64,000 nucleotides of DNA, from contig JAPUER010000029.1 of NCBI GenBank assembly GCA_027492485.1, positions 23,559-87,558 of the forward strand. The letters run 5' to 3'. Below, piece after piece: positions 1 through 64,000 of the stretch. Under the pieces are notes generated by a model. The model ran no database searches and had not been told where the DNA came from. It saw only the letters and a program-made list of their open reading frames with translations. Position numbers and translations under genes: made by a program. Each line of letters opens with the position of its first letter. The stretch's first letter is position 1. This DNA is from Betaproteobacteria bacterium. Lineage in GTDB: Bacteria > Pseudomonadota > Gammaproteobacteria > Burkholderiales > Casimicrobiaceae.

Positions 1-1446
1 GGCTTTCTGAACAACGTCGGCCTCGACTATCTCTCGCTCGACCGTAGCGCCGAAACGCTTTCCGGCGGCGAAGCGCAGCGCATCCGGCTCGCCTCGCAGA
101 TCGGCTCCGGCCTTACCGGCGTGATGTACGTGCTCGACGAGCCGTCCATCGGCCTGCACCAGCGCGACAACGACCGCCTGCTGGAAACGCTCAAGCATCT
201 GCGTGACCTCGGCAACACGGTGCTGGTGGTCGAGCACGACGAGGACGCGATCATGAGCGCGGACTACGTGGTCGATCTTGGCCCTGCAGCGGGCGTGCAC
301 GGCGGCGAGGTGATTGCGCACGGCAAACCCGCCGACATCAAGAAGAGCAAGAAGTCGCTGACCGGGCTCTATCTGTCGGGCGAGAAGCAGATCGCGGTGC
401 CGAAGAAGCGTGTCGCGCCCGACCGCAAGCGCCAGATCACGATCCGCGGTGCACGCGGCAACAACCTGAAGGGTGTGACGGTATCGATCCCCGCCGGACT
501 GCTGACGGCGGTGACGGGTGTCTCCGGCTCGGGCAAATCGACGCTGGTCAACGACACGTTGTATCGTGCGGCTGCCAGGAAGATTTACGGCAGCATCGAA
601 GACCCGGCGCCGCACGACGGCATCGACGGCCTCGAACCGTTCGACAAGGTCATCAACGTCGACCAGAGTCCGATCGGACGCACGCCGCGCTCGAATCCCG
701 CGACCTACACGGGGCTGTTCACGCCGATCCGCGACCTCTTCGCGCAGACGCCGCAGGCGCGCGAACGCGGCTACGAGCCTGGTCGCTTCTCGTTCAACGT
801 GAAGGGCGGCCGCTGCGAGGCCTGCGAGGGCGACGGCGTGATCAAGGTCGAGATGCACTTTCTGCCGGATGTTTACGTCGCCTGCGACGTCTGCCACGGC
901 AAACGCTACAACCGCGAGACGCTCGACATTCACTATCGCGGCAAGAACATCTCGGAAGTGCTCGACATGACGGTCGAGGACGCCTGTGAATTTTTCTCGC
1001 CGGTGCCGGCAATCGCGGCGAAAGTCAACCTGCTGAACGAGGTGGGACTCGGCTACATCCGGCTCGGACAGGCCGCGACCACGCTGTCGGGCGGCGAGGC
1101 GCAGCGCGTCAAGCTGGCGCTGGAGCTATCGAAACGCGACACCGGCAACACGCTCTACATCCTCGATGAGCCGACGACCGGGCTGCACTTCGCCGACATC
1201 GATTTGCTGCTCAAGGTGCTGTACCGGCTGCGCGACCACGGCAACACGGTGGTCGTGATCGAACACAACCTCGACGTCATCAAGACGGCCGACTGGATCG
1301 TCGACATGGGGCCGGAGGGTGGTGACGGCGGCGGCACGGTAGTCGCGCAGGGGACGCCGGAGACGGTGGCGGCCGAGGGGGCAGCGGGCGGGTCGTATAC
1401 CGCGGGTTTTCTCGCACCAATGCTGAAAAAGGCGGCGCGGAAGTAG
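1..1446 (+). CDS. uvrA: UvrABC excinuclease subunit A (5'-truncated by window edge)
   Basis: ATPase subunit of nucleotide excision repair; it recognises helix-distorting DNA lesions with UvrB. The open frame runs in from the left edge, so only the C-terminal 481 residues are present. Visible are the first ABC domain's signature LSGGEAQR and Walker [10 protein letters not shown], then the second domain's Walker [10 protein letters not shown]. These are followed by the zinc finger (CEACEGDG, then CDVCHG about 20 residues later), a second LSGGEAQR and [12 protein letters not shown]. The order and spacing are those of UvrA. The stop is a TAG after a Lys-rich tail, which is normal for the family. 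The identification is secure; only the N-terminus is missing. Confidence 0.97.
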
Positions 1447-1470
1447 GCATCAGTATTCCGGCGCGCAGAT

Positions 1471-1543
1471 GTAGGAGCGGCCTTGGCCGCGATTGGCTAC
1501 CGGAGCATCCGTGCGGGCATTCGCGGCCAAGGCCGCTCCCACA
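1471..1543. repeat. REP-like inverted repeat
   Basis: The left arm GTAGGAGCGGCCTTGGCCGC is matched by a right arm reading GCGGCCAAGGCCGCTCC about 30 bases later, so the unit can fold into a long hairpin. It starts with GTAGGAGCGGC, as does the repeat at 17122. It lies between the convergent uvrA and hsp20 genes. REP/REPIN-type repeats often occupy such 3' intergenic sites. The family assignment is by pattern only. Confidence 0.7.
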
Positions 1544-1554
1544 GAGTCGCATGC

Positions 1555-1582
1555 CGTCATTCCGGCGTGGGCCGGAATGACG
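1555..1582. repeat. Perfect 12-bp-stem hairpin between convergent genes
   Basis: CGTCATTCCGGC and GCCGGAATGACG form a perfect 12-bp stem around a 4-base loop, 12 bases beyond the hsp20 stop codon. There is no T tract, so it is a poor intrinsic terminator. It may stabilise or block read-through of mRNA 3' ends from uvrA and hsp20, or be one of the common CGTCATTCC-type dispersed palindromes. Confidence 0.6.
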
Positions 1583-1594
1583 GCTGCGTGACGA

Positions 1595-2032
1595 TCAGTT
1601 GATCGTGAGACGCTTCTGTGCCGCCGCGTTCTTCTTCGGCAGCGTCAGCGTCAGCACGCCATGCTCGTGCTTCGCGCATGCCTGTTCGGCGTCCACCGCC
1701 TGCGGCAGCTTGAAGGCACGCGACACGGCGCCGGCGGCGCGCTCGGTCAGCACCGCGCGATCCTCGGTATTGCCTTCGGCCGTTTCCCGCTTGAAGGTCG
1801 CCTCGACGCGAACCGTCTTCTCGTCGACATCCACTGCGATGTCCTCCTTGGCTACGCCCGGCACGTCGAATTGCACGATGTAGGCGGTCGGCGTTTCGCG
1901 CACGTCGGCGCGCAATTGGGTCTCGGCGCGGTCGCCGAAAAGCTCCGATGCCAGCGAATCGAGCGTGCGGTCGAAACCGCGGCCGCCCCAGCGAACGGCG
2001 GGCACACCATTGAAGCGAATCAAACCAGTCAT
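1595..2032 (-). CDS. Small heat shock protein, Hsp20/alpha-crystallin family
   Basis: ATP-independent holdase chaperone of 145 residues, the usual size for class A bacterial sHSPs. The alpha-crystallin domain runs from about residue 40 (RADVRETPTAYIVQFDVPGV) to about 135. It has the typical A-x-x-x-x-G-V-L-T-L-T-L-P motif near the end (HEHGVLTLTLPKK). The short C-terminal tail lacks a clear I-x-I anchor; LTIN is the closest match. The ATG is preceded by AAGGAAA. A sigma-32-like promoter sits upstream, which fits heat induction. The neighbour on the same strand is the SulP permease, but the 138-base gap and own promoter suggest independent transcription. Confidence 0.93.
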   Translation of the reverse strand: MTGLIRFNGVPAVRWGGRGFDRTLDSLASELFGDRAETQLRADVRETPTAYIVQFDVPGVAKEDIAVDVDEKTVRVEATFKRETAEGNTEDRAVLTERAAGAVSRAFKLPQAVDAEQACAKHEHGVLTLTLPKKNAAAQKRLTIN

Positions 2033-2086
2033 TGCATTTTCCTTTCGTCTTGCAGTGCGCTGAATCGGCAGCGCTCATGACGTCGA

Positions 2087-2114
2087 AAATGCGCGCCCGT
2101 CGGCGGCTTTCAAG
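2087..2114 (-). promoter_or_regulatory. Sigma-32 (RpoH)-like heat shock promoter of hsp20
   Basis: Read on the minus strand: CTTGAA, a 14-base spacer, then GCGCATTT. This is close to the RpoH consensus CTTGAA-N13/14-CCCCATNT. It lies about 55-80 bases upstream of the hsp20 ATG, a sensible distance. No other gene could use it. Confidence 0.5.
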
Positions 2115-2170
2115 TGTTTTCGCGGCAGATTATTTTGCGGTGCGGGCGCTTGAAAAGCGCGCGCCGAGCC

Positions 2171-3853
2171 CTACGCCGCCGGGTTTGCCGGCGCCTGCTG
2201 CAGTTGCGCCTGCACCTGTCGCCAGATGGCAAGATCGAGCGCTTGCCGTCGCGTCTCGACGACGTGGTCGAGCCCGAGTTTTTTGTCGAGACCGGTGCGC
2301 GTGAACAGGCCTCGCGGCTGCGGTCCGAGGCCGAACACAATCACTTCGACGCCGTGGTGGCGGCAGCCTTCGCAATAGCGCTCGATGGCCTCCAGCGCCG
2401 TCGAATCGAGGTAGATGACTTCGAGAAAATCGAGCAGCACCAGCCGGCTGCCGGGCGGGATCGACGCCAGGCCGGCTTCCAGCCGGTCGACGACGCCGAA
2501 GAACAGCGCACCGCGCAGGCGGACGCCGGCGACGCCCTCGGGCAACGGCAGCGCCGGCGCGTCCGGGTCTTTCGCCAGATTGGTCACCACCTGCACCGCG
2601 GCGGCCTCGGTGAGGCGCTTGATCAGGAGCAGCGTGGCCAGCACCATGCCGACTTCGACCGCGATGGTGAGGTCGAACAGGACGGTCAGCAGGAAGGTGC
2701 TGATCAGCGTGGCGTTGCGCAGCGGCGTGTACTGGCGCAGTGCCTTGAACTCGCGCCACTCGCCCATGTTGAGTGCGACCCACATCAGGATCGCAGCCAG
2801 CGCCGGCAACGGCACGTGCTTGGCCAGCGGGCTGGCCACCAACAGCACGACCAGCACGGTCAGCGCATGCACCAGACCGGCCACAGGTGTTTGTGCGCCA
2901 TTCTTGATGTTGGCGCTGGTGCGTGCCATCGCACTGGTGGCGGCAAGTCCGCCAAATAGCGGCGACACCACGTTGGCAATGCCCTGCGCGATCAACTCCT
3001 GGTTGGCGTCGGCGCGGTCGTTGGTCTGCTTGTCGGCCACCACCGCGCAAAGCAGCGATTCGATGGCACCCAGCAGCGCAATGGTCACTGCCGGCGGAAT
3101 CAGGCTGCCGAGTTGCTCGATGGTGAACTGCGGCATCTCGGGCATCGGGATCGCGGCCTTGATCTCGCCGAATTTCGAGCCGATGGTAGCGATGCCGGTA
3201 TTGCTCCACAGCGTGAGCAGCGTCGAGAAAATCAGTACCAGAAACGGCGACGGGATGTAGCGCGACCACTTCGCCGGCCACAGGCGCAGGAAGGCGAGGC
3301 AGGCGATCGCCAGCAGCATCGACGGCCCATGCAGACTGGGCAGCGCCGCCCACAGCGCCTTGACGATGCCGAAGAATTCGCCCGGCATTTTGGCGATCGG
3401 CAGGCCGAGAAAGTCCTTCACCTGCGACAGCGCAATCAGCACGGCGATGCCGTTGGTGAAGCCGATGATCACCGAGTTGGGCACAAAACGGATCAAGCGT
3501 CCCAGCTTGGCCGCGCCCATGACAATCAGGATGACGCCTGCCATCATCGTGCAGATCATCAGGTTGGCCCAGCCGTAGCGGATCAGGATGCCGTAGAGCA
3601 CCACGATGAAGGCACCGGTTGGTCCGCCAATGCACAGACGGGTGCCGCCGAACGCGGAGATGATGAAGCCGGTGATGACCGCGGTGACCAGCCCCTGCTC
3701 GGGCGCGACGCCGCTGGCGATCGCAAACGCCATCGCCAGCGGAATGGCGATGATACCGACGGTGATGCCGGCGAGCAGGTCGGCGCGAAACTTCTCCGTA
3801 CTGTATGACGGAAGTTCGCGAAACAGGCGAGGGCGAAAGGCGAGACTGATCAT
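2171..3853 (-). CDS. SulP family anion permease with STAS domain
   Basis: Inner-membrane SulP/SLC26 transporter of 560 residues. SulP members carry sulfate, bicarbonate or other anions; the substrate cannot be read from sequence. The N-terminal about 420 residues are a series of hydrophobic spans with the family-typical opening (LLAGITVGIIAIPLAMAFAI). A cytoplasmic STAS domain follows at about 435-550, with the conserved YLDSTALEAIERYC segment. Start is an ATG. The upstream neighbour on this strand is a GNAT gene 43 bases away, so co-transcription is possible but not indicated. No carbonic anhydrase gene sits beside it, so a bicarbonate role is not supported by context. Confidence 0.92.
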   Translation of the reverse strand: MISLAFRPRLFRELPSYSTEKFRADLLAGITVGIIAIPLAMAFAIASGVAPEQGLVTAVITGFIISAFGGTRLCIGGPTGAFIVVLYGILIRYGWANLMICTMMAGVILIVMGAAKLGRLIRFVPNSVIIGFTNGIAVLIALSQVKDFLGLPIAKMPGEFFGIVKALWAALPSLHGPSMLLAIACLAFLRLWPAKWSRYIPSPFLVLIFSTLLTLWSNTGIATIGSKFGEIKAAIPMPEMPQFTIEQLGSLIPPAVTIALLGAIESLLCAVVADKQTNDRADANQELIAQGIANVVSPLFGGLAATSAMARTSANIKNGAQTPVAGLVHALTVLVVLLVASPLAKHVPLPALAAILMWVALNMGEWREFKALRQYTPLRNATLISTFLLTVLFDLTIAVEVGMVLATLLLIKRLTEAAAVQVVTNLAKDPDAPALPLPEGVAGVRLRGALFFGVVDRLEAGLASIPPGSRLVLLDFLEVIYLDSTALEAIERYCEGCRHHGVEVIVFGLGPQPRGLFTRTGLDKKLGLDHVVETRRQALDLAIWRQVQAQLQQAPANPAA

Positions 3854-3896
3854 CGCAGCCGCGGTGGCTCCCGCAAGATCATCACGTGCCGGGCGT

Positions 3897-4409
3897 TCAA
3901 GCGACTAATTTGCGCATGCGGATCGGCTGCAATGCACCCGCAAACACCGTCGAAAAAGTGCGGTCGGCTTCGACGCTGAAGCCAAGCTTTTCGAAATACG
4001 CCTTGTACTGCGGCGAATACGATTCGACCGGGATGCGAATCGAGCGTATTTCGGACTGTTTGGCCAGACGCTCCAGCGTGTCGAGCAGCAGTGTGGTGAA
4101 GCCACGACCGGAGAAAGTGCGGGTCACGCCCAAGCGGCGCAATTCCCAACTGCCGTCGCGTGCCTTCACATACGAGAGTGCGGCCACGGGGAGGTTGTTG
4201 CGATAGAGCACCAAGCCGCCGCCTGCGCGCAGATCGTCGGCAATCTGAGTCGGGTTGTCGTTCTTGCGCCGCTGCGAGATGGCAACGCGCTCCGACCAGT
4301 CGCCCTTGGTCAATGCCGAAACGACCGGCGCGTCGCGCGAGCTGGCTTTGAGAATCTTGTACTTATCCTGCTCGAAAACGGTACGGGTCGCGCCGAATAG
4401 GGTCTTCAT
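3897..4409 (-). CDS. GNAT-family N-acetyltransferase
   Basis: A 170-residue single-domain GNAT acyltransferase. The C-terminal half carries the acetyl-CoA-binding pattern ([27 protein letters not shown]), with R-G-x-G-F replacing the usual R/Q-x-x-G-x-G/A. The substrate is unknown. Its ATG overlaps the metG stop codon as ATGA, so the two are probably translationally coupled and transcribed together. The pairing says little about substrate. Confidence 0.8.
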
Positions 4410-6631
4410 GTAACTTTCATGCCGGCGCGGGCACCAGCGTGCGGGTTAAGCAGATACAAGCCTGCGCCATTGTGGTCATCTTTGCCCGATGCTGCAAGCA
4501 CCATACCTTCCGACACGCCAAACTTCATTTTGCGCGGGGCCAGATTGGCAACAAGCACCGTGTACTGGCCGATCAGGCTCTCAGGCGCGTAAGCCGACTT
4601 GATGCCGGAGAAGACGTTGCGCGTTTTCGGCTGCCCGCTGTCGTCGATTTCGCCGACGTCAAGCGTCAGTCGCAACAGCTTGTCGCTGCCTTCAACGTGC
4701 CCGGCGTTGACGATCTTCGCGATGCGCAGATCGATTTTGGCGAAGTCGTCGATGCCGATGAAGCCGTCGCCCGGTATCGCCGGCGCAGCGGACTTCGCAG
4801 CGGCGTTGTCGCTGGCAGCGCCTTTCGATGCAGCTTGCGGTTTGGCGGTTTTTTCGGCCTTCGCAGGCGCGGGGGCGTCGGGCAGCAAGCCGAAGAGTTC
4901 GTCGAGTTGTTTTTCTTCGACGCGGGACATGAGGTGCTTGTAGGTGTTGATGCGATGATTCGCCACAAAGGGCACATCGACGTCGCTCCACGCTTGCGGC
5001 GGCAGATTCAGGAACGCGAATACGCGCGCCGCCGTGGACGGCATGACCGGGGCCAGATAGATGGTCAGGACGCGGAAACACTCCATCACGCTCGAACACA
5101 CGATGTGAAGCTGCAGGCGCTTGCTTTCGTCGGTGGTCGCCGCCTTCGCAATATCCCACGGCTTGCTCGTGTCGTAGAACAAATTCACGAAATCGGCAAG
5201 CTCCATCACCAATCGGATGGCCTTGCCGTAATCGCGCGCCGCAAACATTTCTGCGATTTCACCGGCCCTGAGCCTCACGTCGGCCGGCATGCCGCGATAT
5301 ACCGCAACGCGGTCGAACAGTTTGCCGTCGAAGTGCTTGTGCAGAAAACCCGCCGTCCGACTCGCAATATTGACGTACTTCCCGATCAAGTCCGAGTTCA
5401 CCCGCGCCATGAAATCTTCGGCGGTGAAGTCGACGTCCTCGACGTTGGCGTTGAGCTTGGCGGCGATGTAGTAGCGCAGCCACTCCGGGTTCATGCCGAT
5501 CTGCAGATACTTGAGCGGGTCGATCCCGGTTCCGCGGCTCTTGCTCATCTTCTCGCCGCCGACAGTGATGAAGCCATGCACGTTGACACTGTCGGGCACC
5601 TTATAGCCCGAAAACTTGAGCATCGCCGGCCAGAACAGCACGTGGAAGTAGACGATGTCCTTGCCGATGAAGTGGATCTGCTCGGTATCCGGATCGGCCA
5701 TGAATTCGGCGAACGACCGCGGCTCGCCGTTGGTCTTTGCCTTGCCGCTGTCGAAATAGTTCTTTAGCGAGGCGAGGTAACCGACCGGCGCGTCCAGCCA
5801 CACGTAGAAATACTTGCCGGGCGCATCGGGGATCGGGATACCGAAATAAGGCGCATCGCGCGAGATGTCCCAGTCGCCGAGTTTGCCGTCCTCACCCAGC
5901 CATTCCTTGGTCTTGGCGATGATCTCGCTTTGCAGACGCTTCTTGCTGTGGCGGTCGAGTCCTTCGGTCCAGTCGCGCAGGAAGTCAACGCACTGGGCGT
6001 CCGAGAGCTTGAAAAAGAAATGCTCCGACGAACGCATCTCGGGCGTCGCGCCGGACAGCGTCGAATATGGGTTCCTGAGATCGGTTGGCGCATAGACCGC
6101 GCCGCAGTTCTCGCAGGAGTCGCCGTACTGGTCTTTGGCGCCGCACTTCGGGCATTCGCCCTTGATGTAACGGTCGGGCAGGAACATGCTCTTGACCGGG
6201 TCGAAGAACTGTTCGATGGTTTTCGATGCAATGAAGCCCGCCGCCTTCAGCTTGCGGTAAATGTCTTGCGCCAGCTCGACGTTCTCGGGCGAATCGGTCG
6301 AATGCCAGTTGTCGATCGACAGGTGAAAGCCGTCGAGATATTCCTTGCGGGTCGCTGCGATCTCGGCGACGAAGGCCTGCGGCGTCTTGCCGGCCTTTTC
6401 GGCCGCGATCATGATTGGCGCGCCGTGCGTGTCGTCGGCGCAGACCCAGTGCACCTCGTGTCCCTGCATGCGCTGGAAGCGCACCCAGATGTCGGCCTGG
6501 ATGTATTCCATCATGTGACCCAGATGGAACTTGCCGTTCGCATAGGGGAGCGCTGTGGTGACGAAGATGCGCCGTTTTTTTTGCGGTGCAACCGGCGTCG
6601 CGGATGGAGTGGAGGATGCAGTCATGACCAT
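4406..6631 (-). CDS. metG: Methionyl-tRNA synthetase
   Basis: Charges tRNA-Met with methionine in the cytoplasm. The protein has 741 residues. The class I HIGH box appears as FHLGHMM near residue 37. A zinc-binding knuckle follows ([18 protein letters not shown]), then the KMSKS loop exactly as KMSKS ([12 protein letters not shown]). An Ala/Lys/Pro-rich linker joins a C-terminal tRNA-binding OB domain (about 635-741; [21 protein letters not shown]), which promotes dimerisation. Two in-frame ATGs (6631 and 6625) could start it; the family-conserved region begins well downstream. It is divergent from mrp across about 110 bases, so both promoters lie in that gap. Confidence 0.97.
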
Positions 6632-6743
6632 CTATTGCGGAGCAAGGGCTCGGCGCGAAAAGGGCGAAAACCCTTGGAAAAACAGGGAGATAGTATCAAA
6701 TCCAGGGCCTTGCCGAAGTGCGCAGCAGCTAAACTTGCCGGTT

Positions 6744-7823
6744 ATGACTGAATCAGAAGTGCTCTCCCATCTCGCGGCCTGCATCGACCCGAACACCGGT
6801 CGCGATTTCATCAAGGACAAGTCGATCAAGCGGGTGACCGTCGACGGCAACGATGTGACGGTTGACGTCGTGTTGGGCTACCCGGCGGCGAGCCAGCACG
6901 AGGCGCTTCGCCAACTCGTAACGCAGCATCTGCGCGGCCTGCCGGGCGTCGACAAGGTCACGGTCAGCATCTCGCAGAAGATCATCTCGCACGCGGTGCA
7001 GCGCGGCGTCAAGCTGAAGCCGGGTATCAAGAACATCATCGCGGTTGCCTCGGGCAAGGGCGGTGTCGGCAAGAGCACGACCGCCGTCAACCTCGCGCTG
7101 GCGCTCGCGGCCGAGGGCGCCAACGTCGGCCTCCTCGACGCCGACATCTATGGCCCGTCGCAGCCGCAAATGCTGGGCATCACCGGGCGACCGGAAAGCG
7201 CCGATGGCAAGACGCTGGAGCCGATGCAGGCGCACGGCATCCAGGCGATGTCGATCGGCTTCCTGATCGACACCGATACGCCGATGGTCTGGCGCGGCCC
7301 GATGGTGACACAGGCGCTGGAGCAATTGCTGTCCGACACCAACTGGCGTGACCTCGACTATCTGGTGATCGACATGCCGCCGGGTACCGGTGACATCCAG
7401 CTCACGCTGTCGCAGAAGGTGCCGGTCACAGGTGCCGTGATCGTGACCACGCCGCAGGAGATCGCGGTGATCGACGCCCGCAAGGGGCTCAAGATGTTCG
7501 ACAAGGTCGGCATCCCGATTGTCGGCATCGTCGAAAACATGAGCACGCACGTCTGCTCGAACTGCGGTCATGTCGAACCGATCTTCGGCGAGGGCGGTGG
7601 GCGCGCGATGTGCCGCGATTACAACGTGCCCTTCCTTGGCGGCCTGCCGCTGGATTCGAAGATTCGCGCCCAGTCCGACGGCGGGCGACCGACGGTGGTG
7701 GCCGATCCCGACGGGCCGGTGGCGGCGACCTACAGGGAGATCGCGCGCAAGGTGGCGATCTTCGTCGCGCAGAAGAGCGAAGATCACTCCGCCAAGTTCC
7801 CGACCATCAAGGTGGTGAGTTGA
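6744..7823 (+). CDS. apbC: Iron-sulfur cluster carrier protein Mrp/ApbC
   Basis: P-loop ATPase that carries and transfers [4Fe-4S] clusters; 359 residues. An N-terminal MIP18/DUF59 domain (about 1-90) precedes the Mrp ATPase domain with the deviant Walker A ASGKGGVGKSTTAVNLA. The cluster-ligating CxxC is in VCSNCGHVEPIF. The chosen ATG starts MTESEVLSHLAAC, which matches where Mrp proteins begin. An upstream in-frame start would overlap metG. It is followed after 61 bases by ispD-ispF, two isoprenoid genes whose pathway ends in Fe-S enzymes; that link is only suggestive. Confidence 0.95.
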   Translation: MTESEVLSHLAACIDPNTGRDFIKDKSIKRVTVDGNDVTVDVVLGYPAASQHEALRQLVTQHLRGLPGVDKVTVSISQKIISHAVQRGVKLKPGIKNIIAVASGKGGVGKSTTAVNLALALAAEGANVGLLDADIYGPSQPQMLGITGRPESADGKTLEPMQAHGIQAMSIGFLIDTDTPMVWRGPMVTQALEQLLSDTNWRDLDYLVIDMPPGTGDIQLTLSQKVPVTGAVIVTTPQEIAVIDARKGLKMFDKVGIPIVGIVENMSTHVCSNCGHVEPIFGEGGGRAMCRDYNVPFLGGLPLDSKIRAQSDGGRPTVVADPDGPVAATYREIARKVAIFVAQKSEDHSAKFPTIKVVS

Positions 7824-7884
7824 CCGCGGTTCGCTCTGGCCGGACACATTGCCTCAGTGTCGGGTGCAGGCAGGCGTCATAGCG

Positions 7885-8577
7885 ATGAGCGCACGCTGCC
7901 GCTGCGTTGCGGTGGTTCCTGCGGGCGGCAGCGGCTCGCGCTTCGGTGCGGCAACGCCCAAGCAGTACACCGAAATCGCCGGCGCAGCGGTGCTGGAGCA
8001 CACGCTGCGTGCGCTGCGCCAATGCCAGGCGATCGAACACATCTTTGTGGCAGTGCCAGCGGATGAGCATCGCGCCGATGCGATCGCAGTGCGCTCGGGG
8101 CATACGACCGTGTTGCATTGCGCTGGCGCGCAGCGCGCCCATACCGTGGTGAACGCGCTGGTTGCCATCGCGAAGTTTGTGCGACGCGACGCCTGGGTGC
8201 TGGTTCACGACGCTGCGCGACCTTGTGTGGCACTGGCCGACCTCGAACGTCTGATCGAACGGGTTGGCGCTCACCCGGTCGGCGGCCTGCTGGCGTCGCC
8301 CGTGGCCGACACGCTGAAGCGGGGCGACGACCAGGCGACCGTGGTCGAAACGGTATCGCGCGAACGGATGTGGCGGGCGCAGACGCCGCAGATGTTTCGC
8401 TACGAGACGCTGGTGCACGCGCTGAACGCTTCACCCGATGTCACCGACGAAGCGCAGGCGGTCGAGGCGCTGGGCATGGCCCCGCTCCTGGTGCCGGGCA
8501 GCGCGCGTAACATCAAGATCACGCAGGCGGAGGACGCCGAGCTGGCGGCGTTTTACCTGTCACAGAATCCGGGTTGA
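7885..8577 (+). CDS. ispD: 2-C-methyl-D-erythritol 4-phosphate cytidylyltransferase
   Basis: Third step of the MEP isoprenoid pathway: MEP plus CTP gives CDP-ME. The protein has 230 residues. It opens with the CTP-binding loop [10 protein letters not shown], then PKQY. Further on are VHDAARPC and the C-terminal N-I-K-I-T-x-x-E-D pattern ([12 protein letters not shown]). The ATG chosen puts the nucleotide loop at residue 12, as in characterised enzymes; a TTG 36 bases upstream is possible but less likely. It is separated from ispF by 8 bases, giving the usual ispDF operon. Confidence 0.95.
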
Positions 8578-8585
8578 ATGAGTTC

Positions 8586-9071
8586 ATGGGCATTCCGTTT
8601 CGCGTTGGTACCGGCTTCGATGTACATCAGCTCGTCGAAGGGCGCGATCTGATCGTCGGCGGCGTCAACATCCCCTACGATCGGGGCCTTCTCGGGCATT
8701 CCGATGCCGATGTCCTGCTGCACGCAATTGCGGACGCGCTGCTGGGCGCAGCCGCGCTCGGCGACATCGGCAAACATTTTCCTGACAACGATCCTGCCTA
8801 CAGAGGTGCCGACAGCCGCATCCTGCTGCGCAGCGTGGTCTCGCGTGTGCGCGAGGCTGGCTGGCAGGTCGGCAACATTGATGCCACCATCATCGCTCAG
8901 GCGCCGAAAATGGCGCCGCACATCGAGACCATGCGCATCAATATCGCGTCGGACTGCGGCGTGCCGCAGGATTGCATCGGCGTCAAGGCCACGACCACCG
9001 AGAAGCTCGGATTTACAGGCCGCGGCGAGGGTATCGCCGCGCAGGCGGTGGCGTTGCTAACGGCCGTTTGA
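8586..9071 (+). CDS. ispF: 2-C-methyl-D-erythritol 2,4-cyclodiphosphate synthase
   Basis: Fifth step of the MEP pathway; it cyclises CDP-ME 2-phosphate and releases CMP. The protein has 161 residues, the family norm. The start GTGFDVHQL supplies the metal-binding Asp and His. [25 protein letters not shown] and the C-terminal [17 protein letters not shown] are the two IspF signatures. ATG 8586 was chosen because it gives the standard N-terminus; an ATG at 8578 is out of frame. It follows ispD at 8 bases. Confidence 0.96.
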
Positions 9072-9123
9072 CTATCGCCGTCGCGGCCTTTGGCGGGTCG
9101 CCGGACCGGTACAATCGACCTCG

Positions 9124-9507
9124 ATGAATCCCTTCGATGTTTTCTTCCGTTTCGGCCTTCGTATCGCCGTATCGCTCGCTGCGGTGGTGGCGGCCGTAGC
9201 GTCGGCGCAACCGGCAGCGCCGGCGGGTTCCGTCGACGTGCCCGACGGCCCGCCCGTGCTGATCAAACAGGACGCCATCGGCGGCGGCAATGCGGCGTCT
9301 GGCGCAGATGCCCGGACGCAAAACGCCGCCGCAGCATCGTTGTCGATCCGGGAAGAACGCGTGCAGGGGCGCCTGGCCAACGCACAGGTCAGTGTCGGCG
9401 GCCGATCATATCTGATCGTCGATCCCGCGGCAGGCCGCTTTGATCGTCAGGCAGGCAACGGTGGCCGGCGCGTAACCCCCTCACTGTGGGAGTTGTTCCG
9501 GTTCTAG
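9124..9507 (+). CDS. Hypothetical exported protein upstream of thrB
   Basis: A 127-residue protein with a clear Sec signal peptide (hydrophobic stretch about 10-28, cleavage near ASA-QP). It is followed by an Ala/Pro/Gly-rich low-complexity part. A small conserved-looking C-terminal piece contains GGRSYLIVDPAAGRFD and ends in ELFRF. Betaproteobacteria often have a small exported DUF2782-type protein beside thrB. Position fits, but the sequence match is weak and the assignment is left open. Probably periplasmic. Confidence 0.6.
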   Translation: MNPFDVFFRFGLRIAVSLAAVVAAVASAQPAAPAGSVDVPDGPPVLIKQDAIGGGNAASGADARTQNAAAASLSIREERVQGRLANAQVSVGGRSYLIVDPAAGRFDRQAGNGGRRVTPSLWELFRF

Positions 9508-9639
9508 TCGGTGCTTCAGCCTGGCGGTAACCATCTGTAACGATCGGCAGCGAGCAATCAACGCCATTCCGGCAAGGCCCGATGCACTATTGCTGCCTGC
9601 CATTCTTTCCTCCTCCACGACTATCGACCCAGCAACGGC

Positions 9640-10602
9640 ATGTCAGTTTTTACCCGCGTTACCGAGAGCGAAGTATCTGCATGGCTGACCCGTTTCCCGG
9701 TGGGCACGGCGCGCGCCCTGACGCCGATTTCCGAGGGCATCGAGAACACCAACTACTTCCTCTCGACTACCGAGGGCGAGTTCGTGCTGACGCTGTATGA
9801 GCGCGTCCCGGCCGAGGATTTGCCGTTCTATCTGAACTTTACCGCGCATCTGGCGCGCTCCGGCGTGGCGGTGCCGACGCCGATCGCCGACCGCACCGGT
9901 GCGCTGTTTTCCATTCTCAACGGCCGGCCGGCGGCGCTGACGCAGCGCATTCCGGGTCATCCGGTGATGCAGCCCGGCGCACTGCACTGTGCCGCGGTCG
10001 GGCGCGAACTCGGCCGACTGCACAACGCCAGCCGCGCATTTCGTACCCGCATCAGCAACAAGCGCGGCCCCGGCTGGACGCTGGCGACATCGCGGGCGGT
10101 ACGCTCATTTGTCAGCCCCGAGCAGAACGCGCTGATCGAGAACGAGCTCAAGTTCCAGCGCGAACGACGACAGACGAGACTGCCAAACGGCGCCATCCAC
10201 GCCGATTTGTTTCGCGACAACGTGCTGTTCGACGGCAACACCTTGAGCGGCCTCATCGATTTTGGTTTTGCGGCAACCGACGAATTCGCGTATGACCTGG
10301 CGATTACCGCCAACGACTGGTGCGTGACGGCCGACGGCGAATTCGACGACGACCGCCTGCGTGCCCTGCTGGTCGCTTACGCGGGTGAACGGCCGCTGAC
10401 CGAGGCCGAACAGGTGGCCTGGCCGGCGCTACTGCGGGCTGCGGCAATCCGTTTCTGGCTGTCACGCCTCTACGATCTGCATCTGCCGCGCGCCGCGGAG
10501 ATCAACACGCCGCACGATCCCGCCGTATTCGAGAACATTCTGCGGCTGCGTATCGCCAAGCCTGGCTTCTGGCCGACCAACCTGGACGCGAGCACTACCT
10601 GA
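9640..10602 (+). CDS. thrB: Homoserine kinase (kinase-fold ThrB type)
   Basis: Phosphorylates homoserine in threonine synthesis. It belongs to the APH-like ThrB group of many beta- and gammaproteobacteria, not the GHMP kinase family of E. coli. The protein has 320 residues. The opening MSVFTRVTESEVSAWLTRFP and EGIENTNYFL are typical. The catalytic loop is NGAIHADLFRDNVLF, and the metal-binding motif is LIDFGFAATDEFAYDLA. Its TGA overlaps the ATG of the next gene, implying translational coupling with that membrane protein. Confidence 0.94.
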   Translation: MSVFTRVTESEVSAWLTRFPVGTARALTPISEGIENTNYFLSTTEGEFVLTLYERVPAEDLPFYLNFTAHLARSGVAVPTPIADRTGALFSILNGRPAALTQRIPGHPVMQPGALHCAAVGRELGRLHNASRAFRTRISNKRGPGWTLATSRAVRSFVSPEQNALIENELKFQRERRQTRLPNGAIHADLFRDNVLFDGNTLSGLIDFGFAATDEFAYDLAITANDWCVTADGEFDDDRLRALLVAYAGERPLTEAEQVAWPALLRAAAIRFWLSRLYDLHLPRAAEINTPHDPAVFENILRLRIAKPGFWPTNLDASTT

Positions 10603-11384
10603 TGTCACAACCGGTTCCCTTTTTTGCTCCGATTCCGGCCCGCGAAGGCGCGGAGTGGGTGCAACTGTCATGGCGGATCTTTCGTGCGCACTGGCCGCGC
10701 TATATCGGCTTGACGTCGCTCTACCTGCTGCTGATGCAACTGTGTGCCGCGGTCGTCGGCCCGCTGTGCATGTTGCTCAACCCGATCCTGTCGGTCGGCT
10801 TCCTCGCCGCAGCGTGGCATCACGAGCGCGGCGAAGTGCCGGAAATCCGGCATTTGTTCGCCGGCTTCAAGTCGAACCTGCGCGCCTTGCTGCCGCTCGG
10901 CGGCGTGCACCTGATTGGGCTGCTGTTCGCCTTGACGATTGGACTGCTCGCTTCCGGGTTGACGCTGGATCAGCTCAAGGGGTTTGAGGAGCAGGGTAGC
11001 GTGCCGCAGGAAGCGCTGTTGCGGGTCATGCTGGTCACGCTGGCGATCACGCTGCCGCTGACGGCGGCGCTCTGGTTTTCGCCGGCGCTGATCGTATTCT
11101 CCGACGCCAGCCTCGCGCAGGCGATCGGCGCCTCGGTCCGCGCCAGTCTGGCCAACTGGCTGTCGATGAGCGTGTACGGCATTGCCATGTTCGGTCTCAC
11201 CGTGCTTGCGGTGGTGCTCGTGTCGCCGTTGCTGTATCTGCTGCCCGCCAAGATGGTGCTGACCACCGTGATGTTGCTGGTGGTGCCGCTGACGGCGATT
11301 CGCATGATCAGCGACTATGTGTGTTACCGCCGCGTATTCCACCGCGACGAACGGGTGGAGAAGGTGAACGGCGCCGCCGCGTAG
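10602..11384 (+). CDS. BPSS1780-like integral membrane protein
   Basis: A 260-residue inner-membrane protein with about six hydrophobic spans and no obvious catalytic motif. The N-terminus (REGAEWVQLSWRIFRAHWPRYIGL) is typical of the BPSS1780 family found after thrB in betaproteobacteria. It shares one base with the thrB stop (TGATG). The function is unknown. Conserved linkage to thrB suggests co-expression, not necessarily a role in threonine metabolism. Confidence 0.75.
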   Translation: MSQPVPFFAPIPAREGAEWVQLSWRIFRAHWPRYIGLTSLYLLLMQLCAAVVGPLCMLLNPILSVGFLAAAWHHERGEVPEIRHLFAGFKSNLRALLPLGGVHLIGLLFALTIGLLASGLTLDQLKGFEEQGSVPQEALLRVMLVTLAITLPLTAALWFSPALIVFSDASLAQAIGASVRASLANWLSMSVYGIAMFGLTVLAVVLVSPLLYLLPAKMVLTTVMLLVVPLTAIRMISDYVCYRRVFHRDERVEKVNGAAA

Positions 11385-11414
11385 CCCTTGGCCGCCGGCG
11401 TCCGCTGGCGTCGG

Positions 11415-14400
11415 TCAAATCGCGGTCAGCTTGGCGTATTCGAGCGCGAGACGCTTGATGCCGTGATCGGCGAAGTTGACTTCGACCTGCACGTTTTTGC
11501 CGCTGCCGTCGGCGCTGACGATCACGCCGTGGCCGAACTTCGCGTGCGAGACTTGCTGCCCGATCCGAAACCCCGAATCGGTGCGGGTGTTGCTGCCGAT
11601 CGACGCGGCGAATGCCGAACGCTCCGCGTTCGCCCACTCGCCGCCGAGCGGCGCGTGCGGCTCCATCGCGAGCAGGTTCTTCGGCTTCGCCGACAACCAC
11701 TGCAGCAACTCGGCCGGCACTTCATCCAGAAAGCGTGATGGCACGTTGTAGCGGGTCTGTCCGTGCAGCATGCGCATCTGCGCATAGGAGAGGTGCAGGC
11801 GCTTGCGGGCGCGCGTAATCGCAACGTAGGCGAGACGTCGTTCTTCTTCCAGCCCGCCGTCGTCGTTCAGCGAGTTGTCGTGCGGGAACAGACCTTCCTC
11901 CAGCCCAGTGATGAACACGTAGTCGAATTCCAGCCCCTTCGCCGAGTGCACAGTCATCATCTGCAGTGCGGCGCGACCTTCGGCCGCCTGCGTATCGCCG
12001 GCTTCCAGCGACGCGTGGGCGAGGAAGGCAGTCACCGCATCCCGATCTTCCACCACGGAACCATCGGGGTTCTCGACGTGGACGACGCCCCCGGTTTCGC
12101 GCAGGAAGTTGTCGGCCGCGTTGATCAGTTCTTCGAGGTTTTCGACGCGATCCTGACCGTCTTTTTCGGTCGCGTAGTGCGCTTTCAGACCCGATGCGTC
12201 GAGCAGGTGACGCACGATTTCCGGCAGCGGCTGATTTTTTGTTGCGATGCGCATGCCCTCGATCAGGCCGATGAATTGCGCCATCGCAACTTGCGCGCGT
12301 CCGCCGGCGCCGCCGCTGCACGCGGCTTGCCAGAGTGTGACTCCGGTGCCAGTAGACACGGCTTGCAGGTTCTCCACTGATTTGGCGCCGATGCCCCGTG
12401 GCGGAAAATTGATCACGCGCAGCAACGCGTTGTCGTCCTCGGGGTTATTGAGCAGTCGCAGGTACGCCATCGCGTGCTTGATCTCCGCGCGTTCGAAGAA
12501 GCGCAGCCCGCCGTAGACGCGATAAGGAATGCGGGCATTGAACAGGCCGTGTTCGAACACGCGCGACTGCGCGTTGGAGCGGTACAGGATCGCGATTTCG
12601 TCGAGCGGAACGCCGTCGTTCATCGCGGTCTTCACGCTGTCGATCACGAACGCGGCTTCCTCGCCGTCGCTATAGCCCTGGAACACGCGGATCGGCTCGC
12701 CGTGGCCCTGATCGGTCCACAGCTCCTTGCCGAGGCGGCCGTTGTTGTTGCGGATCAGCGCGTTCGCGGCATCGAGGATGTTGCCGAAGCTGCGGTAGTT
12801 TTGTTCGAGCTTGATGATTTTTGCCGGGCCGAAATCGTGCTCGAAGCGCTGCATGTTGGCGACCTTGGCGCCGCGGAAGGCGTAGATCGAATTGTGCGTC
12901 ACGATGCCATTGGCAATGAAGTTATGCACGCCTGCCACGTCGAGATCGTACACCGTACGCAGGCGGCTGCGCGTCTGCTCCACATTTGTCACCGCAGCGA
13001 GCGTGCCCGTGGTGGCGTCGAGCATCATCATGCCCGGGCGCACGCTGGCGGCCGTCAGCATGCGCAGGCCACGGGAAGCGACTCGCGCACGCTCGACGAG
13101 TCGGCCCTTGACCACGGTCTTGATGCGCCGCGCGATGCGCAGCGCCTCGCCGTAGTCCGAAAACGCGGACTCGTAGCGCCAGCCGGATGCGCCGGCCCGC
13201 GCGGGGCGCACCGTGAGACCGAGGTCGCGGATCGCCTGCGCCTCGGCGGTGTCGGTGCCGAATGCCGAAATGCGATGCAGCACGGTGCGGCCACGGTCGT
13301 CGCCGCAGAGCGTGACGACGATGCTCTTGCGATTGCTGTTGCGGCCCTGCGGCACATGATGCGGCTCATCGATCTGCAAGCCACAGTCCATCAGCAGGCG
13401 CCGCGCCGAGGCCGCAGTGTCGAGCGAGGCGTAGAGCTGGCCAATCAGGGCGGCGTCGTGGACGATGCCGTTGCCGTGCTGTCCCCTGTTGCTCTTGCGC
13501 GGCACGAAGGGCAATGTCGGGATGGCGTAGCGCAGCGAGATCGTGATCTCGTGCAGGCGAGCGGCGTTCTCATTGTTGTGGGTCGCGATGACCCAGACCG
13601 CATCGGCGTGCTCCTGAACGCTGCGTTGGCGGAAGCCAACCATCGGCTTGCGCTGGCCCTGCGTGTAGGTCTGCGAGGTGCCTAGCCGGAAGCCGATGCC
13701 CTGTTTGTACATCAGGTAGGTGAAATGCAGCTGCGGCGATGCGCCGAACACGTAGTCGGCGAAGTGGCAGTGCTCGGGCGTCGTCTCGACGCTGCGCCCG
13801 CTGTCGAGCGTGATGCGCACGGTCGGCGTGTCGACGGTACGCGCGAAGACCTTGCTGACGCGCGCAGACCGGAACTTGCCAGGGCCGACACAGGCGAGCA
13901 CCTCGTCGCCAGCCTTGACCGACTGCACGCGCTGTTCGGCGCCAGAGGCCATCGTGATCAAGGTGTCGCGCACCACACATTGGTCATCGTCGCCCACCGC
14001 CAGCACCGCCGTCTGCGGGCCAGCCAGCAGACGCAGCCATTTGTATTGCAGCGTGTTGGTATCCTGGAATTCGTCGACCAGGATGTGCTTGAAGCGCGCG
14101 TTGTAATGCTCGCGCAGCGCTTCGAACTTGCCGAGCACTTCGTAACTGCGCAGCAGCAGTTCGGCGAAGTCGACCACGCCCTCGCGCTGGCAAGTGGCCT
14201 CGTAGAGCTGGTAGATCTCGACCTGCTTGCGGGTGTAGTCGTCGTAGGCCTCCACCGCATTCGGGCGCAAGCCTTCTTCCTTGGCGCTGCCGATGAACCA
14301 CGCCATCTGCTTGGGCGGGAATTTTTCGTCGTCGATGTTGTGCGCCTTCAGAATGCGCTTGATCAGCGACACCTGATCCTGGGTGTCCATGATGGTGAAG

Positions 14401-14726
14401 GTCTGCGGCAGACCCGCCTCGCGCCAGTGCATGCGCAGAAAGCGGTTGCAGAGGCCGTGGAAGGTGCCGATCCACATGCTGCGCACGTTCACCGGCACCA
14501 GCGCCGAGAGGCGCGTCAGCATCTCCTTGGCCGCCTTGTTGGTGAAGGTGACCGCCAGCACACCCGACGGCCCCACCTGTCCGGTCGACAGCAACCACGC
14601 GATGCGGGTGGTCAGCACCCGCGTCTTGCCGGAGCCGGCGCCGGCGAGGATCAGCGCCGAGATGTGCGGCAAGGTAACGGCGGTGAGCTGCGGCTCGTTG
14701 AGATTCGCGAGAAGCTGGGAGGTCAT
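11415..14726 (-). CDS. uvrD: UvrD/PcrA/Rep-type DNA helicase containing an intein
   Basis: 3'-5' superfamily 1A helicase of repair and replication. The precursor has 1103 residues; without the intein the host protein would be 740, normal for UvrD/PcrA. Walker A AGAGSGKT is at 28-35, motif Ia includes TFTNKAAKEM, and motif II DEFQDT is at 218-223. Motif III, VGDDDQ-SIYAFRGA, is split by the intein after Gln249. C-extein motifs include LEQNYRS, the TVHSAKGLEFDYVF motif and VAITRARKRL. The C-terminus has a Tudor-like tail (GQQVSHAKFGHGVIV), as in PcrA/UvrD. Splicing must occur for the ATPase site to form. Choosing uvrD rather than pcrA or rep is by convention. Confidence 0.93.
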   Translation of the reverse strand: MTSQLLANLNEPQLTAVTLPHISALILAGAGSGKTRVLTTRIAWLLSTGQVGPSGVLAVTFTNKAAKEMLTRLSALVPVNVRSMWIGTFHGLCNRFLRMHWREAGLPQTFTIMDTQDQVSLIKRILKAHNIDDEKFPPKQMAWFIGSAKEEGLRPNAVEAYDDYTRKQVEIYQLYEATCQREGVVDFAELLLRSYEVLGKFEALREHYNARFKHILVDEFQDTNTLQYKWLRLLAGPQTAVLAVGDDDQCVVRDTLITMASGAEQRVQSVKAGDEVLACVGPGKFRSARVSKVFARTVDTPTVRITLDSGRSVETTPEHCHFADYVFGASPQLHFTYLMYKQGIGFRLGTSQTYTQGQRKPMVGFRQRSVQEHADAVWVIATHNNENAARLHEITISLRYAIPTLPFVPRKSNRGQHGNGIVHDAALIGQLYASLDTAASARRLLMDCGLQIDEPHHVPQGRNSNRKSIVVTLCGDDRGRTVLHRISAFGTDTAEAQAIRDLGLTVRPARAGASGWRYESAFSDYGEALRIARRIKTVVKGRLVERARVASRGLRMLTAASVRPGMMMLDATTGTLAAVTNVEQTRSRLRTVYDLDVAGVHNFIANGIVTHNSIYAFRGAKVANMQRFEHDFGPAKIIKLEQNYRSFGNILDAANALIRNNNGRLGKELWTDQGHGEPIRVFQGYSDGEEAAFVIDSVKTAMNDGVPLDEIAILYRSNAQSRVFEHGLFNARIPYRVYGGLRFFERAEIKHAMAYLRLLNNPEDDNALLRVINFPPRGIGAKSVENLQAVSTGTGVTLWQAACSGGAGGRAQVAMAQFIGLIEGMRIATKNQPLPEIVRHLLDASGLKAHYATEKDGQDRVENLEELINAADNFLRETGGVVHVENPDGSVVEDRDAVTAFLAHASLEAGDTQAAEGRAALQMMTVHSAKGLEFDYVFITGLEEGLFPHDNSLNDDGGLEEERRLAYVAITRARKRLHLSYAQMRMLHGQTRYNVPSRFLDEVPAELLQWLSAKPKNLLAMEPHAPLGGEWANAERSAFAASIGSNTRTDSGFRIGQQVSHAKFGHGVIVSADGSGKNVQVEVNFADHGIKRLALEYAKLTAI
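12891..13979 (-). other. In-frame class 1 intein inserted in helicase motif III
   Basis: The intein covers 363 residues, precursor residues 250-612. Block A begins with Cys1 (CVVRDTLITMAS, then VKAGDEVLA). Block B is TTPEHCHFA with its catalytic His. Block F reads VYDLDVAGVHNFIANGI, and block G ends VTHN with the penultimate His and terminal Asn. The +1 residue is Ser of the extein SIYAF. All splicing residues are present, so it is probably active. The middle, about 200 residues, has no readable LAGLIDADG or HNH motif. It may be a degenerate or unrecognised endonuclease domain. Confidence 0.93.
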
Positions 14727-14786
14727 CCGGCAATTTTAGGGAGCCGTGTCGCGGATACGCCGCCATCGCGCCGCGACCGCGTTGCG

Positions 14787-15308
14787 TCAGGAACGGCGGA
14801 AGACGGCCCGCAACGACTGCACGGCGCCGCGCCACAGCGCCGCCACGCTGCGCCTGACGCGGAATTTGATGACGCGGCCGACACGCCACGGCCAACTGGC
14901 GCGGATGGCGCCTAGCCAGGCGTCCTTCCACGGCACAAACCAGCGATACGCCGCGGCAAACCAGCCAAGCCGCATCAGTGCCGGCTGCGTCAGTGCGAAC
15001 AGCCGGGCGACGACGGCGGTACCGACGATCTTGGCGAGCAGAATCGCGGTCACGCCGAGCATGCGTTGCCCGTGCGCAATGAGCCACAGGGCGAGCAGTT
15101 TGACCGGAAACAGCAGCACGCTGGGCAAGAGGAATACCAACATGGCCGCCCACGGGGGTAGACGCCGGATCGCGTCTTCCATCGCTTTCCACAGCGGTCG
15201 CCGGGCCAGCCAGTCGAAGACATGCGCGAGCGTTTCCCAGCCCCACTCGTAGAACATCACGATGAGGGCCAGCGGTAGCTGCAGCAGGCGGATCAGAAAT
15301 CGCCACAT
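14787..15308 (-). CDS. Hypothetical membrane protein
   Basis: A 173-residue protein with hydrophobic spans at about 5-20, 50-75 and 80-105. A very basic, Trp/Arg-rich C-terminus follows (KFRVRRSVAALWRGAVQSLRAVFRRS), likely cytoplasmic. There are no catalytic motifs, and the family is not recognised beyond being a plausible conserved proteobacterial membrane protein. It lies 60 bases upstream of the helicase on the same strand and is divergent from argA. Confidence 0.65.
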   Translation of the reverse strand: MWRFLIRLLQLPLALIVMFYEWGWETLAHVFDWLARRPLWKAMEDAIRRLPPWAAMLVFLLPSVLLFPVKLLALWLIAHGQRMLGVTAILLAKIVGTAVVARLFALTQPALMRLGWFAAAYRWFVPWKDAWLGAIRASWPWRVGRVIKFRVRRSVAALWRGAVQSLRAVFRRS

Positions 15309-15396
15309 GGCGACAATGTAGCGCGGAAAACCCTGTTTTCAGCGTGGCGACCGGGTCGTGCGACCGCCCGCGGGCTGCGCCGATAGAATTCCTGCC

Positions 15397-16815
15397 ATGT
15401 TGCCTGAATCTTCCACCGCCCCAACCGCTGCCGGCGGCGTTGTCAACGGAATGGGTGGTACTGTCGGCAACGGCGCCGATGGCCCCGCCGTGCCGGTGGT
15501 GTCCGATACCGAGCTGTCGGCCTTTGTGCCGACCTTTCGCGCCTCCGCGCCCTACATCCAGGCGTTTCGCGGCAAGACCTTCGTCGTCGCGTTCGGTGGC
15601 GAAGTCGTTGCCGACGACACCTTCCCGAATTTCATTGCCGACCTCAATTTGCTCGCCAGTCTGGGCATCCGGCTGGTGCTGGTGCACGGCGCCCGTCCAC
15701 AGGTTGAAAAGCTGCTGGCGCAACGCGGCCTGGAGAGTCGCTACCACCGTGGCATCCGGGTTACCGACGAATCGCAGCTCGGCAGCGTGATCGGCGCCAG
15801 CGCCCGCGCCCGCGCGCGCATCGAGGCGGCGCTGTCGATGGCGCCGCGCACGGCCGCCGTCACGCCCAGCCACAACCGCGTCACCGGCGGCAATTTCGTG
15901 GTCGCCAAGCCGATCGGCGTGATCGACGGCGTCGACATGAAGTACAGCGGCGAGGTTCGCCGCGTCGATGCGCAGGCGATCAACGATTGCCTGAAGGACG
16001 GCGACATCGTTTTGATGTCGACGCTCGGCTATTCGACCTCGGGCGACACCTTCAACCTGACGGTCGAGGAAGTGGCCACGCAGACCGCCATTGCGTTGAA
16101 GGCAACCAAGCTGATTTTCCTGCTCGACACGCCGGGCGTGCTCGATGCCGACGGCACCGTGATCTCGACGCTCTACACCCGCGAGGCGTCGGCCATCGCC
16201 AGCAAGGCGCCGCAGGCGTCCGATGTGCAGTTCTTCCTCTCCGCCGCTGTGCGCGCCTGCCAGAAGGGCGTGGCGCGGGCGCACCTGATCGGGCGCAAGC
16301 GCGATGGTGCCATCCTGCAGGAATTGTTTACCCGCGACGGCATCGGCACCATGATTTCGGTGGACAGCCTCGACAATCTGCGCCCGGCGACCATCGAGGA
16401 CGTCGGCGCGCTGCTGTCGATCATCGAACCGCTCGAGCGTCAGGGCATTCTGGTGGCGCGTCCGCGCGCGCTGCTCGAGCGCGAGATCGAGCGCTTCTTT
16501 CTCGCCGAACATGACGGCCAGGTGATCGGTTGCGCGGCGCTGTATCCGTTTCCCGAGGCCAACAAGGCCGAACTGGCCTGTCTCGCCGTCAATCCCGATT
16601 ACCGCCGCGAAGGCTACGGCGAGCGGCTGATGAAGGCGATCGAGCGGGCGGCCAAGGAGCACGGCATCAATACGCTGTTCGTGCTCACCACGCGCACGGC
16701 GGCATGGTTCACCGAGCGCGGCTTCCGGCAGGCGACAGTCGCCGATCTACCGGAGAAGAAGCAGGCGCTCTATAACTTCGAACGCGCTTCGCAGGTATAC
16801 GTCAAACAGATTTGA
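15397..16815 (+). CDS. argA: Amino-acid N-acetyltransferase (N-acetylglutamate synthase)
   Basis: First step of arginine biosynthesis, acetylating glutamate. The protein has 472 residues in two modules. The amino-acid-kinase-like domain (about 45-310) has LVLVHGARPQVEKLL and FLLDTPGVLD. The C-terminal GNAT domain (about 330-472) has LACLAVNPDYRREGYGERLM as its acetyl-CoA loop. An N-terminal Ala/Gly-rich extension of about 30 residues precedes the conserved start. ATG 15397 is preferred over an upstream GTG. The AAK domain is the usual site of arginine feedback. It is followed by yggX after 19 bases. Confidence 0.94.
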   Translation: MLPESSTAPTAAGGVVNGMGGTVGNGADGPAVPVVSDTELSAFVPTFRASAPYIQAFRGKTFVVAFGGEVVADDTFPNFIADLNLLASLGIRLVLVHGARPQVEKLLAQRGLESRYHRGIRVTDESQLGSVIGASARARARIEAALSMAPRTAAVTPSHNRVTGGNFVVAKPIGVIDGVDMKYSGEVRRVDAQAINDCLKDGDIVLMSTLGYSTSGDTFNLTVEEVATQTAIALKATKLIFLLDTPGVLDADGTVISTLYTREASAIASKAPQASDVQFFLSAAVRACQKGVARAHLIGRKRDGAILQELFTRDGIGTMISVDSLDNLRPATIEDVGALLSIIEPLERQGILVARPRALLEREIERFFLAEHDGQVIGCAALYPFPEANKAELACLAVNPDYRREGYGERLMKAIERAAKEHGINTLFVLTTRTAAWFTERGFRQATVADLPEKKQALYNFERASQVYVKQI

Positions 16816-16834
16816 GTGCAATAAAGGTTAGACA

Positions 16835-17107
16835 ATGGCACGCATGGTTCAATGCATCAAGCTCGGCCGCGAGGCAGAGGGTCTCGATTTCGCGCCCTAC
16901 CCCGGCGAGCTCGGCAAGCGCATCTTCGAAAACGTCAGCAAGGAAGCGTGGGCCGGCTGGCTCAAGCATCAAACCATGCTGATCAACGAGAACCGGCTTG
17001 GGCTCGCCGATCCGCGTGCGCGCAAGTACCTCGCCGAGCAGATGGAAAAGTACTTCTTCTCCGGTGGCGCCGAGATTGCCAGCGGCTACGTGCCGCCGGC
17101 GAAGTAA
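16835..17107 (+). CDS. yggX: Fe(2+)-trafficking / oxidative-damage protection protein YggX
   Basis: A 90-residue cytosolic protein of the YggX family, linked to iron handling and protection of Fe-S proteins. The whole length matches the family. It opens [19 protein letters not shown] with the conserved Cys at residue 7, then [19 protein letters not shown] and a C-terminal YFFSGG. The start is ATG, preceded by AAAGG. It lies 19 bases after argA and is probably co-transcribed with it. A REP-like hairpin follows its stop. Confidence 0.95.
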
Positions 17108-17121
17108 GCATCACAAAGATT

Positions 17122-17189
17122 CTGTAGGAGCGGCTTGCCGCGACCCGGCGTTGCGAATCACTGCCGGTCGCGGCGAGCCGCTCCTACAG
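17122..17189. repeat. REP-like inverted repeat
   Basis: CTGTAGGAGCGGC at the left end and GCCGCTCCTACAG at the right end are perfect inverses. Further pairing between CGCGACC and GGTCGCG gives a long hairpin of about 68 bases. It shares GTAGGAGCGGC with the repeat at 1471. It sits between yggX and the peroxidase-related gene and may limit read-through or stabilise the upstream mRNA. Confidence 0.75.
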
Positions 17190-17202
17190 GTGAAGGACTC
17201 TC

Positions 17203-17793
17203 ATGACTGCCATCTCCCGCTTTCCCGTCCCCGAGCTCAACGACATCCCGGAAGACTTGCGCACGCGCATGCTTGAGGTGCAGCAGAAGGCCGGTTTCAT
17301 TCCGAACGTGTTCCTCACGCTCGCGCATCGCCCGGACGAATGCCGCGCTTTCTTTGCCTATCACGATGCCTTGATGCTCAAGGACACGCCGGCGCTGAAC
17401 AAGGCGGAGCGCGAGATGATCGTGGTCGCGACCAGCGGCGCCAACGACTGCGTGTATTGCGTCGTCGCGCACGGCGCCATCCTGCGCGTCTATACCAAGA
17501 ACCCGCGCATTGCCGATCAGGTGGCGATCAACCATCGCAAGGCGGAAATCACGCCGAAACAGCGCGCGATGCTCGACTTCGCGCTGAAGGTCTGCCTGCG
17601 CTCGAACGAGATCGACGAGCCGGACTTCGCCGCGCTGCGCGGGCACGGCTTTAGCGACGACGACATCTGGGACATCGGCTCGATCACCGCCTTTTTTGGC
17701 ATGAGCAACCGGCTGGCCAACATGAGCAGCATGCGGCCGAACGACGAGTTTTATTTGATGGGCCGGGTGCCGCGTCAGAAGTCATCAACATGA
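17203..17793 (+). CDS. Peroxidase-related (AhpD/carboxymuconolactone decarboxylase-like) protein
   Basis: A 196-residue all-helical AhpD-like protein. The redox centre C83-V-Y-C86 with His90 (NDCVYCVVAHG) matches the CxxC-xxxH pattern of alkylhydroperoxidase relatives. The family is annotated as peroxidase-related but the physiological substrate is unproven. Its TGA overlaps the ATG of the copper chaperone gene (ATGA), so it heads a short operon with PCuAC and SCO proteins. That suggests a link to redox or copper homeostasis. The start ATG follows an AGGTGAAGGA-like ribosome-binding site. Confidence 0.88.
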   Translation: MTAISRFPVPELNDIPEDLRTRMLEVQQKAGFIPNVFLTLAHRPDECRAFFAYHDALMLKDTPALNKAEREMIVVATSGANDCVYCVVAHGAILRVYTKNPRIADQVAINHRKAEITPKQRAMLDFALKVCLRSNEIDEPDFAALRGHGFSDDDIWDIGSITAFFGMSNRLANMSSMRPNDEFYLMGRVPRQKSST

Positions 17794-18308
17794 ACGCCGG
17801 AGGCACGGCGATGAAAGTGGTAGCAATGCAGGGTTTTCCGGTATTCCGTGTCACCGTAGCGGCGTTCTCGCTGCTCCTGATTTCGGTCACGCTAGCGCAG
17901 GAGGCGCGCGTGGGCGCCATCGCGATCAGCCACCCGTGGGCGCGGGCAACGCCGGCGCCGGTGCGCACCTCGGCAGCGTACCTGACCATCGATAACAAGG
18001 GCGGCGCCGATCGGCTGCTTTCCGCCGCGGCCGACATCGCGAAAGAAACGCAGCTGCACAGCATGACGACCGAGGCAGGCGTGATGAAGATGCGCGAAGT
18101 GAAAGCCGTGGACGTCGCCGCCAACGGCAAGACCGAGCTCAAGCCGGGCGGCTTTCACATCATGCTGATTGGTCTCGCCGACGGCTTGAAGGAAGGCACG
18201 AAGTTTCCGCTCAAGCTCAAATTCGAGAAAGCCGGCGAAGTCACCGTGCAGATGACGGCGGAGAAGCCCGACGCGCACGATCATGGTCATGGCGAACACA
18301 AGCATTGA
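17790..18308 (+). CDS. Periplasmic copper chaperone PCu(A)C
   Basis: A 172-residue exported copper carrier that supplies the CuA site of cytochrome oxidase or buffers periplasmic Cu(I). A signal peptide spans about 14-36 (cleavage near LAQ-EA). The metal motif is present: HSM, then M-K-M about 9 residues later, then a later H-x-M (FHIML). The C-terminus is His-rich (HDHGHGEHKH), an extra metal-binding tail. It overlaps the upstream gene by 4 bases and the downstream SCO gene by 26 bases. The trio is therefore one transcription unit. Confidence 0.93.
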   Translation: MNAGGTAMKVVAMQGFPVFRVTVAAFSLLLISVTLAQEARVGAIAISHPWARATPAPVRTSAAYLTIDNKGGADRLLSAAADIAKETQLHSMTTEAGVMKMREVKAVDVAANGKTELKPGGFHIMLIGLADGLKEGTKFPLKLKFEKAGEVTVQMTAEKPDAHDHGHGEHKH

Positions 18309-18939
18309 TCTGCCGCGCGGCCAGCGACCACGCGGGCTGGTGACGCGACGCGCCTTCGCCGCAGCGCTGCTGGCCGGTGTCGCCATACTGGCCGGCTGCG
18401 GCGACGGCAAGGCGCCCGTACAGTTCAATGCGACCGACATCACCGGCGCCGGTTTCGGACGCCAGCTCGCGCTGACCGATGCTGCGACCCGGGCCCCGCG
18501 CACGCTGGCCAGCTATCAGGGCAAGGTTGCCGTGTTCTTTTTCGGCTATCTGTTCTGCCCGGACTACTGCCCGACCACGATGAGCACGCTGAACGCCGCG
18601 CTCGGCAAGATGAAGCCGGAAGACGCGGCCCGCGTGCAGGTGGTGTTTGTCACCGTCGACCCGAAGCGCGACACGCCGGAACTGCTCGTGCAGTACGTCC
18701 GGGCGTTCAACCCGACGTTCGCCGCGCTTTATGGCAGCGACGCCGAAGTGGCCGCGGCGGCGAAGGAGTTCAAGATCCTCTACCAGAAGTCGCAGGTCAA
18801 GGACGAGAACACCTATCTCGTCGATCATTCGACACAGATGTATGCCTTCGACCCGCAAGGCCGCATCCGGCTGCTGATCAAGCACGAGAGCGGCGCCGAC
18901 GCCATTGCCGCGGATCTGACGGCATTGCTGCGCGAGTAA
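18283..18939 (+). CDS. SCO1/SenC-family copper-handling lipoprotein
   Basis: Thioredoxin-fold protein used in CuA-site assembly of cytochrome c oxidase; 218 residues. A Tat/Sec-like N-terminus (TRRAFAAALLAG) precedes a lipobox (LAGC, Cys39), so it is probably membrane-anchored in the periplasm. The copper motif is C92-P-D-Y-C96, with the distal His in YLVDHSTQ. The start is ATG 18283 or the ATG 6 bases later. The overlap with the PCu(A)C gene supports joint function, as these two chaperones are often paired. Confidence 0.93.
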   Translation: MVMANTSIDLPRGQRPRGLVTRRAFAAALLAGVAILAGCGDGKAPVQFNATDITGAGFGRQLALTDAATRAPRTLASYQGKVAVFFFGYLFCPDYCPTTMSTLNAALGKMKPEDAARVQVVFVTVDPKRDTPELLVQYVRAFNPTFAALYGSDAEVAAAAKEFKILYQKSQVKDENTYLVDHSTQMYAFDPQGRIRLLIKHESGADAIAADLTALLRE

Positions 18940-19041
18940 TTCCATTTCCAAATCAATACGATACGTCGTTGCTCCTCCTTGCCGTGCTCACGCACTGTCT
19001 GCGTCGTCGCGCCTAGTCTCCTATTGATTTGGAAATGGAAT
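18939..19041. repeat. Perfect 20-bp inverted repeat enclosing a 63-bp loop
   Basis: The right arm TATTGATTTGGAAATGGAAT is the exact inverse complement of the left arm, which starts in the SCO stop codon. The AT-rich arms contrast with the surroundings. The loop is GC-rich with CGTCGTTG and GCGTCGTCGC, themselves partly complementary. It could be a terminator-like structure or the ends of a small mobile element. It directly abuts the 116-bp repeat that follows. Confidence 0.7.
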
Positions 19042-19043
19042 AA

Positions 19044-19160
19044 CAGCTTTTTCGTCAAAGCGTTATCGGCATAGGGCTCAGCGCCATTATTTTCCGAAAG
19101 TCGACTTCCGGCAAAAATCGTCTCTGCGCCGTAATCGGACGGCGTTCTACGGAAAAGCTG
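19044..19160 (-). repeat. 116-bp intergenic palindromic element, copy A
   Basis: On the minus strand it begins CAGCTTTTCCGTAGAACGCC and ends ACGCTTTGACGAAAAAGCTG, giving imperfect terminal inverted repeats. It contains the family's internal blocks AGTCGACTTT and GCTGAGCCC, 16 bases apart. It fills the space between the convergent SCO and dioxygenase genes. Copies at 27001, 46045 and 49054 share blocks and spacing. Confidence 0.85.
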
Positions 19161-19181
19161 CTTGCCGCGTGGGCCTGACGC

Positions 19182-20129
19182 TCAACCCCAGACCACCGAG
19201 CGCATCGCGATCGAGGCGCCCTGAAAATCGGTGTTGAAAAAGCGCACTTTTTCGCCCGCCGTTACCGCGCCGGCGCTGTAGAGCAGCGGCAGGTAGTGGT
19301 CATAGGTCGGATGCGCCAGCGTGGCGGTCTGGCCCATGCTCTGGAACTTCGGCAGCTCGCCGAGATTGCCGCTGTCGATCTGCGCGGCGATTTTGTGGTC
19401 GAACTCGCGTGCCCAGTCGTAGGCCTTGTCCGGCCCGGCGCCCCACTGCATCGCGCGCAGGTTGTGCACGATGTTGCCGCTGCCGACGATCAGCACGCCG
19501 TAGTCGCGCAGCTTCGCCAGTTGCTGCCCGAGCGCGAAGTGTTCGGCCGGCGGACGGCTGTAGTCCATGCTGAGCTGGATGACGGGAATCCGCGCCTCGG
19601 GAAACATCGGCTTCAGCACCGCCCAGGCGCCGTGGTCAAGCCCCCACTCGCGGTCGTTGAGCCCAACCGGCGGCGCGCCGATCGAGCGGGCGATTTCACC
19701 GGCCGCTGCCGGCGAACCCGGCGCCGGATACTGCTGCTCGAACAGCGCCTGCGGGAAACCGCCGAAATCGTGAATCGTCTTTGGCTGCGCCATCGCAGTC
19801 AGATGCCAGCCGCGGGTGAGCCAGTGCGCCGATATGCAAAGGATCAGTTGCGGCGCCGGATAGTTGCCGGTTGCCGCGAACGACTGCCCGAGGTTTTGCC
19901 AGCTCCGGTGCCAGGCGTTGTCCTCGATGGCGTTCATCGGGCTGCCGTGGCCGAGAAAGATGACCGGCATGCGCGCCGACTTTTTCAGCGTGGAGAATGT
20001 CACTGGCGTGAGTGGTGCGGCGTCGGCAGAAGCGGTCATGATGGTCGAAGCGATGAACGTGGGCAGCGCGGTCGCTGCGGCAAAGCCACCGGCGACGGAG
20101 ATCGATCGAAGGGCGTCGCGACGTTGCAT
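19182..20129 (-). CDS. DODA-type extradiol dioxygenase family protein with export signal
   Basis: A 315-residue member of the LigB/DODA (YgiD-like) class III extradiol dioxygenases, which use Fe or Zn to open catechol rings. The metal-site region shows FLGHGSPMNAIEDN, CISAHWLTRG, WGLDHGAW and GSGNIVHNL. Unusually for this group it begins MQRRDALRSISVAGGFAAAT, a Tat-like leader ending near ADAA, so it may be periplasmic. It is divergent from a TetR regulator that may control it. The true substrate is unknown. Confidence 0.86.
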   Translation of the reverse strand: MQRRDALRSISVAGGFAAATALPTFIASTIMTASADAAPLTPVTFSTLKKSARMPVIFLGHGSPMNAIEDNAWHRSWQNLGQSFAATGNYPAPQLILCISAHWLTRGWHLTAMAQPKTIHDFGGFPQALFEQQYPAPGSPAAAGEIARSIGAPPVGLNDREWGLDHGAWAVLKPMFPEARIPVIQLSMDYSRPPAEHFALGQQLAKLRDYGVLIVGSGNIVHNLRAMQWGAGPDKAYDWAREFDHKIAAQIDSGNLGELPKFQSMGQTATLAHPTYDHYLPLLYSAGAVTAGEKVRFFNTDFQGASIAMRSVVWG

Positions 20130-20368
20130 GGGTGCGCGGTGGCGGCTATGTCAGCCAGTTTCAGACGTTGGGTCGATTTTGCCGCAGGCAAGCCGGTGCG
20201 ACCGCAGTCGGCGCGGCAAAGCCCCTATTTCAGGTGCGGATACGTTGCTGCTAGCGAAATCCCTGTGGCACGCGGTCTGCATGCTCTGCCACAATCGGCA
20301 TTGAACGTATTGCCGGGCAAGCAGTCAACCGGACAGCCGCAAACGCAGCGCAGGGATTAACCATCGCC

Positions 20369-21127
20369 ATGAAATCCATTCCGGAAACACGGGCCCGGCA
20401 AGCAGCATTTTCCGTAGCGCCCCGGTCCATCGAGGTGCCGGCTGCGCCCGCCCGCATTGATCGCCGCCAGAACATCCTCGACGCGTCACAGCGGCTGTTC
20501 GCGCGCCTTGGCTACCACGGCGTCACCATCCGTCAGATCGCCGAGGAGGCCAATGTGCCGCTGGCGCTGGTCGGCTACTACTTTGGGCAGAAGCAGGAAC
20601 TCTACGACGCCATTTTCGGGCACTGGAGCGGCATCGCCCGCGAGCGCCTCGCCGACCTGCGGGCCGCGCTGGAGCCCGCAGGCGGCGATCGTCTCGCCCG
20701 CATCGTCGACGCCCTGGTGTTGCCGTCTGCCCGTCTGCGCGAGACGCCCGAGGGCCGTTCCTACGCCCTGCTGGTGACGCGCGGCCTCAGCCAGCAGGGG
20801 CAGGAAGAAGATCGCGCCATCCGCGAATTTTTCGATCCGCTCGCCCGCGAGTTCATCAACGCGATGCACGAGGCCCTGGTGGCCGAGTGGCCGGGCGCGA
20901 CGCGCGCACAGACGGCCTGGTGCTATCAGTTTGCACTGGGCGCGTTGCTGCACCACCTGAGCGACCAGCGGATCGAGCGCCTGTCGGACGGCGCCAACGT
21001 GGCGGCCGATCCATCGGTGGCCGCGCCGCTAAGCGCCTTCATCACCTTCGGCATTCGCGGCGCGATGGCGTCGTTTTCGCAACGCGGCGTCGGCAAGGAA
21101 CGGGCGGTCACCGTACAACCCTCGTGA
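20369..21127 (+). CDS. TetR/AcrR-family transcriptional regulator
   Basis: A 252-residue ligand-responsive repressor type. An N-terminal extension of about 30 residues precedes the TetR HTH (IDRRQNILDASQRLFARLGYHGVTIRQIAEEANVPLALVGYYFGQKQELYDAIF). The C-terminal helical ligand domain carries an ETPEGRSYALLVTRGL stretch. It shares a 239-base intergenic region with the divergent dioxygenase gene, a natural operator site, although no clear palindrome could be read there. The target and ligand are unknown. Confidence 0.92.
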   Translation: MKSIPETRARQAAFSVAPRSIEVPAAPARIDRRQNILDASQRLFARLGYHGVTIRQIAEEANVPLALVGYYFGQKQELYDAIFGHWSGIARERLADLRAALEPAGGDRLARIVDALVLPSARLRETPEGRSYALLVTRGLSQQGQEEDRAIREFFDPLAREFINAMHEALVAEWPGATRAQTAWCYQFALGALLHHLSDQRIERLSDGANVAADPSVAAPLSAFITFGIRGAMASFSQRGVGKERAVTVQPS

Positions 21128-21183
21128 GCCGATAGCGGCCGCAATCGACAACGGCGCTGGTTGCCGCCAGCGCTAGTGCCGCA

Positions 21184-21543
21184 TTAAAGCCCCTTCCAGA
21201 GCCCCGTTTCTTTCGCGCAGCTGCGGATGGTGGGGATGTACTCGGTGACGAAACGCAGGGTTTCGGGGTTGAGGCCGATGTCCTTGACGCCGTCGATATC
21301 GGTTTCGAGTTTGGCAACGTCAACCTTTGCGGTCAGGCAGCCACAGAACTTTTGCGGAATGTCCGACTCGGCCACCACCGGCGACACGGCGTTGAGCATG
21401 CGGATCACGCGCTGCTGGCACTTGCGGTCGAGCAGGGCGCGTTTCTGATCCTGCACGACGCTTGCGCAGCCGGCCAGCGAAACGGCCGCCACCGCCGTCA
21501 GCGTGGCCAGAAGTGTTGTTTTAGTCGCGAAAAACCGAGCCAT
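21184..21543 (-). CDS. Small hypothetical lipoprotein
   Basis: A 119-residue protein with a lipoprotein signal (hydrophobic 9-23, lipobox LAGC with Cys at 26). The mature part contains four further Cys (KCQQRV, KFCGCL, RSCAKE), probably periplasmic disulfides. No family is recognised. Its first 46 bases overlap the 3' end of the sterol-desaturase-like gene in another frame, so translation is probably coupled. Confidence 0.7.
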   Translation of the reverse strand: MARFFATKTTLLATLTAVAAVSLAGCASVVQDQKRALLDRKCQQRVIRMLNAVSPVVAESDIPQKFCGCLTAKVDVAKLETDIDGVKDIGLNPETLRFVTEYIPTIRSCAKETGLWKGL

Positions 21544-22457
21544 TGAGCCTCCCAGAATCCTCTGCCGTAATTGCGTCCGTCGAGTTGATCGCGCACGCCG
21601 GTTTCGGGATACGCATCGCGAAAATCCGCGGTGCCGAAAAGCTTATCCCAAACGGTGAACACCACGCCGAAGTTCACCCCCTGCGTCTTGCCCTCATGCC
21701 CGATGCGGATGCCGTGATGGACGCGATGGAACTGCGGGCTGACCAGCAGGTATTTCAGCGGCCCGAAGCTCCAGCGCAAATTGGCGTGCGACAGCGATTC
21801 GATCAGCTTGAGCACGAACAGCACCAGCGGAAACTGCTGCGGCGGCACGCCGATCGCCAGCGCCACCGCGGCCATCCACAGCGCAGCCAGCAGTTCGTCG
21901 ATGATGTGGTTGCGGTCGTCGGTCCAGAACGTCATGTCGCGCTGCGCATGATGCAGCGCATGCAACTGCCACCACCAGTCGAGCCGGTGTTGCAGGCGAT
22001 GCCGCCAGTATTCGGCGAAATCGAGCACCACCACATAAAGCAGCAGGCTGAGCGCCGGATTGCCGGCCAGTCCCGGCCAGAAGTCTTCCAGCGACCACGG
22101 CGTGTAGCCATGCAGGCGGACGCTGGATTCCAGCGGGCTCAGCAGCAACAGCAACGCGGCGAAGGTGAACAGCGGAATCAGGCCCAGCTTGTTGACCAGC
22201 GTGAAGATCACATCGGTGCGAACCCGGCGCCGCACGGCGATGGTTTGCGCCGGCGCCAGCCGCTCCAGCGGTATGCAGATCAGCGCGGTGGCGACCACCT
22301 GCAGCACGCCGGCCACCAGAAACGAGGTGCCATCGAAGGCGCGCTCCGCCCACGACATCAGCCCGAGCGAATAGACCAGCGGATCGACCGCCGTCGAATA
22401 CACCCAGCCGACGATGGCCTCGAAGGCGTGCTCGGCGGTTTCGTACCAGTCGTTCAT
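21498..22457 (-). CDS. Sterol desaturase / fatty acid hydroxylase family membrane protein
   Basis: A 319-residue di-iron membrane oxygenase-like protein. Hydrophobic spans at about 45-65, 85-110 and 130-150 precede the His-box cluster. The boxes are HRLQH, HALHH and the later HRVHHG, with an intervening HANLRW; together they form the expected di-iron ligand set. The substrate is unknown; bacterial members act on carotenoids, hopanoids or lipids. It follows a polysaccharide deacetylase gene by 11 bases on the same strand. Confidence 0.9.
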   Translation of the reverse strand: MNDWYETAEHAFEAIVGWVYSTAVDPLVYSLGLMSWAERAFDGTSFLVAGVLQVVATALICIPLERLAPAQTIAVRRRVRTDVIFTLVNKLGLIPLFTFAALLLLLSPLESSVRLHGYTPWSLEDFWPGLAGNPALSLLLYVVVLDFAEYWRHRLQHRLDWWWQLHALHHAQRDMTFWTDDRNHIIDELLAALWMAAVALAIGVPPQQFPLVLFVLKLIESLSHANLRWSFGPLKYLLVSPQFHRVHHGIRIGHEGKTQGVNFGVVFTVWDKLFGTADFRDAYPETGVRDQLDGRNYGRGFWEAQWLGFSRLKQHFWPR

Positions 22458-22468
22458 GCCGATCCGCC

Positions 22469-23251
22469 CTAACGCCCGACCGCATGCGCCGTGCGTTCGG
22501 CGATGGTGGCGAAGCAGAAGCCTTTCGCCTGCAATTGCTCGATCAACGGCGCCAGCGTCGGCCAGAACGGGTCCTTGCGCGACCGGATGCCGAGGTGCGC
22601 CATCAGCACATCGCCGTCGCGCAGGTTCGCCACGGCGCGTTTTAGCAGCGTGTCGTTGGGGTGCGTTTCGCTGGGTAGCTCATCGCCGAGAAAACCGGCA
22701 TCGGCCCAGCCGACGTGCGTCCAGCCGCAACTTTGTGCGTATTCAAGCAGCCGCGGCGTGGTCTTGCCGCCCGGCGCACGCCAGATGCCGTCGTAACCGC
22801 GGCCAGTCAGTTCGCGGAAACGGTCTTCCGACTTCCTGATCTCGGCGCAGACGCCGGCGCGATCGAGCAGGCGACCGTCCTTCGCGGCCTTGCCCCAGGG
22901 GATGTAGCTCACCTGCGCGGCGCCGACGTTGCCCCGGAAGTAGTGGTGATCGAAGGTGTGCGAGCCGAAGGCGTGGCCGTCGCGCACCAGTCGCTGCCAG
23001 AAGGTTTTTTGCGAATCGTCCAGCGTCCAGCCGCCGGCCTGCGTCTTTTCGTTGGCGATGAAGAACGTGGCCTTGACCCGGTGCTTGGCGAGGATGTCGG
23101 CGATGGCCGGGGCCGGCGCCATGTGTCCGGTGTCGAAGGTCAGGTACAGTGTGCCGCGGCAGGTCGGTTGCGCCGCCAGCGCCGACGCCAGCATGGCGGC
23201 GGCGAGTGCGGCGAAGATCGGGCGACCGCGGCTAGCGATCGCGCTTGGCAT
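22469..23251 (-). CDS. Exported polysaccharide deacetylase (NodB domain)
   Basis: A 260-residue CE4-type deacetylase acting on surface or cell-wall polysaccharide. A signal peptide (about 10-30, cleavage near ALAAQ) precedes the NodB fold. Motif 1 is LYLTFDTGH, with TFDTG replacing the usual TFDDG. Motif 2 is SHTFDHH, motif 3 is WRAPGGKT, and the final His motif appears as LMAHLG. The replacement of the second Asp by Thr is worth noting but still leaves the catalytic Asp. Start ATG 23251 overlaps the upstream propeller gene by 20 bases. Confidence 0.85.
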   Translation of the reverse strand: MPSAIASRGRPIFAALAAAMLASALAAQPTCRGTLYLTFDTGHMAPAPAIADILAKHRVKATFFIANEKTQAGGWTLDDSQKTFWQRLVRDGHAFGSHTFDHHYFRGNVGAAQVSYIPWGKAAKDGRLLDRAGVCAEIRKSEDRFRELTGRGYDGIWRAPGGKTTPRLLEYAQSCGWTHVGWADAGFLGDELPSETHPNDTLLKRAVANLRDGDVLMAHLGIRSRKDPFWPTLAPLIEQLQAKGFCFATIAERTAHAVGR

Positions 23252-24248
23252 GGCTCTTGAAATAAATGCCGTGCGGCGAGCGGCCCACCGGGATGTACTC
23301 GACCGGTTTGCTGCCGGTCGGGTCGATGATGGCGACCCGTGCCTCCCAGCGCACGGTGGCCCAGATTTCCTTGCCATCGGCAGTCACTTCCATGCAGTCG
23401 ACGCCGCGCCCGACCTTGATCGGCTTGGCGGCAACCAGCGTTTTATAGTCGACCGGCGTGATGGTGCCGTCGACCCGGTTGCTGACCAGCACCCGCGCGC
23501 CGTCGCCGGCAGAGACGACGTTGTGGGCGCCGCGCCCGGTGACGATCTGCTTCACCGTTGCGCGCTTGACCGGGTCGATCACCTGCACGTAATCCGCCCC
23601 CATGATGCCGATGAAGAGCAGCCCCTGCGGGCTCATCCAGATGCCGGCCGGCGTCTTGCCGGTCTTCATCCGCCAGATTTCCTTGTGCGTCGCGAGATCG
23701 AGGGCGATCAGCTCGTCGGAATCCTGCATCGTCACATAGGCCACCGACGAATCGCGGGCGAATGCGACGTGGCTCGGGGTCTTGGCCGCAGGAATACGGG
23801 CCTTCAGTTCGTAATTCGGCATCGAGTAGATGTCGACGCGATCCAGGCGCAGGCTGATCGAGACGAACCACTTGCCGTCCGGCGAGTAGCCCAGCTGATA
23901 CGGGTCGCTGATGCGCGGCAGCCGGCGCTTGACTTCCCCGGTCAGCGGGTTGAGGAACACCAGATCGTTGGAGATGGCGTTGGCGACCACCAGCTCGCTG
24001 TCGTCGAGGGTCGGGATCAGATGGTGCGGCTCCTTGCCGACCGGGTAGGTGTCGACCACCTTGCGCGTTGCACGGTCGATGACCGATACCGTGCCGTCGC
24101 CGGAGTTGAGTACGACGGCCCGCTCGCCGGGCGCCAGCGCGCCGGCGGCGACGGTGCCGGCAACAAATGCCGCGCCGACAATCGCGCGGATGACGGTGTG
24201 CAGGCCGGATGGCCACGACAGGGAGGAGAGCGAACGGTTTGCAATCAT
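23232..24248 (-). CDS. YVTN-type beta-propeller exported protein
   Basis: A 338-residue protein with an N-terminal membrane or signal segment (VIRAIVGAAFVAGTVAAG). About seven beta-propeller blades follow, with typical phrases such as VVLNSGDGTVSVIDRATRKVV and YTVGKEP-like turns (YPVGKEPHHL, IPVGRSPHGI). Such propellers bind partners rather than catalyse reactions. Overlap with the deacetylase gene indicates co-translation, so the two may act on the same extracellular polymer. It is divergent from exosortase H. Confidence 0.85.
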   Translation of the reverse strand: MIANRSLSSLSWPSGLHTVIRAIVGAAFVAGTVAAGALAPGERAVVLNSGDGTVSVIDRATRKVVDTYPVGKEPHHLIPTLDDSELVVANAISNDLVFLNPLTGEVKRRLPRISDPYQLGYSPDGKWFVSISLRLDRVDIYSMPNYELKARIPAAKTPSHVAFARDSSVAYVTMQDSDELIALDLATHKEIWRMKTGKTPAGIWMSPQGLLFIGIMGADYVQVIDPVKRATVKQIVTGRGAHNVVSAGDGARVLVSNRVDGTITPVDYKTLVAAKPIKVGRGVDCMEVTADGKEIWATVRWEARVAIIDPTGSKPVEYIPVGRSPHGIYFKSHAKRDR

Positions 24249-24440
24249 GGCCGCGATTGTACGGACGACCGGCGGGCACCAGTTGCGCCATCGCAAGCAA
24301 CGAGCGCCGCCGCCGGTGCGCCGGATACGGCAAGGCGGCGGGGTATCGGGTACGATTCCGGGATTGCGCGTTGCCGTTGCGGCGGGCGCCTGCGGCTCGA
24401 GGGCCCCAGGATGCGTCGCGCCGGCTGTCATGGATGTTCG

Positions 24441-24974
24441 ATGGTTCGCTTTCTGGTTCTTTTTCTGGTCATTCAGGCGGTGCTCTTCGGCGCCCAGCTC
24501 ACGCCGTGGGGGCAGGAGTATTTCGTCATCCCCTGGACCAACGGACTGGCGCATTTTTGTGCGCAACTGGTGGCGCTGGTCGACAGCAGTGCCGAGGCCA
24601 TCGGCAAAGTTTTGCGCAGCACGTCCAACGGCTTCGCCGTCAGCATCGAGGCCGGCTGCAACGGCGTCGAGGCGACGCTGGTGCTGATCGCGGCGATTCT
24701 GGCGTTCCCCTCCACCTGGAAGCAGAAGCTGTGGGGCCTCGGTCTCGGTTTCATTGCGGTGCAGGGCCTCAATGTCGTGCGCATCATCAGCCTGTTCTAT
24801 CTGGGCCAGTGGAACATGACTGCCTTCGAGTGGGCGCATCTCTATATCTGGCAGGCGCTGATCATGCTCGACGTGCTGATCGTGTGGCTGATCTGGGTGC
24901 GGCGGATCAACCGCGCCGCGCACCGCGATGAGCCGCCTTCAGACGATGGCGGCGTCGCGCCGCAGGCAGCTTAG
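24441..24974 (+). CDS. xrtH: Exosortase H (IPTLxxWG-CTERM type)
   Basis: A 177-residue polytopic membrane transpeptidase-like enzyme that processes C-terminal sorting signals. The exosortase triad is readable: Cys73 in EAGCNGVEAT, Arg114 in NVVRIISLFYLG and His133 in EWAHLY. The short length with about five spans fits the XrtH subfamily, which recognises IPTL-CTERM proteins. It is followed 17 bases later by the matching XrtH-associated membrane protein. No IPTL-CTERM substrate is encoded in this window, so substrates are presumably elsewhere on the chromosome. Confidence 0.9.
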   Translation: MVRFLVLFLVIQAVLFGAQLTPWGQEYFVIPWTNGLAHFCAQLVALVDSSAEAIGKVLRSTSNGFAVSIEAGCNGVEATLVLIAAILAFPSTWKQKLWGLGLGFIAVQGLNVVRIISLFYLGQWNMTAFEWAHLYIWQALIMLDVLIVWLIWVRRINRAAHRDEPPSDDGGVAPQAA

Positions 24975-24991
24975 GCCGGCGTCGTCGTCGC

Positions 24992-25636
24992 ATGCCGAAA
25001 ACCATTGGCCGCTTCTTCCTGCGCATTCTGGCGTGGGTGCCGCTGGTATTTCTTTGCTGGTATCTGCTGGTGCCGGTGCTGCACTGGCCGATCCGCTGGT
25101 TTCTGTCGGGCATGGCGCTGCTTGGCATCCCCGAGTTCGTCACCTCGGTGCAGCAGACGCTGCACGGCTTTGAGCTCCTGACCAATCTGTCGCCGGGCGT
25201 GATGCCAGGGCAGGTGTTCCGTCCCGACGCCACCGTGAGCACCGAAGTGGACGCCCGCCTGTACAGCTATGGCACGGCGCTGATGGCGGCGCTGACCATG
25301 GCGGCCTGGCATCCGCAGCGCTGGCGCAACCTGTGGTACGGCTGGCTGGCCTTGCTGCCGTTCCAGATGCTCGCCGTGTTCGCCGTGGGCATGAAGCAGA
25401 TCCTGCTCAACAGCGGTGCGGCGGTGCGCGAGCAGGCCGGCTGGGCGCAATGGCAACTGGAGGTCATCGCCTATCTCTACCAGTTCTCGACGCTGATCAT
25501 GCCGCCGGTTACCGCGCTGGTGGTGTGGTTCGTGCTGCACCGCAAGTTCGTCGAGCAGTTCGTCGGCGCCGACGTCATTGCGATGATTCGCGCCAGCGAA
25601 CATCCAGCGCCGATACCGAAGCCGAAGCGTCCGTAG
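24992..25636 (+). CDS. Exosortase H-associated membrane protein
   Basis: A 214-residue protein with four or so hydrophobic spans (about 10-30, 35-50, 92-108, 115-135, 165-185). It matches the companion protein regularly encoded just after exosortase H. The role is unknown but it is presumed to act with the exosortase in the inner membrane. It ends with a Pro/Lys-rich tail (HPAPIPKPKRP) and is convergent with the Y-family polymerase gene. Confidence 0.82.
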   Translation: MPKTIGRFFLRILAWVPLVFLCWYLLVPVLHWPIRWFLSGMALLGIPEFVTSVQQTLHGFELLTNLSPGVMPGQVFRPDATVSTEVDARLYSYGTALMAALTMAAWHPQRWRNLWYGWLALLPFQMLAVFAVGMKQILLNSGAAVREQAGWAQWQLEVIAYLYQFSTLIMPPVTALVVWFVLHRKFVEQFVGADVIAMIRASEHPAPIPKPKRP

Positions 25637-25653
25637 CTTCGGCCAGAACCGCG

Positions 25654-26925
25654 TTATGTGCCGCGCCGGGCGTTGGCCGGCAGCACCGTGCCGGATTCGT
25701 CGGACTCGATCACGAGATCGGGAATGTGATTGAACGCGATGGCCATCCGCGCCGATTGCTGCGCGCTGAAGGCGCCGCCCCAGAACAGCGTGTTCTTGCC
25801 GTACTTGAGATTGAGCCGATCGACCACGCGGTCCAGCTTCTCGGTATTGGGCTGGGCGTCGAACAGCGACAGCGATTGCCCTTCGCGCGGCAACAGCCCG
25901 GCGAGCGCCATACCGACGGCGGTGGGCGGCGTGTTGCGCACGTTGCGGTCGTCGAGCAGCTTGTCATAGAGCGCGGTGATGGTGTGCAGGATGGCGGGCG
26001 TGCGGTCGGTGGCGTCGACGCGCCGGTGCGCCTTGGCCTTTTCGCCGCCGCGCAGCTTGACGAAGATCGAAATGTCGGTGGCGACGTATTCGCCGTCGCG
26101 CAGCCGCATCGCGGCCTTTTGCGCCAGGCGCGACAGCACGGCCTGCGCCCGCGTATGCGAACGTTTGTCGGGCGCCAGCACATGCGAATGGCTGATCGAC
26201 GAGGTGCTGGTGGCGTGCGCCTGCACGTCCTCGCCGCGCAGTTTTTGCCAGAAGCGCTCGCCCTCGACGCCGCCCCAGACCTCGCGCAGTTTGGCCACGT
26301 CCGCGGCCAGCAACTGCGGCGTGCTGCCGATGCCGTGATCGTTGAGCCGCTGCAGCATCTTGCGGCCGATGCCGACGAAGTGATTGAGCTTGAGCGGCTT
26401 CAGCACATCCGGCAAATCGCACGGCTCGATCACCACCAGACCATCGGGTTTCACCATGTCGCTGGCGGTCTTGGCGAGGAAGGTATTGGGCGCGATGCCG
26501 ACCGAGCAGGTGATGCACTCGCCCAACTGATTGCGCAGTCGAAACTTGATCTCGCGCGCCAGCGCCTCGGCCGCCGGGCGCGGCTGGTCGCGGCCGGACA
26601 GGCGGATCCACATCTCGTCGATGGAATTGACCGCAGCGATGGGCGCGACGCTCTCCACCACGGCCTTCGCCTTCTGGTGGAACTGCACGTAAACCGTCGG
26701 CCGCGATTCCACCAGCACGATGTCGGGGCACAGCCGCTTGGCGTCGGCAACGTTGGTCAGCGTCTTCACGCCGAAGCGCTTGGCCTCGATGCTGGCGGCG
26801 ATGGCGCAGGTGGTGTCGGCGATCATCGGCACCACCGCGACCGGACGCCCGCGCAGCTCCGGTCGCAATTGCTGTTCGACCGACGCAAAATAGCTGTTGA
26901 AATCGACGTACAGCGCGCGAAGCAT
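25654..26925 (-). CDS. Y-family (DinB/UmuC-like) translesion DNA polymerase
   Basis: Error-prone lesion-bypass polymerase of 423 residues. The palm catalytic residues are in YVDFNSYFASVEQQ (first Asp) and VNSIDEMWIRL (the SIDE Asp-Glu pair). A helix-hairpin-helix at about 175-215 (LKLNHFVGIGRKML) and a little-finger domain follow. It looks closest to a DNA polymerase IV/UmuC-like outgroup, so no symbol is given. There is no C-terminal beta-clamp motif that can be named with confidence. A LexA box lies 12 bases upstream of the ATG, indicating SOS control. Confidence 0.9.
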   Translation of the reverse strand: MLRALYVDFNSYFASVEQQLRPELRGRPVAVVPMIADTTCAIAASIEAKRFGVKTLTNVADAKRLCPDIVLVESRPTVYVQFHQKAKAVVESVAPIAAVNSIDEMWIRLSGRDQPRPAAEALAREIKFRLRNQLGECITCSVGIAPNTFLAKTASDMVKPDGLVVIEPCDLPDVLKPLKLNHFVGIGRKMLQRLNDHGIGSTPQLLAADVAKLREVWGGVEGERFWQKLRGEDVQAHATSTSSISHSHVLAPDKRSHTRAQAVLSRLAQKAAMRLRDGEYVATDISIFVKLRGGEKAKAHRRVDATDRTPAILHTITALYDKLLDDRNVRNTPPTAVGMALAGLLPREGQSLSLFDAQPNTEKLDRVVDRLNLKYGKNTLFWGGAFSAQQSARMAIAFNHIPDLVIESDESGTVLPANARRGT

Positions 26926-26937
26926 GGCCGGATTTTA

Positions 26938-26953
26938 CTGTACAAAACAACAG
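26938..26953 (-). promoter_or_regulatory. LexA (SOS) box upstream of the Y-family polymerase
   Basis: Minus-strand CTGTTGTTTTGTACAG fits CTGT-N8-ACAG exactly. The flanks extend it towards the canonical TACTGT...ACAGTA. It ends 12 bases from the polymerase ATG, overlapping where the promoter must lie. Confidence 0.8.
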
Positions 26954-27000
26954 ATTTGGGCGTCGTCCGCGCCGTTTCCGCAAGCCGCGTATCGAGATAT

Positions 27001-27118
27001 GGCTTTTGACCTGATAGCGGCATCCATACTGGGAAAAAGTGCGAAAAATTCTAATAGTCGACTTTAGGTCATTTACACCACTGAGCCCAAATAGAATGGC
27101 GCATCGATGAAAAAGCTG
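27001..27118 (+). repeat. 116-bp intergenic palindromic element, copy B
   Basis: It begins GGCTTTTGACC and ends ATGAAAAAGCTG. It contains AGTCGACTTT and, 15-16 bases on, CTGAGCCC, then GGCGC at the expected distance. It is the most diverged copy at its left end. It lies between the divergent polymerase and patatin genes, adjacent to the LexA box. Confidence 0.75.
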
Positions 27119-27177
27119 CTGCCTTCTCCCGCCCTGAACCACGATGTTGCGCGGCCGTTCGCCGCGGCGGTCGCGTC

Positions 27178-28278
27178 ATGAAAGCGCTGCAAATTTTTGC
27201 CGGCCCGCGGGCGCTCGCTCACCTGCGCACGCACGGCCTGGCGCCGGCGCACGTGCGCGCGATCCCGGCGGCGGCCGGTGGCCCGAAGGGGCTGACGCTG
27301 TTGCCGCTGGATCGCTTCCTGTTCGGCGAGTGGCTGCCGCAATCGGCGCAACCGCTCGACCTGATCGGCGCCTCGATCGGCGCCTGGCGCATGGCCGCAG
27401 CGATGCTCGACCGGCCGGCGGCGGCGATTGCCGAGCTGGAGCAGGCCTATATCCATCAGGACTACGACGTGCCGCCGGGGCGCAAGGCGCCGACGCGGGA
27501 GCACATCAGCGAACGCTTCGCCGAGGGCATCCACGCGATGTTCGGCAAACGGGTGGACGAGGTGCTCGGCCACCCGCGCTACCGGCTGCACGTGGTCACC
27601 TCGCGCGGGCGCCACATCCTGCATCGCGACAACCGCCTGCGTTCGCCGCTGGGTTACGCCGGGGCGTTCTTCACCAACGTCGCGTCGCGCAAGGCGATGG
27701 GCGCCTGGCTGGAGCGCGCGGTGTTTTCGTCGCATCTGGCCGAGGGCCGGCCGCTGCCGTTCGCCGCCAACGACTACCGGACGCGCCGCTACGCGCTGTC
27801 GGCGGCCAACTTCGCCTCCGTAGTGCAGGCGTCGTGTTCGATCCCCTTCCTGCTCAACGCCGTGCATGACATTGCCGGTGCACCGCCGGGCGCCTACTGG
27901 GACGGCGGCATCACCGACTACCACCTGCATCTGGATTACCGGCCTGCGCCAGGCAGCGAGCCGGCGCCCGGTGTGGTGCTGTATCCGCACTTCCAGCGCG
28001 CCGTGGTGCCCGGCTGGCTCGACAAATCGCTGAAATGGCGGCATCGCAGCACCCATTTTCTCGACGACGTCATCGTGCTGGCGCCGAATCCGGCCTGGGT
28101 CGCCACCCTGCCCAACCAAAAGCTGCCCGACCGCAGCGATTTCGCCCGCTACGGACGCGATCTGCGCGCCCGCGTCGCGGCCTGGGACACGGCAGTGGCC
28201 GAGAGCGGCCGTCTGCGCGACGAGTTTGCGGCGTGGGTCAATAGCGGCGATCCGGCGGCGGCCACTGCGCCGTTGTGA
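27178..28278 (+). CDS. Patatin-like phospholipase family protein
   Basis: A 366-residue Ser-Asp dyad acyl hydrolase. The nucleophile elbow is G-A-S-I-G (LIGASIGAWRMA), preceded by the oxyanion-hole Gly-rich AAAGGPKGL. The dyad Asp is in YWDGGITDYH. The natural lipid substrate is unknown and no signal peptide is visible, so it is likely cytoplasmic or injected. It precedes a glycosyltransferase by 32 bases on the same strand; they may be co-transcribed. Confidence 0.88.
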   Translation: MKALQIFAGPRALAHLRTHGLAPAHVRAIPAAAGGPKGLTLLPLDRFLFGEWLPQSAQPLDLIGASIGAWRMAAAMLDRPAAAIAELEQAYIHQDYDVPPGRKAPTREHISERFAEGIHAMFGKRVDEVLGHPRYRLHVVTSRGRHILHRDNRLRSPLGYAGAFFTNVASRKAMGAWLERAVFSSHLAEGRPLPFAANDYRTRRYALSAANFASVVQASCSIPFLLNAVHDIAGAPPGAYWDGGITDYHLHLDYRPAPGSEPAPGVVLYPHFQRAVVPGWLDKSLKWRHRSTHFLDDVIVLAPNPAWVATLPNQKLPDRSDFARYGRDLRARVAAWDTAVAESGRLRDEFAAWVNSGDPAAATAPL

Positions 28279-28310
28279 GCCGCCGCCTGCCGGAGCGCTA
28301 GCATCGCGGC

Positions 28311-29318
28311 ATGCAATCGACATCCGTAGCCGACCGATCTCCCGCCGCCGCCAACGGGCGCCGCCGCGTCTCGCTGGTGATCCCGATGTACAACGAGGTC
28401 GAAGCGCTGGGCGCACTGTTCGCCCGCCTCGACGCCGTGCTGCCGACCCTGGGCGGCTATGACTTCGAGATCGTTTGCGTCAACGACGGCAGCAGCGATG
28501 GCACGCTGGCTGCGCTGGAGGCGCAATGTGCCAATCCCGGCGCCAGTGTCGCGCGGCGGGCGCTGGTGGTGGTCGACCTCAGCCGCAACTTCGGCAAGGA
28601 GGCGGCGCTGTCGGCTGGGCTGCATGTCGCCGGCGGCGACGCCGTGATTCCGATCGACGCCGATCTGCAGGACCCGCCGGAAGCCATTGCCGCGCTGCTG
28701 GCGAAGTGGGAGGAGGGCTTTGAGGTGGTGCTGGCGCGGCGCAGCGACCGCTCGTCCGACTCGTTCGCCAAGCGCTTCAGCGCGCGTTCGTTCTACCGCA
28801 TTCACAACGCCGTTGCCGACGTGAAAATCCCCGACGACGTCGGCGACTTTCGCCTGCTGGATCGGGTGGTGGTCGACGCCCTTGGCAATCTGCCCGAAAG
28901 CCGGCGCTTCATGAAGGGCCTGTTCGCCTGGGTTGGCTTCCGCACCGCAACCATCGAATATCGGCGCGATCCGCGCAGCGCCGGCAGCAGCAAGTTCAAC
29001 GCCTGGAAACTGTGGAATTTCGCGCTCGAAGGGATCGCCAGTTTCTCCATTTCCCCGCTGCGCATCTGGACGTATATCGGTCTGCTGGTAGCGACGACCG
29101 CGATGGGCTGGGGCGGCTGGATCGCGCTGCGCACGCTGATCTGGGGCGTCGACGTGCCGGGCTACGCCTCGCTGCTGGTGGCGGTGCTCCTTCTCGGCGG
29201 GCTGCAACTGATCGGCATCGGCATGATTGGCGAATACTTGGGGCGGGCGTTCGTCGAGAGCAAGCGGCGGCCGGCTTTTTTGATTCGCCGCGTGGTGCGC
29301 AAAGTAAGCGACAAATGA
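28311..29318 (+). CDS. GT2 polyprenyl-phosphate glycosyltransferase (GtrB/DPM1-like)
   Basis: A 335-residue membrane-anchored GT2 enzyme that loads a sugar onto undecaprenyl phosphate. The A-fold starts SLVIPMYNE, with VNDGSSDGT, the metal motif IPIDADLQDPPE and GKEAALSAGL. Two C-terminal membrane helices (about 250-275 and 285-310) are typical of GtrB. Its TGA overlaps the ATG of the next gene, a multi-pass protein that would be the second transferase in a Gtr-type surface glycosylation pair. No GtrA-like flippase gene is adjacent. Confidence 0.9.
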   Translation: MQSTSVADRSPAAANGRRRVSLVIPMYNEVEALGALFARLDAVLPTLGGYDFEIVCVNDGSSDGTLAALEAQCANPGASVARRALVVVDLSRNFGKEAALSAGLHVAGGDAVIPIDADLQDPPEAIAALLAKWEEGFEVVLARRSDRSSDSFAKRFSARSFYRIHNAVADVKIPDDVGDFRLLDRVVVDALGNLPESRRFMKGLFAWVGFRTATIEYRRDPRSAGSSKFNAWKLWNFALEGIASFSISPLRIWTYIGLLVATTAMGWGGWIALRTLIWGVDVPGYASLLVAVLLLGGLQLIGIGMIGEYLGRAFVESKRRPAFLIRRVVRKVSDK

Positions 29319-31060
29319 AGCCAATACCGGAAAACTACTCGCCTCTCGCTAGACTCGCCGCTTTGCTGGTTGTCTTTCTCGTTGCCGGTTTGGCGCTTAG
29401 CCATGTGGCAATCACGATCAACACGATCAAGCAATTTACGCTGACAAATGCGTTTCAGGATCAGTTCCGGCTCTACGACCGATATTTGTCGGAGCCCTTT
29501 CCGCTATCCATCTTTCTGCTGGAAAACGGACATCGTCCTATAGTGCCCGGGCTGCTGCGTTGGCTTGAGTTGAACTACTTTTCTGGTGCGCAAATACTTC
29601 AGATAACCTTCGCGTGGCTCTGCGCTGCGCTAACAAGCCTCCTGCTGCTTCGGCTCTACTACCAGGGGCGGCGTTTGCCAGTTGTGATCGGCGTTGCGGG
29701 CGCCATCGCCGCAACAATTATGTGGAACGCTAACGCTCGCATGTTCATTCATGCGTACGAAGCCGTTCATGTCTTTCCAATCTATGCGGCGCTTGTCGGG
29801 GCACTGTATTTGTCCGCCGACTGCGGGGGGCGCAGCGCTTTTTACCGACTGCTGGTTGCGTTGGTACTTTGTGTGCTTGCCACAATATCTTTCGGGCCAG
29901 GCATCGTTACGTTCGCCGCCGTTGGCTTTTTGCTCATACTGCACCGCATGCCATGGCGTGTCATTCTTTGCTGGGCTGGTGCTTCGGCGTTTGTGTTGCT
30001 TGCCTACACCTTTTTGTTGCCAGGTGGCGATGGCGTGCGCGCTGCTTCGAAGGCGTTTGTCATCGGCGACACCATGTACTTCCTGGCGGTCCGTGTGTCC
30101 GCATATTGGCTCGAACTCCTCACTCCCTGGTGGGGTGCTCACGTGGCGGCTAATCAGACTTTTTGCCTCGCTGTCGCATGTGTCACGGTTGGCGCAACAT
30201 TTGCTGCTGTCGGAAGGCGATTCTTCCTGGGCCGGCAGTTTTCCCGCACGGAACTGGTGTCTGCCGGCCTTGTCGCGTTTGGCTTTCTCACTAACGCTGC
30301 TATTGCAATAAATCGTACCGGGCATTTTCTCGAACATCCTGGCGATGCCACGGCCGAACGCTATCTTTGCTGGAGTGCAGTGCTTTGGCTTGGTATCGCT
30401 CTGTACTGGATTGACAGGGCCGAACAGAGGTCACACGAAAGCCTCTTGGCGATTCTCGGCGTCGTACTGTTGGTGGGATCGATCGCCATTGAGCGCGCAA
30501 ACTGGTGGCGTTCCTGGTCATCGAGTACCTATCGGATTGTGCAACTGACTGCGGTCGCCTATGAACAGAATATCGCGCACCCGCATCGTCTGATTGAAAT
30601 TGCAGGCGCAAACGTCGACGAGACGCAACGGGCGATAAGTCGGATGCGTGAAGCGGGCACGATGATTTTTGCGAAGCGGGAAGAAGACCTGCTTGACCGC
30701 CAAATTCCCGTGGGTCGCATTGACACCGCCGTCGAGAGAATTTCTGCGACAGTTGACGTAGCGGACAGCAGAAATATGCCGGTTGGTTCGCCGTGGGGAA
30801 TTATTGCGTTTGACTTGCCGCGCTCGATAGCTTATCGGTACAACAAGTACGAATTTTGGCTTGTTGACAGCAACAACGTAGCAAAGGGGCGTTGTGCGCG
30901 GACCGGCACGCGACGAACGGAAACGGACTATTCACGCTACTTCCGGACGGTACATAACAAAGTAGATTGCTATGTGAATAAGTCTGCATCAACGATGCAA
31001 TTGGTCGCGCACCGCGGCGAGGAATGGCCTGTGATAGCGAGCGTATTGGTGCGGCAGTAG
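29315..31060 (+). CDS. Unrecognised multi-pass membrane protein, possible GtrC-type glycosyltransferase
   Basis: A 581-residue protein with about ten membrane spans in the first 400 residues. A soluble C-terminal domain of about 180 residues follows. A Tyr/Asp-containing first loop (AFQDQFRLYDRYLSEPFPLSIF) precedes the second span, a place where GT-C enzymes keep their acidic catalytic residues. Its codon use is visibly AT-richer than the neighbours', suggesting horizontal transfer. It is translationally coupled (ATGA) to the GtrB-like gene. The likely role is transfer of the lipid-linked sugar to O-antigen or another surface polymer; this is inference. Confidence 0.7.
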   Translation: MKPIPENYSPLARLAALLVVFLVAGLALSHVAITINTIKQFTLTNAFQDQFRLYDRYLSEPFPLSIFLLENGHRPIVPGLLRWLELNYFSGAQILQITFAWLCAALTSLLLLRLYYQGRRLPVVIGVAGAIAATIMWNANARMFIHAYEAVHVFPIYAALVGALYLSADCGGRSAFYRLLVALVLCVLATISFGPGIVTFAAVGFLLILHRMPWRVILCWAGASAFVLLAYTFLLPGGDGVRAASKAFVIGDTMYFLAVRVSAYWLELLTPWWGAHVAANQTFCLAVACVTVGATFAAVGRRFFLGRQFSRTELVSAGLVAFGFLTNAAIAINRTGHFLEHPGDATAERYLCWSAVLWLGIALYWIDRAEQRSHESLLAILGVVLLVGSIAIERANWWRSWSSSTYRIVQLTAVAYEQNIAHPHRLIEIAGANVDETQRAISRMREAGTMIFAKREEDLLDRQIPVGRIDTAVERISATVDVADSRNMPVGSPWGIIAFDLPRSIAYRYNKYEFWLVDSNNVAKGRCARTGTRRTETDYSRYFRTVHNKVDCYVNKSASTMQLVAHRGEEWPVIASVLVRQ

Positions 31061-31092
31061 CTTGCACCGGCGATTGCAGTTGATCTGGGCAA

Positions 31093-32757
31093 TCAGCGTT
31101 TGGTCAACTCAATTTCCCGATCCCGCAACACCTTGCGCTGGATCTTGCCCGTCGTAGTCATCGGCAATTCGCTGACGAATTCGAACTCTTTCGGATACTC
31201 GTAAGGTGCCAGCTTGCCGCGAACGTGCCTGGCAAGCTCCTCTTCGAGCGCGGCCCCTGGGCTGTATCCGGCCGCCAGTATGACGAATGCCTTGACGATG
31301 GCGCCACGGTCGCGGTCGGGCTTGCCGATGACCGCTGCCATCGCCACCGACGGGTGCTGCAGCAGGCAGCTTTCCACTTCGGCAGGCCCGATGCGATAGC
31401 CCGCACTCTTGATGACGTCGTCGCTGCGGCCTTCGTACCAGAGATACCCGTCGGCATCCATGCGCGCCATGTCGCCAGTACGGCACCAGTCGCCGTCATA
31501 CTTGGCCCGGGTGCCTGCCTCGTTGTCGAGGTAGCCGAGAAAGAACACCGGATCAAGATCGCCGTGGATGTCGCGCCGGTTGACAGCAATGTCGCCGGTC
31601 TCTCCAACCTTGACCACCCGACCCAGCGCATCGATGACGGCCACCTGGTGTCCCGGGTAGGCGCGGCCCATGCTGCCCGGCCGCGCGGGCCAGAGCTTGG
31701 CGCAGTTGCCGACCACGTAGTTGAGCTCGGTCTGCCCGAACATCTCGTTGAGGGTGACGCCCAGCGCTTGCTGCGTCCAGTTGAACACGGTTTCGCCGAC
31801 GCTCTCGCCGGCGCTCATGATCGAACGCAGCTTGAGCTGGTAGCGCTCGCGCGGATTGGGGACCGCTTTCATCATCATCTTGAGCGCGGTGGGGAACAGA
31901 AAGGTGCAGGTGACCTGATGCCGCTCCAGCAACGACAGTGCGCGCTCCGGTTCGAAGCGGCCACGATATCCGACCAGCGTGTGACCAAAGAACAACGTTG
32001 GCAGCAGCGCATCCCACAATCCGCCCGTCCATGCCCAGTCCGCAGGCGACCAGAAGACGTCGCCCGGCTGAGGAAACAGGTTGTGGGAAAAGATGAACCC
32101 GGACGAATTGCCGTACATCGCGCGATGCGGAATCAGCGCGCCCTTCGGCGGCCCGGTGGTGCCGCTGGTGTAGATGATCATCGCGGCGTCGTCCGCCCGC
32201 GTTGCCGCGACGGGCTGGTCCGGCCGCCCGCGCGCCAGCAAATCGTCCCAGTCGAGCGCATTCGCGTCCTTTGCACCGGCACACGCGATCACATGCGCCA
32301 GACCGCCGACGGCACTGCGCACGGCCAGCACATTGGGCAGCGACGAGGCGTCGCAGATGGCGGCCTTGCACCCCGCGTTACCGAGGCGAAATTCCAGTGC
32401 ATCCGGTCCGAACAGCACCGTCAACGGCACGGCGACCGCGCCCAGATGCAGTACCGCCAGCAGTGAAACCGCCGTTTCGATACGCTGCGGCAGGCAAATG
32501 GCGACCCGGTCGCCCGGCTGGATACCCAGCTCCGCAAGCGCCGACGCCATCCGTACCACCCGTGCCGAAAGCTCCGCAAAGCTGACGCGCTCGCTCGCGC
32601 CGGTCTCGTCTTCCCAGACGATTGCCGTTCGCACGGCCCGCGTGGGATCGGCCTGCCAGCGATGCGCGCAGGCGGTAGCCACATTGAATGTGTTGGGGAC
32701 CAGCCAACGCCAGCGGCTGTACTCTCTCGCGTATTGATCGATCTGTTGGGTTGCCAT
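31093..32757 (-). CDS. AMP-dependent acyl-CoA synthetase
   Basis: A 554-residue ANL-superfamily enzyme that activates a carboxylic acid to acyl-CoA through an acyl-adenylate. The P-loop-like motif is IIYTSGTTGPPKGAL. The adenine region is NEMFGQTELNYVVGN, the hinge is WCRTGDMARMDADGYLWYEGRSDDVIKSAGYRIGP, and the catalytic Lys is in TTTGKIQRKVLR. The overall form resembles acetyl-/medium-chain acyl-CoA synthetases. The substrate is not determinable. It is convergent with the upstream membrane protein and divergent from a small ORF. Confidence 0.92.
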   Translation of the reverse strand: MATQQIDQYAREYSRWRWLVPNTFNVATACAHRWQADPTRAVRTAIVWEDETGASERVSFAELSARVVRMASALAELGIQPGDRVAICLPQRIETAVSLLAVLHLGAVAVPLTVLFGPDALEFRLGNAGCKAAICDASSLPNVLAVRSAVGGLAHVIACAGAKDANALDWDDLLARGRPDQPVAATRADDAAMIIYTSGTTGPPKGALIPHRAMYGNSSGFIFSHNLFPQPGDVFWSPADWAWTGGLWDALLPTLFFGHTLVGYRGRFEPERALSLLERHQVTCTFLFPTALKMMMKAVPNPRERYQLKLRSIMSAGESVGETVFNWTQQALGVTLNEMFGQTELNYVVGNCAKLWPARPGSMGRAYPGHQVAVIDALGRVVKVGETGDIAVNRRDIHGDLDPVFFLGYLDNEAGTRAKYDGDWCRTGDMARMDADGYLWYEGRSDDVIKSAGYRIGPAEVESCLLQHPSVAMAAVIGKPDRDRGAIVKAFVILAAGYSPGAALEEELARHVRGKLAPYEYPKEFEFVSELPMTTTGKIQRKVLRDREIELTKR

Positions 32758-32809
32758 TGGTCGCTCCAGCGCACCTGCAGCTCGCGGTACTGATTCGTAG
32801 AATAGCGGG

Positions 32810-32965
32810 GTGAACGAACTTACGCCATCCGTTACCTACCGCCGCAAATCTGCGCTGGCCCGCGTGCTAGTCTGGCTGGCCATCGCGGTTGCGCTCGGCC
32901 TGACCTACGCGGCATATGACCAGATGGATCTCGTGCTGCAATGGGTGACGGCGCGGCTGTGTTAA
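32810..32965 (+). CDS. Small single-span membrane ORF (hypothetical)
   Basis: A 51-residue reading frame beginning with GTG. It consists of a short basic N-terminus (YRRKSALARV), one hydrophobic span (LVWLAIAVALGLTYAAY) and an acidic/aromatic tail ending in Cys. It fits between the divergent acyl-CoA synthetase and the convergent giant glycosyltransferase. An AGCGGG stretch just upstream of the GTG could serve as a weak ribosome-binding site. It may be a real small membrane protein; there is no homology evidence. Confidence 0.4.
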   Translation: MNELTPSVTYRRKSALARVLVWLAIAVALGLTYAAYDQMDLVLQWVTARLC

Positions 32966-32990
32966 GGCGCGACCGGGCCGAGCCGGCGGT

Positions 32991-35900
32991 TCAACCGAAA
33001 ATTGCCTTGATGGCCGGCGCCGCAGACTCCGGCGAAAAATTCGCCTGAACGTTGTCGATACCTGCGCGCGCCAGCGTCCGCCACAAATCGGCGTCGTTGT
33101 AGACCCGCGCAACGGCTTCGGCAAATGCGCGCGGGTCGTCCGCCACCAGCACATCAGTGCCATCGCACAGCTTCATCCCTTCCACCGCGCAGGCCGTGGC
33201 GACGACCGGAACACCGTGGTTCATCGCCTCGTTGACTTTGCCCTTCACGCCAGCACCAAAGCGCAACGGCGCGATCGATACCCGCGCCGCCCGCAGTAGC
33301 GGCGCCGTGTCCTCCACATAGCCGAGAATCTTGAGGCCGTCCTGCGCGAGTCTGGCGATGTCGTCGGGCATATTGCTGCCGACGATCGTTGTAACCACGC
33401 CGGGCAGCAGTTTGCGGATGTGGGGCAGTATCTCCGTCGCGTACCACTTGACCGCATCCACATTCGGCGGATGCCTGAATCCGCCGACAAACAGAAGGCC
33501 ATTGCGTGACGCGTAATCGCCGCCCGCGGCGGTGGGCTGATGGATGTTCGATACGATCTCGACGCGCGCCTGCGGCAGCAGACGCGCGAGCAACTCCTGC
33601 TCGAATCTGGAGACGACGAGCGTAGCGTCGCTGTGCGCCACGGTCGCCAACTCGCGGGCGCGGGTGGACGCGGCGCTGCGCAGCATCGAGGCGTTGCCCG
33701 TCAACTGAGCTTCGCGTTCCTCGCGAACAAAGTGCAGGTCGACCGTATCGAATATCACCCTGGCTTTGGGCGCCAGCTTGCGCACACTGTGCAGGTACTG
33801 CGAGGCAATGTAGTGGCGGCAAAAGACAATCGTGTCCAGCGTCTTGCCGCGCTCAGTGAGCAAGGCGCGCACCGAACGCACGAAAGGATGGCACATCACC
33901 TCCACACCCATTGCGGTGAGCTGAGCTGCGTATCTTGGATTGCCGTCAAGGTTGTCGGCGACAAAGGTGACGTGGTGCCCCGCCCCGCGCAGGATGCGCA
34001 GCATATTGAGCAGCCGTACCGAGCCCGAATCCTGATCGGGCGTGATCATGCAGGCTTCGACGATCAGGATGTTGCTGCGGGTGCCGCGATGCGCTTCCTG
34101 CTCCGGTTCGACGGCGTTATCGCGATGGTTTGCGAGTGTCGCCTGCCAGCGTTCAAAGAATTTGCCCGCGTTGGTTACCTGGTGCGCCTTGATGCCGCTG
34201 TTCTCATCGCGGCCGTGGCTGACGCCTTCGAGATGGAAAATTTCGGCTGCTGGCTGATAGAGCACGCGAAGCCCGTGCGCCCGCACCTGGAACGCCAGAT
34301 CGGTGTCTTCGTAGTACGCCGGTGCATAGTATTTGTCGAACCCGCCCAGTGACAGAAACAGGTCGCGACGAATCGCCAGCGCGGCACCGGAGCAGTAGTC
34401 GACGTCGCGAACGTAGTTGAAGCGGGGATCGTCGCGGTGTTGCCCGCGGCCCCAGTTCCAGGCGCTGCCGTCGCGCCAGACAATGCCACCGGCCTCTTGA
34501 ATGCTGCCATCGGCGTTGAGCAACTTGGCGCCAACGAGACCAACGTTGTCGTGCTGCGCAAACGTATCGAGCAGCGCATCGAGCGCGCCGGGACGCACCA
34601 CGGTGTCGTTGTTGAGGATGATCAGCCAATCGCCGCGCGCCGCCTGGGCGCCGGCATTGACGTTGCCGATGAATCCCAGATTGCGTTCGTTGCGCAGCAC
34701 ACGTATGCCGCTCACGGGCGCCAATGCCGCCGCCGCCGGTTCCGGCGAACAGTCGTCCATCACCACGATTTCGTAGGGCTTTCGGGGGGGATTCGCGGCG
34801 ATGCTGTGCAGACAGCCGAATGTCGTCTCATGCTGACCGTAGACCGGCACGACGATCGACACCACCGGTCGCGTCATCTGCTCCGGGAAACGAAGCGGCG
34901 CGATGGTCGAAGGCTGCAAGGCGGGAAGCGCATTTGCCGTGGCCTGCGGTCGGTTGCGATACTCGGCGAGCAGGCGTGTCGTCACTGCCGGCAGGCCACC
35001 GCGCCGGTACCGCGCCATGCCGCCGCGCAGCAGTGCCGGCGAGCGGCGCAGCAGGCGCGCCGATACCGACACGACATGTGCGACATCGCGACTGAGGCTG
35101 ACCGCCTGGCGCAGCGGCCGTGTCATGCGCCAGAAGCTGCTCGCCAGCAACTCATCCCGCTCTTGTCTGACCTGCGTTGCCTCGCGCTCGAGCATCGCGA
35201 TGCGCTCGCGGGCGCCCTGTTCGCGCGAATCCGACGCGTCGAGAACGTCACGCAGTTCGTCGCATGATGTCTCCAGTGCGGTGATGTGGGCGTTCGCGGA
35301 TGTGAACTGCTGCTGCAGATCGTCGACGATGTCTTCATGATACTTGCGACCGACGACGCTGTGCTCGCCCGGACCGACGGTCGCCAGTTCGCCTTCGACC
35401 GCCAGCACGGACGGTCGATGACCACCGTAGACGCCAATCCGGAAGGAGTCGAGGATCTGCACATTCGCTGCTGGCGGATCGGTCGTCAGGGCGGCGCTTT
35501 GCTGCAACAGACGCAGCAGCTTTGCCGGATTGCCCTCGACGCGGGAAGCAGGCAGACGAGGCAGGTAACGATCGAGCCAGCGTTCGCCGCTCAGCACGGC
35601 GACGACGCGCTCGTCGCGGGCGCGCCCTCCCGGTCCGCTTTCATCGCTCGCCGCCGCGGCAAGCAAGCTGTCATGCCAAGTGTGCGGCGAGGCATCGAAC
35701 GGAACCAGTCTTGCGCGGTCGTTGTTCTGCAGACGGTCGCGCAGTGCACCGATATCGGACGCCACGATCGGCAGGCCGGAGGCGAGCGCTGCGGTGAGTG
35801 TGAACGAATACGTTTCCGGAACCTGCGACGGCAACCACAGCACGTCGGGACGCTCGATGCCGATCAGACGCGGCAGTTCTCCGGGCTCGTAGGAGCCGGT

Positions 35901-36692
35901 TGCGGTGAGCATTGGCGGCAGGGGCTCCGCGGCGTGCCCGAGCAAGCGCACCGTCAGCGGTGTTGCGTTGGTCATGGCATAGGTTGCGACGTCGACGGCG
36001 GCGCGCAACCCTTTGCTGGCTGCCAAGGCGCCGAGTAGCGCGACCTTCACCACGCGTGGCGGTGCCACCGCGACGTCCGCATGCGGCAACACTTCAATGT
36101 GCAGCTCGGGAAAGTAGCGGTGAAGTCGATCCGCGACGCTTTGGCTGGGCGCAAAAATCCGCTCCGCGCGCCCAAGCGTTGTCGCCATCGCCGCGCGCCA
36201 GTCCGCAATCGGCAACGCCCAAGCATGTGGTCGCCGGTCGAGGCAAGACCGGCAGCCGCTGTCGTCCGGCTCGCCGCAGTAGCGGCCATCGTGATCGGCA
36301 AACTGGTATTGTGGGCAAGCGACGAAGAAATCATGCAGCGTCACATCGAGCGGCACCGCCAATGCCCGGTCGAGCGTCAATACATCCGCTGGAAAGCCGT
36401 TTACATGGTGCAAATGCACGCGGTCGATCGCGATGGCTTTCAGAGCATCGACCAGCGCGGTGCGGTCGGTCGCGGGTATGCGCAACGATACGCTGTCGTA
36501 TCGCAACTCAAGGCGCTCTCCCGCTGCCGGTCGCAGAACGAGAACGCGCGCCTTACCTTGCAGCAGCACAAGTAGCATGTCGATATGCTGCTGCACACCG
36601 CCGCCCCAGGCGTGCGTGACCAGTAATATCTTTGGCAATCCGGGTTCGGCCAATGTCTGCAACACGGCGCCGCTGCGCTCTGCGAACCCCAC
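32991..36692 (-). CDS. Giant multi-domain glycosyltransferase (GT4-coiled coil-GT2-GT4)
   Basis: About 1233 residues with three transferase-like modules. An N-terminal GT-B domain (about 20-400) starts KILLVTHAWGGGVQQHID. A predicted coiled coil (about 455-545) is rich in Glu/Arg/Leu. A GT2 domain (about 620-860) has VSIVVPVYGQ, NNDTVV and YYEDTDLAFQVR. A C-terminal GT4 (about 930-1233) has LLFVGGFRHPPNVDAVKWY and PLRFGAGVKGKVNEAM. The GTG start overlaps the stop of the methyltransferase gene (TAGTG); a longer TTG-started form at 36764 would overlap it by 72 bases. It probably builds several linkages of one surface glycan. Confidence 0.88.
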   Translation of the reverse strand: MGFAERSGAVLQTLAEPGLPKILLVTHAWGGGVQQHIDMLLVLLQGKARVLVLRPAAGERLELRYDSVSLRIPATDRTALVDALKAIAIDRVHLHHVNGFPADVLTLDRALAVPLDVTLHDFFVACPQYQFADHDGRYCGEPDDSGCRSCLDRRPHAWALPIADWRAAMATTLGRAERIFAPSQSVADRLHRYFPELHIEVLPHADVAVAPPRVVKVALLGALAASKGLRAAVDVATYAMTNATPLTVRLLGHAAEPLPPMLTATGSYEPGELPRLIGIERPDVLWLPSQVPETYSFTLTAALASGLPIVASDIGALRDRLQNNDRARLVPFDASPHTWHDSLLAAAASDESGPGGRARDERVVAVLSGERWLDRYLPRLPASRVEGNPAKLLRLLQQSAALTTDPPAANVQILDSFRIGVYGGHRPSVLAVEGELATVGPGEHSVVGRKYHEDIVDDLQQQFTSANAHITALETSCDELRDVLDASDSREQGARERIAMLEREATQVRQERDELLASSFWRMTRPLRQAVSLSRDVAHVVSVSARLLRRSPALLRGGMARYRRGGLPAVTTRLLAEYRNRPQATANALPALQPSTIAPLRFPEQMTRPVVSIVVPVYGQHETTFGCLHSIAANPPRKPYEIVVMDDCSPEPAAAALAPVSGIRVLRNERNLGFIGNVNAGAQAARGDWLIILNNDTVVRPGALDALLDTFAQHDNVGLVGAKLLNADGSIQEAGGIVWRDGSAWNWGRGQHRDDPRFNYVRDVDYCSGAALAIRRDLFLSLGGFDKYYAPAYYEDTDLAFQVRAHGLRVLYQPAAEIFHLEGVSHGRDENSGIKAHQVTNAGKFFERWQATLANHRDNAVEPEQEAHRGTRSNILIVEACMITPDQDSGSVRLLNMLRILRGAGHHVTFVADNLDGNPRYAAQLTAMGVEVMCHPFVRSVRALLTERGKTLDTIVFCRHYIASQYLHSVRKLAPKARVIFDTVDLHFVREEREAQLTGNASMLRSAASTRARELATVAHSDATLVVSRFEQELLARLLPQARVEIVSNIHQPTAAGGDYASRNGLLFVGGFRHPPNVDAVKWYATEILPHIRKLLPGVVTTIVGSNMPDDIARLAQDGLKILGYVEDTAPLLRAARVSIAPLRFGAGVKGKVNEAMNHGVPVVATACAVEGMKLCDGTDVLVADDPRAFAEAVARVYNDADLWRTLARAGIDNVQANFSPESAAPAIKAIFG

Positions 36693-37618
36693 TAGCTGGC
36701 CCTCGTCAAACGCCGAGCGAGGCGAACGAGCCAGGGCTCCGCAGACGTTGCCTCGCTGCGGCAATCGTTGTGGTGCGTCGTATCGCTGTTCGCGGTGGTC
36801 GCGGCCGTGGCGGGCGCCGCTTTCGACGATGCCGCTTCAAGTTCGGCAACGCGCTGGCGCAGCATGCGATTTTCGCGATAGGTTCGCGACCATTCGGCGT
36901 AGACCGATTGCTCACGGTCGGTGACCAGCGTGACATCGGGCGTCACCGCTGCCAGCGCCGCCGTCTCACGGCTCGCAAACACGAGGAAGTAAAGTGCTTC
37001 CGGCCAGCCGTTGCCACCGTCGGCGGCAAGTGCTTCCGTCGTCGACGGGCTGGCGTCGAGCGGCCAGATTATCGAATGAAATGCGGGTCGTTGCGCGAAC
37101 CATTGTTGTGCCGGAAAGTGACGGTCGAGCAGTGTCCGCAATTCGTTGCGGTCAAGTTCCCTGACGTGGAACTCATTGCGATAGCCCGTCTTGTCGCTGT
37201 ATTCCGGCCGGTTGGGCGAAGAGATGATGAACAGCCCGCCAGGTGCAAGCAGGCGGTCGACTTCACGCATGAACGCTTCATGCTCGGTCATGTGCTCGAT
37301 GGTCTCGAACGACACGATCACATCGAAGCTCGCGTCCGGCAGTGGCATCTGCGCGACGCTGGCGGTGACGAAGTGCAACTTGTCGCTGGCGTACTTCGCG
37401 TTCGCGTGAGCGGTCGCCTCGGGCGACACGTCGACGCCGACGACGGAGGCGGCCTTGCCCGCCAGCAGCGACGAACCGTAACCCTCGCCGCTGGCCGCGT
37501 CCAGTACGCGCTTGCCCGCTACGTGGCGCTGCGCGAGCAGATAGCGATGCCAGTGTTCGTACACCATCTCGCCAGCGCACTCGGGCAGAAAGCGTTCACC
37601 GGTAAAACTGAGGCTCAT
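36692..37618 (-). CDS. SAM-dependent methyltransferase with C-terminal coiled coil
   Basis: A 308-residue class I methyltransferase. Motif I is VLDAASGEGYGSSLLA, the acidic residue ending beta-2 is in VVGVDVSPEA, and the post-I region has FDVIVSFETIEHM. The C-terminal about 80 residues are non-catalytic, with a short coiled-coil heptad region (RENRMLRQRVAELEAA). It is coupled to the giant glycosyltransferase, so it may methylate or terminate the same glycan. Its ATG overlaps the stop of the hslR gene by 4 bases. Confidence 0.88.
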   Translation of the reverse strand: MSLSFTGERFLPECAGEMVYEHWHRYLLAQRHVAGKRVLDAASGEGYGSSLLAGKAASVVGVDVSPEATAHANAKYASDKLHFVTASVAQMPLPDASFDVIVSFETIEHMTEHEAFMREVDRLLAPGGLFIISSPNRPEYSDKTGYRNEFHVRELDRNELRTLLDRHFPAQQWFAQRPAFHSIIWPLDASPSTTEALAADGGNGWPEALYFLVFASRETAALAAVTPDVTLVTDREQSVYAEWSRTYRENRMLRQRVAELEAASSKAAPATAATTANSDTTHHNDCRSEATSAEPWLVRLARRLTRAS

Positions 37619-38058
37619 GATGCTTCGTAACCGTCGTCACCGCCGGAATAGTTGCGTGAAAAGAGATCGGCGAGTCGTCTCCGGTCCTGCTTGGTCGGGC
37701 GGCCGCGCAGCAAGGTCTGTGCGCCCGCGGCATCGCGCAGTGCCTGACGGTCGAGGCGGCGTTTGACGCTGTCATCGGTTTCCCGGTACAGCAACGCGGC
37801 ATCGGTGGCGGAGCCGCGGCGCTCCGATACGGCAAGAACAAGCACTTCCTGAATCACGTCGCCGCGCTGGATCGTGTAGCCATCGCCGACGCGTACCGCC
37901 AGCGCCGGCTTGACGCGCTCACCTCCAACGGAGCCGCTGCCCGCGCGGCGCACATGCCCGGCATCAACGGCGTCCGTTGCCAGCGAGCGCGTCTTGAAAA
38001 AACGGGCCGCCCACAACCATTTGTCGATGCGAACCGGAGACTGCTGCAAAGTGGGCAT
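37615..38058 (-). CDS. hslR: Hsp15-like S4-domain RNA-binding protein
   Basis: Ribosome-associated heat shock protein of about 147 residues. Hsp15 rescues 50S subunits carrying stalled nascent chains. The S4 domain opens VRIDKWLWAARFFKTRSLATDAVDAGHV, the Hsp15 hallmark, and the tail is Arg/Lys-rich. ATG 38058 is preferred; a GTG at 38076 is possible. It follows hslO by about 20 bases on the same strand, reproducing the hslR/hslO pairing of E. coli in reversed order. Confidence 0.9.
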   Translation of the reverse strand: MPTLQQSPVRIDKWLWAARFFKTRSLATDAVDAGHVRRAGSGSVGGERVKPALAVRVGDGYTIQRGDVIQEVLVLAVSERRGSATDAALLYRETDDSVKRRLDRQALRDAAGAQTLLRGRPTKQDRRRLADLFSRNYSGGDDGYEAS

Positions 38059-38078
38059 CACTGTCGTCACGCTCACCG

Positions 38079-38990
38079 TCAGTGCACCGTGCCCGAACCG
38101 GGCGGGTGCGAAGCATCGACGCGATCGAACAGGTCAGCCAGTTGCGTGGCACTGACTTCGTAGCGCTTGCCGCAGAACTCGCAGCGCGATTCGACCCGGC
38201 CCTGTTCGACGATCAGCGGTTGCAGTTCGTCGCGCCCAACCAGACGCAGCGCATTCAGCACGCGTTCCAGCGTGCACGAGCAGGAAAACGCCAGCCCTTG
38301 CGACGGATGGACGCGCACGTCGTGACCGGTGAACACAAAGGGCAGCCATTCGCTGTACGGGAATGGCATGAAAGGCATTGCGAACGCCGTTTCCGCCTGC
38401 GCAACGACGGTCTCCCAGGCTCTGTCGGATGCTTCGTCGCGGTGGTCGGGCAGGCGCTCCAGCAGCAGCGCCTCCAGCGCATCGCTGTCCTGCCGCAGCC
38501 ACAGCCGGGTCTGGGTCTGCTGCGAGTTGCACAGATAGTCGGCCAGCAGCGACGCCACGCTGCCGGCGTGCAGTGCGACGATGCCCTGATACATCTGTCC
38601 CTCGTCGGGTGCGATGGTGAGCACGAAGCGGCCGTCCGCGTCCGGTGCGACTAGCGTCGAAAGATCGGCGTTGGCAGCGATTTCGACCCCGTCGCGCACA
38701 TTGGCATAGGCACGGAAGGTCAGACGATCGGTCGCCTCCACGCAAAGCAGCGGAACCGCGCCACTGCCCTGGGCTTGCAGGACGACCTGGGCCGGTTGTT
38801 TCAGGTTGCTGGCGAGCAGTACCGCCGCACCCACCAACTGGCGCAGCAGCGACGAAACCGCCGTCGGATAGTCGTGATGCTGCAGCATGGCGACCATGCT
38901 GTCGTCGAGCCGTGCCACCACGCCGCGTGCCGGCGCCGTTTCCAGCCAGAAGCGCGTCAGCTGATCAAAACCGGCGGTGACTCGATCCAT
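38079..38990 (-). CDS. hslO: Redox-regulated chaperone Hsp33
   Basis: Holdase activated by oxidation and unfolding; 303 residues. The C-terminal zinc/redox centre is intact: FSCSC then CEFCGKRY, i.e. CxC and CxxC. The N-terminal domain includes LLASNLKQPAQVVLQAQG and GQMYQGIVALHAGSVASLLADYL, both typical. ATG 38990 gives the standard start MDRVTAGFDQ-like. It is part of a stress-related block with hslR and the HslV-like protease gene upstream. Confidence 0.95.
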   Translation of the reverse strand: MDRVTAGFDQLTRFWLETAPARGVVARLDDSMVAMLQHHDYPTAVSSLLRQLVGAAVLLASNLKQPAQVVLQAQGSGAVPLLCVEATDRLTFRAYANVRDGVEIAANADLSTLVAPDADGRFVLTIAPDEGQMYQGIVALHAGSVASLLADYLCNSQQTQTRLWLRQDSDALEALLLERLPDHRDEASDRAWETVVAQAETAFAMPFMPFPYSEWLPFVFTGHDVRVHPSQGLAFSCSCTLERVLNALRLVGRDELQPLIVEQGRVESRCEFCGKRYEVSATQLADLFDRVDASHPPGSGTVH

Positions 38991-39018
38991 TGTCTGCCTT
39001 GCGATCAGGCCACAGGCC

Positions 39019-39603
39019 TCAGGCTGCGACCGGCAGCGGCGCCATCGGGAAGGTGATGACCTGCATTGGCAATGCCGAGTTCTTGTCGAAGGTGGCGCCG
39101 CCCTCAATGCCGGCGCGCGCCACCGCTTCGGCCGAATCCAGCCGGTCGTAAAGGGCGTTCATGGCACCGAGCGCGTACTCGCGACCCGAGCCTGCGGCCC
39201 AGAAACGCTTGAACTCGAACACTTCGCGCATCGAGTAAATACCGTAGATGCCAGTCGGATTGGCGATCAGCGCGGTGATGTGGGTGCTTTCGTAGGCGTC
39301 CTCGTCTTCTTCCTTGGGATTGAGGAAGTGCTGGTCCTTCAGGACGCCATGCAGTTTGCGGAAGGTTTCGAAAATCTCCGCCTTGCTGTTGAAATTCAAA
39401 TCCTTCGAGGTCGAGAACAGGTTTTCGTACACCAGCTGGTGGGCGGCACTGCCGCAGAGGGCGATGACGGTGTCGCCATAGCGCACCATTTTTTCGGAGG
39501 AGGCGTCGAAGTTGTCGGAGAGGCGAGTGTCACCGAAGGTGGTGAGCGAATCTGCGGCGATGGCCGCCATATTACCTTTGCGCACCACTACCAGGGTGGT
39601 CAT
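39019..39603 (-). CDS. HslV/proteasome-like Ntn hydrolase (betaproteobacterial proteasome homologue type)
   Basis: A 194-residue self-compartmentalising protease subunit. After Met removal the N-terminal Thr (TTLVVVRKGN) would be the nucleophile. AAIAADSLTTFGDTRL and RYGDTVIALCGSAAHQLVYEN follow the proteasome beta fold. No hslU partner is present and the sequence departs from true HslV. It is most like the BPH family described in betaproteobacteria, which assembles as double rings without a known ATPase. It lies between hslO and gluQ. Confidence 0.8.
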   Translation of the reverse strand: MTTLVVVRKGNMAAIAADSLTTFGDTRLSDNFDASSEKMVRYGDTVIALCGSAAHQLVYENLFSTSKDLNFNSKAEIFETFRKLHGVLKDQHFLNPKEEDEDAYESTHITALIANPTGIYGIYSMREVFEFKRFWAAGSGREYALGAMNALYDRLDSAEAVARAGIEGGATFDKNSALPMQVITFPMAPLPVAA

Positions 39604-39637
39604 AACTGCTGCTTTCTTCTTTTCGGGGAACCTTTAA

Positions 39638-40582
39638 TTATAGATTTTGCGCACCACCGTCGGTCGGCTGCGCTGTCAGCAGGTGCGGGTCCCAGTTCGC
39701 AATGGCGCATGACCAGAACTCCTGCACCGAGCGGACGCCCGGCAGCGGTGGCTGGCGCAGGAATGCCCACGCCTCGCACAAGGTGGCGACGATGTTGTCC
39801 AATGCCAGTGGTGCAGCCTGCGTCTGCTTGGAAAGTTTCTCGCCGTCGGCGTTGCGCGCCAGCGGCACGTGCAGATAGTCCGCAGTACCAAAACCCAGAC
39901 AGCGCTGCAGAAAAAGCTGTCGCGGTGTGTTGCCGAGCAGATCGGCGCCGCGCACCACCTGCGTGATCCCCTGCAACTCATCGTCCACCACCACCGCGAG
40001 TTGATAACTGTAGATGCCATCGGCGCGACGCAATACAAAGTCGCCAACGTCGCGCGACAATTCCTGTGCCACGACGCCCATCGCGCGATCCACAAACGAA
40101 TAGCGGTCGTTACCGGCCGCCGGTACCCAGATGCGCAACGCGTTGCCGCTCGCCGGCAAACCACGGGCGCGGCAGGTGCCGGGGTAAATCGTTTCCCCTT
40201 CGTGATTGCGCGGCGCTGCTTCCAGTTGCCTGCGGGTGCAAGCGCAGGCGAACAGCAGATTGCCTTCGCGCAATCTTTCTATCGCAGCCGCGTAGATCTG
40301 GGAGCGCTCGCGCTGGCGAACGATCTCGCCATCGTGCGTGAAGCCATAGGCGGAGAGTTGCGCGAGGATGGTGCGCTCGGCCGCGACTGAGCAACGTGTG
40401 GTGTCGACGTCCTCGATGCGGATCAGCCAGCGACCGTTCCGAGCCCGGGCATCCACATAGCTCGCCATCGCGGCAACCAGCGAACCGAAATGCAGCGGAC
40501 CGGTCGGGGACGGGGCGAAACGCCCGACGTAGGGTCGACCGCCGGCGACGGTCAGGACGCTTTCGGCGCCGACCACTTCCAT
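39638..40582 (-). CDS. gluQ: Glutamyl-Q tRNA(Asp) synthetase
   Basis: Attaches glutamate to queuosine at the wobble position of tRNA-Asp. It is a 314-residue truncated GluRS paralogue lacking the anticodon-binding domain. The class I signature is GRFAPSPTGPLHFGSLVAAMASY. The zinc-binding CxC...C region reads FACACTRRQLE then YPGTCR. The KMSKS-like element is GEKLSKQTQA. It overlaps the 3' end of the lytic transglycosylase gene by about 30 bases. Confidence 0.93.
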   Translation of the reverse strand: MEVVGAESVLTVAGGRPYVGRFAPSPTGPLHFGSLVAAMASYVDARARNGRWLIRIEDVDTTRCSVAAERTILAQLSAYGFTHDGEIVRQRERSQIYAAAIERLREGNLLFACACTRRQLEAAPRNHEGETIYPGTCRARGLPASGNALRIWVPAAGNDRYSFVDRAMGVVAQELSRDVGDFVLRRADGIYSYQLAVVVDDELQGITQVVRGADLLGNTPRQLFLQRCLGFGTADYLHVPLARNADGEKLSKQTQAAPLALDNIVATLCEAWAFLRQPPLPGVRSVQEFWSCAIANWDPHLLTAQPTDGGAQNL

Positions 40583-41187
40583 CGATTCTCAAGCAGGCCG
40601 AGCACGGCGTTCGGATACTCGAAGCGCCCGAGCGAGCCGTTGTAACGCGCCAGCGCGCGAACCACGTCGCCTTTCTCGATATCGAGATAGTGGCGCAGGA
40701 TGACGCAGCCATAGCGCAGATTGGTGCGCAGATGAAAGAGATTGTGATCCGCCGTGCCGATCAGTCGCACCCAGAAGGGCATCACCTGCATGTAGCCGCG
40801 TGCGGACGCGCTGGAGATCGCGTACTTGCGGAACGCGCTCTCGTGATTGATGACCGCCAGCACCAGTTGCGGGTCGAGTCCGGCGCGGCTGGCCTCATAC
40901 TGCACGGTGACCAGAAACTCGCGCCGCTGCTCGTTGTCTTTCATGCGCGATGCCAGGCGGGCCGACATGTCGGCGAGCCAGACTTGTGTCTCGTTGACGT
41001 TGCCGATCAGCCGCGGCGCCGCGCGATCGGCGATGGCCGATGCCATCGAGGTTTGCACGCTGGCGGAAAGCTTTTCTTCCGCCTGCGCGCCGGCCAGTGC
41101 GGCGCCGGCATACGACAGTGCTGCCGCCGCAGGTAGCGCCCATGCGGCGCCACGCCACAGCCGTTGCAGCGAGCCCGGCAGCGGCAT
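40552..41187 (-). CDS. Lytic transglycosylase (SLT domain)
   Basis: A 211-residue exported peptidoglycan-cleaving enzyme. A signal peptide spans about 10-33 (cleavage near LAGAQA). The SLT domain follows with the catalytic Glu in VINHESAFRKYAISSASARGYMQVMPFW and the substrate-cleft ALARYNGSLG. Its ATG overlaps the proS stop as TGATG, indicating coupling. This proS-transglycosylase linkage is common in betaproteobacteria. Confidence 0.92.
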   Translation of the reverse strand: MPLPGSLQRLWRGAAWALPAAAALSYAGAALAGAQAEEKLSASVQTSMASAIADRAAPRLIGNVNETQVWLADMSARLASRMKDNEQRREFLVTVQYEASRAGLDPQLVLAVINHESAFRKYAISSASARGYMQVMPFWVRLIGTADHNLFHLRTNLRYGCVILRHYLDIEKGDVVRALARYNGSLGRFEYPNAVLGLLENRWKWSAPKAS

Positions 41188-42911
41188 CAGCCCAGCGCGC
41201 GGCGCACGTGGCCGGCGATGTCGGCCAACGCAATCTTGCTGGCCGCGGCATCGCGCCGCGCCTGATACTCGACCATGCCTTCCTTGAGGCCGCGGTCGCC
41301 GATGGTGATCCGGTGCGGAATGCCGATCAGTTCGAGGTCGGCGAACATCACGCCGGGGCGCTCGCCACGGTCGTCGAGCACGACGTCGACGCCCGCCGCC
41401 GCGAGCTCGTCGTGCAGTTTGTCGGCGACGGCCTTGACCTCGGCGCTGCGGTCGTAACCCACGGCAGCAATGGCGACCGTGAACGGCGCCATCGGCACCG
41501 GCCACGCGATGCCCCTGCCGTCGTGGTTCTGCTCGATGGCTGCCGCGACCACGCGGGTGACGCCGATGCCGTAGCAGCCCATCTCCATGACCTGCTCTTT
41601 CTGCTCCTTGTCGAGGAAGCGGGCGCCAAGCGCGGACGAGTAACGCTGGCCAAGCGCGAACACGTGGCCGACCTCGATGCCGCGACGCAGCTTGAGCGTG
41701 CCTTTGCCATCCGGCGACGGATCGCCCTCGACCACGTTGCGGATGTCGGCGACCACATCCGGCTCGGCGCAATCGCGGCCCCAGTTGGCGCCGGTGACGT
41801 GATAGCCGGATTCGTTGGCGCCGCAGATGAAGTCCGCCATTGCCGCCGCGGTACGGTCGGCCACCACCAGCACTTTGCCCGGATGCGCTTTGCCGTGGCG
41901 CGGCACCGGGCCGCAATAGCCGGGCTCGACGCCGAGGTGCTCTTCGATTTCTTCCGGCGTCGCCGCGCGGAAGTTGGCCAGCTGCGGCAGTTTGCCGAGC
42001 TTGATTTCGTTCACCATATGATCGGCGCGCAGCATGCAAAGCACGAAGCCGGCGTCGCTTACGTACATCATCGCTTTCAATTGCGCCGGCAACGGCAGCT
42101 TCAGGAATTCGCCGACGTCTTCGCAGGTTTTCTTGCCCGGTGTGTGCACCAGCGTCAGCGGCTGCGTCGGGGCCGGACGGGCGGCTGCCGGCGCCAGCGC
42201 TTCCGCCATTTCGATGTTGGCGGCGTAGTCCGAATCCGGGCAGTAGGCGATCACATCCTCGCCGCTTTCGGCGAGCACCTGGAATTCATGCGAGGCGAAG
42301 CCGCCGATGTTGCCGGTGTCGGCATTGACGGCGCGGAATTCGAGCCCGAGCCGGGTGAAGATGCGGCTGTAGGCGTCGTACATCGCCCGGTAGCTCTGCA
42401 TCAGGCCGTCCTTGTCGACGTCGAACGAGTACGCATCCTTCATGATGAATTCGCGCGAACGCATGACGCCGAAACGCGGCCGGCGCTCGTCGCGGAACTT
42501 GGTCTGGATATGGTAGAAGTTGATCGGCAGTTGCCGCCACGAGCGCAGCTCCTGGCGCGCGATGTCGGTGATCACTTCCTCGCTGGTCGGCTGCACGATG
42601 AAGTCGCGCTCGTGGCGATCCTTCACCCGCATCATTTCCGGCCCCATCTTTTCCCAGCGGCCGGATTCCTGCCACAGCTCGGCCGGTTGCACCACCGGCA
42701 TCAGCAGTTCGATCGCACCGGCGGCGTTCATTTCCTCGCGCACCACCTGTTCGACCTTGCGCAGCACGCGCACGCCGAGCGGCATCCAGGTGTAGATGCC
42801 GGCACCGAGCTTCTTGATCATGCCCGAGCGCATCATCAGTTGGTGGGAGACGATTTCGGCTTCGGCCGGGGCCTCTTTGGTGGTCGACAGGAAGAATTGG
42901 CTCAGTTTCAT
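41187..42911 (-). CDS. proS: Prolyl-tRNA synthetase (bacterial type with editing domain)
   Basis: Class II synthetase of about 574 residues charging tRNA-Pro. Motif 1 is in [17 protein letters not shown], motif 2 in [25 protein letters not shown], and motif 3 appears as [15 protein letters not shown] then [11 protein letters not shown]. The inserted editing domain (about 225-405) has the family [11 protein letters not shown]-like region. ATG 42911 gives the standard [10 protein letters not shown] start; another ATG lies 12 bases upstream. It is divergent from the N-formylglutamate amidohydrolase gene. Confidence 0.96.
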
Positions 42912-43017
42912 GGGCAAGGGCATTGGCGGCGAAGGGCGGGCGGGGTCTGCCGGGCCGGCGTTTCGCAGTAGTGCGCGGGTGATCGTAAAACCGGCAATTT
43001 TCGCTTATTCTCGATAC

Positions 43018-43881
43018 ATGAACGATTTCATCGCTGTTCGCGTGGTCAGTGCGCCTGCCGGGGTGGCACCGGTGCCGCTGGTGCTCGATTCGCCGCACAG
43101 CGGTCGCGTCTATCCGGCCGACTTCGGCTACGCCTGCGACCTTGCCCATCTGCGCAAGGCGGAGGACACCGATGTCGACGATCTGTTCGGCGCCGCGCCT
43201 GCGCTGGGCGCGACGCTGATCTGTGCCGAGTTTCCGCGCAGCTATCTCGACCCCAACCGCCGCGTGGAAGATATCGACGAAAGCCTGATCGACGGGCGCT
43301 GGCCGCATCCGGTCGATCATTCGCCGAAAACGCGGTCAGGCATCGGCCTGGTGTGGCGGGTGCTGGACGACAAATCGCCCATCTACGACCGTAAATTGAG
43401 CGTTGCCGAGGTCGAGCGGCGTATCCGTCTGTGCCACGCGCCGTACTGGGCGGCGGTCACCCAGGCCGTCGAGGCGGCACATCGGGCGACCGGTCGCGTG
43501 GTTCATCTCAATTGCCACTCGATGCCGGCCGAGGCGGGGCCGGTGTCGTGGGTCGCGCCGGGAACGCGCTTTGCCGATGTCGTGCTCGGCGATCGCGACG
43601 GCAGCACTTGTGCGCCGGAGTTGACGGCGCTGATTGCCGATGCCTTTCGCGGCGAAGGCCTGTCGGTCGCCATCAACGACCCGTACAAGGGCGTCGAACT
43701 GGTCAAGCGTTTCGGTCGCCCGCGCGAGGACCGGCACAGCATCCAGATCGAGCTCAACCGCAGGCTCTACATGAACGAGGCGACGCGCGAGCGGACGGCG
43801 GACTATGCGGCGTTAAAAACGCTGGTCACGCGGGTGACGCAGCGCATCGCCGCTTTTGCAGCGACGCCCGCGACGGCCTGA
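43018..43881 (+). CDS. N-formylglutamate amidohydrolase family protein
   Basis: A 287-residue zinc hydrolase family member; HutG-type enzymes release formate and glutamate. The family's PLVLDSPHSGRVYP, EFPRSYLDPNR and VVHLNCHSMPA segments provide the likely metal and substrate ligands. The ATG follows an AT-rich stretch without a strong ribosome-binding site. No other hut genes are nearby, so a histidine-degradation role is not supported by context. Confidence 0.88.
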   Translation: MNDFIAVRVVSAPAGVAPVPLVLDSPHSGRVYPADFGYACDLAHLRKAEDTDVDDLFGAAPALGATLICAEFPRSYLDPNRRVEDIDESLIDGRWPHPVDHSPKTRSGIGLVWRVLDDKSPIYDRKLSVAEVERRIRLCHAPYWAAVTQAVEAAHRATGRVVHLNCHSMPAEAGPVSWVAPGTRFADVVLGDRDGSTCAPELTALIADAFRGEGLSVAINDPYKGVELVKRFGRPREDRHSIQIELNRRLYMNEATRERTADYAALKTLVTRVTQRIAAFAATPATA

Positions 43882-43917
43882 GACCGTGGCGGGCGGCTGT
43901 CATTTGCGCGGCTTCGA

Positions 43918-44541
43918 CTAGAAGCGATAGCCGACGCCGACGGCGACTGCCCACGGGTCCAGCTTGACGTGGCTGATCTTGGTGCCGTCGAGGTAGACGT
44001 CGGAGCCGAGCCAGATCTTCTTGACGTCGACGTTGATCGACCACTTCTTGTCGACCGGGATGTCGACACCGGCCTGCAGCGCGGGCTTCAGGCTGTAGGC
44101 GTCGAGCGTGACGCGCTTGCCGAGCGCCGTCATGTTGTTGTTCATGGTGTAGGTCAGGTTGACGCCGGCGCCGACGTAGGGCTGCACAGCGGCACCCGGG
44201 AACGGACGGTACTGCACGGTGAGCGTGGGCGGCAGGTGCTTGAAGGTGCCGATGGCGGCGCCACCGACGCTGACCGTCTGCTTCTGCGGGTAGGTGAGGA
44301 TCAGTTCGGCCGACACGTTGGGCGTGAAAAACCAGGTGAGATCCACTTCCGGGATCGTCTTGTCGTTGACCGTGATGGCGTCGGCCGGGGCAACGCCGGC
44401 GATGGCGTCCGACTTGTTGGCCATGTTCAGATTCACTGCTCGCGCACGCACCATCAGGCTGGACAGATCGGCCGCGCTGGCTGGCAGGGCGGCAACGCCG
44501 ATTGCGGCGGCGATGGCGAGGGAGAGGGCTTTCATGTTCAT
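43918..44541 (-). CDS. ompW: OmpW-family outer membrane protein
   Basis: A 207-residue eight-stranded beta-barrel porin. A signal peptide (MNMKALSLAIAAAIGVAALPASA) is followed by a mature chain opening LSSLMVRARAVNLN. It contains ELILTYPQKQTV and VQYRPFPGAAVQPYVGAGVNLTY and ends with the aromatic C-terminal signal VGVGYRF. It probably conducts small hydrophobic or charged solutes. AAGGA precedes the ATG. An inverted repeat about 180 bases upstream may be an operator. Confidence 0.93.
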   Translation of the reverse strand: MNMKALSLAIAAAIGVAALPASAADLSSLMVRARAVNLNMANKSDAIAGVAPADAITVNDKTIPEVDLTWFFTPNVSAELILTYPQKQTVSVGGAAIGTFKHLPPTLTVQYRPFPGAAVQPYVGAGVNLTYTMNNNMTALGKRVTLDAYSLKPALQAGVDIPVDKKWSINVDVKKIWLGSDVYLDGTKISHVKLDPWAVAVGVGYRF

Positions 44542-44722
44542 TCCTTTTCAGCGTCACAATTCCGCGCTGCGCGCCCGCGCAGCGCCGGTAGCGTCGACCC
44601 GGTGACGGCGCCCTGCGGCTTGCGCCGCATGTTGGTTCGGGGCGCCTCCCGCCGGGTCGTTGCTTGCTGGCAACGATCAACGGATCGACAGCGAAATACT
44701 ACGGATAACTACAAATCCATTC

Positions 44723-44738
44723 TTTGACAGTGGTCAAA
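44723..44738. promoter_or_regulatory. Possible operator/promoter palindrome between ompW and a divergent gene
   Basis: TTTGAC-AGTG-GTCAAA is a perfect 6-bp-arm inverted repeat and contains TTGACA on the plus strand and TTGACC on the minus strand. These could serve as overlapping -35 elements or a repressor site. No good -10 was read on either side, so it is tentative. The rest of the 277-base gap shows nothing else. Confidence 0.3.
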
Positions 44739-44818
44739 AAATGCTGCAATGCCGCAAACTTTTATTCGGCGCCACCGGTTGCGCTCGCCGCGGCGAGTCG
44801 CGTCCCTAAAATTGCGCC

Positions 44819-45967
44819 ATGCAACAGTTCCACCTACCCGATCCACGCGCCTTTGCTGTCTACGACGGCGCGCCCGCCAACCCGCTGATCGATCTCGCGC
44901 TGGCCGCTTTGGCGGCGGAGCAAGGGGTGATTCAGGAAAAGCGGGAGACCGAACTGCGCGCGGCGATGGCCGCCATGCTGCGCGCTGCTGAGGTCGCGCC
45001 GATCGCCGATGCGCTCGCCCGCGCGCCGTCGCTGGCGGTGCAGCGCATGCTGGCGCGGGTGCTGGCGGCGGCGCACGTCGATGCCGGGCGGGCGGCGGGC
45101 GATGCCGCGCTGCCGACGACGGTATTCGCGATGCCGCTGGTGATCGTGGCGGCCAACGCGGCGCCCATCACGGTGCCGGGCGCGCTGCCCAACAGCAACG
45201 AGATCGTGGTGCTGATGAAGGGCGGCGGCGCGCTGCGCGCCAACCAGACCTTCGGGCTGTCCAACGCGCTGGTCTCGACCGCCGCGTTCGCGCTGGACCG
45301 CCTGCCGTCGACGCTGGGCTGGTGGTCGCTCGCACCGGGGGCGCCGGTGGCGCTCGAACGCGCGCCGATGGTGGTGCCGGCGAACCAGGAGAGCGTGTTT
45401 CTGCGCTTTTTGGTGGGCACCGCGCTGGCCGGGCCGGGCGTGGACCTGCTGACCGAGCGCGACACCGGCAAATGGGGCATGCCGTTCACCCAGGCGTTTG
45501 CCCGGCAACTGGGTGGCGGTGGCCTGTCGCTGCTGGCGATGCCGCGGCCGCCGCAGGTGCCGCTGGCAGCGCTGTATCAGGGCCAGGCGGCGCAGCGGGA
45601 AGTCTCGCTGCAACTGTTCGTCGGCAACGCCATCCGCAAATTCCGCGCCGGCGTCGGCGAACCGGAGGCGGTGATTTCGGCGCACCGCATGGCCGATGGC
45701 AGCGGCGAAGTGCGGCTGTCGCTGTCCAACCCGTTCGATGAAAAGGGCGCCGAGGGCTTCCGCGCAGCGCTCACCGCCACCGATCGCGCGCAGGACGTCG
45801 CCGTGCTGATGCAGGATTTGCTGCGCGAGTGCAACGTGCAGTTGGTCACCACGTTGGCCGAGGTGTTCCCCGACATCGATGCCGACACCCGCCTGCCGAT
45901 GCTGTTCCGCGCCGACGCGCTCGAAGGGGCGGCGGACAAGGCGCTGCGGCCGGCGCAGATGCACTGA
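44819..45967 (+). CDS. Conserved hypothetical protein
   Basis: A 382-residue soluble protein without signal peptide or membrane spans. It is Ala-rich, with an N-terminal helical part (about 20-100). A more ordered middle reads VFAMPLVIVAANAAPITVPG and NEIVVLMKGGGALRANQTFGLSNALVS. The C-terminal part has EVRLSLSNPFDEKGAEGFRAALTATDRAQDVAVLMQDLL. The family is not recognised and no catalytic motif is evident. It stands alone between ompW and a repeat-bearing gap. Confidence 0.65.
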   Translation: MQQFHLPDPRAFAVYDGAPANPLIDLALAALAAEQGVIQEKRETELRAAMAAMLRAAEVAPIADALARAPSLAVQRMLARVLAAAHVDAGRAAGDAALPTTVFAMPLVIVAANAAPITVPGALPNSNEIVVLMKGGGALRANQTFGLSNALVSTAAFALDRLPSTLGWWSLAPGAPVALERAPMVVPANQESVFLRFLVGTALAGPGVDLLTERDTGKWGMPFTQAFARQLGGGGLSLLAMPRPPQVPLAALYQGQAAQREVSLQLFVGNAIRKFRAGVGEPEAVISAHRMADGSGEVRLSLSNPFDEKGAEGFRAALTATDRAQDVAVLMQDLLRECNVQLVTTLAEVFPDIDADTRLPMLFRADALEGAADKALRPAQMH

Positions 45968-46044
45968 CGGCGGCGACAGCGCGCTCGAGCAGCGCGCCGG
46001 ACGCCGCAGTCTTTCGCAGTGCTTCGCGCCTTTCCGTCGACGAT

Positions 46045-46160
46045 CAGCTTTTTATGAAAAACGCCATTCGACAAGGGCTAAGCTGGCGATAATTCAAGTA
46101 GTCGACTTTGACGTTTTACCGCGCTGAGCCCATATCGAATGGCGCTTTGACCGAAAAGCC
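46045..46160 (+). repeat. 116-bp intergenic palindromic element, copy C
   Basis: It begins CAGCTTTTTATGAAAAACGCC and ends GGCGCTTTGACCGAAAAGCC. It contains AGTCGACTTT and GCTGAGCCC at the family spacing. It occupies much of the 353-base gene-free stretch from 45968 to 46320. The remainder of that stretch holds no recognisable gene and presumably includes the dsbB promoter. Confidence 0.85.
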
Positions 46161-46320
46161 AATGAAGATTCCTGTAGGTTTCTGTAGTTTTATCGACGTC
46201 TGAACTCTGCGCCGCGCTCGTCACTCAAACCCCGGCCGCGCTGCTTCGTCGCACAGCGCTCATCGGACCAACGCCGGCCGATCCGGCCCGGCGATACTTG
46301 CTTACTGGAAAATACCTGCC

Positions 46321-46830
46321 GTGAATCCCGTCAACCTGTTCCCCTCGCGCCGGATGGCCTATCTGTTCGGCTTCGTCGTCTGCGCCGCCCTCATGGGCTA
46401 CGCGCTCTATCTGCAATACGTCGCAATGCTGGAGCCCTGCCCGATGTGCTGGTTCCAGCGGGTGGCGCTGGTCTTGCTCGGCGTCGTGTTTCTGGTCGGC
46501 GCCGTGCTCAATCCCGCTCGCCGCGGCGCCCGCGCGCTGGCCTGGGCGTCGCTCGTCACCGGCGGTGCCGGCGCGGCGCTGGCGGCGCGGCATCTCTACA
46601 TCCAGTCGCTGCCTGCCGGCGAGTTGCCCAGTTGCGGCATGGGCATCAGCTACATGCTGGAGACCTTGCCGTTTCTCGACGTCTTCGCCCGTGCGCTGAA
46701 AGGCAGCGTCGAGTGCAACAAGATCGACCTCATCCTCGGACTGCCGATTCCGGCCTGGAATCTGCTGTTCTTCCTCGCGGCCGTTATCGCGGCCTTCCTG
46801 CTCATCAACCATCGCGCCCACAAGGCGTAG
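46321..46830 (+). CDS. dsbB: Disulfide bond formation protein B
   Basis: A 169-residue inner-membrane quinone reductase that reoxidises DsbA. Four membrane spans are visible. The first periplasmic pair is C-P-M-C (LEPCPMCWFQRVAL). The second pair is split between LPSCGMGISYM and VECNKID, as in DsbB. It starts with GTG. The prolyl oligopeptidase gene follows after 14 bases and may be co-transcribed, a fitting partner as an exported protein. Confidence 0.94.
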   Translation: MNPVNLFPSRRMAYLFGFVVCAALMGYALYLQYVAMLEPCPMCWFQRVALVLLGVVFLVGAVLNPARRGARALAWASLVTGGAGAALAARHLYIQSLPAGELPSCGMGISYMLETLPFLDVFARALKGSVECNKIDLILGLPIPAWNLLFFLAAVIAAFLLINHRAHKA

Positions 46831-46844
46831 TCCACCCCTTCTTC

Positions 46845-48971
46845 ATGAAACCCATCCTTCCCGCCGCGGTTGCGGCCGCTCTCATCCTGGTCGCGCTGCC
46901 GACTGCGCCGTCGGCGCAGGGCAACGCACAGGCGCTCAACCCGCCGCCTACGCCGGCCCGCCCGGTCACCGACGTCGTGCACGGCATGACGCTGACCGAT
47001 CCCTATCGCTGGCTGGAAGACAACAAGAACGAAGACGTCGTGAAGTGGACGCGCGCCCAGCACGACGCCGCGCTCGGCTGGCTCGGCAAGAACGCACCGG
47101 AAGTGCCGGGCCTGAAGGACGAGCTGACCCGCTACACCGACCGCACCATCACCTCGCCGCCGTCGTTCTACAAGGGCCGTGAGTTTTTCACCCGCAAGGT
47201 CAAGGGCGACGCCCAGGCCAAGCTCTACACCCGCATCGACGGCAAGGAAGTGCTGCTGCTCGACCCCGTCAAGCTCGACCCGAGCGGCAAGTCGGCGCTC
47301 TCCGGGCGTGCCTATTCGCGCGACGCCAGCATCGTCGCCGTCGGCGTGCAGCGCGCCGGTGACGAGCTGCCGACCCAGTTCTTCATCAACAGCAAGACCG
47401 GCGAGCAGGTCTACGCGCCGCTGCCGCAAGTGTGGGGCGTGTCGTGGACCAAGGACAACGCCGTTGCCTACGTGCAGCCGCGCACGCAGGAGCAGGTCAG
47501 CAAGCAGTTGCCGCTCTACACACAGCGCGTGGATCTGCGCAAACCGCTCGCCGGGCAACCGGTGGTGCACAAGTTCACCGACGCCAAGCAATGGGGCGGT
47601 GTGGCCGACTACGAATACGCGCCGTACACCGTGTTCACCACCGGTGAAGGCAAGCGCGCCCAGTTCGCGATCGCCAAGACCGGCAGCGCCGATACGCCGC
47701 GCCTGATCTTCAACGAGAAGGACGCCAACGCCGCCATCGAGATGATCGGCGACAGCATTTACGCCTGGACCAACGCCGGCGCACCGAACGGCCGCCTGCT
47801 CAAGGGCAGCACGGCGAAGCCGGAGTTCAAGGACTGGACGACCATCGTCCCCGAGCAGAAAGACGTGGTGCTCGAAGCTTTCGTGGTGACCAAAAAGAAC
47901 ATCATCGTGCGCGAAAAGCGCGAGCTGCTCGAACGCCTGCGCGTGCTCGATCTCAACGGCAAGTTCGTGCGCGATCTGCCGGCGCCGGAGTTCGGCAGCG
48001 TCAGCGGCCTCTCCTACGACCGCGACAGCAACACGCTGTACGCCGCGCTGGCCACCTTCACCGCGCCGTTCAAGCTCTACAAGCTCGATGCCGACAAGCT
48101 GGAGTGGAAGTTCCTCTATCAGGACGAATCGGTGCTCGATACCAGCAACATCGAGACGAAGATGGTCTACGTGACCAGCCGCGACGGCGCCAAGGTGCCG
48201 ATGTTCGTCAGCAGCAAAAAGGGCATCAAGCTCGACGGCAACAACCCGACCGTGATCTATGGCTACGGCGGCTTCAACATCGGCATCAAGGTCGGCTATC
48301 TCGGCGCCTTCGCCACGCTGGTCAATCGCGGCGTGGTGGTGGCGCAGCCGGGGCTGCGCGGCGGCGACGAGTTCGGTGAGCGCTGGCACGAAGGCGGCAT
48401 GCTCGGCAACAAGCAAAACGTGTTCGACGACCTCTACGCCAGCGCCGAATGGCTGATCGCGCAGGGCTACACCACGTCGAAGCGGCTGGTCGCCTTCGGC
48501 GGCAGCAACGGCGGGCTGCTGGTCGGCGCCGCGGCGACGCAGCGGCCGGATTTGTTCAACGGCATCGTCTGCTCGGTGCCGCTGCTCGACATGGTCCGCT
48601 ATCACAAATTCCGCATCGCGCGCTACTGGATCCCGGAGTACGGCGACCCGGACAAAGCGGCCGATTTCGCCTGGCTGCTGCGCTACTCGCCGTATCACAA
48701 CGTGCGCGCCGGCGTGAACATGCCGACCACGCTGGTGATCGCCGGCGAGAACGACACCCGTGTCGATCCGCTGCACGCCAAGAAATTCGTGGCGCTGGCG
48801 CAGAACAATCCCGGCCAGGTCAACCCGGTGCTGCTGAAGATGGATTACGACTCCGGCCACGGCTCCGGCAAATCGACCGCGCAGCAGGTCGAGGACCGCG
48901 AAACCTGGCTCAATTTCATCCTCGCCATGACCGGCGCAACGAAACCGGCGGCCGCAACCACCCGGCAATGA
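46845..48971 (+). CDS. Prolyl oligopeptidase family serine peptidase (S9A), exported
   Basis: A 708-residue periplasmic or secreted peptidase cleaving after proline in short peptides. The signal peptide is about 1-24 (cleavage near PSAQG). After DPYRWLEDNKNEDV comes the seven-bladed propeller (about 75-420). The alpha/beta hydrolase domain carries the Ser in GGSNGGLLVG, the Asp in AGENDTRVDPLHA and the His in DYDSGHGSG. All three triad residues are intact. It follows dsbB closely. Confidence 0.93.
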   Translation: MKPILPAAVAAALILVALPTAPSAQGNAQALNPPPTPARPVTDVVHGMTLTDPYRWLEDNKNEDVVKWTRAQHDAALGWLGKNAPEVPGLKDELTRYTDRTITSPPSFYKGREFFTRKVKGDAQAKLYTRIDGKEVLLLDPVKLDPSGKSALSGRAYSRDASIVAVGVQRAGDELPTQFFINSKTGEQVYAPLPQVWGVSWTKDNAVAYVQPRTQEQVSKQLPLYTQRVDLRKPLAGQPVVHKFTDAKQWGGVADYEYAPYTVFTTGEGKRAQFAIAKTGSADTPRLIFNEKDANAAIEMIGDSIYAWTNAGAPNGRLLKGSTAKPEFKDWTTIVPEQKDVVLEAFVVTKKNIIVREKRELLERLRVLDLNGKFVRDLPAPEFGSVSGLSYDRDSNTLYAALATFTAPFKLYKLDADKLEWKFLYQDESVLDTSNIETKMVYVTSRDGAKVPMFVSSKKGIKLDGNNPTVIYGYGGFNIGIKVGYLGAFATLVNRGVVVAQPGLRGGDEFGERWHEGGMLGNKQNVFDDLYASAEWLIAQGYTTSKRLVAFGGSNGGLLVGAAATQRPDLFNGIVCSVPLLDMVRYHKFRIARYWIPEYGDPDKAADFAWLLRYSPYHNVRAGVNMPTTLVIAGENDTRVDPLHAKKFVALAQNNPGQVNPVLLKMDYDSGHGSGKSTAQQVEDRETWLNFILAMTGATKPAAATTRQ

Positions 48972-49053
48972 CGCGAAAACCGTCGCGGCATCGTTCTTCG
49001 GGTCATGCGCATCGGGGGCGCCGGTCCGATGCCGGTGCCCGATAGGGCGATGA

Positions 49054-49168
49054 CAGCTTTATGCAGAAAGCGCCGATTTGTAAAGGCATATCGCCGCAAA
49101 AACTAGAAAGTCGACTTTTGCATTTTGGTGGCTTGAGCCCGCATCTAACCGGCGTTTGACCGAAAAAG
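49054..49168 (+). repeat. 116-bp intergenic palindromic element, copy D
   Basis: It begins CAGCTTTATGCAGAAAGCGCC and ends GGCGTTTGACCGAAAAAG. Inside are AGTCGACTTT and TTGAGCCC at the family spacing. It lies in the 384-base gene-free stretch 48972-49355, after the peptidase gene and before the rpsO promoter. The rest of that stretch is the rpsO promoter and leader. Confidence 0.82.
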
Positions 49169-49212
49169 ATACCGATTCGACGCGGGTGGCACCGACGGAT
49201 CGACGTGGCGTC

Positions 49213-49241
49213 TCGACCGCGACGCGTTTTCCATTTATAAT
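49213..49241 (+). promoter_or_regulatory. Sigma-70 promoter of rpsO
   Basis: TCGACC (four of six matches to the -35 consensus) is followed by 17 bases and a perfect -10 TATAAT. It stands about 115 bases ahead of the rpsO ATG. The intervening leader would be the site of S15 autoregulation known in other bacteria; no pseudoknot was modelled. Confidence 0.65.
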
Positions 49242-49355
49242 CATCGGCTTACTTCGAAAAAACCATTCGTCCCTCGGGGTGCCTGCCGAAGTTGCGCTGC
49301 AAAGCGCGGCCGCAACGCGTCTCCGATCGACGGCTAAAAGAGAACAGGAAACCTC

Positions 49356-49625
49356 ATGGCACTCACGCCGGAACAAACCGCAAAGATCATCGCCGACCAC
49401 GGCCGCTCCAAGGGCGACACCGGGTCCACCGAAGTGCAAGTCGCACTGCTGACGGCCAACATCAACGGCCTGTCGGATCACTTTAAGGCGCACGCCAAGG
49501 ATTTCCACAGCCGTCGCGGCCTGCTGAAAATGGTGAACCAGCGTCGCAGCCTGCTCGCCTATCTGCGCAACACCGACCGCGCCCGCTATCAGGCGCTGAT
49601 CGAAAAGCTCGGCCTGCGCAAGTAA
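49356..49625 (+). CDS. rpsO: 30S ribosomal protein S15
   Basis: An 89-residue 16S rRNA-binding protein and early assembly factor. The full-length match includes [14 protein letters not shown] and [41 protein letters not shown], the S15 signature. AACAGGAAA precedes the ATG. It is followed by a terminator and then pnp, the classical order in which S15 and PNPase are linked. Confidence 0.98.
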
Positions 49626-49652
49626 CCTTGCCGCAAGCCTGACTTAAGCCGG

Positions 49653-49690
49653 GGCCGCCTCTCTGCAAAGAGTCGCGGCCTTTGTTGTTT
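49653..49690 (+). terminator. rpsO-pnp intercistronic terminator/attenuator
   Basis: GGCCGC pairs with GCGGCC, extended inside by CTCT/AGAG across a short loop, and is followed by TTTGTTGTTT. This is a Rho-independent terminator in the position of the E. coli rpsO attenuator. It probably lets only part of transcription reach pnp. Confidence 0.8.
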
Positions 49691-49712
49691 CTGCCTGGCA
49701 CGTTTCCCAATT

Positions 49713-49787
49713 CCGTTCGCCCTGAGGCAATGCCGAAGGGTTCGATACGGCAACGATCAAACCCTTCGTTTCACTCAGGGCGAACGG
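49713..49787. repeat. Inverted repeat of CGTTCGCCCTGAG type
   Basis: CCGTTCGCCCTGAG on the left and CTCAGGGCGAACGG on the right are exact inverses, with a second inner pair CGAAGGGTT/AACCCTTCG. This is a common dispersed repeat type of GC-rich proteobacteria. It sits inside the rpsO-pnp spacer and would add an mRNA hairpin just ahead of pnp. Confidence 0.75.
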
Positions 49788-49856
49788 TGTGAAAAGTCAC
49801 TGAACGACAAACGAACGCGCAAGAAAACAGCGCATTAAAAAGAAAGGTAACAGCCG

Positions 49857-51989
49857 ATGCTGACCGCAACCAAAAAGTCCATCGAGTATGGCAAACACAC
49901 CCTCACGCTTGAGACCGGCGAAATCGGTCGTCAGGCCGATGCCGCCGTGCTCGTCCGTTATGGCGACACCGTGGTGCTCGTCTCCGCCGTCGCCAAGACG
50001 AGCGTGAAAGAAGGCCAGGACTTCTTCCCGCTCACCGTGGACTATCAGGAGAAGTTCTACGCCGCCGGCAAGATCCCCGGTGGCTTCTTCAAGCGCGAAG
50101 GCCGTCCGACAGAGAAGGAGACGCTGACCGCGCGCCTGATTGATCGCCCGATCCGCCCGCTGTTCCCGGATGGCTTCTACAACGAAATCCAGGTCATCGC
50201 GACCGTGATGTCGATGGACCCGGAGATCGATCCGGACATCCCTGCGATGATCGGTGCCTCGGCCGCGCTGTACCTGTCGGGCGTGCCGTTCGCCGCCCCG
50301 ATCGCTGCCGCCCGCGTCGGCTACGCCAATGGCGAGTACATCCTGAACCCGACCGCGACCGAACTCAAGACGTCCGAGATGGATCTCGTGGTCGCCGCGA
50401 CCGAGACCGCCGTGATGATGGTCGAATCGGAAGCCGCTGAGCTGCCCGAAGACGTGATGCTCGGCGCCGTGTGGTGGGGCCACGCCCAGCAGCAGCCGGT
50501 GATCGACATGATCATGGCGCTCGGCGAAGTCGCCGGCAAGCCGGCCTGGGACTGGCAGGCTCCTGCGAAAGACCCGGCACTGGTCGCGAAGGTCGTCGAG
50601 ATCGCCGGCCCGGGCTTCGATGAGGCCTACAAGATCAAGTCGAAGAGCGCGCGCAGCGCCAAGCTCAAGGAAGTCTCCGCTGCCGCCGAGGCCGCGCTGA
50701 TTCCGGCCGACGCCGATACGCTGACCAAGAACAACATCAAGAACGAGCTGTTCGCCCTCGAGGCGAAGACCGTTCGCGAGCAGATCCTGCGCGGCGAGCC
50801 GCGCATCGACGGCCGCGACACGCGCACCGTGCGGCCGATCTCGATCCGCACCGGCGTGCTGCCGCGTACGCACGGGTCGGCACTGTTCACGCGTGGCGAA
50901 ACGCAGGCGCTGGTCGTCGCGACGCTCGGCACCAAGCAGGACGAGCAGATCATCGACGCGCTGGGCGGCGAATACCGCGATCGCTTCATGCTGCACTACA
51001 ACATGCCGCCGTTCGCTACTGGCGAAACGGGCCGCGTTGGCTCGCCGAAGCGCCGCGAAATCGGCCACGGCCGCCTCGCCAAGCGCTCGCTGGTGACGGT
51101 GCTGCCGCCCGAAAAGGACTTCTCGTACTCGATGCGCGTCGTCTCGGAGATCACTGAATCGAACGGCTCCTCGTCGATGGCCTCGGTGTGTGGCGGCTCG
51201 CTGGCACTGATGGACGCTGGCGTGCCGCTCAAGGCCCCGGTTGCAGGCATCGCAATGGGCCTGATCAAGGAAGGCAACCGCTTCGCCGTGCTGACCGACA
51301 TCCTCGGTGACGAGGATCACCTGGGCGACATGGACTTCAAGGTGGCCGGCACCGACCGTGGCGTGACCGCGCTGCAGATGGACATCAAGATCCAGGGCAT
51401 CACCAAGGAAATCATGGGCGTTGCGCTGGCTCAGGCCAACGAAGCGCGTCGTCACATCCTCGGCATCATGCACGAGGCAATGCCGCACAACCGTACCGAG
51501 ATGAGCGCCTACGCACCGCGAATGATCACCTTCAAGATCAATCCGGAGAAGATCCGCGACGTGATCGGCAAGGGCGGCGCCGTTATCCGTGCGCTGTCGG
51601 AAGAAACCCGTTGCCAGATCGACATCCAGGACGATGGCACCATCACCATCGCCTCGCCGAACGCCGACGACCTCGCCGAATGCAAGCGGCGTATCGACGG
51701 CATCACGGCCGAAGTAGAAGTGGGCAAGGTCTACGAAGGCCCGATCATCCGCATCATGGACTTCGGCGCCGTGATCCAGCTGCTGCCTGGGCGTGACGGC
51801 CTGCTGCACATCAGCCAGATCGCCCATGAGCGCGTCAACGCCGTCACCGACTTCTTCAAGGAAGGCGACCTGGTCAAGGTCAAGGTACTCGGCTTCGACG
51901 ACAAGGGCCGTGTCAAGCTGTCGCGCAAGGTGCTGCTTGACGAGCAGGCTGCTGCTGACAATGCGGACGCAGGCAACGCACCGCAGTAA
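49857..51989 (+). CDS. pnp: Polyribonucleotide nucleotidyltransferase (PNPase)
   Basis: Phosphorolytic 3'-5' exoribonuclease of the degradosome; 710 residues. Two RNase PH domains (about 1-220 and 305-545) flank the helical domain. [21 protein letters not shown] and [26 protein letters not shown] mark the active site. The KH domain ([20 protein letters not shown]) and S1 domain ([34 protein letters not shown]) close the protein. AGAAAGG precedes the ATG. The last 480 bp recur at 60244. Confidence 0.98.
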
Positions 51990-52012
51990 ACGGCTCGTTC
52001 CTTGTAGAAAAA

Positions 52013-52036
52013 ACGGGGCTTCGGCCCCGTTTTTTG
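52013..52036 (+). terminator. Rho-independent terminator of pnp
   Basis: ACGGGGC, a TTCG tetraloop and GCCCCGT form a tight stem followed by TTTTTTG, 23 bases after the pnp stop. It is a textbook intrinsic terminator. Confidence 0.9.
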
Positions 52037-52101
52037 TTCGTACGAGTGATTGTGCAGATCAGTCCGCTATCGCCACTCCGCCTTGTTGCCGCCGCCGCGC
52101 T

Positions 52102-53832
52102 CTACGGTGCGACTGCAATGCCACATTGCGATACAAGATAGTGACGAACGGCCGTCCAGTTGTTGCGAGGCCCGCTCAACGTGATGCCTTGCAGGACCGA
52201 AGGCCCAGACATGCCGAGCGCCACACGGGCGATGATGAGCGCGTCCGTGGTCGCGCCCACACGTCCATCGCCGTCCACATCCATGGTGCACATGCGTGCG
52301 CCGAATGGGCCACCATTGAGTCGCGCAATACAGGCCATGTTGATGCCACCGGCCCCCTCGCAGGCACCAGCAACCAGCAGTTTTCCGTCTGACTGCAGTG
52401 CCAGCGCGCGGGCGGCGTCATTTCTCTGCCCTACCGTACTCATCTCCAGATTGACACGGCCATTGCCATAGCCGGTCGGTCCGTCGAAAGAGGCATCGAG
52501 CGCACCGTCTGGTGCGAGCCGTGCGACGCAAAAGTTGTTCTCATTGAGCAAACTGCACAGCCCGATCAGAACGATGCGCCCGTCGGGCTGGACGGCGATT
52601 GCGGTGACCTGATCGTACGTTTGCCCCATCGGGAAGACCGCGACACCGCCACCGCCGCCAGCGGACCCCTCGAAACGGTCATCCAGAGTGCCGTCGCCGT
52701 TCAGTCGCACCACCGCGAAATGACTGGCGCTGTTGGACACGACCGAACGACCCGCAATGAGCACGCGGCCATCGGGTTGCAGCGCTGCGGCGCTGACGTT
52801 TGCCTCGATCGCACCGACGGCGTAGGCGACGCGTCCAGTCCCGATGCTGCCACTGTTGTTTGAAAACGTGGCGTCAAAGCTGCCGCTGCCGGTGAGGCGT
52901 GCAGCGCAAAAACTGCGTTTGACGTTGGGATCCGTGTTCGGCCAGCAACTGCCAGTGACTACCAACCTTCCGTCTGCTTGTTGCAGCAACCCCGCAGCGT
53001 CAAAATCATAGGCACCGACCGGGAAGCGCACCAGACCATTGCTATTGGCCGGCGGCGGACCTGAGAACGTGGTATCCAGTGTCCCGTTACTGTTGAGCCG
53101 GATCACACAAGCTTCGCTGTACACGCCAGCGTTCATCGACACTCGGCAGTCACCGGAAATCACAATTTTCCCGTCTGGCTGAACCAGTACATTTCGTGCC
53201 CGTGCAATGCCCAGATTTGTGAGCAGCGCGCGACCAGCGCCATTCTGGTTCGGCCCGACAAACGTCGCGTCCAGCGTTCCGTTGGCGTTCAGGCGCGCGA
53301 CGCAAAACTGGTAGCCCACCACGCCATCCCAACACTCACCGGCGAGAACCATCTTGTCATCCGCTTGCATGGCGATGGCGTTGGCCCGGTCATCGGTGGC
53401 ATGTTGCGGCAGTGCGAAGCCTCCATTGCCGTTGCCCGTGGCGCCAACAGGCCCGACGAACGTTGTGTCGAGGCCGCCATTGGCGGTGAGACGCTGTACG
53501 CACATCGCCGGGTTACCGTTCGTGGCAGCGTTCGAGCAGTAACCAGCCAGCACAATGCTGCCGTTCGGCTGCGTAGCAACGGCCAGGACATAGGCGTTGC
53601 CACCGGGAACGACCGCGAGATTGGCAATCCTCCCGGTACCGCTCGCAAAACCTGCAGGAGCAGGGGCGTCGTCAAGCGTACCGGGCACGGGTTCGACGCC
53701 ATGCGCCGGGTTGAGTACAAATGCGGTCAGCGCTGCCGCTATGGTCAGCGCAGTGGGGTAGTTGCAGCGCACGCTAACCGGTACGAAGCGGGATGACAGA
53801 CAACGGGCAATCGGGGGACGGGACAGTGTCAT
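52102..53832 (-). CDS. Exported Delta-60 repeat protein with dockerin-like tail
   Basis: A 576-residue secreted protein. The signal region is about 25-45 (LTIAAALTAFVLNPAHG). Seven Delta-60 repeats follow, each about 55-75 residues with the form A-x-x-x-Q-P-D-G-K-I-V-L-x-G...C-V-x-R-L-N-x-N-G-T-L-D-x-T-F; together they should build a propeller. The C-terminus has a calcium-loop MDVDGDGRVGATTDALIIAR, resembling half of a dockerin or EF-hand pair. It is divergent from a regulator across about 150 bases. The function is unknown, likely adhesive or structural. Confidence 0.85.
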   Translation of the reverse strand: MTLSRPPIARCLSSRFVPVSVRCNYPTALTIAAALTAFVLNPAHGVEPVPGTLDDAPAPAGFASGTGRIANLAVVPGGNAYVLAVATQPNGSIVLAGYCSNAATNGNPAMCVQRLTANGGLDTTFVGPVGATGNGNGGFALPQHATDDRANAIAMQADDKMVLAGECWDGVVGYQFCVARLNANGTLDATFVGPNQNGAGRALLTNLGIARARNVLVQPDGKIVISGDCRVSMNAGVYSEACVIRLNSNGTLDTTFSGPPPANSNGLVRFPVGAYDFDAAGLLQQADGRLVVTGSCWPNTDPNVKRSFCAARLTGSGSFDATFSNNSGSIGTGRVAYAVGAIEANVSAAALQPDGRVLIAGRSVVSNSASHFAVVRLNGDGTLDDRFEGSAGGGGGVAVFPMGQTYDQVTAIAVQPDGRIVLIGLCSLLNENNFCVARLAPDGALDASFDGPTGYGNGRVNLEMSTVGQRNDAARALALQSDGKLLVAGACEGAGGINMACIARLNGGPFGARMCTMDVDGDGRVGATTDALIIARVALGMSGPSVLQGITLSGPRNNWTAVRHYLVSQCGIAVAP

Positions 53833-53987
53833 GTTGGGGGAAGGTGGATGTTGGCGGAGAAAATGTAGATGCGACCCGGCGCAGCACGGTAGTCAAAAAG
53901 CGAAAACAGTAGGCGAAAAGCGCAAGCATCCGACCAGGTGTCGCAAAATGCGCGCAAGCAGATTCCACTGTGTCGCCAGACGGCCAA

Positions 53988-55460
53988 ATGTTCCCGAGAA
54001 TGGTTGACGATGTAATGTCCGACGCTGCCGCGCTCGCCCGTGCTGCCGAGTTCGCCGCGTTCAACGGACAGCTCGAAGACGCCCAGCAACTACTTGAGCG
54101 TTGCACGGACAGCTTGCCGCAGGAGCCCGCAGCGGAGGGTGCGGTGGCGCTGGCGCGCGCCGAACTTGCCTTTCAGCGGTCAAACTATGCCGAGGCTGCT
54201 GCACTTGCCGACCGCGCAGCCACGCGACTCCTGCTCGTTGGCGATGCCGAGGGCGAACTGCGGGCGCTGGAGCTGCACCCGCGCGTCTGGGCACGGCATG
54301 GTGAGGAAGAGCGTGTGCAGCGTCGCTGCGAGCAACTGCTCGAGCGCTGGCGCGCGAGGACCGGGAACGAGGCTGTCGAAGGTCAGGTTCGATGTCTCAC
54401 CCTCATTACCTTCATGCACGCACGCCGGTTTCGATACGAGGATGGTATTGCAACCGGTAGTCTCGCGGTGCGTCTTGCCCGCGACACTGCGCGCATGCAT
54501 TCCCTGCTTCCGCGCGCGGCCAACGCACTTGCGGGGTTGCATTTCGCCAAAGCCTGCGCCCTGCATCCGGCGACCGGATGGGCTTCGCACATTACGTCCC
54601 TGGCGCCGACGGACCACCCTGATGTGTTGGAACACTGCAGAGTCGCGATGGCGCTGCTCGGCGAGGTGCGACCGTACTCGAAAGCCGGCGGCAACCAGTA
54701 TCAGGATGCGCTGATCGGATCGAACATGGGGCAATTGCAGGTACTGATGGGAGCCCCTGACGCCGCGCTTCCAGACATGCAGCGTTTTCTAGACGTCAGT
54801 CGGCAACGCCAAAACCGTTACATGGAGGCCGATGCGCTGCAGGCCATCGGCTGGGCGCATCTGGTGGGTGGACGATTGCCCGACGCGCAGGCAGCGCTGA
54901 TGCATGCACTCGGTATTGCTGCATCGCTGCAGGCCGCACCGCTGCTGATCACCATTCACTACGACCTGTCGACGATTCTGGAGCGGGCGGGCGAGGTTGC
55001 GCGGGCGTTGCACCACTATCGCGAGTACGCACGACTCTGGCGACGGGCGCACCAGCAACTGGCGGCTCAGCCGTCACCGCATGCGCGACGCCGGCTCGAG
55101 CCCTTCTACCTTAAGCGCGCGGAGGCACTGATCCGCGCATCGCTGCCTCATTCGCCGTCAGCTGAAGAGATCGCCCAGCACTCTGGCGCGTCCATTCGAG
55201 CGGTACAACTGGCGTTTCGCGAGTATCGTGGAATGACACCGCACAAGTATTCGCTCGCGTTGCGCTATCAGGCTGCGCACGACGCGCTGGCATCAAGGCA
55301 GGCGGCACGCGGCATTGGTCAGATTTGCAGCGAACTCGGATTTGATGACCCCTCACGATTTGCGCGTGAGTTTCGCAAGCGCTTTGGCCTGCTTCCGTCC
55401 GCGTTCAGTCGTGATGCAGAGCCAGGCCGGAATCGGGCTTCGGCCGCAGGTGGCGTGTGA
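53988..55460 (+). CDS. Transcriptional regulator with TPR-like N-terminus and AraC-type HTH
   Basis: About 490 residues. The first about 370 form Ala/Leu-rich helical repeats like tetratricopeptide units (AAEFAAFNGQLEDAQQLLE, ALQAIGWAHLVGGRLPDAQAALMHAL), with no receiver or cupin sensor. The C-terminal about 100 residues are an AraC HTH pair (EEIAQHSGASIRAVQLAFREYRGMTPHKYSLALRYQ and ICSELGFDDPSRFAREFRKRFGLLPSAF). The start is ambiguous among GTG 53970 and ATGs at 53988, 54000 and 54015. It probably controls the divergent Delta-60 gene or the downstream exported-protein genes. Confidence 0.82.
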   Translation: MFPRMVDDVMSDAAALARAAEFAAFNGQLEDAQQLLERCTDSLPQEPAAEGAVALARAELAFQRSNYAEAAALADRAATRLLLVGDAEGELRALELHPRVWARHGEEERVQRRCEQLLERWRARTGNEAVEGQVRCLTLITFMHARRFRYEDGIATGSLAVRLARDTARMHSLLPRAANALAGLHFAKACALHPATGWASHITSLAPTDHPDVLEHCRVAMALLGEVRPYSKAGGNQYQDALIGSNMGQLQVLMGAPDAALPDMQRFLDVSRQRQNRYMEADALQAIGWAHLVGGRLPDAQAALMHALGIAASLQAAPLLITIHYDLSTILERAGEVARALHHYREYARLWRRAHQQLAAQPSPHARRRLEPFYLKRAEALIRASLPHSPSAEEIAQHSGASIRAVQLAFREYRGMTPHKYSLALRYQAAHDALASRQAARGIGQICSELGFDDPSRFAREFRKRFGLLPSAFSRDAEPGRNRASAAGGV

Positions 55461-55665
55461 GCCTGACTCCGACTTGCGATTCCTGCCTGACGCGGCATCA
55501 TCCCTTGCGTAGAGCGGAACATTGCAGCCGTGCGACGCACGTGTACGCCGCAACAGGCAAAAAGCGCAAGTCGCGTGACTGGCCGCCAAAAAGGCATGTG
55601 GGCGAGTGCGTGGCCACAGCCCTGACGATGCAGATCATTCATACTCTACCGGAGGGGACAGTCAC

Positions 55666-56442
55666 ATGGTTAACAAACATGGAGCTACGGTCGCGCGCCT
55701 GGCGTGGCTCGTCGGCGCGATGCTGGGCGCGACGATTGCTGCGGCTGCGGACGACCGTATCGAGGCGGTGTCGCTGATGCGCGACGACGGCGGCAAACCG
55801 GGCGCCATTGTTGCCCAGTTCACACCACAAGATCGCAAGCAGCACTTCGCCGTCAAGTTGCGCAAGCTGGAACTCGGCAAGAACCGCTTCCAGGCCCGTT
55901 TTGTTGGAGTCGAAACGGCCGCGGGCAACAACGTTGAAGTGTTCAGGACCGGCGACATCGGCAACTCACTGATTGCCAACACCATTACCGCGCAATTGTC
56001 CCTGCCCCGCGACTGGCCGCTCGGACGCTACGCTATCGAAGTGGTGATGAATGACCAGCCCATTGGGAGGCGCGAATACATTGTGTCGCCGGAGTGGTCG
56101 AAGCAGGCTGTCGAACGATGGATCCTGTACGCCGACGACGGCAAAGGCAATCCGACAGAACGCAAGCTCAGTGCGTTCAGCACGAAACAGCGCACACTGC
56201 ATTTCGAAGCCCAGACGTCCGGCTATGTGCCACGCGGCGCGCGCGTGACTTGGGTGTTGCGCACTCAGGCGGGGCAGGAGGTCATGCGTGGAGACAACAC
56301 CGTTGGCAAAGACTCCCAGGTATTCAATCGACTTACTTCGTTTGTCACATTGCCGCGGGACTGGCCAATCGGTGGCTACACCATGCAACTTCTGGACGGA
56401 ACGCGGGTTGTCGGCGAACACAAATTCAACGTGACGCAATGA
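55666..56442 (+). CDS. Exported protein with two tandem beta-domains (unrecognised)
   Basis: A 258-residue protein with a signal peptide (cleavage near IAAAAD). The mature part contains two similar modules. LSLPRDWPLGRYAIEVVMNDQPIGRREYIV and VTLPRDWPIGGYTMQLLDGTRVVGEHKFNV align end to end, so it is an internal duplication of an Ig-like beta fold. A strong GGAGGGG ribosome-binding site precedes the ATG. Its stop overlaps the next ATG (ATGA), making it the first gene of a coupled unit. Probably periplasmic; no known family was identified. Confidence 0.72.
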   Translation: MVNKHGATVARLAWLVGAMLGATIAAAADDRIEAVSLMRDDGGKPGAIVAQFTPQDRKQHFAVKLRKLELGKNRFQARFVGVETAAGNNVEVFRTGDIGNSLIANTITAQLSLPRDWPLGRYAIEVVMNDQPIGRREYIVSPEWSKQAVERWILYADDGKGNPTERKLSAFSTKQRTLHFEAQTSGYVPRGARVTWVLRTQAGQEVMRGDNTVGKDSQVFNRLTSFVTLPRDWPIGGYTMQLLDGTRVVGEHKFNVTQ

Positions 56443-57617
56443 CAAGCACACGACGCAAGGCAGGGGCGGTCACGGCGGCTTTGCTGCCGCTGTTGTCGGC
56501 GGCGGCAGGCATACTGCACGCCGCAGAACCCCCCGTTTTCCCCCAGAGCACGACTGGAGCAACGATCGCCACGCGCGTTGCGCCAATGGCGCATGGGCGC
56601 GTTGTGCACTTTGCCCTCACGCCAGACCGGACCCATGCCGTGCTGTTCGAGCGCATCGCGCCGCCCGGTGCCAACGCCGTGTGGCAACTCCGGGTGCTTG
56701 ATGACAGGGGGGGCACGTTGCGTGAGCGCAGGCTGCGTCCTGGCTACGACCCCACGCAACCCGACATGTACTTCACGGATCGCGGTGAACTATTGATTGA
56801 CGACGGCAGCTACTTCTATGTTGTGGATCTCCACACGTTGCGTACTGAGCAGACGCCACAATGCCGCAAGCACGCTTATCCCGGTCGCGATGCGCATGCT
56901 GCGGAGATTGAAACGCAGCTCCGCAGCGATCGCACGGCGGAGCTTGCCCGTCTTGCCCGGGCGCATGGTGTGCGCGAGGCGGATGTGGAAGGCGAGGATC
57001 TTCGCACGTTGCCGGTACCGATCGTCGAGGCGCGACGGCGCTGGGCACAGACACTGGGCGAGCAAAAGAGCCGACTGATAGAAGCGCGTTACATGGCGCT
57101 GATTGAGCGATTTGCAGCGGCTACGCCAGAACTGGTGGGTATTCAGGTGGAACGGCCACAGCTCACGTCCTACTACGTTCGTGTGAACGCTGACGGCAAG
57201 TACTGGTACTGCGATCTCGAAGGCCGTGCGCAGAAGTACGCCGTGCGCTGGGCGCGGCGCGCAGGGGCCAAGGGTGTGACGCCGCTCTCCCTGACGCGCG
57301 GCGAACTCACCCGCGAAGGCGACGTTGTCCATGACGGCCCGGCGTCGATTCAGGTGCTCAAGGCCTCCCGTACGACGCCGTGGACGTGCTCGTGGCAGGT
57401 GGGGTGCGTGGACCGCTCTGACTATCGCTTGCGGCTGGCTGGATTGCCAGGGCAGGCCGCGCCTGTCGAGGTGGCGACGAAAGATGGCAGCCTATCGCGC
57501 GGACTAGCAGGCGGTGGCGCGTTCCGGTTCGCCAATGGGCACTGGTTGCTGGAGCACGACGGGCTGTACCTTTTCACCGCGGCATCCGCGATTCCCAGTG
57601 GCAAATCGACGCCATGA
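56439..57617 (+). CDS. Exported hypothetical protein
   Basis: A 392-residue protein with signal peptide (about 8-28, cleavage near LHAAEP). The next part looks propeller-like (HFALTPDRTHAVLFERI, YFTDRGELLIDDGSYFYVVDLHTL). A helical stretch rich in Arg/Ala/Glu follows (about 155-220). The C-terminal beta region has a Cys set (YWYCDLEG, WTCSWQVGCVD). No family is recognised. It is translationally coupled to the gene before it, and the following gene starts just after it. Confidence 0.68.
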   Translation: MTSTRRKAGAVTAALLPLLSAAAGILHAAEPPVFPQSTTGATIATRVAPMAHGRVVHFALTPDRTHAVLFERIAPPGANAVWQLRVLDDRGGTLRERRLRPGYDPTQPDMYFTDRGELLIDDGSYFYVVDLHTLRTEQTPQCRKHAYPGRDAHAAEIETQLRSDRTAELARLARAHGVREADVEGEDLRTLPVPIVEARRRWAQTLGEQKSRLIEARYMALIERFAAATPELVGIQVERPQLTSYYVRVNADGKYWYCDLEGRAQKYAVRWARRAGAKGVTPLSLTRGELTREGDVVHDGPASIQVLKASRTTPWTCSWQVGCVDRSDYRLRLAGLPGQAAPVEVATKDGSLSRGLAGGGAFRFANGHWLLEHDGLYLFTAASAIPSGKSTP

Positions 57618-57932
57618 CCCCGCATCATGAAAATCCCCACTCTACAGGCGTTCACGGCGATCTGCGGATCGCTCGCCGTCGCAGCACAAGATTGGGCGAC
57701 CCGGGTACGCACACCACGGCAGGTCGGCAGGTCTGCGCTGTCCCATGTCAAGCAGCGGCGCGGGCGCGACAGTGCTGCGCCCCGGCGCGTCTTGCCGCAC
57801 GACGTCGCCGCAGCCATGACGTTGGTGCGCATCGCGCTCATCGAATTTGCCTGGCGTGACGAAAGCGCCGCAGCGATTGCCCACGTCCAGCGCCATACGA
57901 GCACTGGCAGGACTGTTGATCGCACGCCGGCG

Positions 57933-59045
57933 ATGCGACCACACGTTCAACGTCGACCGCGACAGAAGCACTGTGGCGCGGTTGTCGCAGTGGTCTTGAG
58001 CGTATGGCTCGTGCTGTTGTTGATGCCCGCGACGGTCTCTGCCCAGCAAATGACTGCCCAGCCCACAAGCGCTGCTTGGTCGGGGGCATCGGTCATTCAT
58101 CGCGCCGATCATCCGCGCGTGGTCAGCACCGACCGTGATCGCATGGTACTTCTCGTGGCACCATTTCTGCGTGGAGTGCAGGACGGTACGAGTGGATTGC
58201 TTTCGCTGCATCTTGCGATGCCCGCCATTGCGCCTGAAATACTGTTCCGCAGTACCACCGACTTGCTGCCGAACCACCTCGCGCCCGTTCTGGATGATGG
58301 CACCCATGTCTACTGGCTGAGTGGCCTACGCATCATGCAGACCAGCAAGACCACCCGACAGTCTCGACAGTTGAGCGACAAAGGTGCGCTGGCGATGGCC
58401 GTGCACGGAAACGCGATTTACACCTTCAATCACAACAATGAGCGCAAGTTGTTGCGCGTTGACTCCAAGACCGGAGAGGTGCGTGAAGTTGCAAAACTGC
58501 CCTTCGTGGCAAGCTCGCTGCACGTCGATGCCAATGGCGCGTGGCTGCTGACCACGCCCTCACCGCTTCGGCAAGTCACTGCGATTGTGCGCTTCGACTT
58601 CGGCAATCGCCAATGGGCAGCCGTGTACGCGTCTGCCGATGCGCAGACGCAAATTCGCGCTCTGGTACCGGTGGGCGAAGCGAACACCATGCAGTCCGAC
58701 GCGACGTTCCGCAGCATGTATTTCGTCGAACGCAATCTCGTGAAAAACCGTGCGGTCGTACGACATCTCAACGTACTCACGGGCATCATCACTGCCCTGG
58801 ACATTGATGCGATTGATGAGCTTTCACCTATCAAGGCGGATGAGTTAGCGCTTTACTACTTTGCCCCGGAGAGTCGCCAACTCAATTCGCCGATGTTGCT
58901 GTATCGGTACTCGGACGGCAGCGGCAAGCAGCTGGTGAGTCGAGGCACCACGTGGCCAACTAGCATGACCATACAGAGGTTCGATAGCAAAAGCCGCGCT
59001 CTCGTTTGGACTGACATCACTTGCGTGTATTCGCTCAGTTGGTAG
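57933..59045 (+). CDS. Exported hypothetical protein, propeller-like
   Basis: A 370-residue form starting at the ATG that gives a convincing signal peptide (basic RRPRQK, then a hydrophobic core, cleavage near VSAQQ). An upstream ATG at 57627 extends the same frame by 102 residues, but that extension is basic, lacks a signal and looks less protein-like. The mature part has repeated beta phrases such as GNAIYTFNHNNERKLLRVD and HVDANGAWLLTTPSP, like a propeller. No family is recognised. It probably works with the two preceding exported proteins. Confidence 0.65.
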   Translation: MRPHVQRRPRQKHCGAVVAVVLSVWLVLLLMPATVSAQQMTAQPTSAAWSGASVIHRADHPRVVSTDRDRMVLLVAPFLRGVQDGTSGLLSLHLAMPAIAPEILFRSTTDLLPNHLAPVLDDGTHVYWLSGLRIMQTSKTTRQSRQLSDKGALAMAVHGNAIYTFNHNNERKLLRVDSKTGEVREVAKLPFVASSLHVDANGAWLLTTPSPLRQVTAIVRFDFGNRQWAAVYASADAQTQIRALVPVGEANTMQSDATFRSMYFVERNLVKNRAVVRHLNVLTGIITALDIDAIDELSPIKADELALYYFAPESRQLNSPMLLYRYSDGSGKQLVSRGTTWPTSMTIQRFDSKSRALVWTDITCVYSLSW

Positions 59046-59311
59046 TGGCATTGAACGACTGTCGAGCCATGCGCCATACAAGGCGCAGCACGTCCGTGCA
59101 CCTAAGTCATCGCCGGATTTCCGGACGAACACAGAGTTTGTACTCGTTGGTCTCTGGGCGGTTTCCTGGCGCGTCGCCGCAACGGTTGTCGTGGTGGGTG
59201 GCTTTATCGCCGGCGGGATACATTGACTAGGGACAGGCCGGCGGGCTGCGCCACACCGGATGACCTGTTCGCGTGGTGGCGTCGCAGGATGCCACGGGAG
59301 GGCCACCTGAG

Positions 59312-59792
59312 TCAGTATTCCAGCGATATTCGCAGTATGTCTTCGTAGGTTCCGCCCGGCAGGTCGACATAATCGCACACGCGGATCCGGGCGTCCAGTC
59401 TTACCTCGGCGGACCGCTGCCAACCTGACGCGATCCTGCGGTCACCCTGAGTTGCAAGCTCGTAGGGCATAGCCTCACCACTGAACCGACGCAAGGTGCG
59501 CATGCCACATCGCGGATCAAATGCTCGTCCGTTGTCTACCAAAACACGGTAAGTCGTGCCGCGAGTGCAAGCCACTCGAACCAGACCGAAAGCAGCGCCA
59601 TCGGTCGCGCGTCCCGGGTCGAACCCCCCCCGAACGGCACGTCGCCGGAGGATTCGATCCGGCACCGCGGCACAACGACTGCGCTCACCTCAAATGTTGC
59701 CAGGTGCTCCTGCGCATGCGCGGCGCCACCGCGTTCGCGCTGGCGAGAACGACAAGGAAAATTCGAAGGCTTCGCGCAGTCGACAGGCTCAC
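59312..59792 (-). pseudogene. Frameshifted spore coat U (SCPU) domain protein
   Basis: Three reading frames must be joined to recover a plausible SCPU protein. A GTG-initiated signal peptide (LRIFLVVLASANAVA) comes first. Then LATFEVSAVVVPRCRIESSGDVPFG lies in a second frame. Finally FDPGRATDGAAFGLVRVACTRG to GGTYEDILRISLEY lies in a third. The second shift falls in an 8-C tract at 59624-59631. SCPU proteins are secreted pilin-like subunits. No usher or chaperone gene is nearby. The 266 bases between the previous gene and this one show nothing recognisable. Confidence 0.65.
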
Positions 59793-60009
59793 GGCAGCGC
59801 GCGTTTCGCTTCGAGAAGTCGGGCGGACAAGAGGCGCTGGATCGGCGGAGGCGCTGGTATGGTCTGAATCTCCCGGTGTGCTGCGGCCCGGTTTTCGCGG
59901 TCCAGCGCAGCGTCAATCCGTACAACCGCAATGGTGATTGCTCGTCGCAAGGACGCAGGGCGCAGTCGCAATCGCTGCAAGGGAAACGCCGACGGCAATT
60001 GCCGGGATT

Positions 60010-60243
60010 AAGGCAACGCTGAACAAGCCGTCGGAATCGGCGAGATGAGGTGCGAGGGTAGAAGATCAAGGAAGCGGGGTACGAATTCATCGAAACTCGC
60101 CCCGGGAGGTGCACGCGGCGAGCGCGAAAGCGTCCCCGGCGCCCGCAGCGGACGCACCCATGCCAAGCTCCTGCGAGCCAGGTACAGATTGGCCAGACCC
60201 AGCACCACGAGCGAACGCGTGGCGTTCTTGGCTAGTTGCACGA
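60010..60243 (-). mobile_element. Remnant of an IS5-type transposase 3' end
   Basis: The minus-strand frame reads [25 protein letters not shown], resembling the C-terminal GLAKNxAxxxxLFALANLYLxRRxL of IS5-family transposases. The frame is open at its upstream end, where it meets the pnp fragment. GGCAACGCTGAACAAGCC at 60013-60030 looks like an IS terminal sequence. Everything upstream of these about 25 conserved residues is missing, so it is a truncated relic. Confidence 0.5.
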
Positions 60244-60255
60244 TACGCGCCGCGC

Positions 60256-60723
60256 ATGGTTACTTTCAAGATCAATCCGGAGAAGATCCGCGACGTGATC
60301 GGCAAGGGCGGCGCCGTCATCCGCGCGCTGTCGGAAGAAACCCGCTGCCAGATCGACATTCAGGACGATGGCACGATTACCATCGCTTCGCCGAACGCCG
60401 ATGACCTCGCCGAATGCAAAAAGCGTATCGACGGCATCACGGCCGAAGTGGAAGTGGGCAAGGTCTACGAAGGTCCGATCATCCGCATCATGGACTTTGG
60501 CGCCGTGATCCAGCTGCTGCCGGGCCGCGATGGCCTGCTGCACATCTCGCAAATTGCCAACGAGCGTGTCAACGCCGTCACCGACTTCTTCAAGGAAGGC
60601 GACCTGGTCAAGGTCAAGGTGCTTGGCTTCGACGACAAGGGCCGCGTCAAGCTGTCGCGCAAAGTGCTGCTTGACGAGCAGGCGGCGGCGGACAACGGTG
60701 GCGCTGGCAACACGCCACAGTAG
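60256..60723 (+). CDS. Second copy of the PNPase C-terminus (KH-S1 fragment)
   Basis: A 155-residue frame whose KH and S1 domains match the end of pnp. The homologous block (60244-60723) has the same length as 51510-51989, 480 bp with no gap. By eye there are about 47 base differences but only 6 amino-acid differences. It starts at an internal ATG preserved from pnp and ends with its own terminator. There is no ribosome-binding site or RNase PH domain. It may be silent, or may yield an RNA-binding fragment. An IS remnant abuts its left edge. Confidence 0.85.
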
Positions 60724-60746
60724 TCACGCTGGTTATGACCGAAAAG

Positions 60747-60771
60747 CGGGGCGCGAGCCCCGTTTTTTTTT
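60747..60771 (+). terminator. Rho-independent terminator after the pnp fragment
   Basis: CGGGGC, a GCGA tetraloop and GCCCCG are followed by nine T residues. It is analogous in place and form to the terminator of intact pnp, suggesting that the duplicated block included the gene end. Confidence 0.88.
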
Positions 60772-60850
60772 GCGAAATTTCCGATGCTGGACGCCGTGAC
60801 GAACCCACAGCGTTTATCCTTCCACCTACCTCAGACCATTGGGTTTACTC

Positions 60851-61309
60851 ATGAGATTCAACGCTCTACCAGCATTTGCCCGTCGATCATGCCTGCTGGC
60901 AATTGCCAGCATGTCTGCTGGCTTCTTTGCCTCGGCCTCAGCGCAGGATCTCGCCAGAAGCGTTGTGGGGTCCTGGAGGCTGGTCTCGCATACCGTCACT
61001 ACGGCCGGCACGACGTTTGATTCACATTCGGCTCTCCTGCAGCAGCGCCCGTGCGCAGCCAAGATTCGCTACAACATTGGGGCTGACGGAACGTATCGCC
61101 TCGATGCTTCGGCGAGTGACTGTGACGAGAAGTACAAGTCTGCGCAACAGAAACTGTATGCCAAGACGAAGTGGAAGCTCGATGGCAACAAGATCACTAC
61201 GTCGTCGACGAATTTCGCTGTCGGCCAGACGTACAGCGCCTCAATCTCGGGTAGTCGCATGACGTGGATAGGAACCGAGGGGCAGGGGACACTGGTGTTC
61301 GAACGCTGA
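60851..61309 (+). CDS. Exported lipocalin-like hypothetical protein
   Basis: A 152-residue protein with a signal peptide (about 10-32, cleavage near ASAQD). A small beta-barrel-like mature part opens VVGSWRLVSHTV, typical of lipocalin-like stress or uncharacterised families. It also has YNIGADGTYRLD and WKLDGNKITTSST. Two Cys (RPCAAK, ASDCDE) may pair. Start ATG 60851 is preferred over a TTG 12 bases upstream. Confidence 0.7.
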   Translation: MRFNALPAFARRSCLLAIASMSAGFFASASAQDLARSVVGSWRLVSHTVTTAGTTFDSHSALLQQRPCAAKIRYNIGADGTYRLDASASDCDEKYKSAQQKLYAKTKWKLDGNKITTSSTNFAVGQTYSASISGSRMTWIGTEGQGTLVFER

Positions 61310-61516
61310 TGCAAGCGGCGCGGCGCAACAGGATAGATCGCCTTTCCGGTCGCCACCCCGCCGCAACCGATCTCGCAGAAGCTGCCGAATTGCAGCTCAT
61401 GTTGACCTTGTGGCTCGATCGGTGCTGGCAGCACTTGCACAGAATGCGGTGCAGATCGGTGCCCTTACGTTGAACAGCAGGTGCTCACGGGCGCGGGCTC
61501 AACTTTGCAGGACTCC

Positions 61517-62062
61517 ATGAACACACGGGAACAAGCCGCTTTGCTGACAAGCCTGAAGGCACGGTTCGCGAACAACCCGGCGCGCCACAAGGGGCTGAAT
61601 TGGGATGCAGTTCAGGCGCGCCTCGCCAGCTCCCCCAAAGCGCTGCAGGTACTTGCCGAAATGGAGCGTACCGGCGGCGAACCCGACGTGATCGCCTACG
61701 ACAAAGCGACTGACCAATACGTCCTTTGCGATTGTTCTGCCGAAAGTCCGGCGGGTCGGCGAAGCCTCTGTTTCGACGGAAAAGCGCTTGCCGCACGCAA
61801 GGAGAACAAGCCGAAGGGCAGCGCGCTGGATGCGGCACAGGCCATGGGTGTCGAGCTGATGACCGAGCAGCAGTACCGCCAGTTGCAGCAGCTTGGTCAA
61901 TTCGACCTCAAGACGTCCAGCTGGGTGGCCACACCAGACGAGGTGCGTGCCCTCGGCGGCGCGCTCTTCTGCGACCGTCGCTACGGCAAGGTGTTCGTTT
62001 ATCACAACGGTGCCGAGTCGTACTACGCCGCCCGCGGTTTTCGCGGTATGTTGCGCGTTTAG
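61517..62062 (+). CDS. DUF4256 family protein
   Basis: A 181-residue cytosolic protein of the DUF4256 type, function unknown. Characteristic stretches are LKARFANNPARHKGLNWDAVQARL, YDKATDQYVLCDCSAESPAGRRSLCFDGKAL and the C-terminal FCDRRYGKVFVYHNGAESYYAARGFRGML. ATG 61517 is preceded by GCAGGA. It stands alone between the lipocalin-like gene and the acyl-CoA dehydrogenase gene. Confidence 0.82.
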   Translation: MNTREQAALLTSLKARFANNPARHKGLNWDAVQARLASSPKALQVLAEMERTGGEPDVIAYDKATDQYVLCDCSAESPAGRRSLCFDGKALAARKENKPKGSALDAAQAMGVELMTEQQYRQLQQLGQFDLKTSSWVATPDEVRALGGALFCDRRYGKVFVYHNGAESYYAARGFRGMLRV

Positions 62063-62300
62063 CCAATACCTCCAGCACGGCACAGCCCTCACCACGACGC
62101 GGAGAGCGGGTGTTCCCTTGCTTTCCGAGACCAGACGTCTGTATGTCGCAGTCTTGGCGCCCTTGTTACCGGCAGTGTTGGTTTCAGCGTAGAGTGGAGC
62201 GCCTAAACTGCGGCAAAAGCAAGTTTCAAACGATAAATTGAATCGGTCGTAAGTCACAATCCAACTCAACCCGTTTTTGGTTGTTGCGAAGGAGAAAACC

Positions 62301-64000
62301 ATGCCGACTTACACCCCGCCGCTGCGCGACATGCGCTTTGTGATGGAAGAGTTGCTCGATGTGCCCGGCGAGTTGAAGGCGCTCCCTGCCCATGCCGAGA
62401 ACGACATGGACACCATCATGGCGATCGCCGAAGAGGGCGGCAAATTTGCCGCTGAGGTGCTGTTCCCGCTCAACCAGTCCGGCGATCGCGAAGGCTGCGT
62501 GCTCGACCAGAAGACGCACGAGGTCAAGGCGCCCAAGGGCTACAAGGAGGCGTACAAGCAGTTCGTCGAAGGCGGCTGGGCGGCGCTTTCGTGCGACCCC
62601 GAATACGGTGGCCAGGGCCTGCCGATCGTCGTCAACCAGTGCGTCTATGAGTTCCTGAACTCGGCCAACCAAGCCTGGACAATGTATCCGGGCCTCACGC
62701 ACGGTGCCTACGAATGCCTGCACGAGCACGGCACGCCGGAACAAAAGGCGCTGTACCTGCCCAAGATCACGACCGGTGAATGGACCGGCACCATGTGCCT
62801 GACCGAGCCGCACTGTGGCACCGATCTCGGCTTGCTGCGTACCAAGGCGGAGCCGAACGCGGACGGCAGCTACACCATCACCGGCAACAAGATTTTCATC
62901 AGCTCGGGCGAGCATGACCTCGCCGAGAACATCGTGCACCTCGTGCTCGCACGCCTGCCTGATGCGCCGCAGGGCTCGAAAGGCATCTCGCTGTTCATCG
63001 TGCCGAAATTCATCCCGAATGCGGATCAATCGATCGGTGAGCGCAACAAGATCTTCTGCACCGGCCTCGAGCACAAGATGGGCATTCACAGCAACGCCAC
63101 CTGCCAGATCGCGCTTGATGGCGCCAAGGGCTGGCTCGTTGGACAGCCCAACAAGGGTTTGGCCGCTATGTTTGTGATGATGAATGCAGCGCGCATCGGC
63201 GTCGGCATGCAGTCGCAGGGTCTCACCGAAGTCGCGTTCCAGAATGCGCTGGCCTATGCCAAGGACCGCATCCAGATGCGCTCGCTGGCGGGTCCGAAGA
63301 ATCCCGACAAGCCGGCCGACTCGATCCTGGTGCACCCCGACGTGCGCAAGATGCTGCTCACAGCGAAGGCCTACGCCGAGGGCGGCCGCGTGCTCTCGCT
63401 GTACTGTGCGCTGTTGATCGACAAGGAACTCAATCACCCCGACGAAGCGGTGCGCAAGGAATGCGCGGAGATGGTGGCGCTGCTGACTCCCATCGTCAAG
63501 GCCTTCATCACCGACAACGGCTGGATTTCGACCTCGCACTGCATGCAGGTGTTCGGCGGCCACGGCTACATCGCCGAATGGGGCATGGAACAGTTCGTGC
63601 GCGACGCCCGCATCAACATGATTTACGAAGGCACCAACACCATCCAGTCGCTGGATCTGCTGGGCCGCAAGGTGCTCGGCAACCAGGGCGCGACGCTCAA
63701 GAAGCTCGGCGCGATCATGGAAGACTTTGCCGAAAGCTGCGAAGGCGACGAGGCGATGCAGGAGTTCATCGGCCCGATGCTGAAAGCAGCCGAGCTGTGG
63801 TCCACGCTGACCTTCGAAATCGGCAGTCAGGCCATGAAAAACCCGGAAGTGGTCGGCGCCGCTGCAGTGGACTACATGCGCGTTGCTGGTCACACGGTGT
63901 TCGCGTTCTGGTTCGCAAAGATGGCGAAGATCGCGCTTGCGAAGAAGGATTCGGGCGACCCGTTCTACGCCGCCAAGCTGCAGACGGCGCGCTTCTACTT
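62301..64000 (+). CDS. Acyl-CoA dehydrogenase (3'-truncated by window edge)
   Basis: FAD-dependent fatty acyl-CoA dehydrogenase; 566 codons are present and the frame runs off the right edge. The N-terminus MPTYTPPLRDMRFVMEELL is typical of the about 590-residue FadE-like/DmdC-like group with an extra C-terminal domain. The signatures MCLTEPHCGTDLGLLRTKA and QVFGGHGYIAEWGMEQFVRDARINMIYEGTNTIQ are intact, the latter with the family's EGTNTIQ. AAGGAGA precedes the ATG. The substrate chain length is unknown. Confidence 0.95.
   Translation, partial: MPTYTPPLRDMRFVMEELLDVPGELKALPAHAENDMDTIMAIAEEGGKFAAEVLFPLNQSGDREGCVLDQKTHEVKAPKGYKEAYKQFVEGGWAALSCDPEYGGQGLPIVVNQCVYEFLNSANQAWTMYPGLTHGAYECLHEHGTPEQKALYLPKITTGEWTGTMCLTEPHCGTDLGLLRTKAEPNADGSYTITGNKIFISSGEHDLAENIVHLVLARLPDAPQGSKGISLFIVPKFIPNADQSIGERNKIFCTGLEHKMGIHSNATCQIALDGAKGWLVGQPNKGLAAMFVMMNAARIGVGMQSQGLTEVAFQNALAYAKDRIQMRSLAGPKNPDKPADSILVHPDVRKMLLTAKAYAEGGRVLSLYCALLIDKELNHPDEAVRKECAEMVALLTPIVKAFITDNGWISTSHCMQVFGGHGYIAEWGMEQFVRDARINMIYEGTNTIQSLDLLGRKVLGNQGATLKKLGAIMEDFAESCEGDEAMQEFIGPMLKAAELWSTLTFEIGSQAMKNPEVVGAAAVDYMRVAGHTVFAFWFAKMAKIALAKKDSGDPFYAAKLQTARFY

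Follow-up and report, generated by a model that had tools for sequence, protein, structure and literature searches.

Gene displacement in the T6SS arrays of Vibrio cholerae has been attributed to homology-facilitated illegitimate recombination (Kirchberger et al. 2017, PMC5361080), which combines one homologous anchor with one illegitimate joint and leaves a gene or gene end stranded downstream. The same paper cites the rhs genes, whose 3' ends are displaced (C-terminal displacement) as the constant upstream gene part runs into a new end and the old end stays downstream. A statistical survey of 80 species described transfer hot spots flanked by core genes (PMC5635113, 2017), and Dichelobacter nodosus carries integrated elements beside pnpA (PMC2593044). 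Among the matches listed in the literature searched, Dichelobacter pnpA was the only near case, and no published description of the locus reported here was found.

Here, we describe a pnp locus of a Casimicrobiaceae bacterium in a window of 64,000 nucleotides (the whole stretch of DNA analysed), where the duplicated end of pnp is most likely DNA of two related bacteria stitched together at an exchange hot spot, the spare end being joined to a broken transposon. Set against these papers, it resembles the V. cholerae arrays in its proposed single anchor, illegitimate joint and stranded gene end, but what was stranded is a housekeeping enzyme's tail, the joint falls within a dead transposon and the mechanism is inferred from anatomy only (PMC5361080). 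The layout of two successive ends behind a constant upstream part recalls rhs, whereas rhs ends differ functionally and the 159 residues encoded by each pnp end are almost the same (PMC5361080). As in the surveyed hot spots, variable cargo lies between two conserved genes with no detected integrase, and a block shared between species is bounded on each side close to a flanking core gene; in contrast to that 80-species survey, this is a single locus in which one exchange would have left a duplicated core-gene end (PMC5635113). Accessory DNA adjoins the pnp gene as in Dichelobacter but, unlike the integrating elements there, with no integrase found in the window cargo scanned (PMC2593044). The features of the locus are as follows.

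49857..62250, no strand: block of about 12.4 kb near-identical in this genome and genome G005, shared recently between species
49857..51989, plus: intact pnp, polynucleotide phosphorylase, 710 aa
51510..51989, plus: R1, the in-place pnp 3' end with KH and S1 domains (own-genome comparison, domain search)
52009..52038, no strand: terminator-like GC-rich hairpin and T run 3' of R1
52102..53832, minus: DUF5122 (delta-60 repeat) gene, 576 aa; only the last codons and stop are left in G012
53970..55460, plus: AraC-type regulator with a TPR-like part, 496 aa
55666..56442, plus: gene without assigned family, start set by eye; the longer ORF has only a sub-threshold MalQ_N match
56403..57617, plus: gene without family match, start set by eye
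57627..59045, plus: gene without family match; of 17 genus genomes, 2 have it, namely this genome and G005
59082..60014, minus: relic of a spore-coat-U-domain (SCPU)/histidine-kinase operon, its middle (7.3 kb in G012) gone
60012..60245, minus: truncated DDE transposon end, about 93% identical to another, 1,157-bp element of this genome
60244..60723, plus: R2, the second, headless pnp 3' end, within a chimeric 204-aa ORF (60109-60723)
60742..60771, no strand: terminator-like GC-rich hairpin and T run 3' of R2
60839..61309, plus: lipocalin-like gene, likewise confined to this genome and G005 among 17 genus genomes
61481..62062, plus: DUF4256 gene
62277..64000, plus: acyl-CoA dehydrogenase (ACD) gene, running past the window end; right conserved flank of the hot spot

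A sequence-only reading of this DNA had estimated by eye that the last 480 bp of pnp recur at 60244-60723, followed by a separate terminator, with mostly synonymous divergence that speaks against a recent simple duplication; these points were confirmed, the terminator as a terminator-like hairpin and T run. R1 and R2 align without gaps, with 47 mismatches (38 at third, 5 at first and 4 at second codon positions) and 6 amino-acid changes, both totals agreeing with the estimate, and each end encodes 159 residues. They are separated by 8,254 bp (copy-to-copy spacing 8,734 bp), and a search of the genome placed the pnp tail at these two positions only. Their identity sets in abruptly at 51510/60244, with 5 of 30 bases matching just upstream and 25 of 30 just downstream, and extends up to the stop codons; in our judgement, the 480-bp repeat has the look of a gene end and not of an attachment core. 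dS between the copies is 0.347 and dN 0.018, about a between-species distance (G000-G005 dS is 0.52 in prolyl oligopeptidase and 0.27 in ACD), which argues against recent self-duplication; together with the unrelated sequence that precedes R1 and R2, this rules out a recent tandem duplication. R2 was also considered as a free-standing KH-S1 gene, and nothing beyond its open frame supported this.

R2 directly abuts an internally cut transposon with a 2-bp overlap (TA, 60244-60245), the non-homologous joint with little overlap that characterizes homology-facilitated illegitimate recombination. The transposon, presumably of the IS5 family, matches DDE_Tnp_1 and DUF772 only and is multicopy in this genome, where 6 contigs end in or at it; repeat and BLAST comparisons revealed no second copy in the 8.2 kb between R1 and R2. 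An IS-mediated composite or translocatable unit was rejected, since no transposon piece was found at the joint other than the internally cut one, whose intact end points away from R2. The transposon::R2 fusion had been overlooked in the sequence-only reading. That reading was correct that the 8.2 kb contain accessory genes, but they do not form a single unit, as they include an operon relic shared with G012 and the truncated transposon. Proteins encoded beside pnp are, on our assumption, secreted and dockerin-like. Neither an integrase targeting pnp, which had been suggested as something to look for, nor any other site-specific integrase was found among the window cargo proteins scanned (Pfam and NCBIfam), and an integrase-driven or attachment-site island was rejected on this ground. 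A tRNA or a member of a known RNA family was also considered for the site, but the window contains none.

Across the genus, the pnp-ACD interval is a gene-exchange hot spot without detected integrase: measured in 10 of the 17 genomes, it varies between 215 and 16,450 bp, with differing contents between the same two conserved genes. The Pfam cargo scan covered the window and ORFs of at least 120 aa from G012 (6 of 6), G011 (2 of 2), G009 (1 of 1) and G013 (1 of 1), as well as 6 of 11 ORFs of G002 and 1 of 3 of G015 (no family match); G007 was left out. The pnp tail was matched in 15 of the 17 genomes searched. Family-wide conservation, which would have indicated an old tandem duplication, was not seen, as G005 alone among the 17 shares the two-copy arrangement; G015 has two copies in a different arrangement. 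G006 was not counted as a duplication: two of its contigs meet at about 141 identical bases within the pnp tail, as would be expected of a break in the assembly graph.

G005, a single-contig genome, carries the identical arrangement with the same 8,734-bp spacing. Compared with this genome, it has no mismatch in 1,200 bp of pnp, one in 8,022 bp between the copies, and none in further stretches of 232 bp and 1,526 bp, whereas identity outside the block is 81-92% (81-82% in window 20-30 kb, 83-91% just upstream). This contrast shows a recent transfer of the block between species. In this one genome pair, near-identity sets in somewhere in the first 453 pnp bases and is lost gradually past 62250 at the ACD start, placing the edges at the flanking core genes as in homologous exchange at a hot spot. 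This sharing with another species was absent from the sequence-only reading.

Comparison with G012 bears on which copy is the newcomer. G012 shares, in unchanged order, 51989-52176, 59082-59797 and 59804-60014, after which it continues with ACD (from 62173) and lacks 60015-62172; its locus thus follows the R1 side as far as ACD and has no R2-lipocalin-DUF4256. Because of this, R1 appears the likelier resident and R2 the newcomer, an unproved polarity. It had been proposed that an incoming segment at the pnp 3' end displaced the original; recombination there and the different origin of the two ends are upheld, while G012 favours the reverse direction. Over the first 161 bases, R1 differs from G012 at 17 positions and R2 at 16, so the sequence of the tails does not settle which is foreign, and neither do tail trees, because R1 and R2 are both mosaic. 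G012 is the nearest relative with moderate support (0.867 in the pnp-body tree); dS values put G013 closer, both in ACD (0.53 vs 0.72) and in a 119-codon prolyl oligopeptidase piece, and G013 has neither arrangement.

Our leading explanation, held tentatively and a little short of even confidence, is one-sided homology-facilitated illegitimate recombination with R2 as the newcomer, followed by core-gene-anchored exchange. DNA consisting of the R2 pnp tail, terminator, lipocalin, DUF4256 and ACD side would have entered an ancestor one-sidedly from a related species, pairing homologously on the ACD side and joining on the left, by a 2-bp overlap, an old transposon copy within a decayed kinase gene. 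The foreign pnp tail would thereby have been stranded 8.2 kb behind the intact resident pnp. Later, double homologous recombination in the core genes on either side would have carried the block of about 12.4 kb, from pnp to the ACD start, between the G005 lineage and that of this genome, and tracts would then have been exchanged between R1 and R2. Both processes are already known. Against it, a lipocalin search of the 17 genus genomes did not find a donor in which this gene comes immediately after pnp. If this explanation is right, the locus records with unusual clarity a natural uptake of foreign DNA that needed no integrase: the stranded housekeeping-gene end marks the illegitimate joint, the dead transposon the landing place, and the near-identical 12-kb block found in another species the onward movement of the finished product via its core-gene flanks. 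For annotation, it warns that a duplicated gene end need not be an attachment site or a functional duplicate.

The homologous anchor could be ACD or the pnp body, and the latter leads to the mirror image, with the polarity first proposed, which we consider a serious contender though a doubtful one. Here, the resident order would be pnp-R2-lipocalin-DUF4256-ACD, and incoming DNA of a relative, running from pnp-R1 and DUF5122 to the transposon, would have paired in the pnp body, its transposon end fusing illegitimately at about codon 552 of the resident pnp and displacing the resident tail. This accounts for the transposon::pnp joint equally well, requires no loss of resident DNA and gains from the uncertain status of G012 as nearest relative; however, the R1-side order reaches ACD in G012, and the operon copy is already a relic here, suggesting long residence. 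G015 has a truncated second tail whose C-terminal end looks like that of its relative G001, which favours this polarity, but dS speaks against it, since that tail is nearest to its own R1 (0.42) and not to G001 (0.96).

It is unlikely that a second pnp region arose entire, by acquisition or by duplication (recombination between transposon copies and ACD being one route), and that a deletion from inside the transposon into this second pnp then spared R2; the multicopy transposon offers left-hand homology and the joint is a plain deletion-type junction, but two steps are required and the missing pnp part was not found in this genome (query of only 110 bases upstream of the tail). Very improbable is an old duplication of the tail within the genome with later divergence, R2 perhaps being retained as a small KH-S1 protein: the open frame and low dN/dS (0.018/0.347) would suit it, yet the divergence is of between-species size, transposon sequence and not pnp lies upstream of R2, no start signal was identified, and only 2 of 17 genus genomes have the arrangement. 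Least credible of all is an assembly artefact; this genome is in 83 contigs, several ending in the same transposon, but single-contig G005 repeats the arrangement and spacing.

Between 50310 and 62249, this genome and G005 differ at 37 sites, of which 36 fall in R1 and R2, and 14 sites are reciprocally swapped between the copies, a pattern consistent with the tract exchange of our leading explanation; the swap alone could stem from faulty assembly or polishing of one genome. The swapped alleles in G005 reverse which copy holds an unusual TCG codon, a point against that explanation. A more speculative idea, which we regard as improbable, is that the pnp tails act as a RecA-dependent docking module, in which R1 x R2 recombination excises an 8.7-kb circle, leaving an intact hybrid pnp, and one crossover lets the circle re-enter any related pnp. 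The reciprocal swap would then be the trace of excision and re-entry at different points, and accessory DNA would be mobile without its own recombinase, a housekeeping-gene tail serving as its address.

The duplicated tail of pnp is real and is explained by known kinds of recombination. The last 480 bp of the gene, which encode its two RNA-binding domains (KH and S1), occur twice in gapless alignment, at 51510–51989 (R1) and again at 60244–60723 (R2). The sequence-only reading of these copies holds: 47 of the 480 bases differ, with six amino-acid changes, the differences are mostly synonymous (38 of 47 at third codon positions; dS 0.347, dN 0.018), and each copy is followed by a separate terminator-like hairpin. 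R1 ends an intact pnp of 710 aa, R2 is headless, and these are the only two places with a pnp tail in a search of the genome's own assembly (4.12 Mb, 83 contigs). Among 80 named loci kept of 338 relatives of R2, the nearest come from metagenome genomes of Betaproteobacteria, two of which are titled Casimicrobiaceae.

The 234 bases directly left of R2 (60012–60245) match, at 93% identity, the end of a DDE transposon of 1,157 bp that lies at another place in this genome (G000). The transposon is multicopy, has inverted repeats GGCAACGCTGAACAAG, and six contigs break off within it or at its edge (C64, C50, C75, C54, C34 and C53; loci L170–L175); three related copies, about 83% identical, occur in G005, another genome of the genus. 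The intact end of the transposon piece adjoins a TTAA that is uninterrupted in a further genus genome, G012. Its R2-facing side is cut internally, and pnp sequence starts there with two bases (TA) common to both, so the left border of R2 is an illegitimate joint at which a dead transposon meets the interior of a pnp gene. This joint is most simply explained by homology-facilitated illegitimate recombination, in which one end of incoming DNA would pair with a core gene and the other would join wherever possible; PMC5361080 proposes this process for immunity genes left stranded in Vibrio cholerae.

Segments of the locus compared with G012
51989–52176: common to G012, right after pnp-R1
52.2–59.1 kb: absent from G012
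59082–59797 and 59804–60014: common to G012, 84% identity
60015–62172: absent from G012's locus
After 62172: acyl-CoA dehydrogenase gene (ACD, from 62277), common to G012 again

Accessory genes do fill the 8.2 kb between the copies, but the idea of a single inserted unit fails, because R2, a lipocalin-like gene and a DUF4256 gene form a separate stretch. The segment 59082–60014 is a relic in which both ends of the SCPU/kinase operon of G012 remain and the 7.3-kb middle is missing. Of the DUF5122 gene, only the last codons survive in G012, with a stop replacing tryptophan, and this remnant suggests that the 52–59 kb part was lost in G012 rather than gained in G000. Elsewhere, G012 has a DUF4256 gene that shares 65% identity with the one in the window (contig C23, 4413–4955; L179), with no lipocalin-like gene detected in the 9 kb around it. 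G005 carries a second AraC/TPR regulator outside the locus (G005:C1:3484462–3485868; L152), 44% identical to the window's.

Which copy is the newcomer is a matter of graded likelihood. The distance of R2 from R1 is about that between related species, with normal protein constraint, since their dS of 0.347 compares with G000–G005 values of 0.52 for prolyl oligopeptidase, whose gene lies nearby, and 0.27 for ACD. Both distance and constraint are as expected if R2 belonged, until recently, to a functional pnp somewhere else. That a second pnp was later deleted down to R2 seems improbable to us. We lean, at somewhat under an even chance, to ACD as the anchor and R2 as the newcomer. The mirror image, taken by the sequence-only reading, has the R2 side resident and the R1-side DNA incoming, and is doubtful while keeping an appreciable chance. 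The dS to G012 is 0.358 for R1 and 0.514 for R2. In the first 161 bases the two copies are at the same distance from G012 (17 and 16 mismatches), and sequence therefore leaves the resident copy undecided. Gene order favours R1 as the resident. A TCG serine codon in one allele of the middle segment is absent from all four relatives of the nearest pnp-tree clade and present in six of nine other relatives. G012's place as nearest relative, which has a support of 0.867 in the pnp-body tree, is itself not firm: dS to G000 in ACD is 0.53 for the genus genome G013 and 0.72 for G012, and G013 is also nearer by dS over a stretch of 119 codons of prolyl oligopeptidase. This counts against the argument for R1.

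G005 has the identical arrangement on a single contig, with the same 8,734-bp spacing. Over 50310–62249 the two genomes differ once outside R1 and R2 (0 in 1,200, 1 in 8,022, 0 in 232 and 0 in 1,526 bases), whereas identity outside the block is 81–82% at 20–30 kb, 83–91% directly upstream and about 92% at 62500–63247 (60 mismatches in 747). One block edge lies in pnp, somewhere in its first 453 bases (9 differences); the other comes after 62250, where ACD starts. Such a pattern would result from a recent double homologous recombination in the core genes on either side, a process proposed in PMC5635113 for hot spots that lack mobile elements. ComEC and DprA Pfam families, found in all four genomes searched, allow natural transformation without demonstrating it, because controls carry them too (10 and 11 of 14 genomes).

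Of the 37 differences in this interval, 36 fall in the repeats (22 in R1, 14 in R2). Fourteen successive informative sites (repeat positions 230–323) are reciprocally swapped, G000-R1 matching G005-R2 and G000-R2 matching G005-R1; at five further sites G005-R1 agrees with R2, and at three it is unlike all three other copies. On the simplest reading, exchange between R1 and R2 would account for most of these allele differences, but not for the three unique sites. Possibly one of the two genomes contains an assembly or polishing error that produced the swap. The reading as an excisable module that docks on pnp tails without a recombinase, for which the swapped tract is the one piece of evidence, is very unlikely.

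Across the genus the order is pnp, a variable stretch and ACD (ACD by Pfam, order by synteny), with interval lengths available for 10 of 17 genomes.

Length of the pnp–ACD interval
G016: 215 bp
G013: 0.8 kb
G009: 1.7 kb
G011: 2.8 kb
G015: 3.6 kb
G012: 8.8 kb
G000 and G005: 10.3 kb
G007: 15.1 kb
G002: 16.5 kb

The cargo comprises an SCPU-usher-chaperone operon with a response regulator and a histidine kinase in G012 (L034, 4283–12395), a MatE transporter and a Toprim gene in G011, a GGDEF gene in G009, one gene without family match in G013, and Tex, MFS, mechanosensitive-channel and other genes in G002 (6 of 11 ORFs scanned), with much content common to G002 and G007. The integrase that the earlier reading proposed to look for was absent from the cargo scanned (the window, G012, G011, G009, G013, part of G002 and 1 of 3 ORFs of G015). 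With scar, landing site and onward transfer all readable, the locus is a clear example.

A truncated second pnp tail in G015, 1.6 kb behind pnp and three bases past a 428-aa ORF (L036, 10217–11503), shows that such scars arose more than once at this hot spot. By dS, this tail lies closest to the R1 of G015 itself (0.42; the value to G001 is 0.96), and its last residues look like those of G001. The ORF has no Pfam match, and at its C-terminus it is similar to the DUF5122 protein (39% over the end). Proteins with similar C-terminal ends lie directly beside pnp tails in G000 (DUF5122, 52102–52176), G012 (relic, L034 ~3930–4050) and G015. In G006, contigs C626 and C143 (end of L043, start of L044) share an identical stretch of about 141 bases where they meet within the pnp tail, which may reflect a second copy that is hidden or variation between strains.
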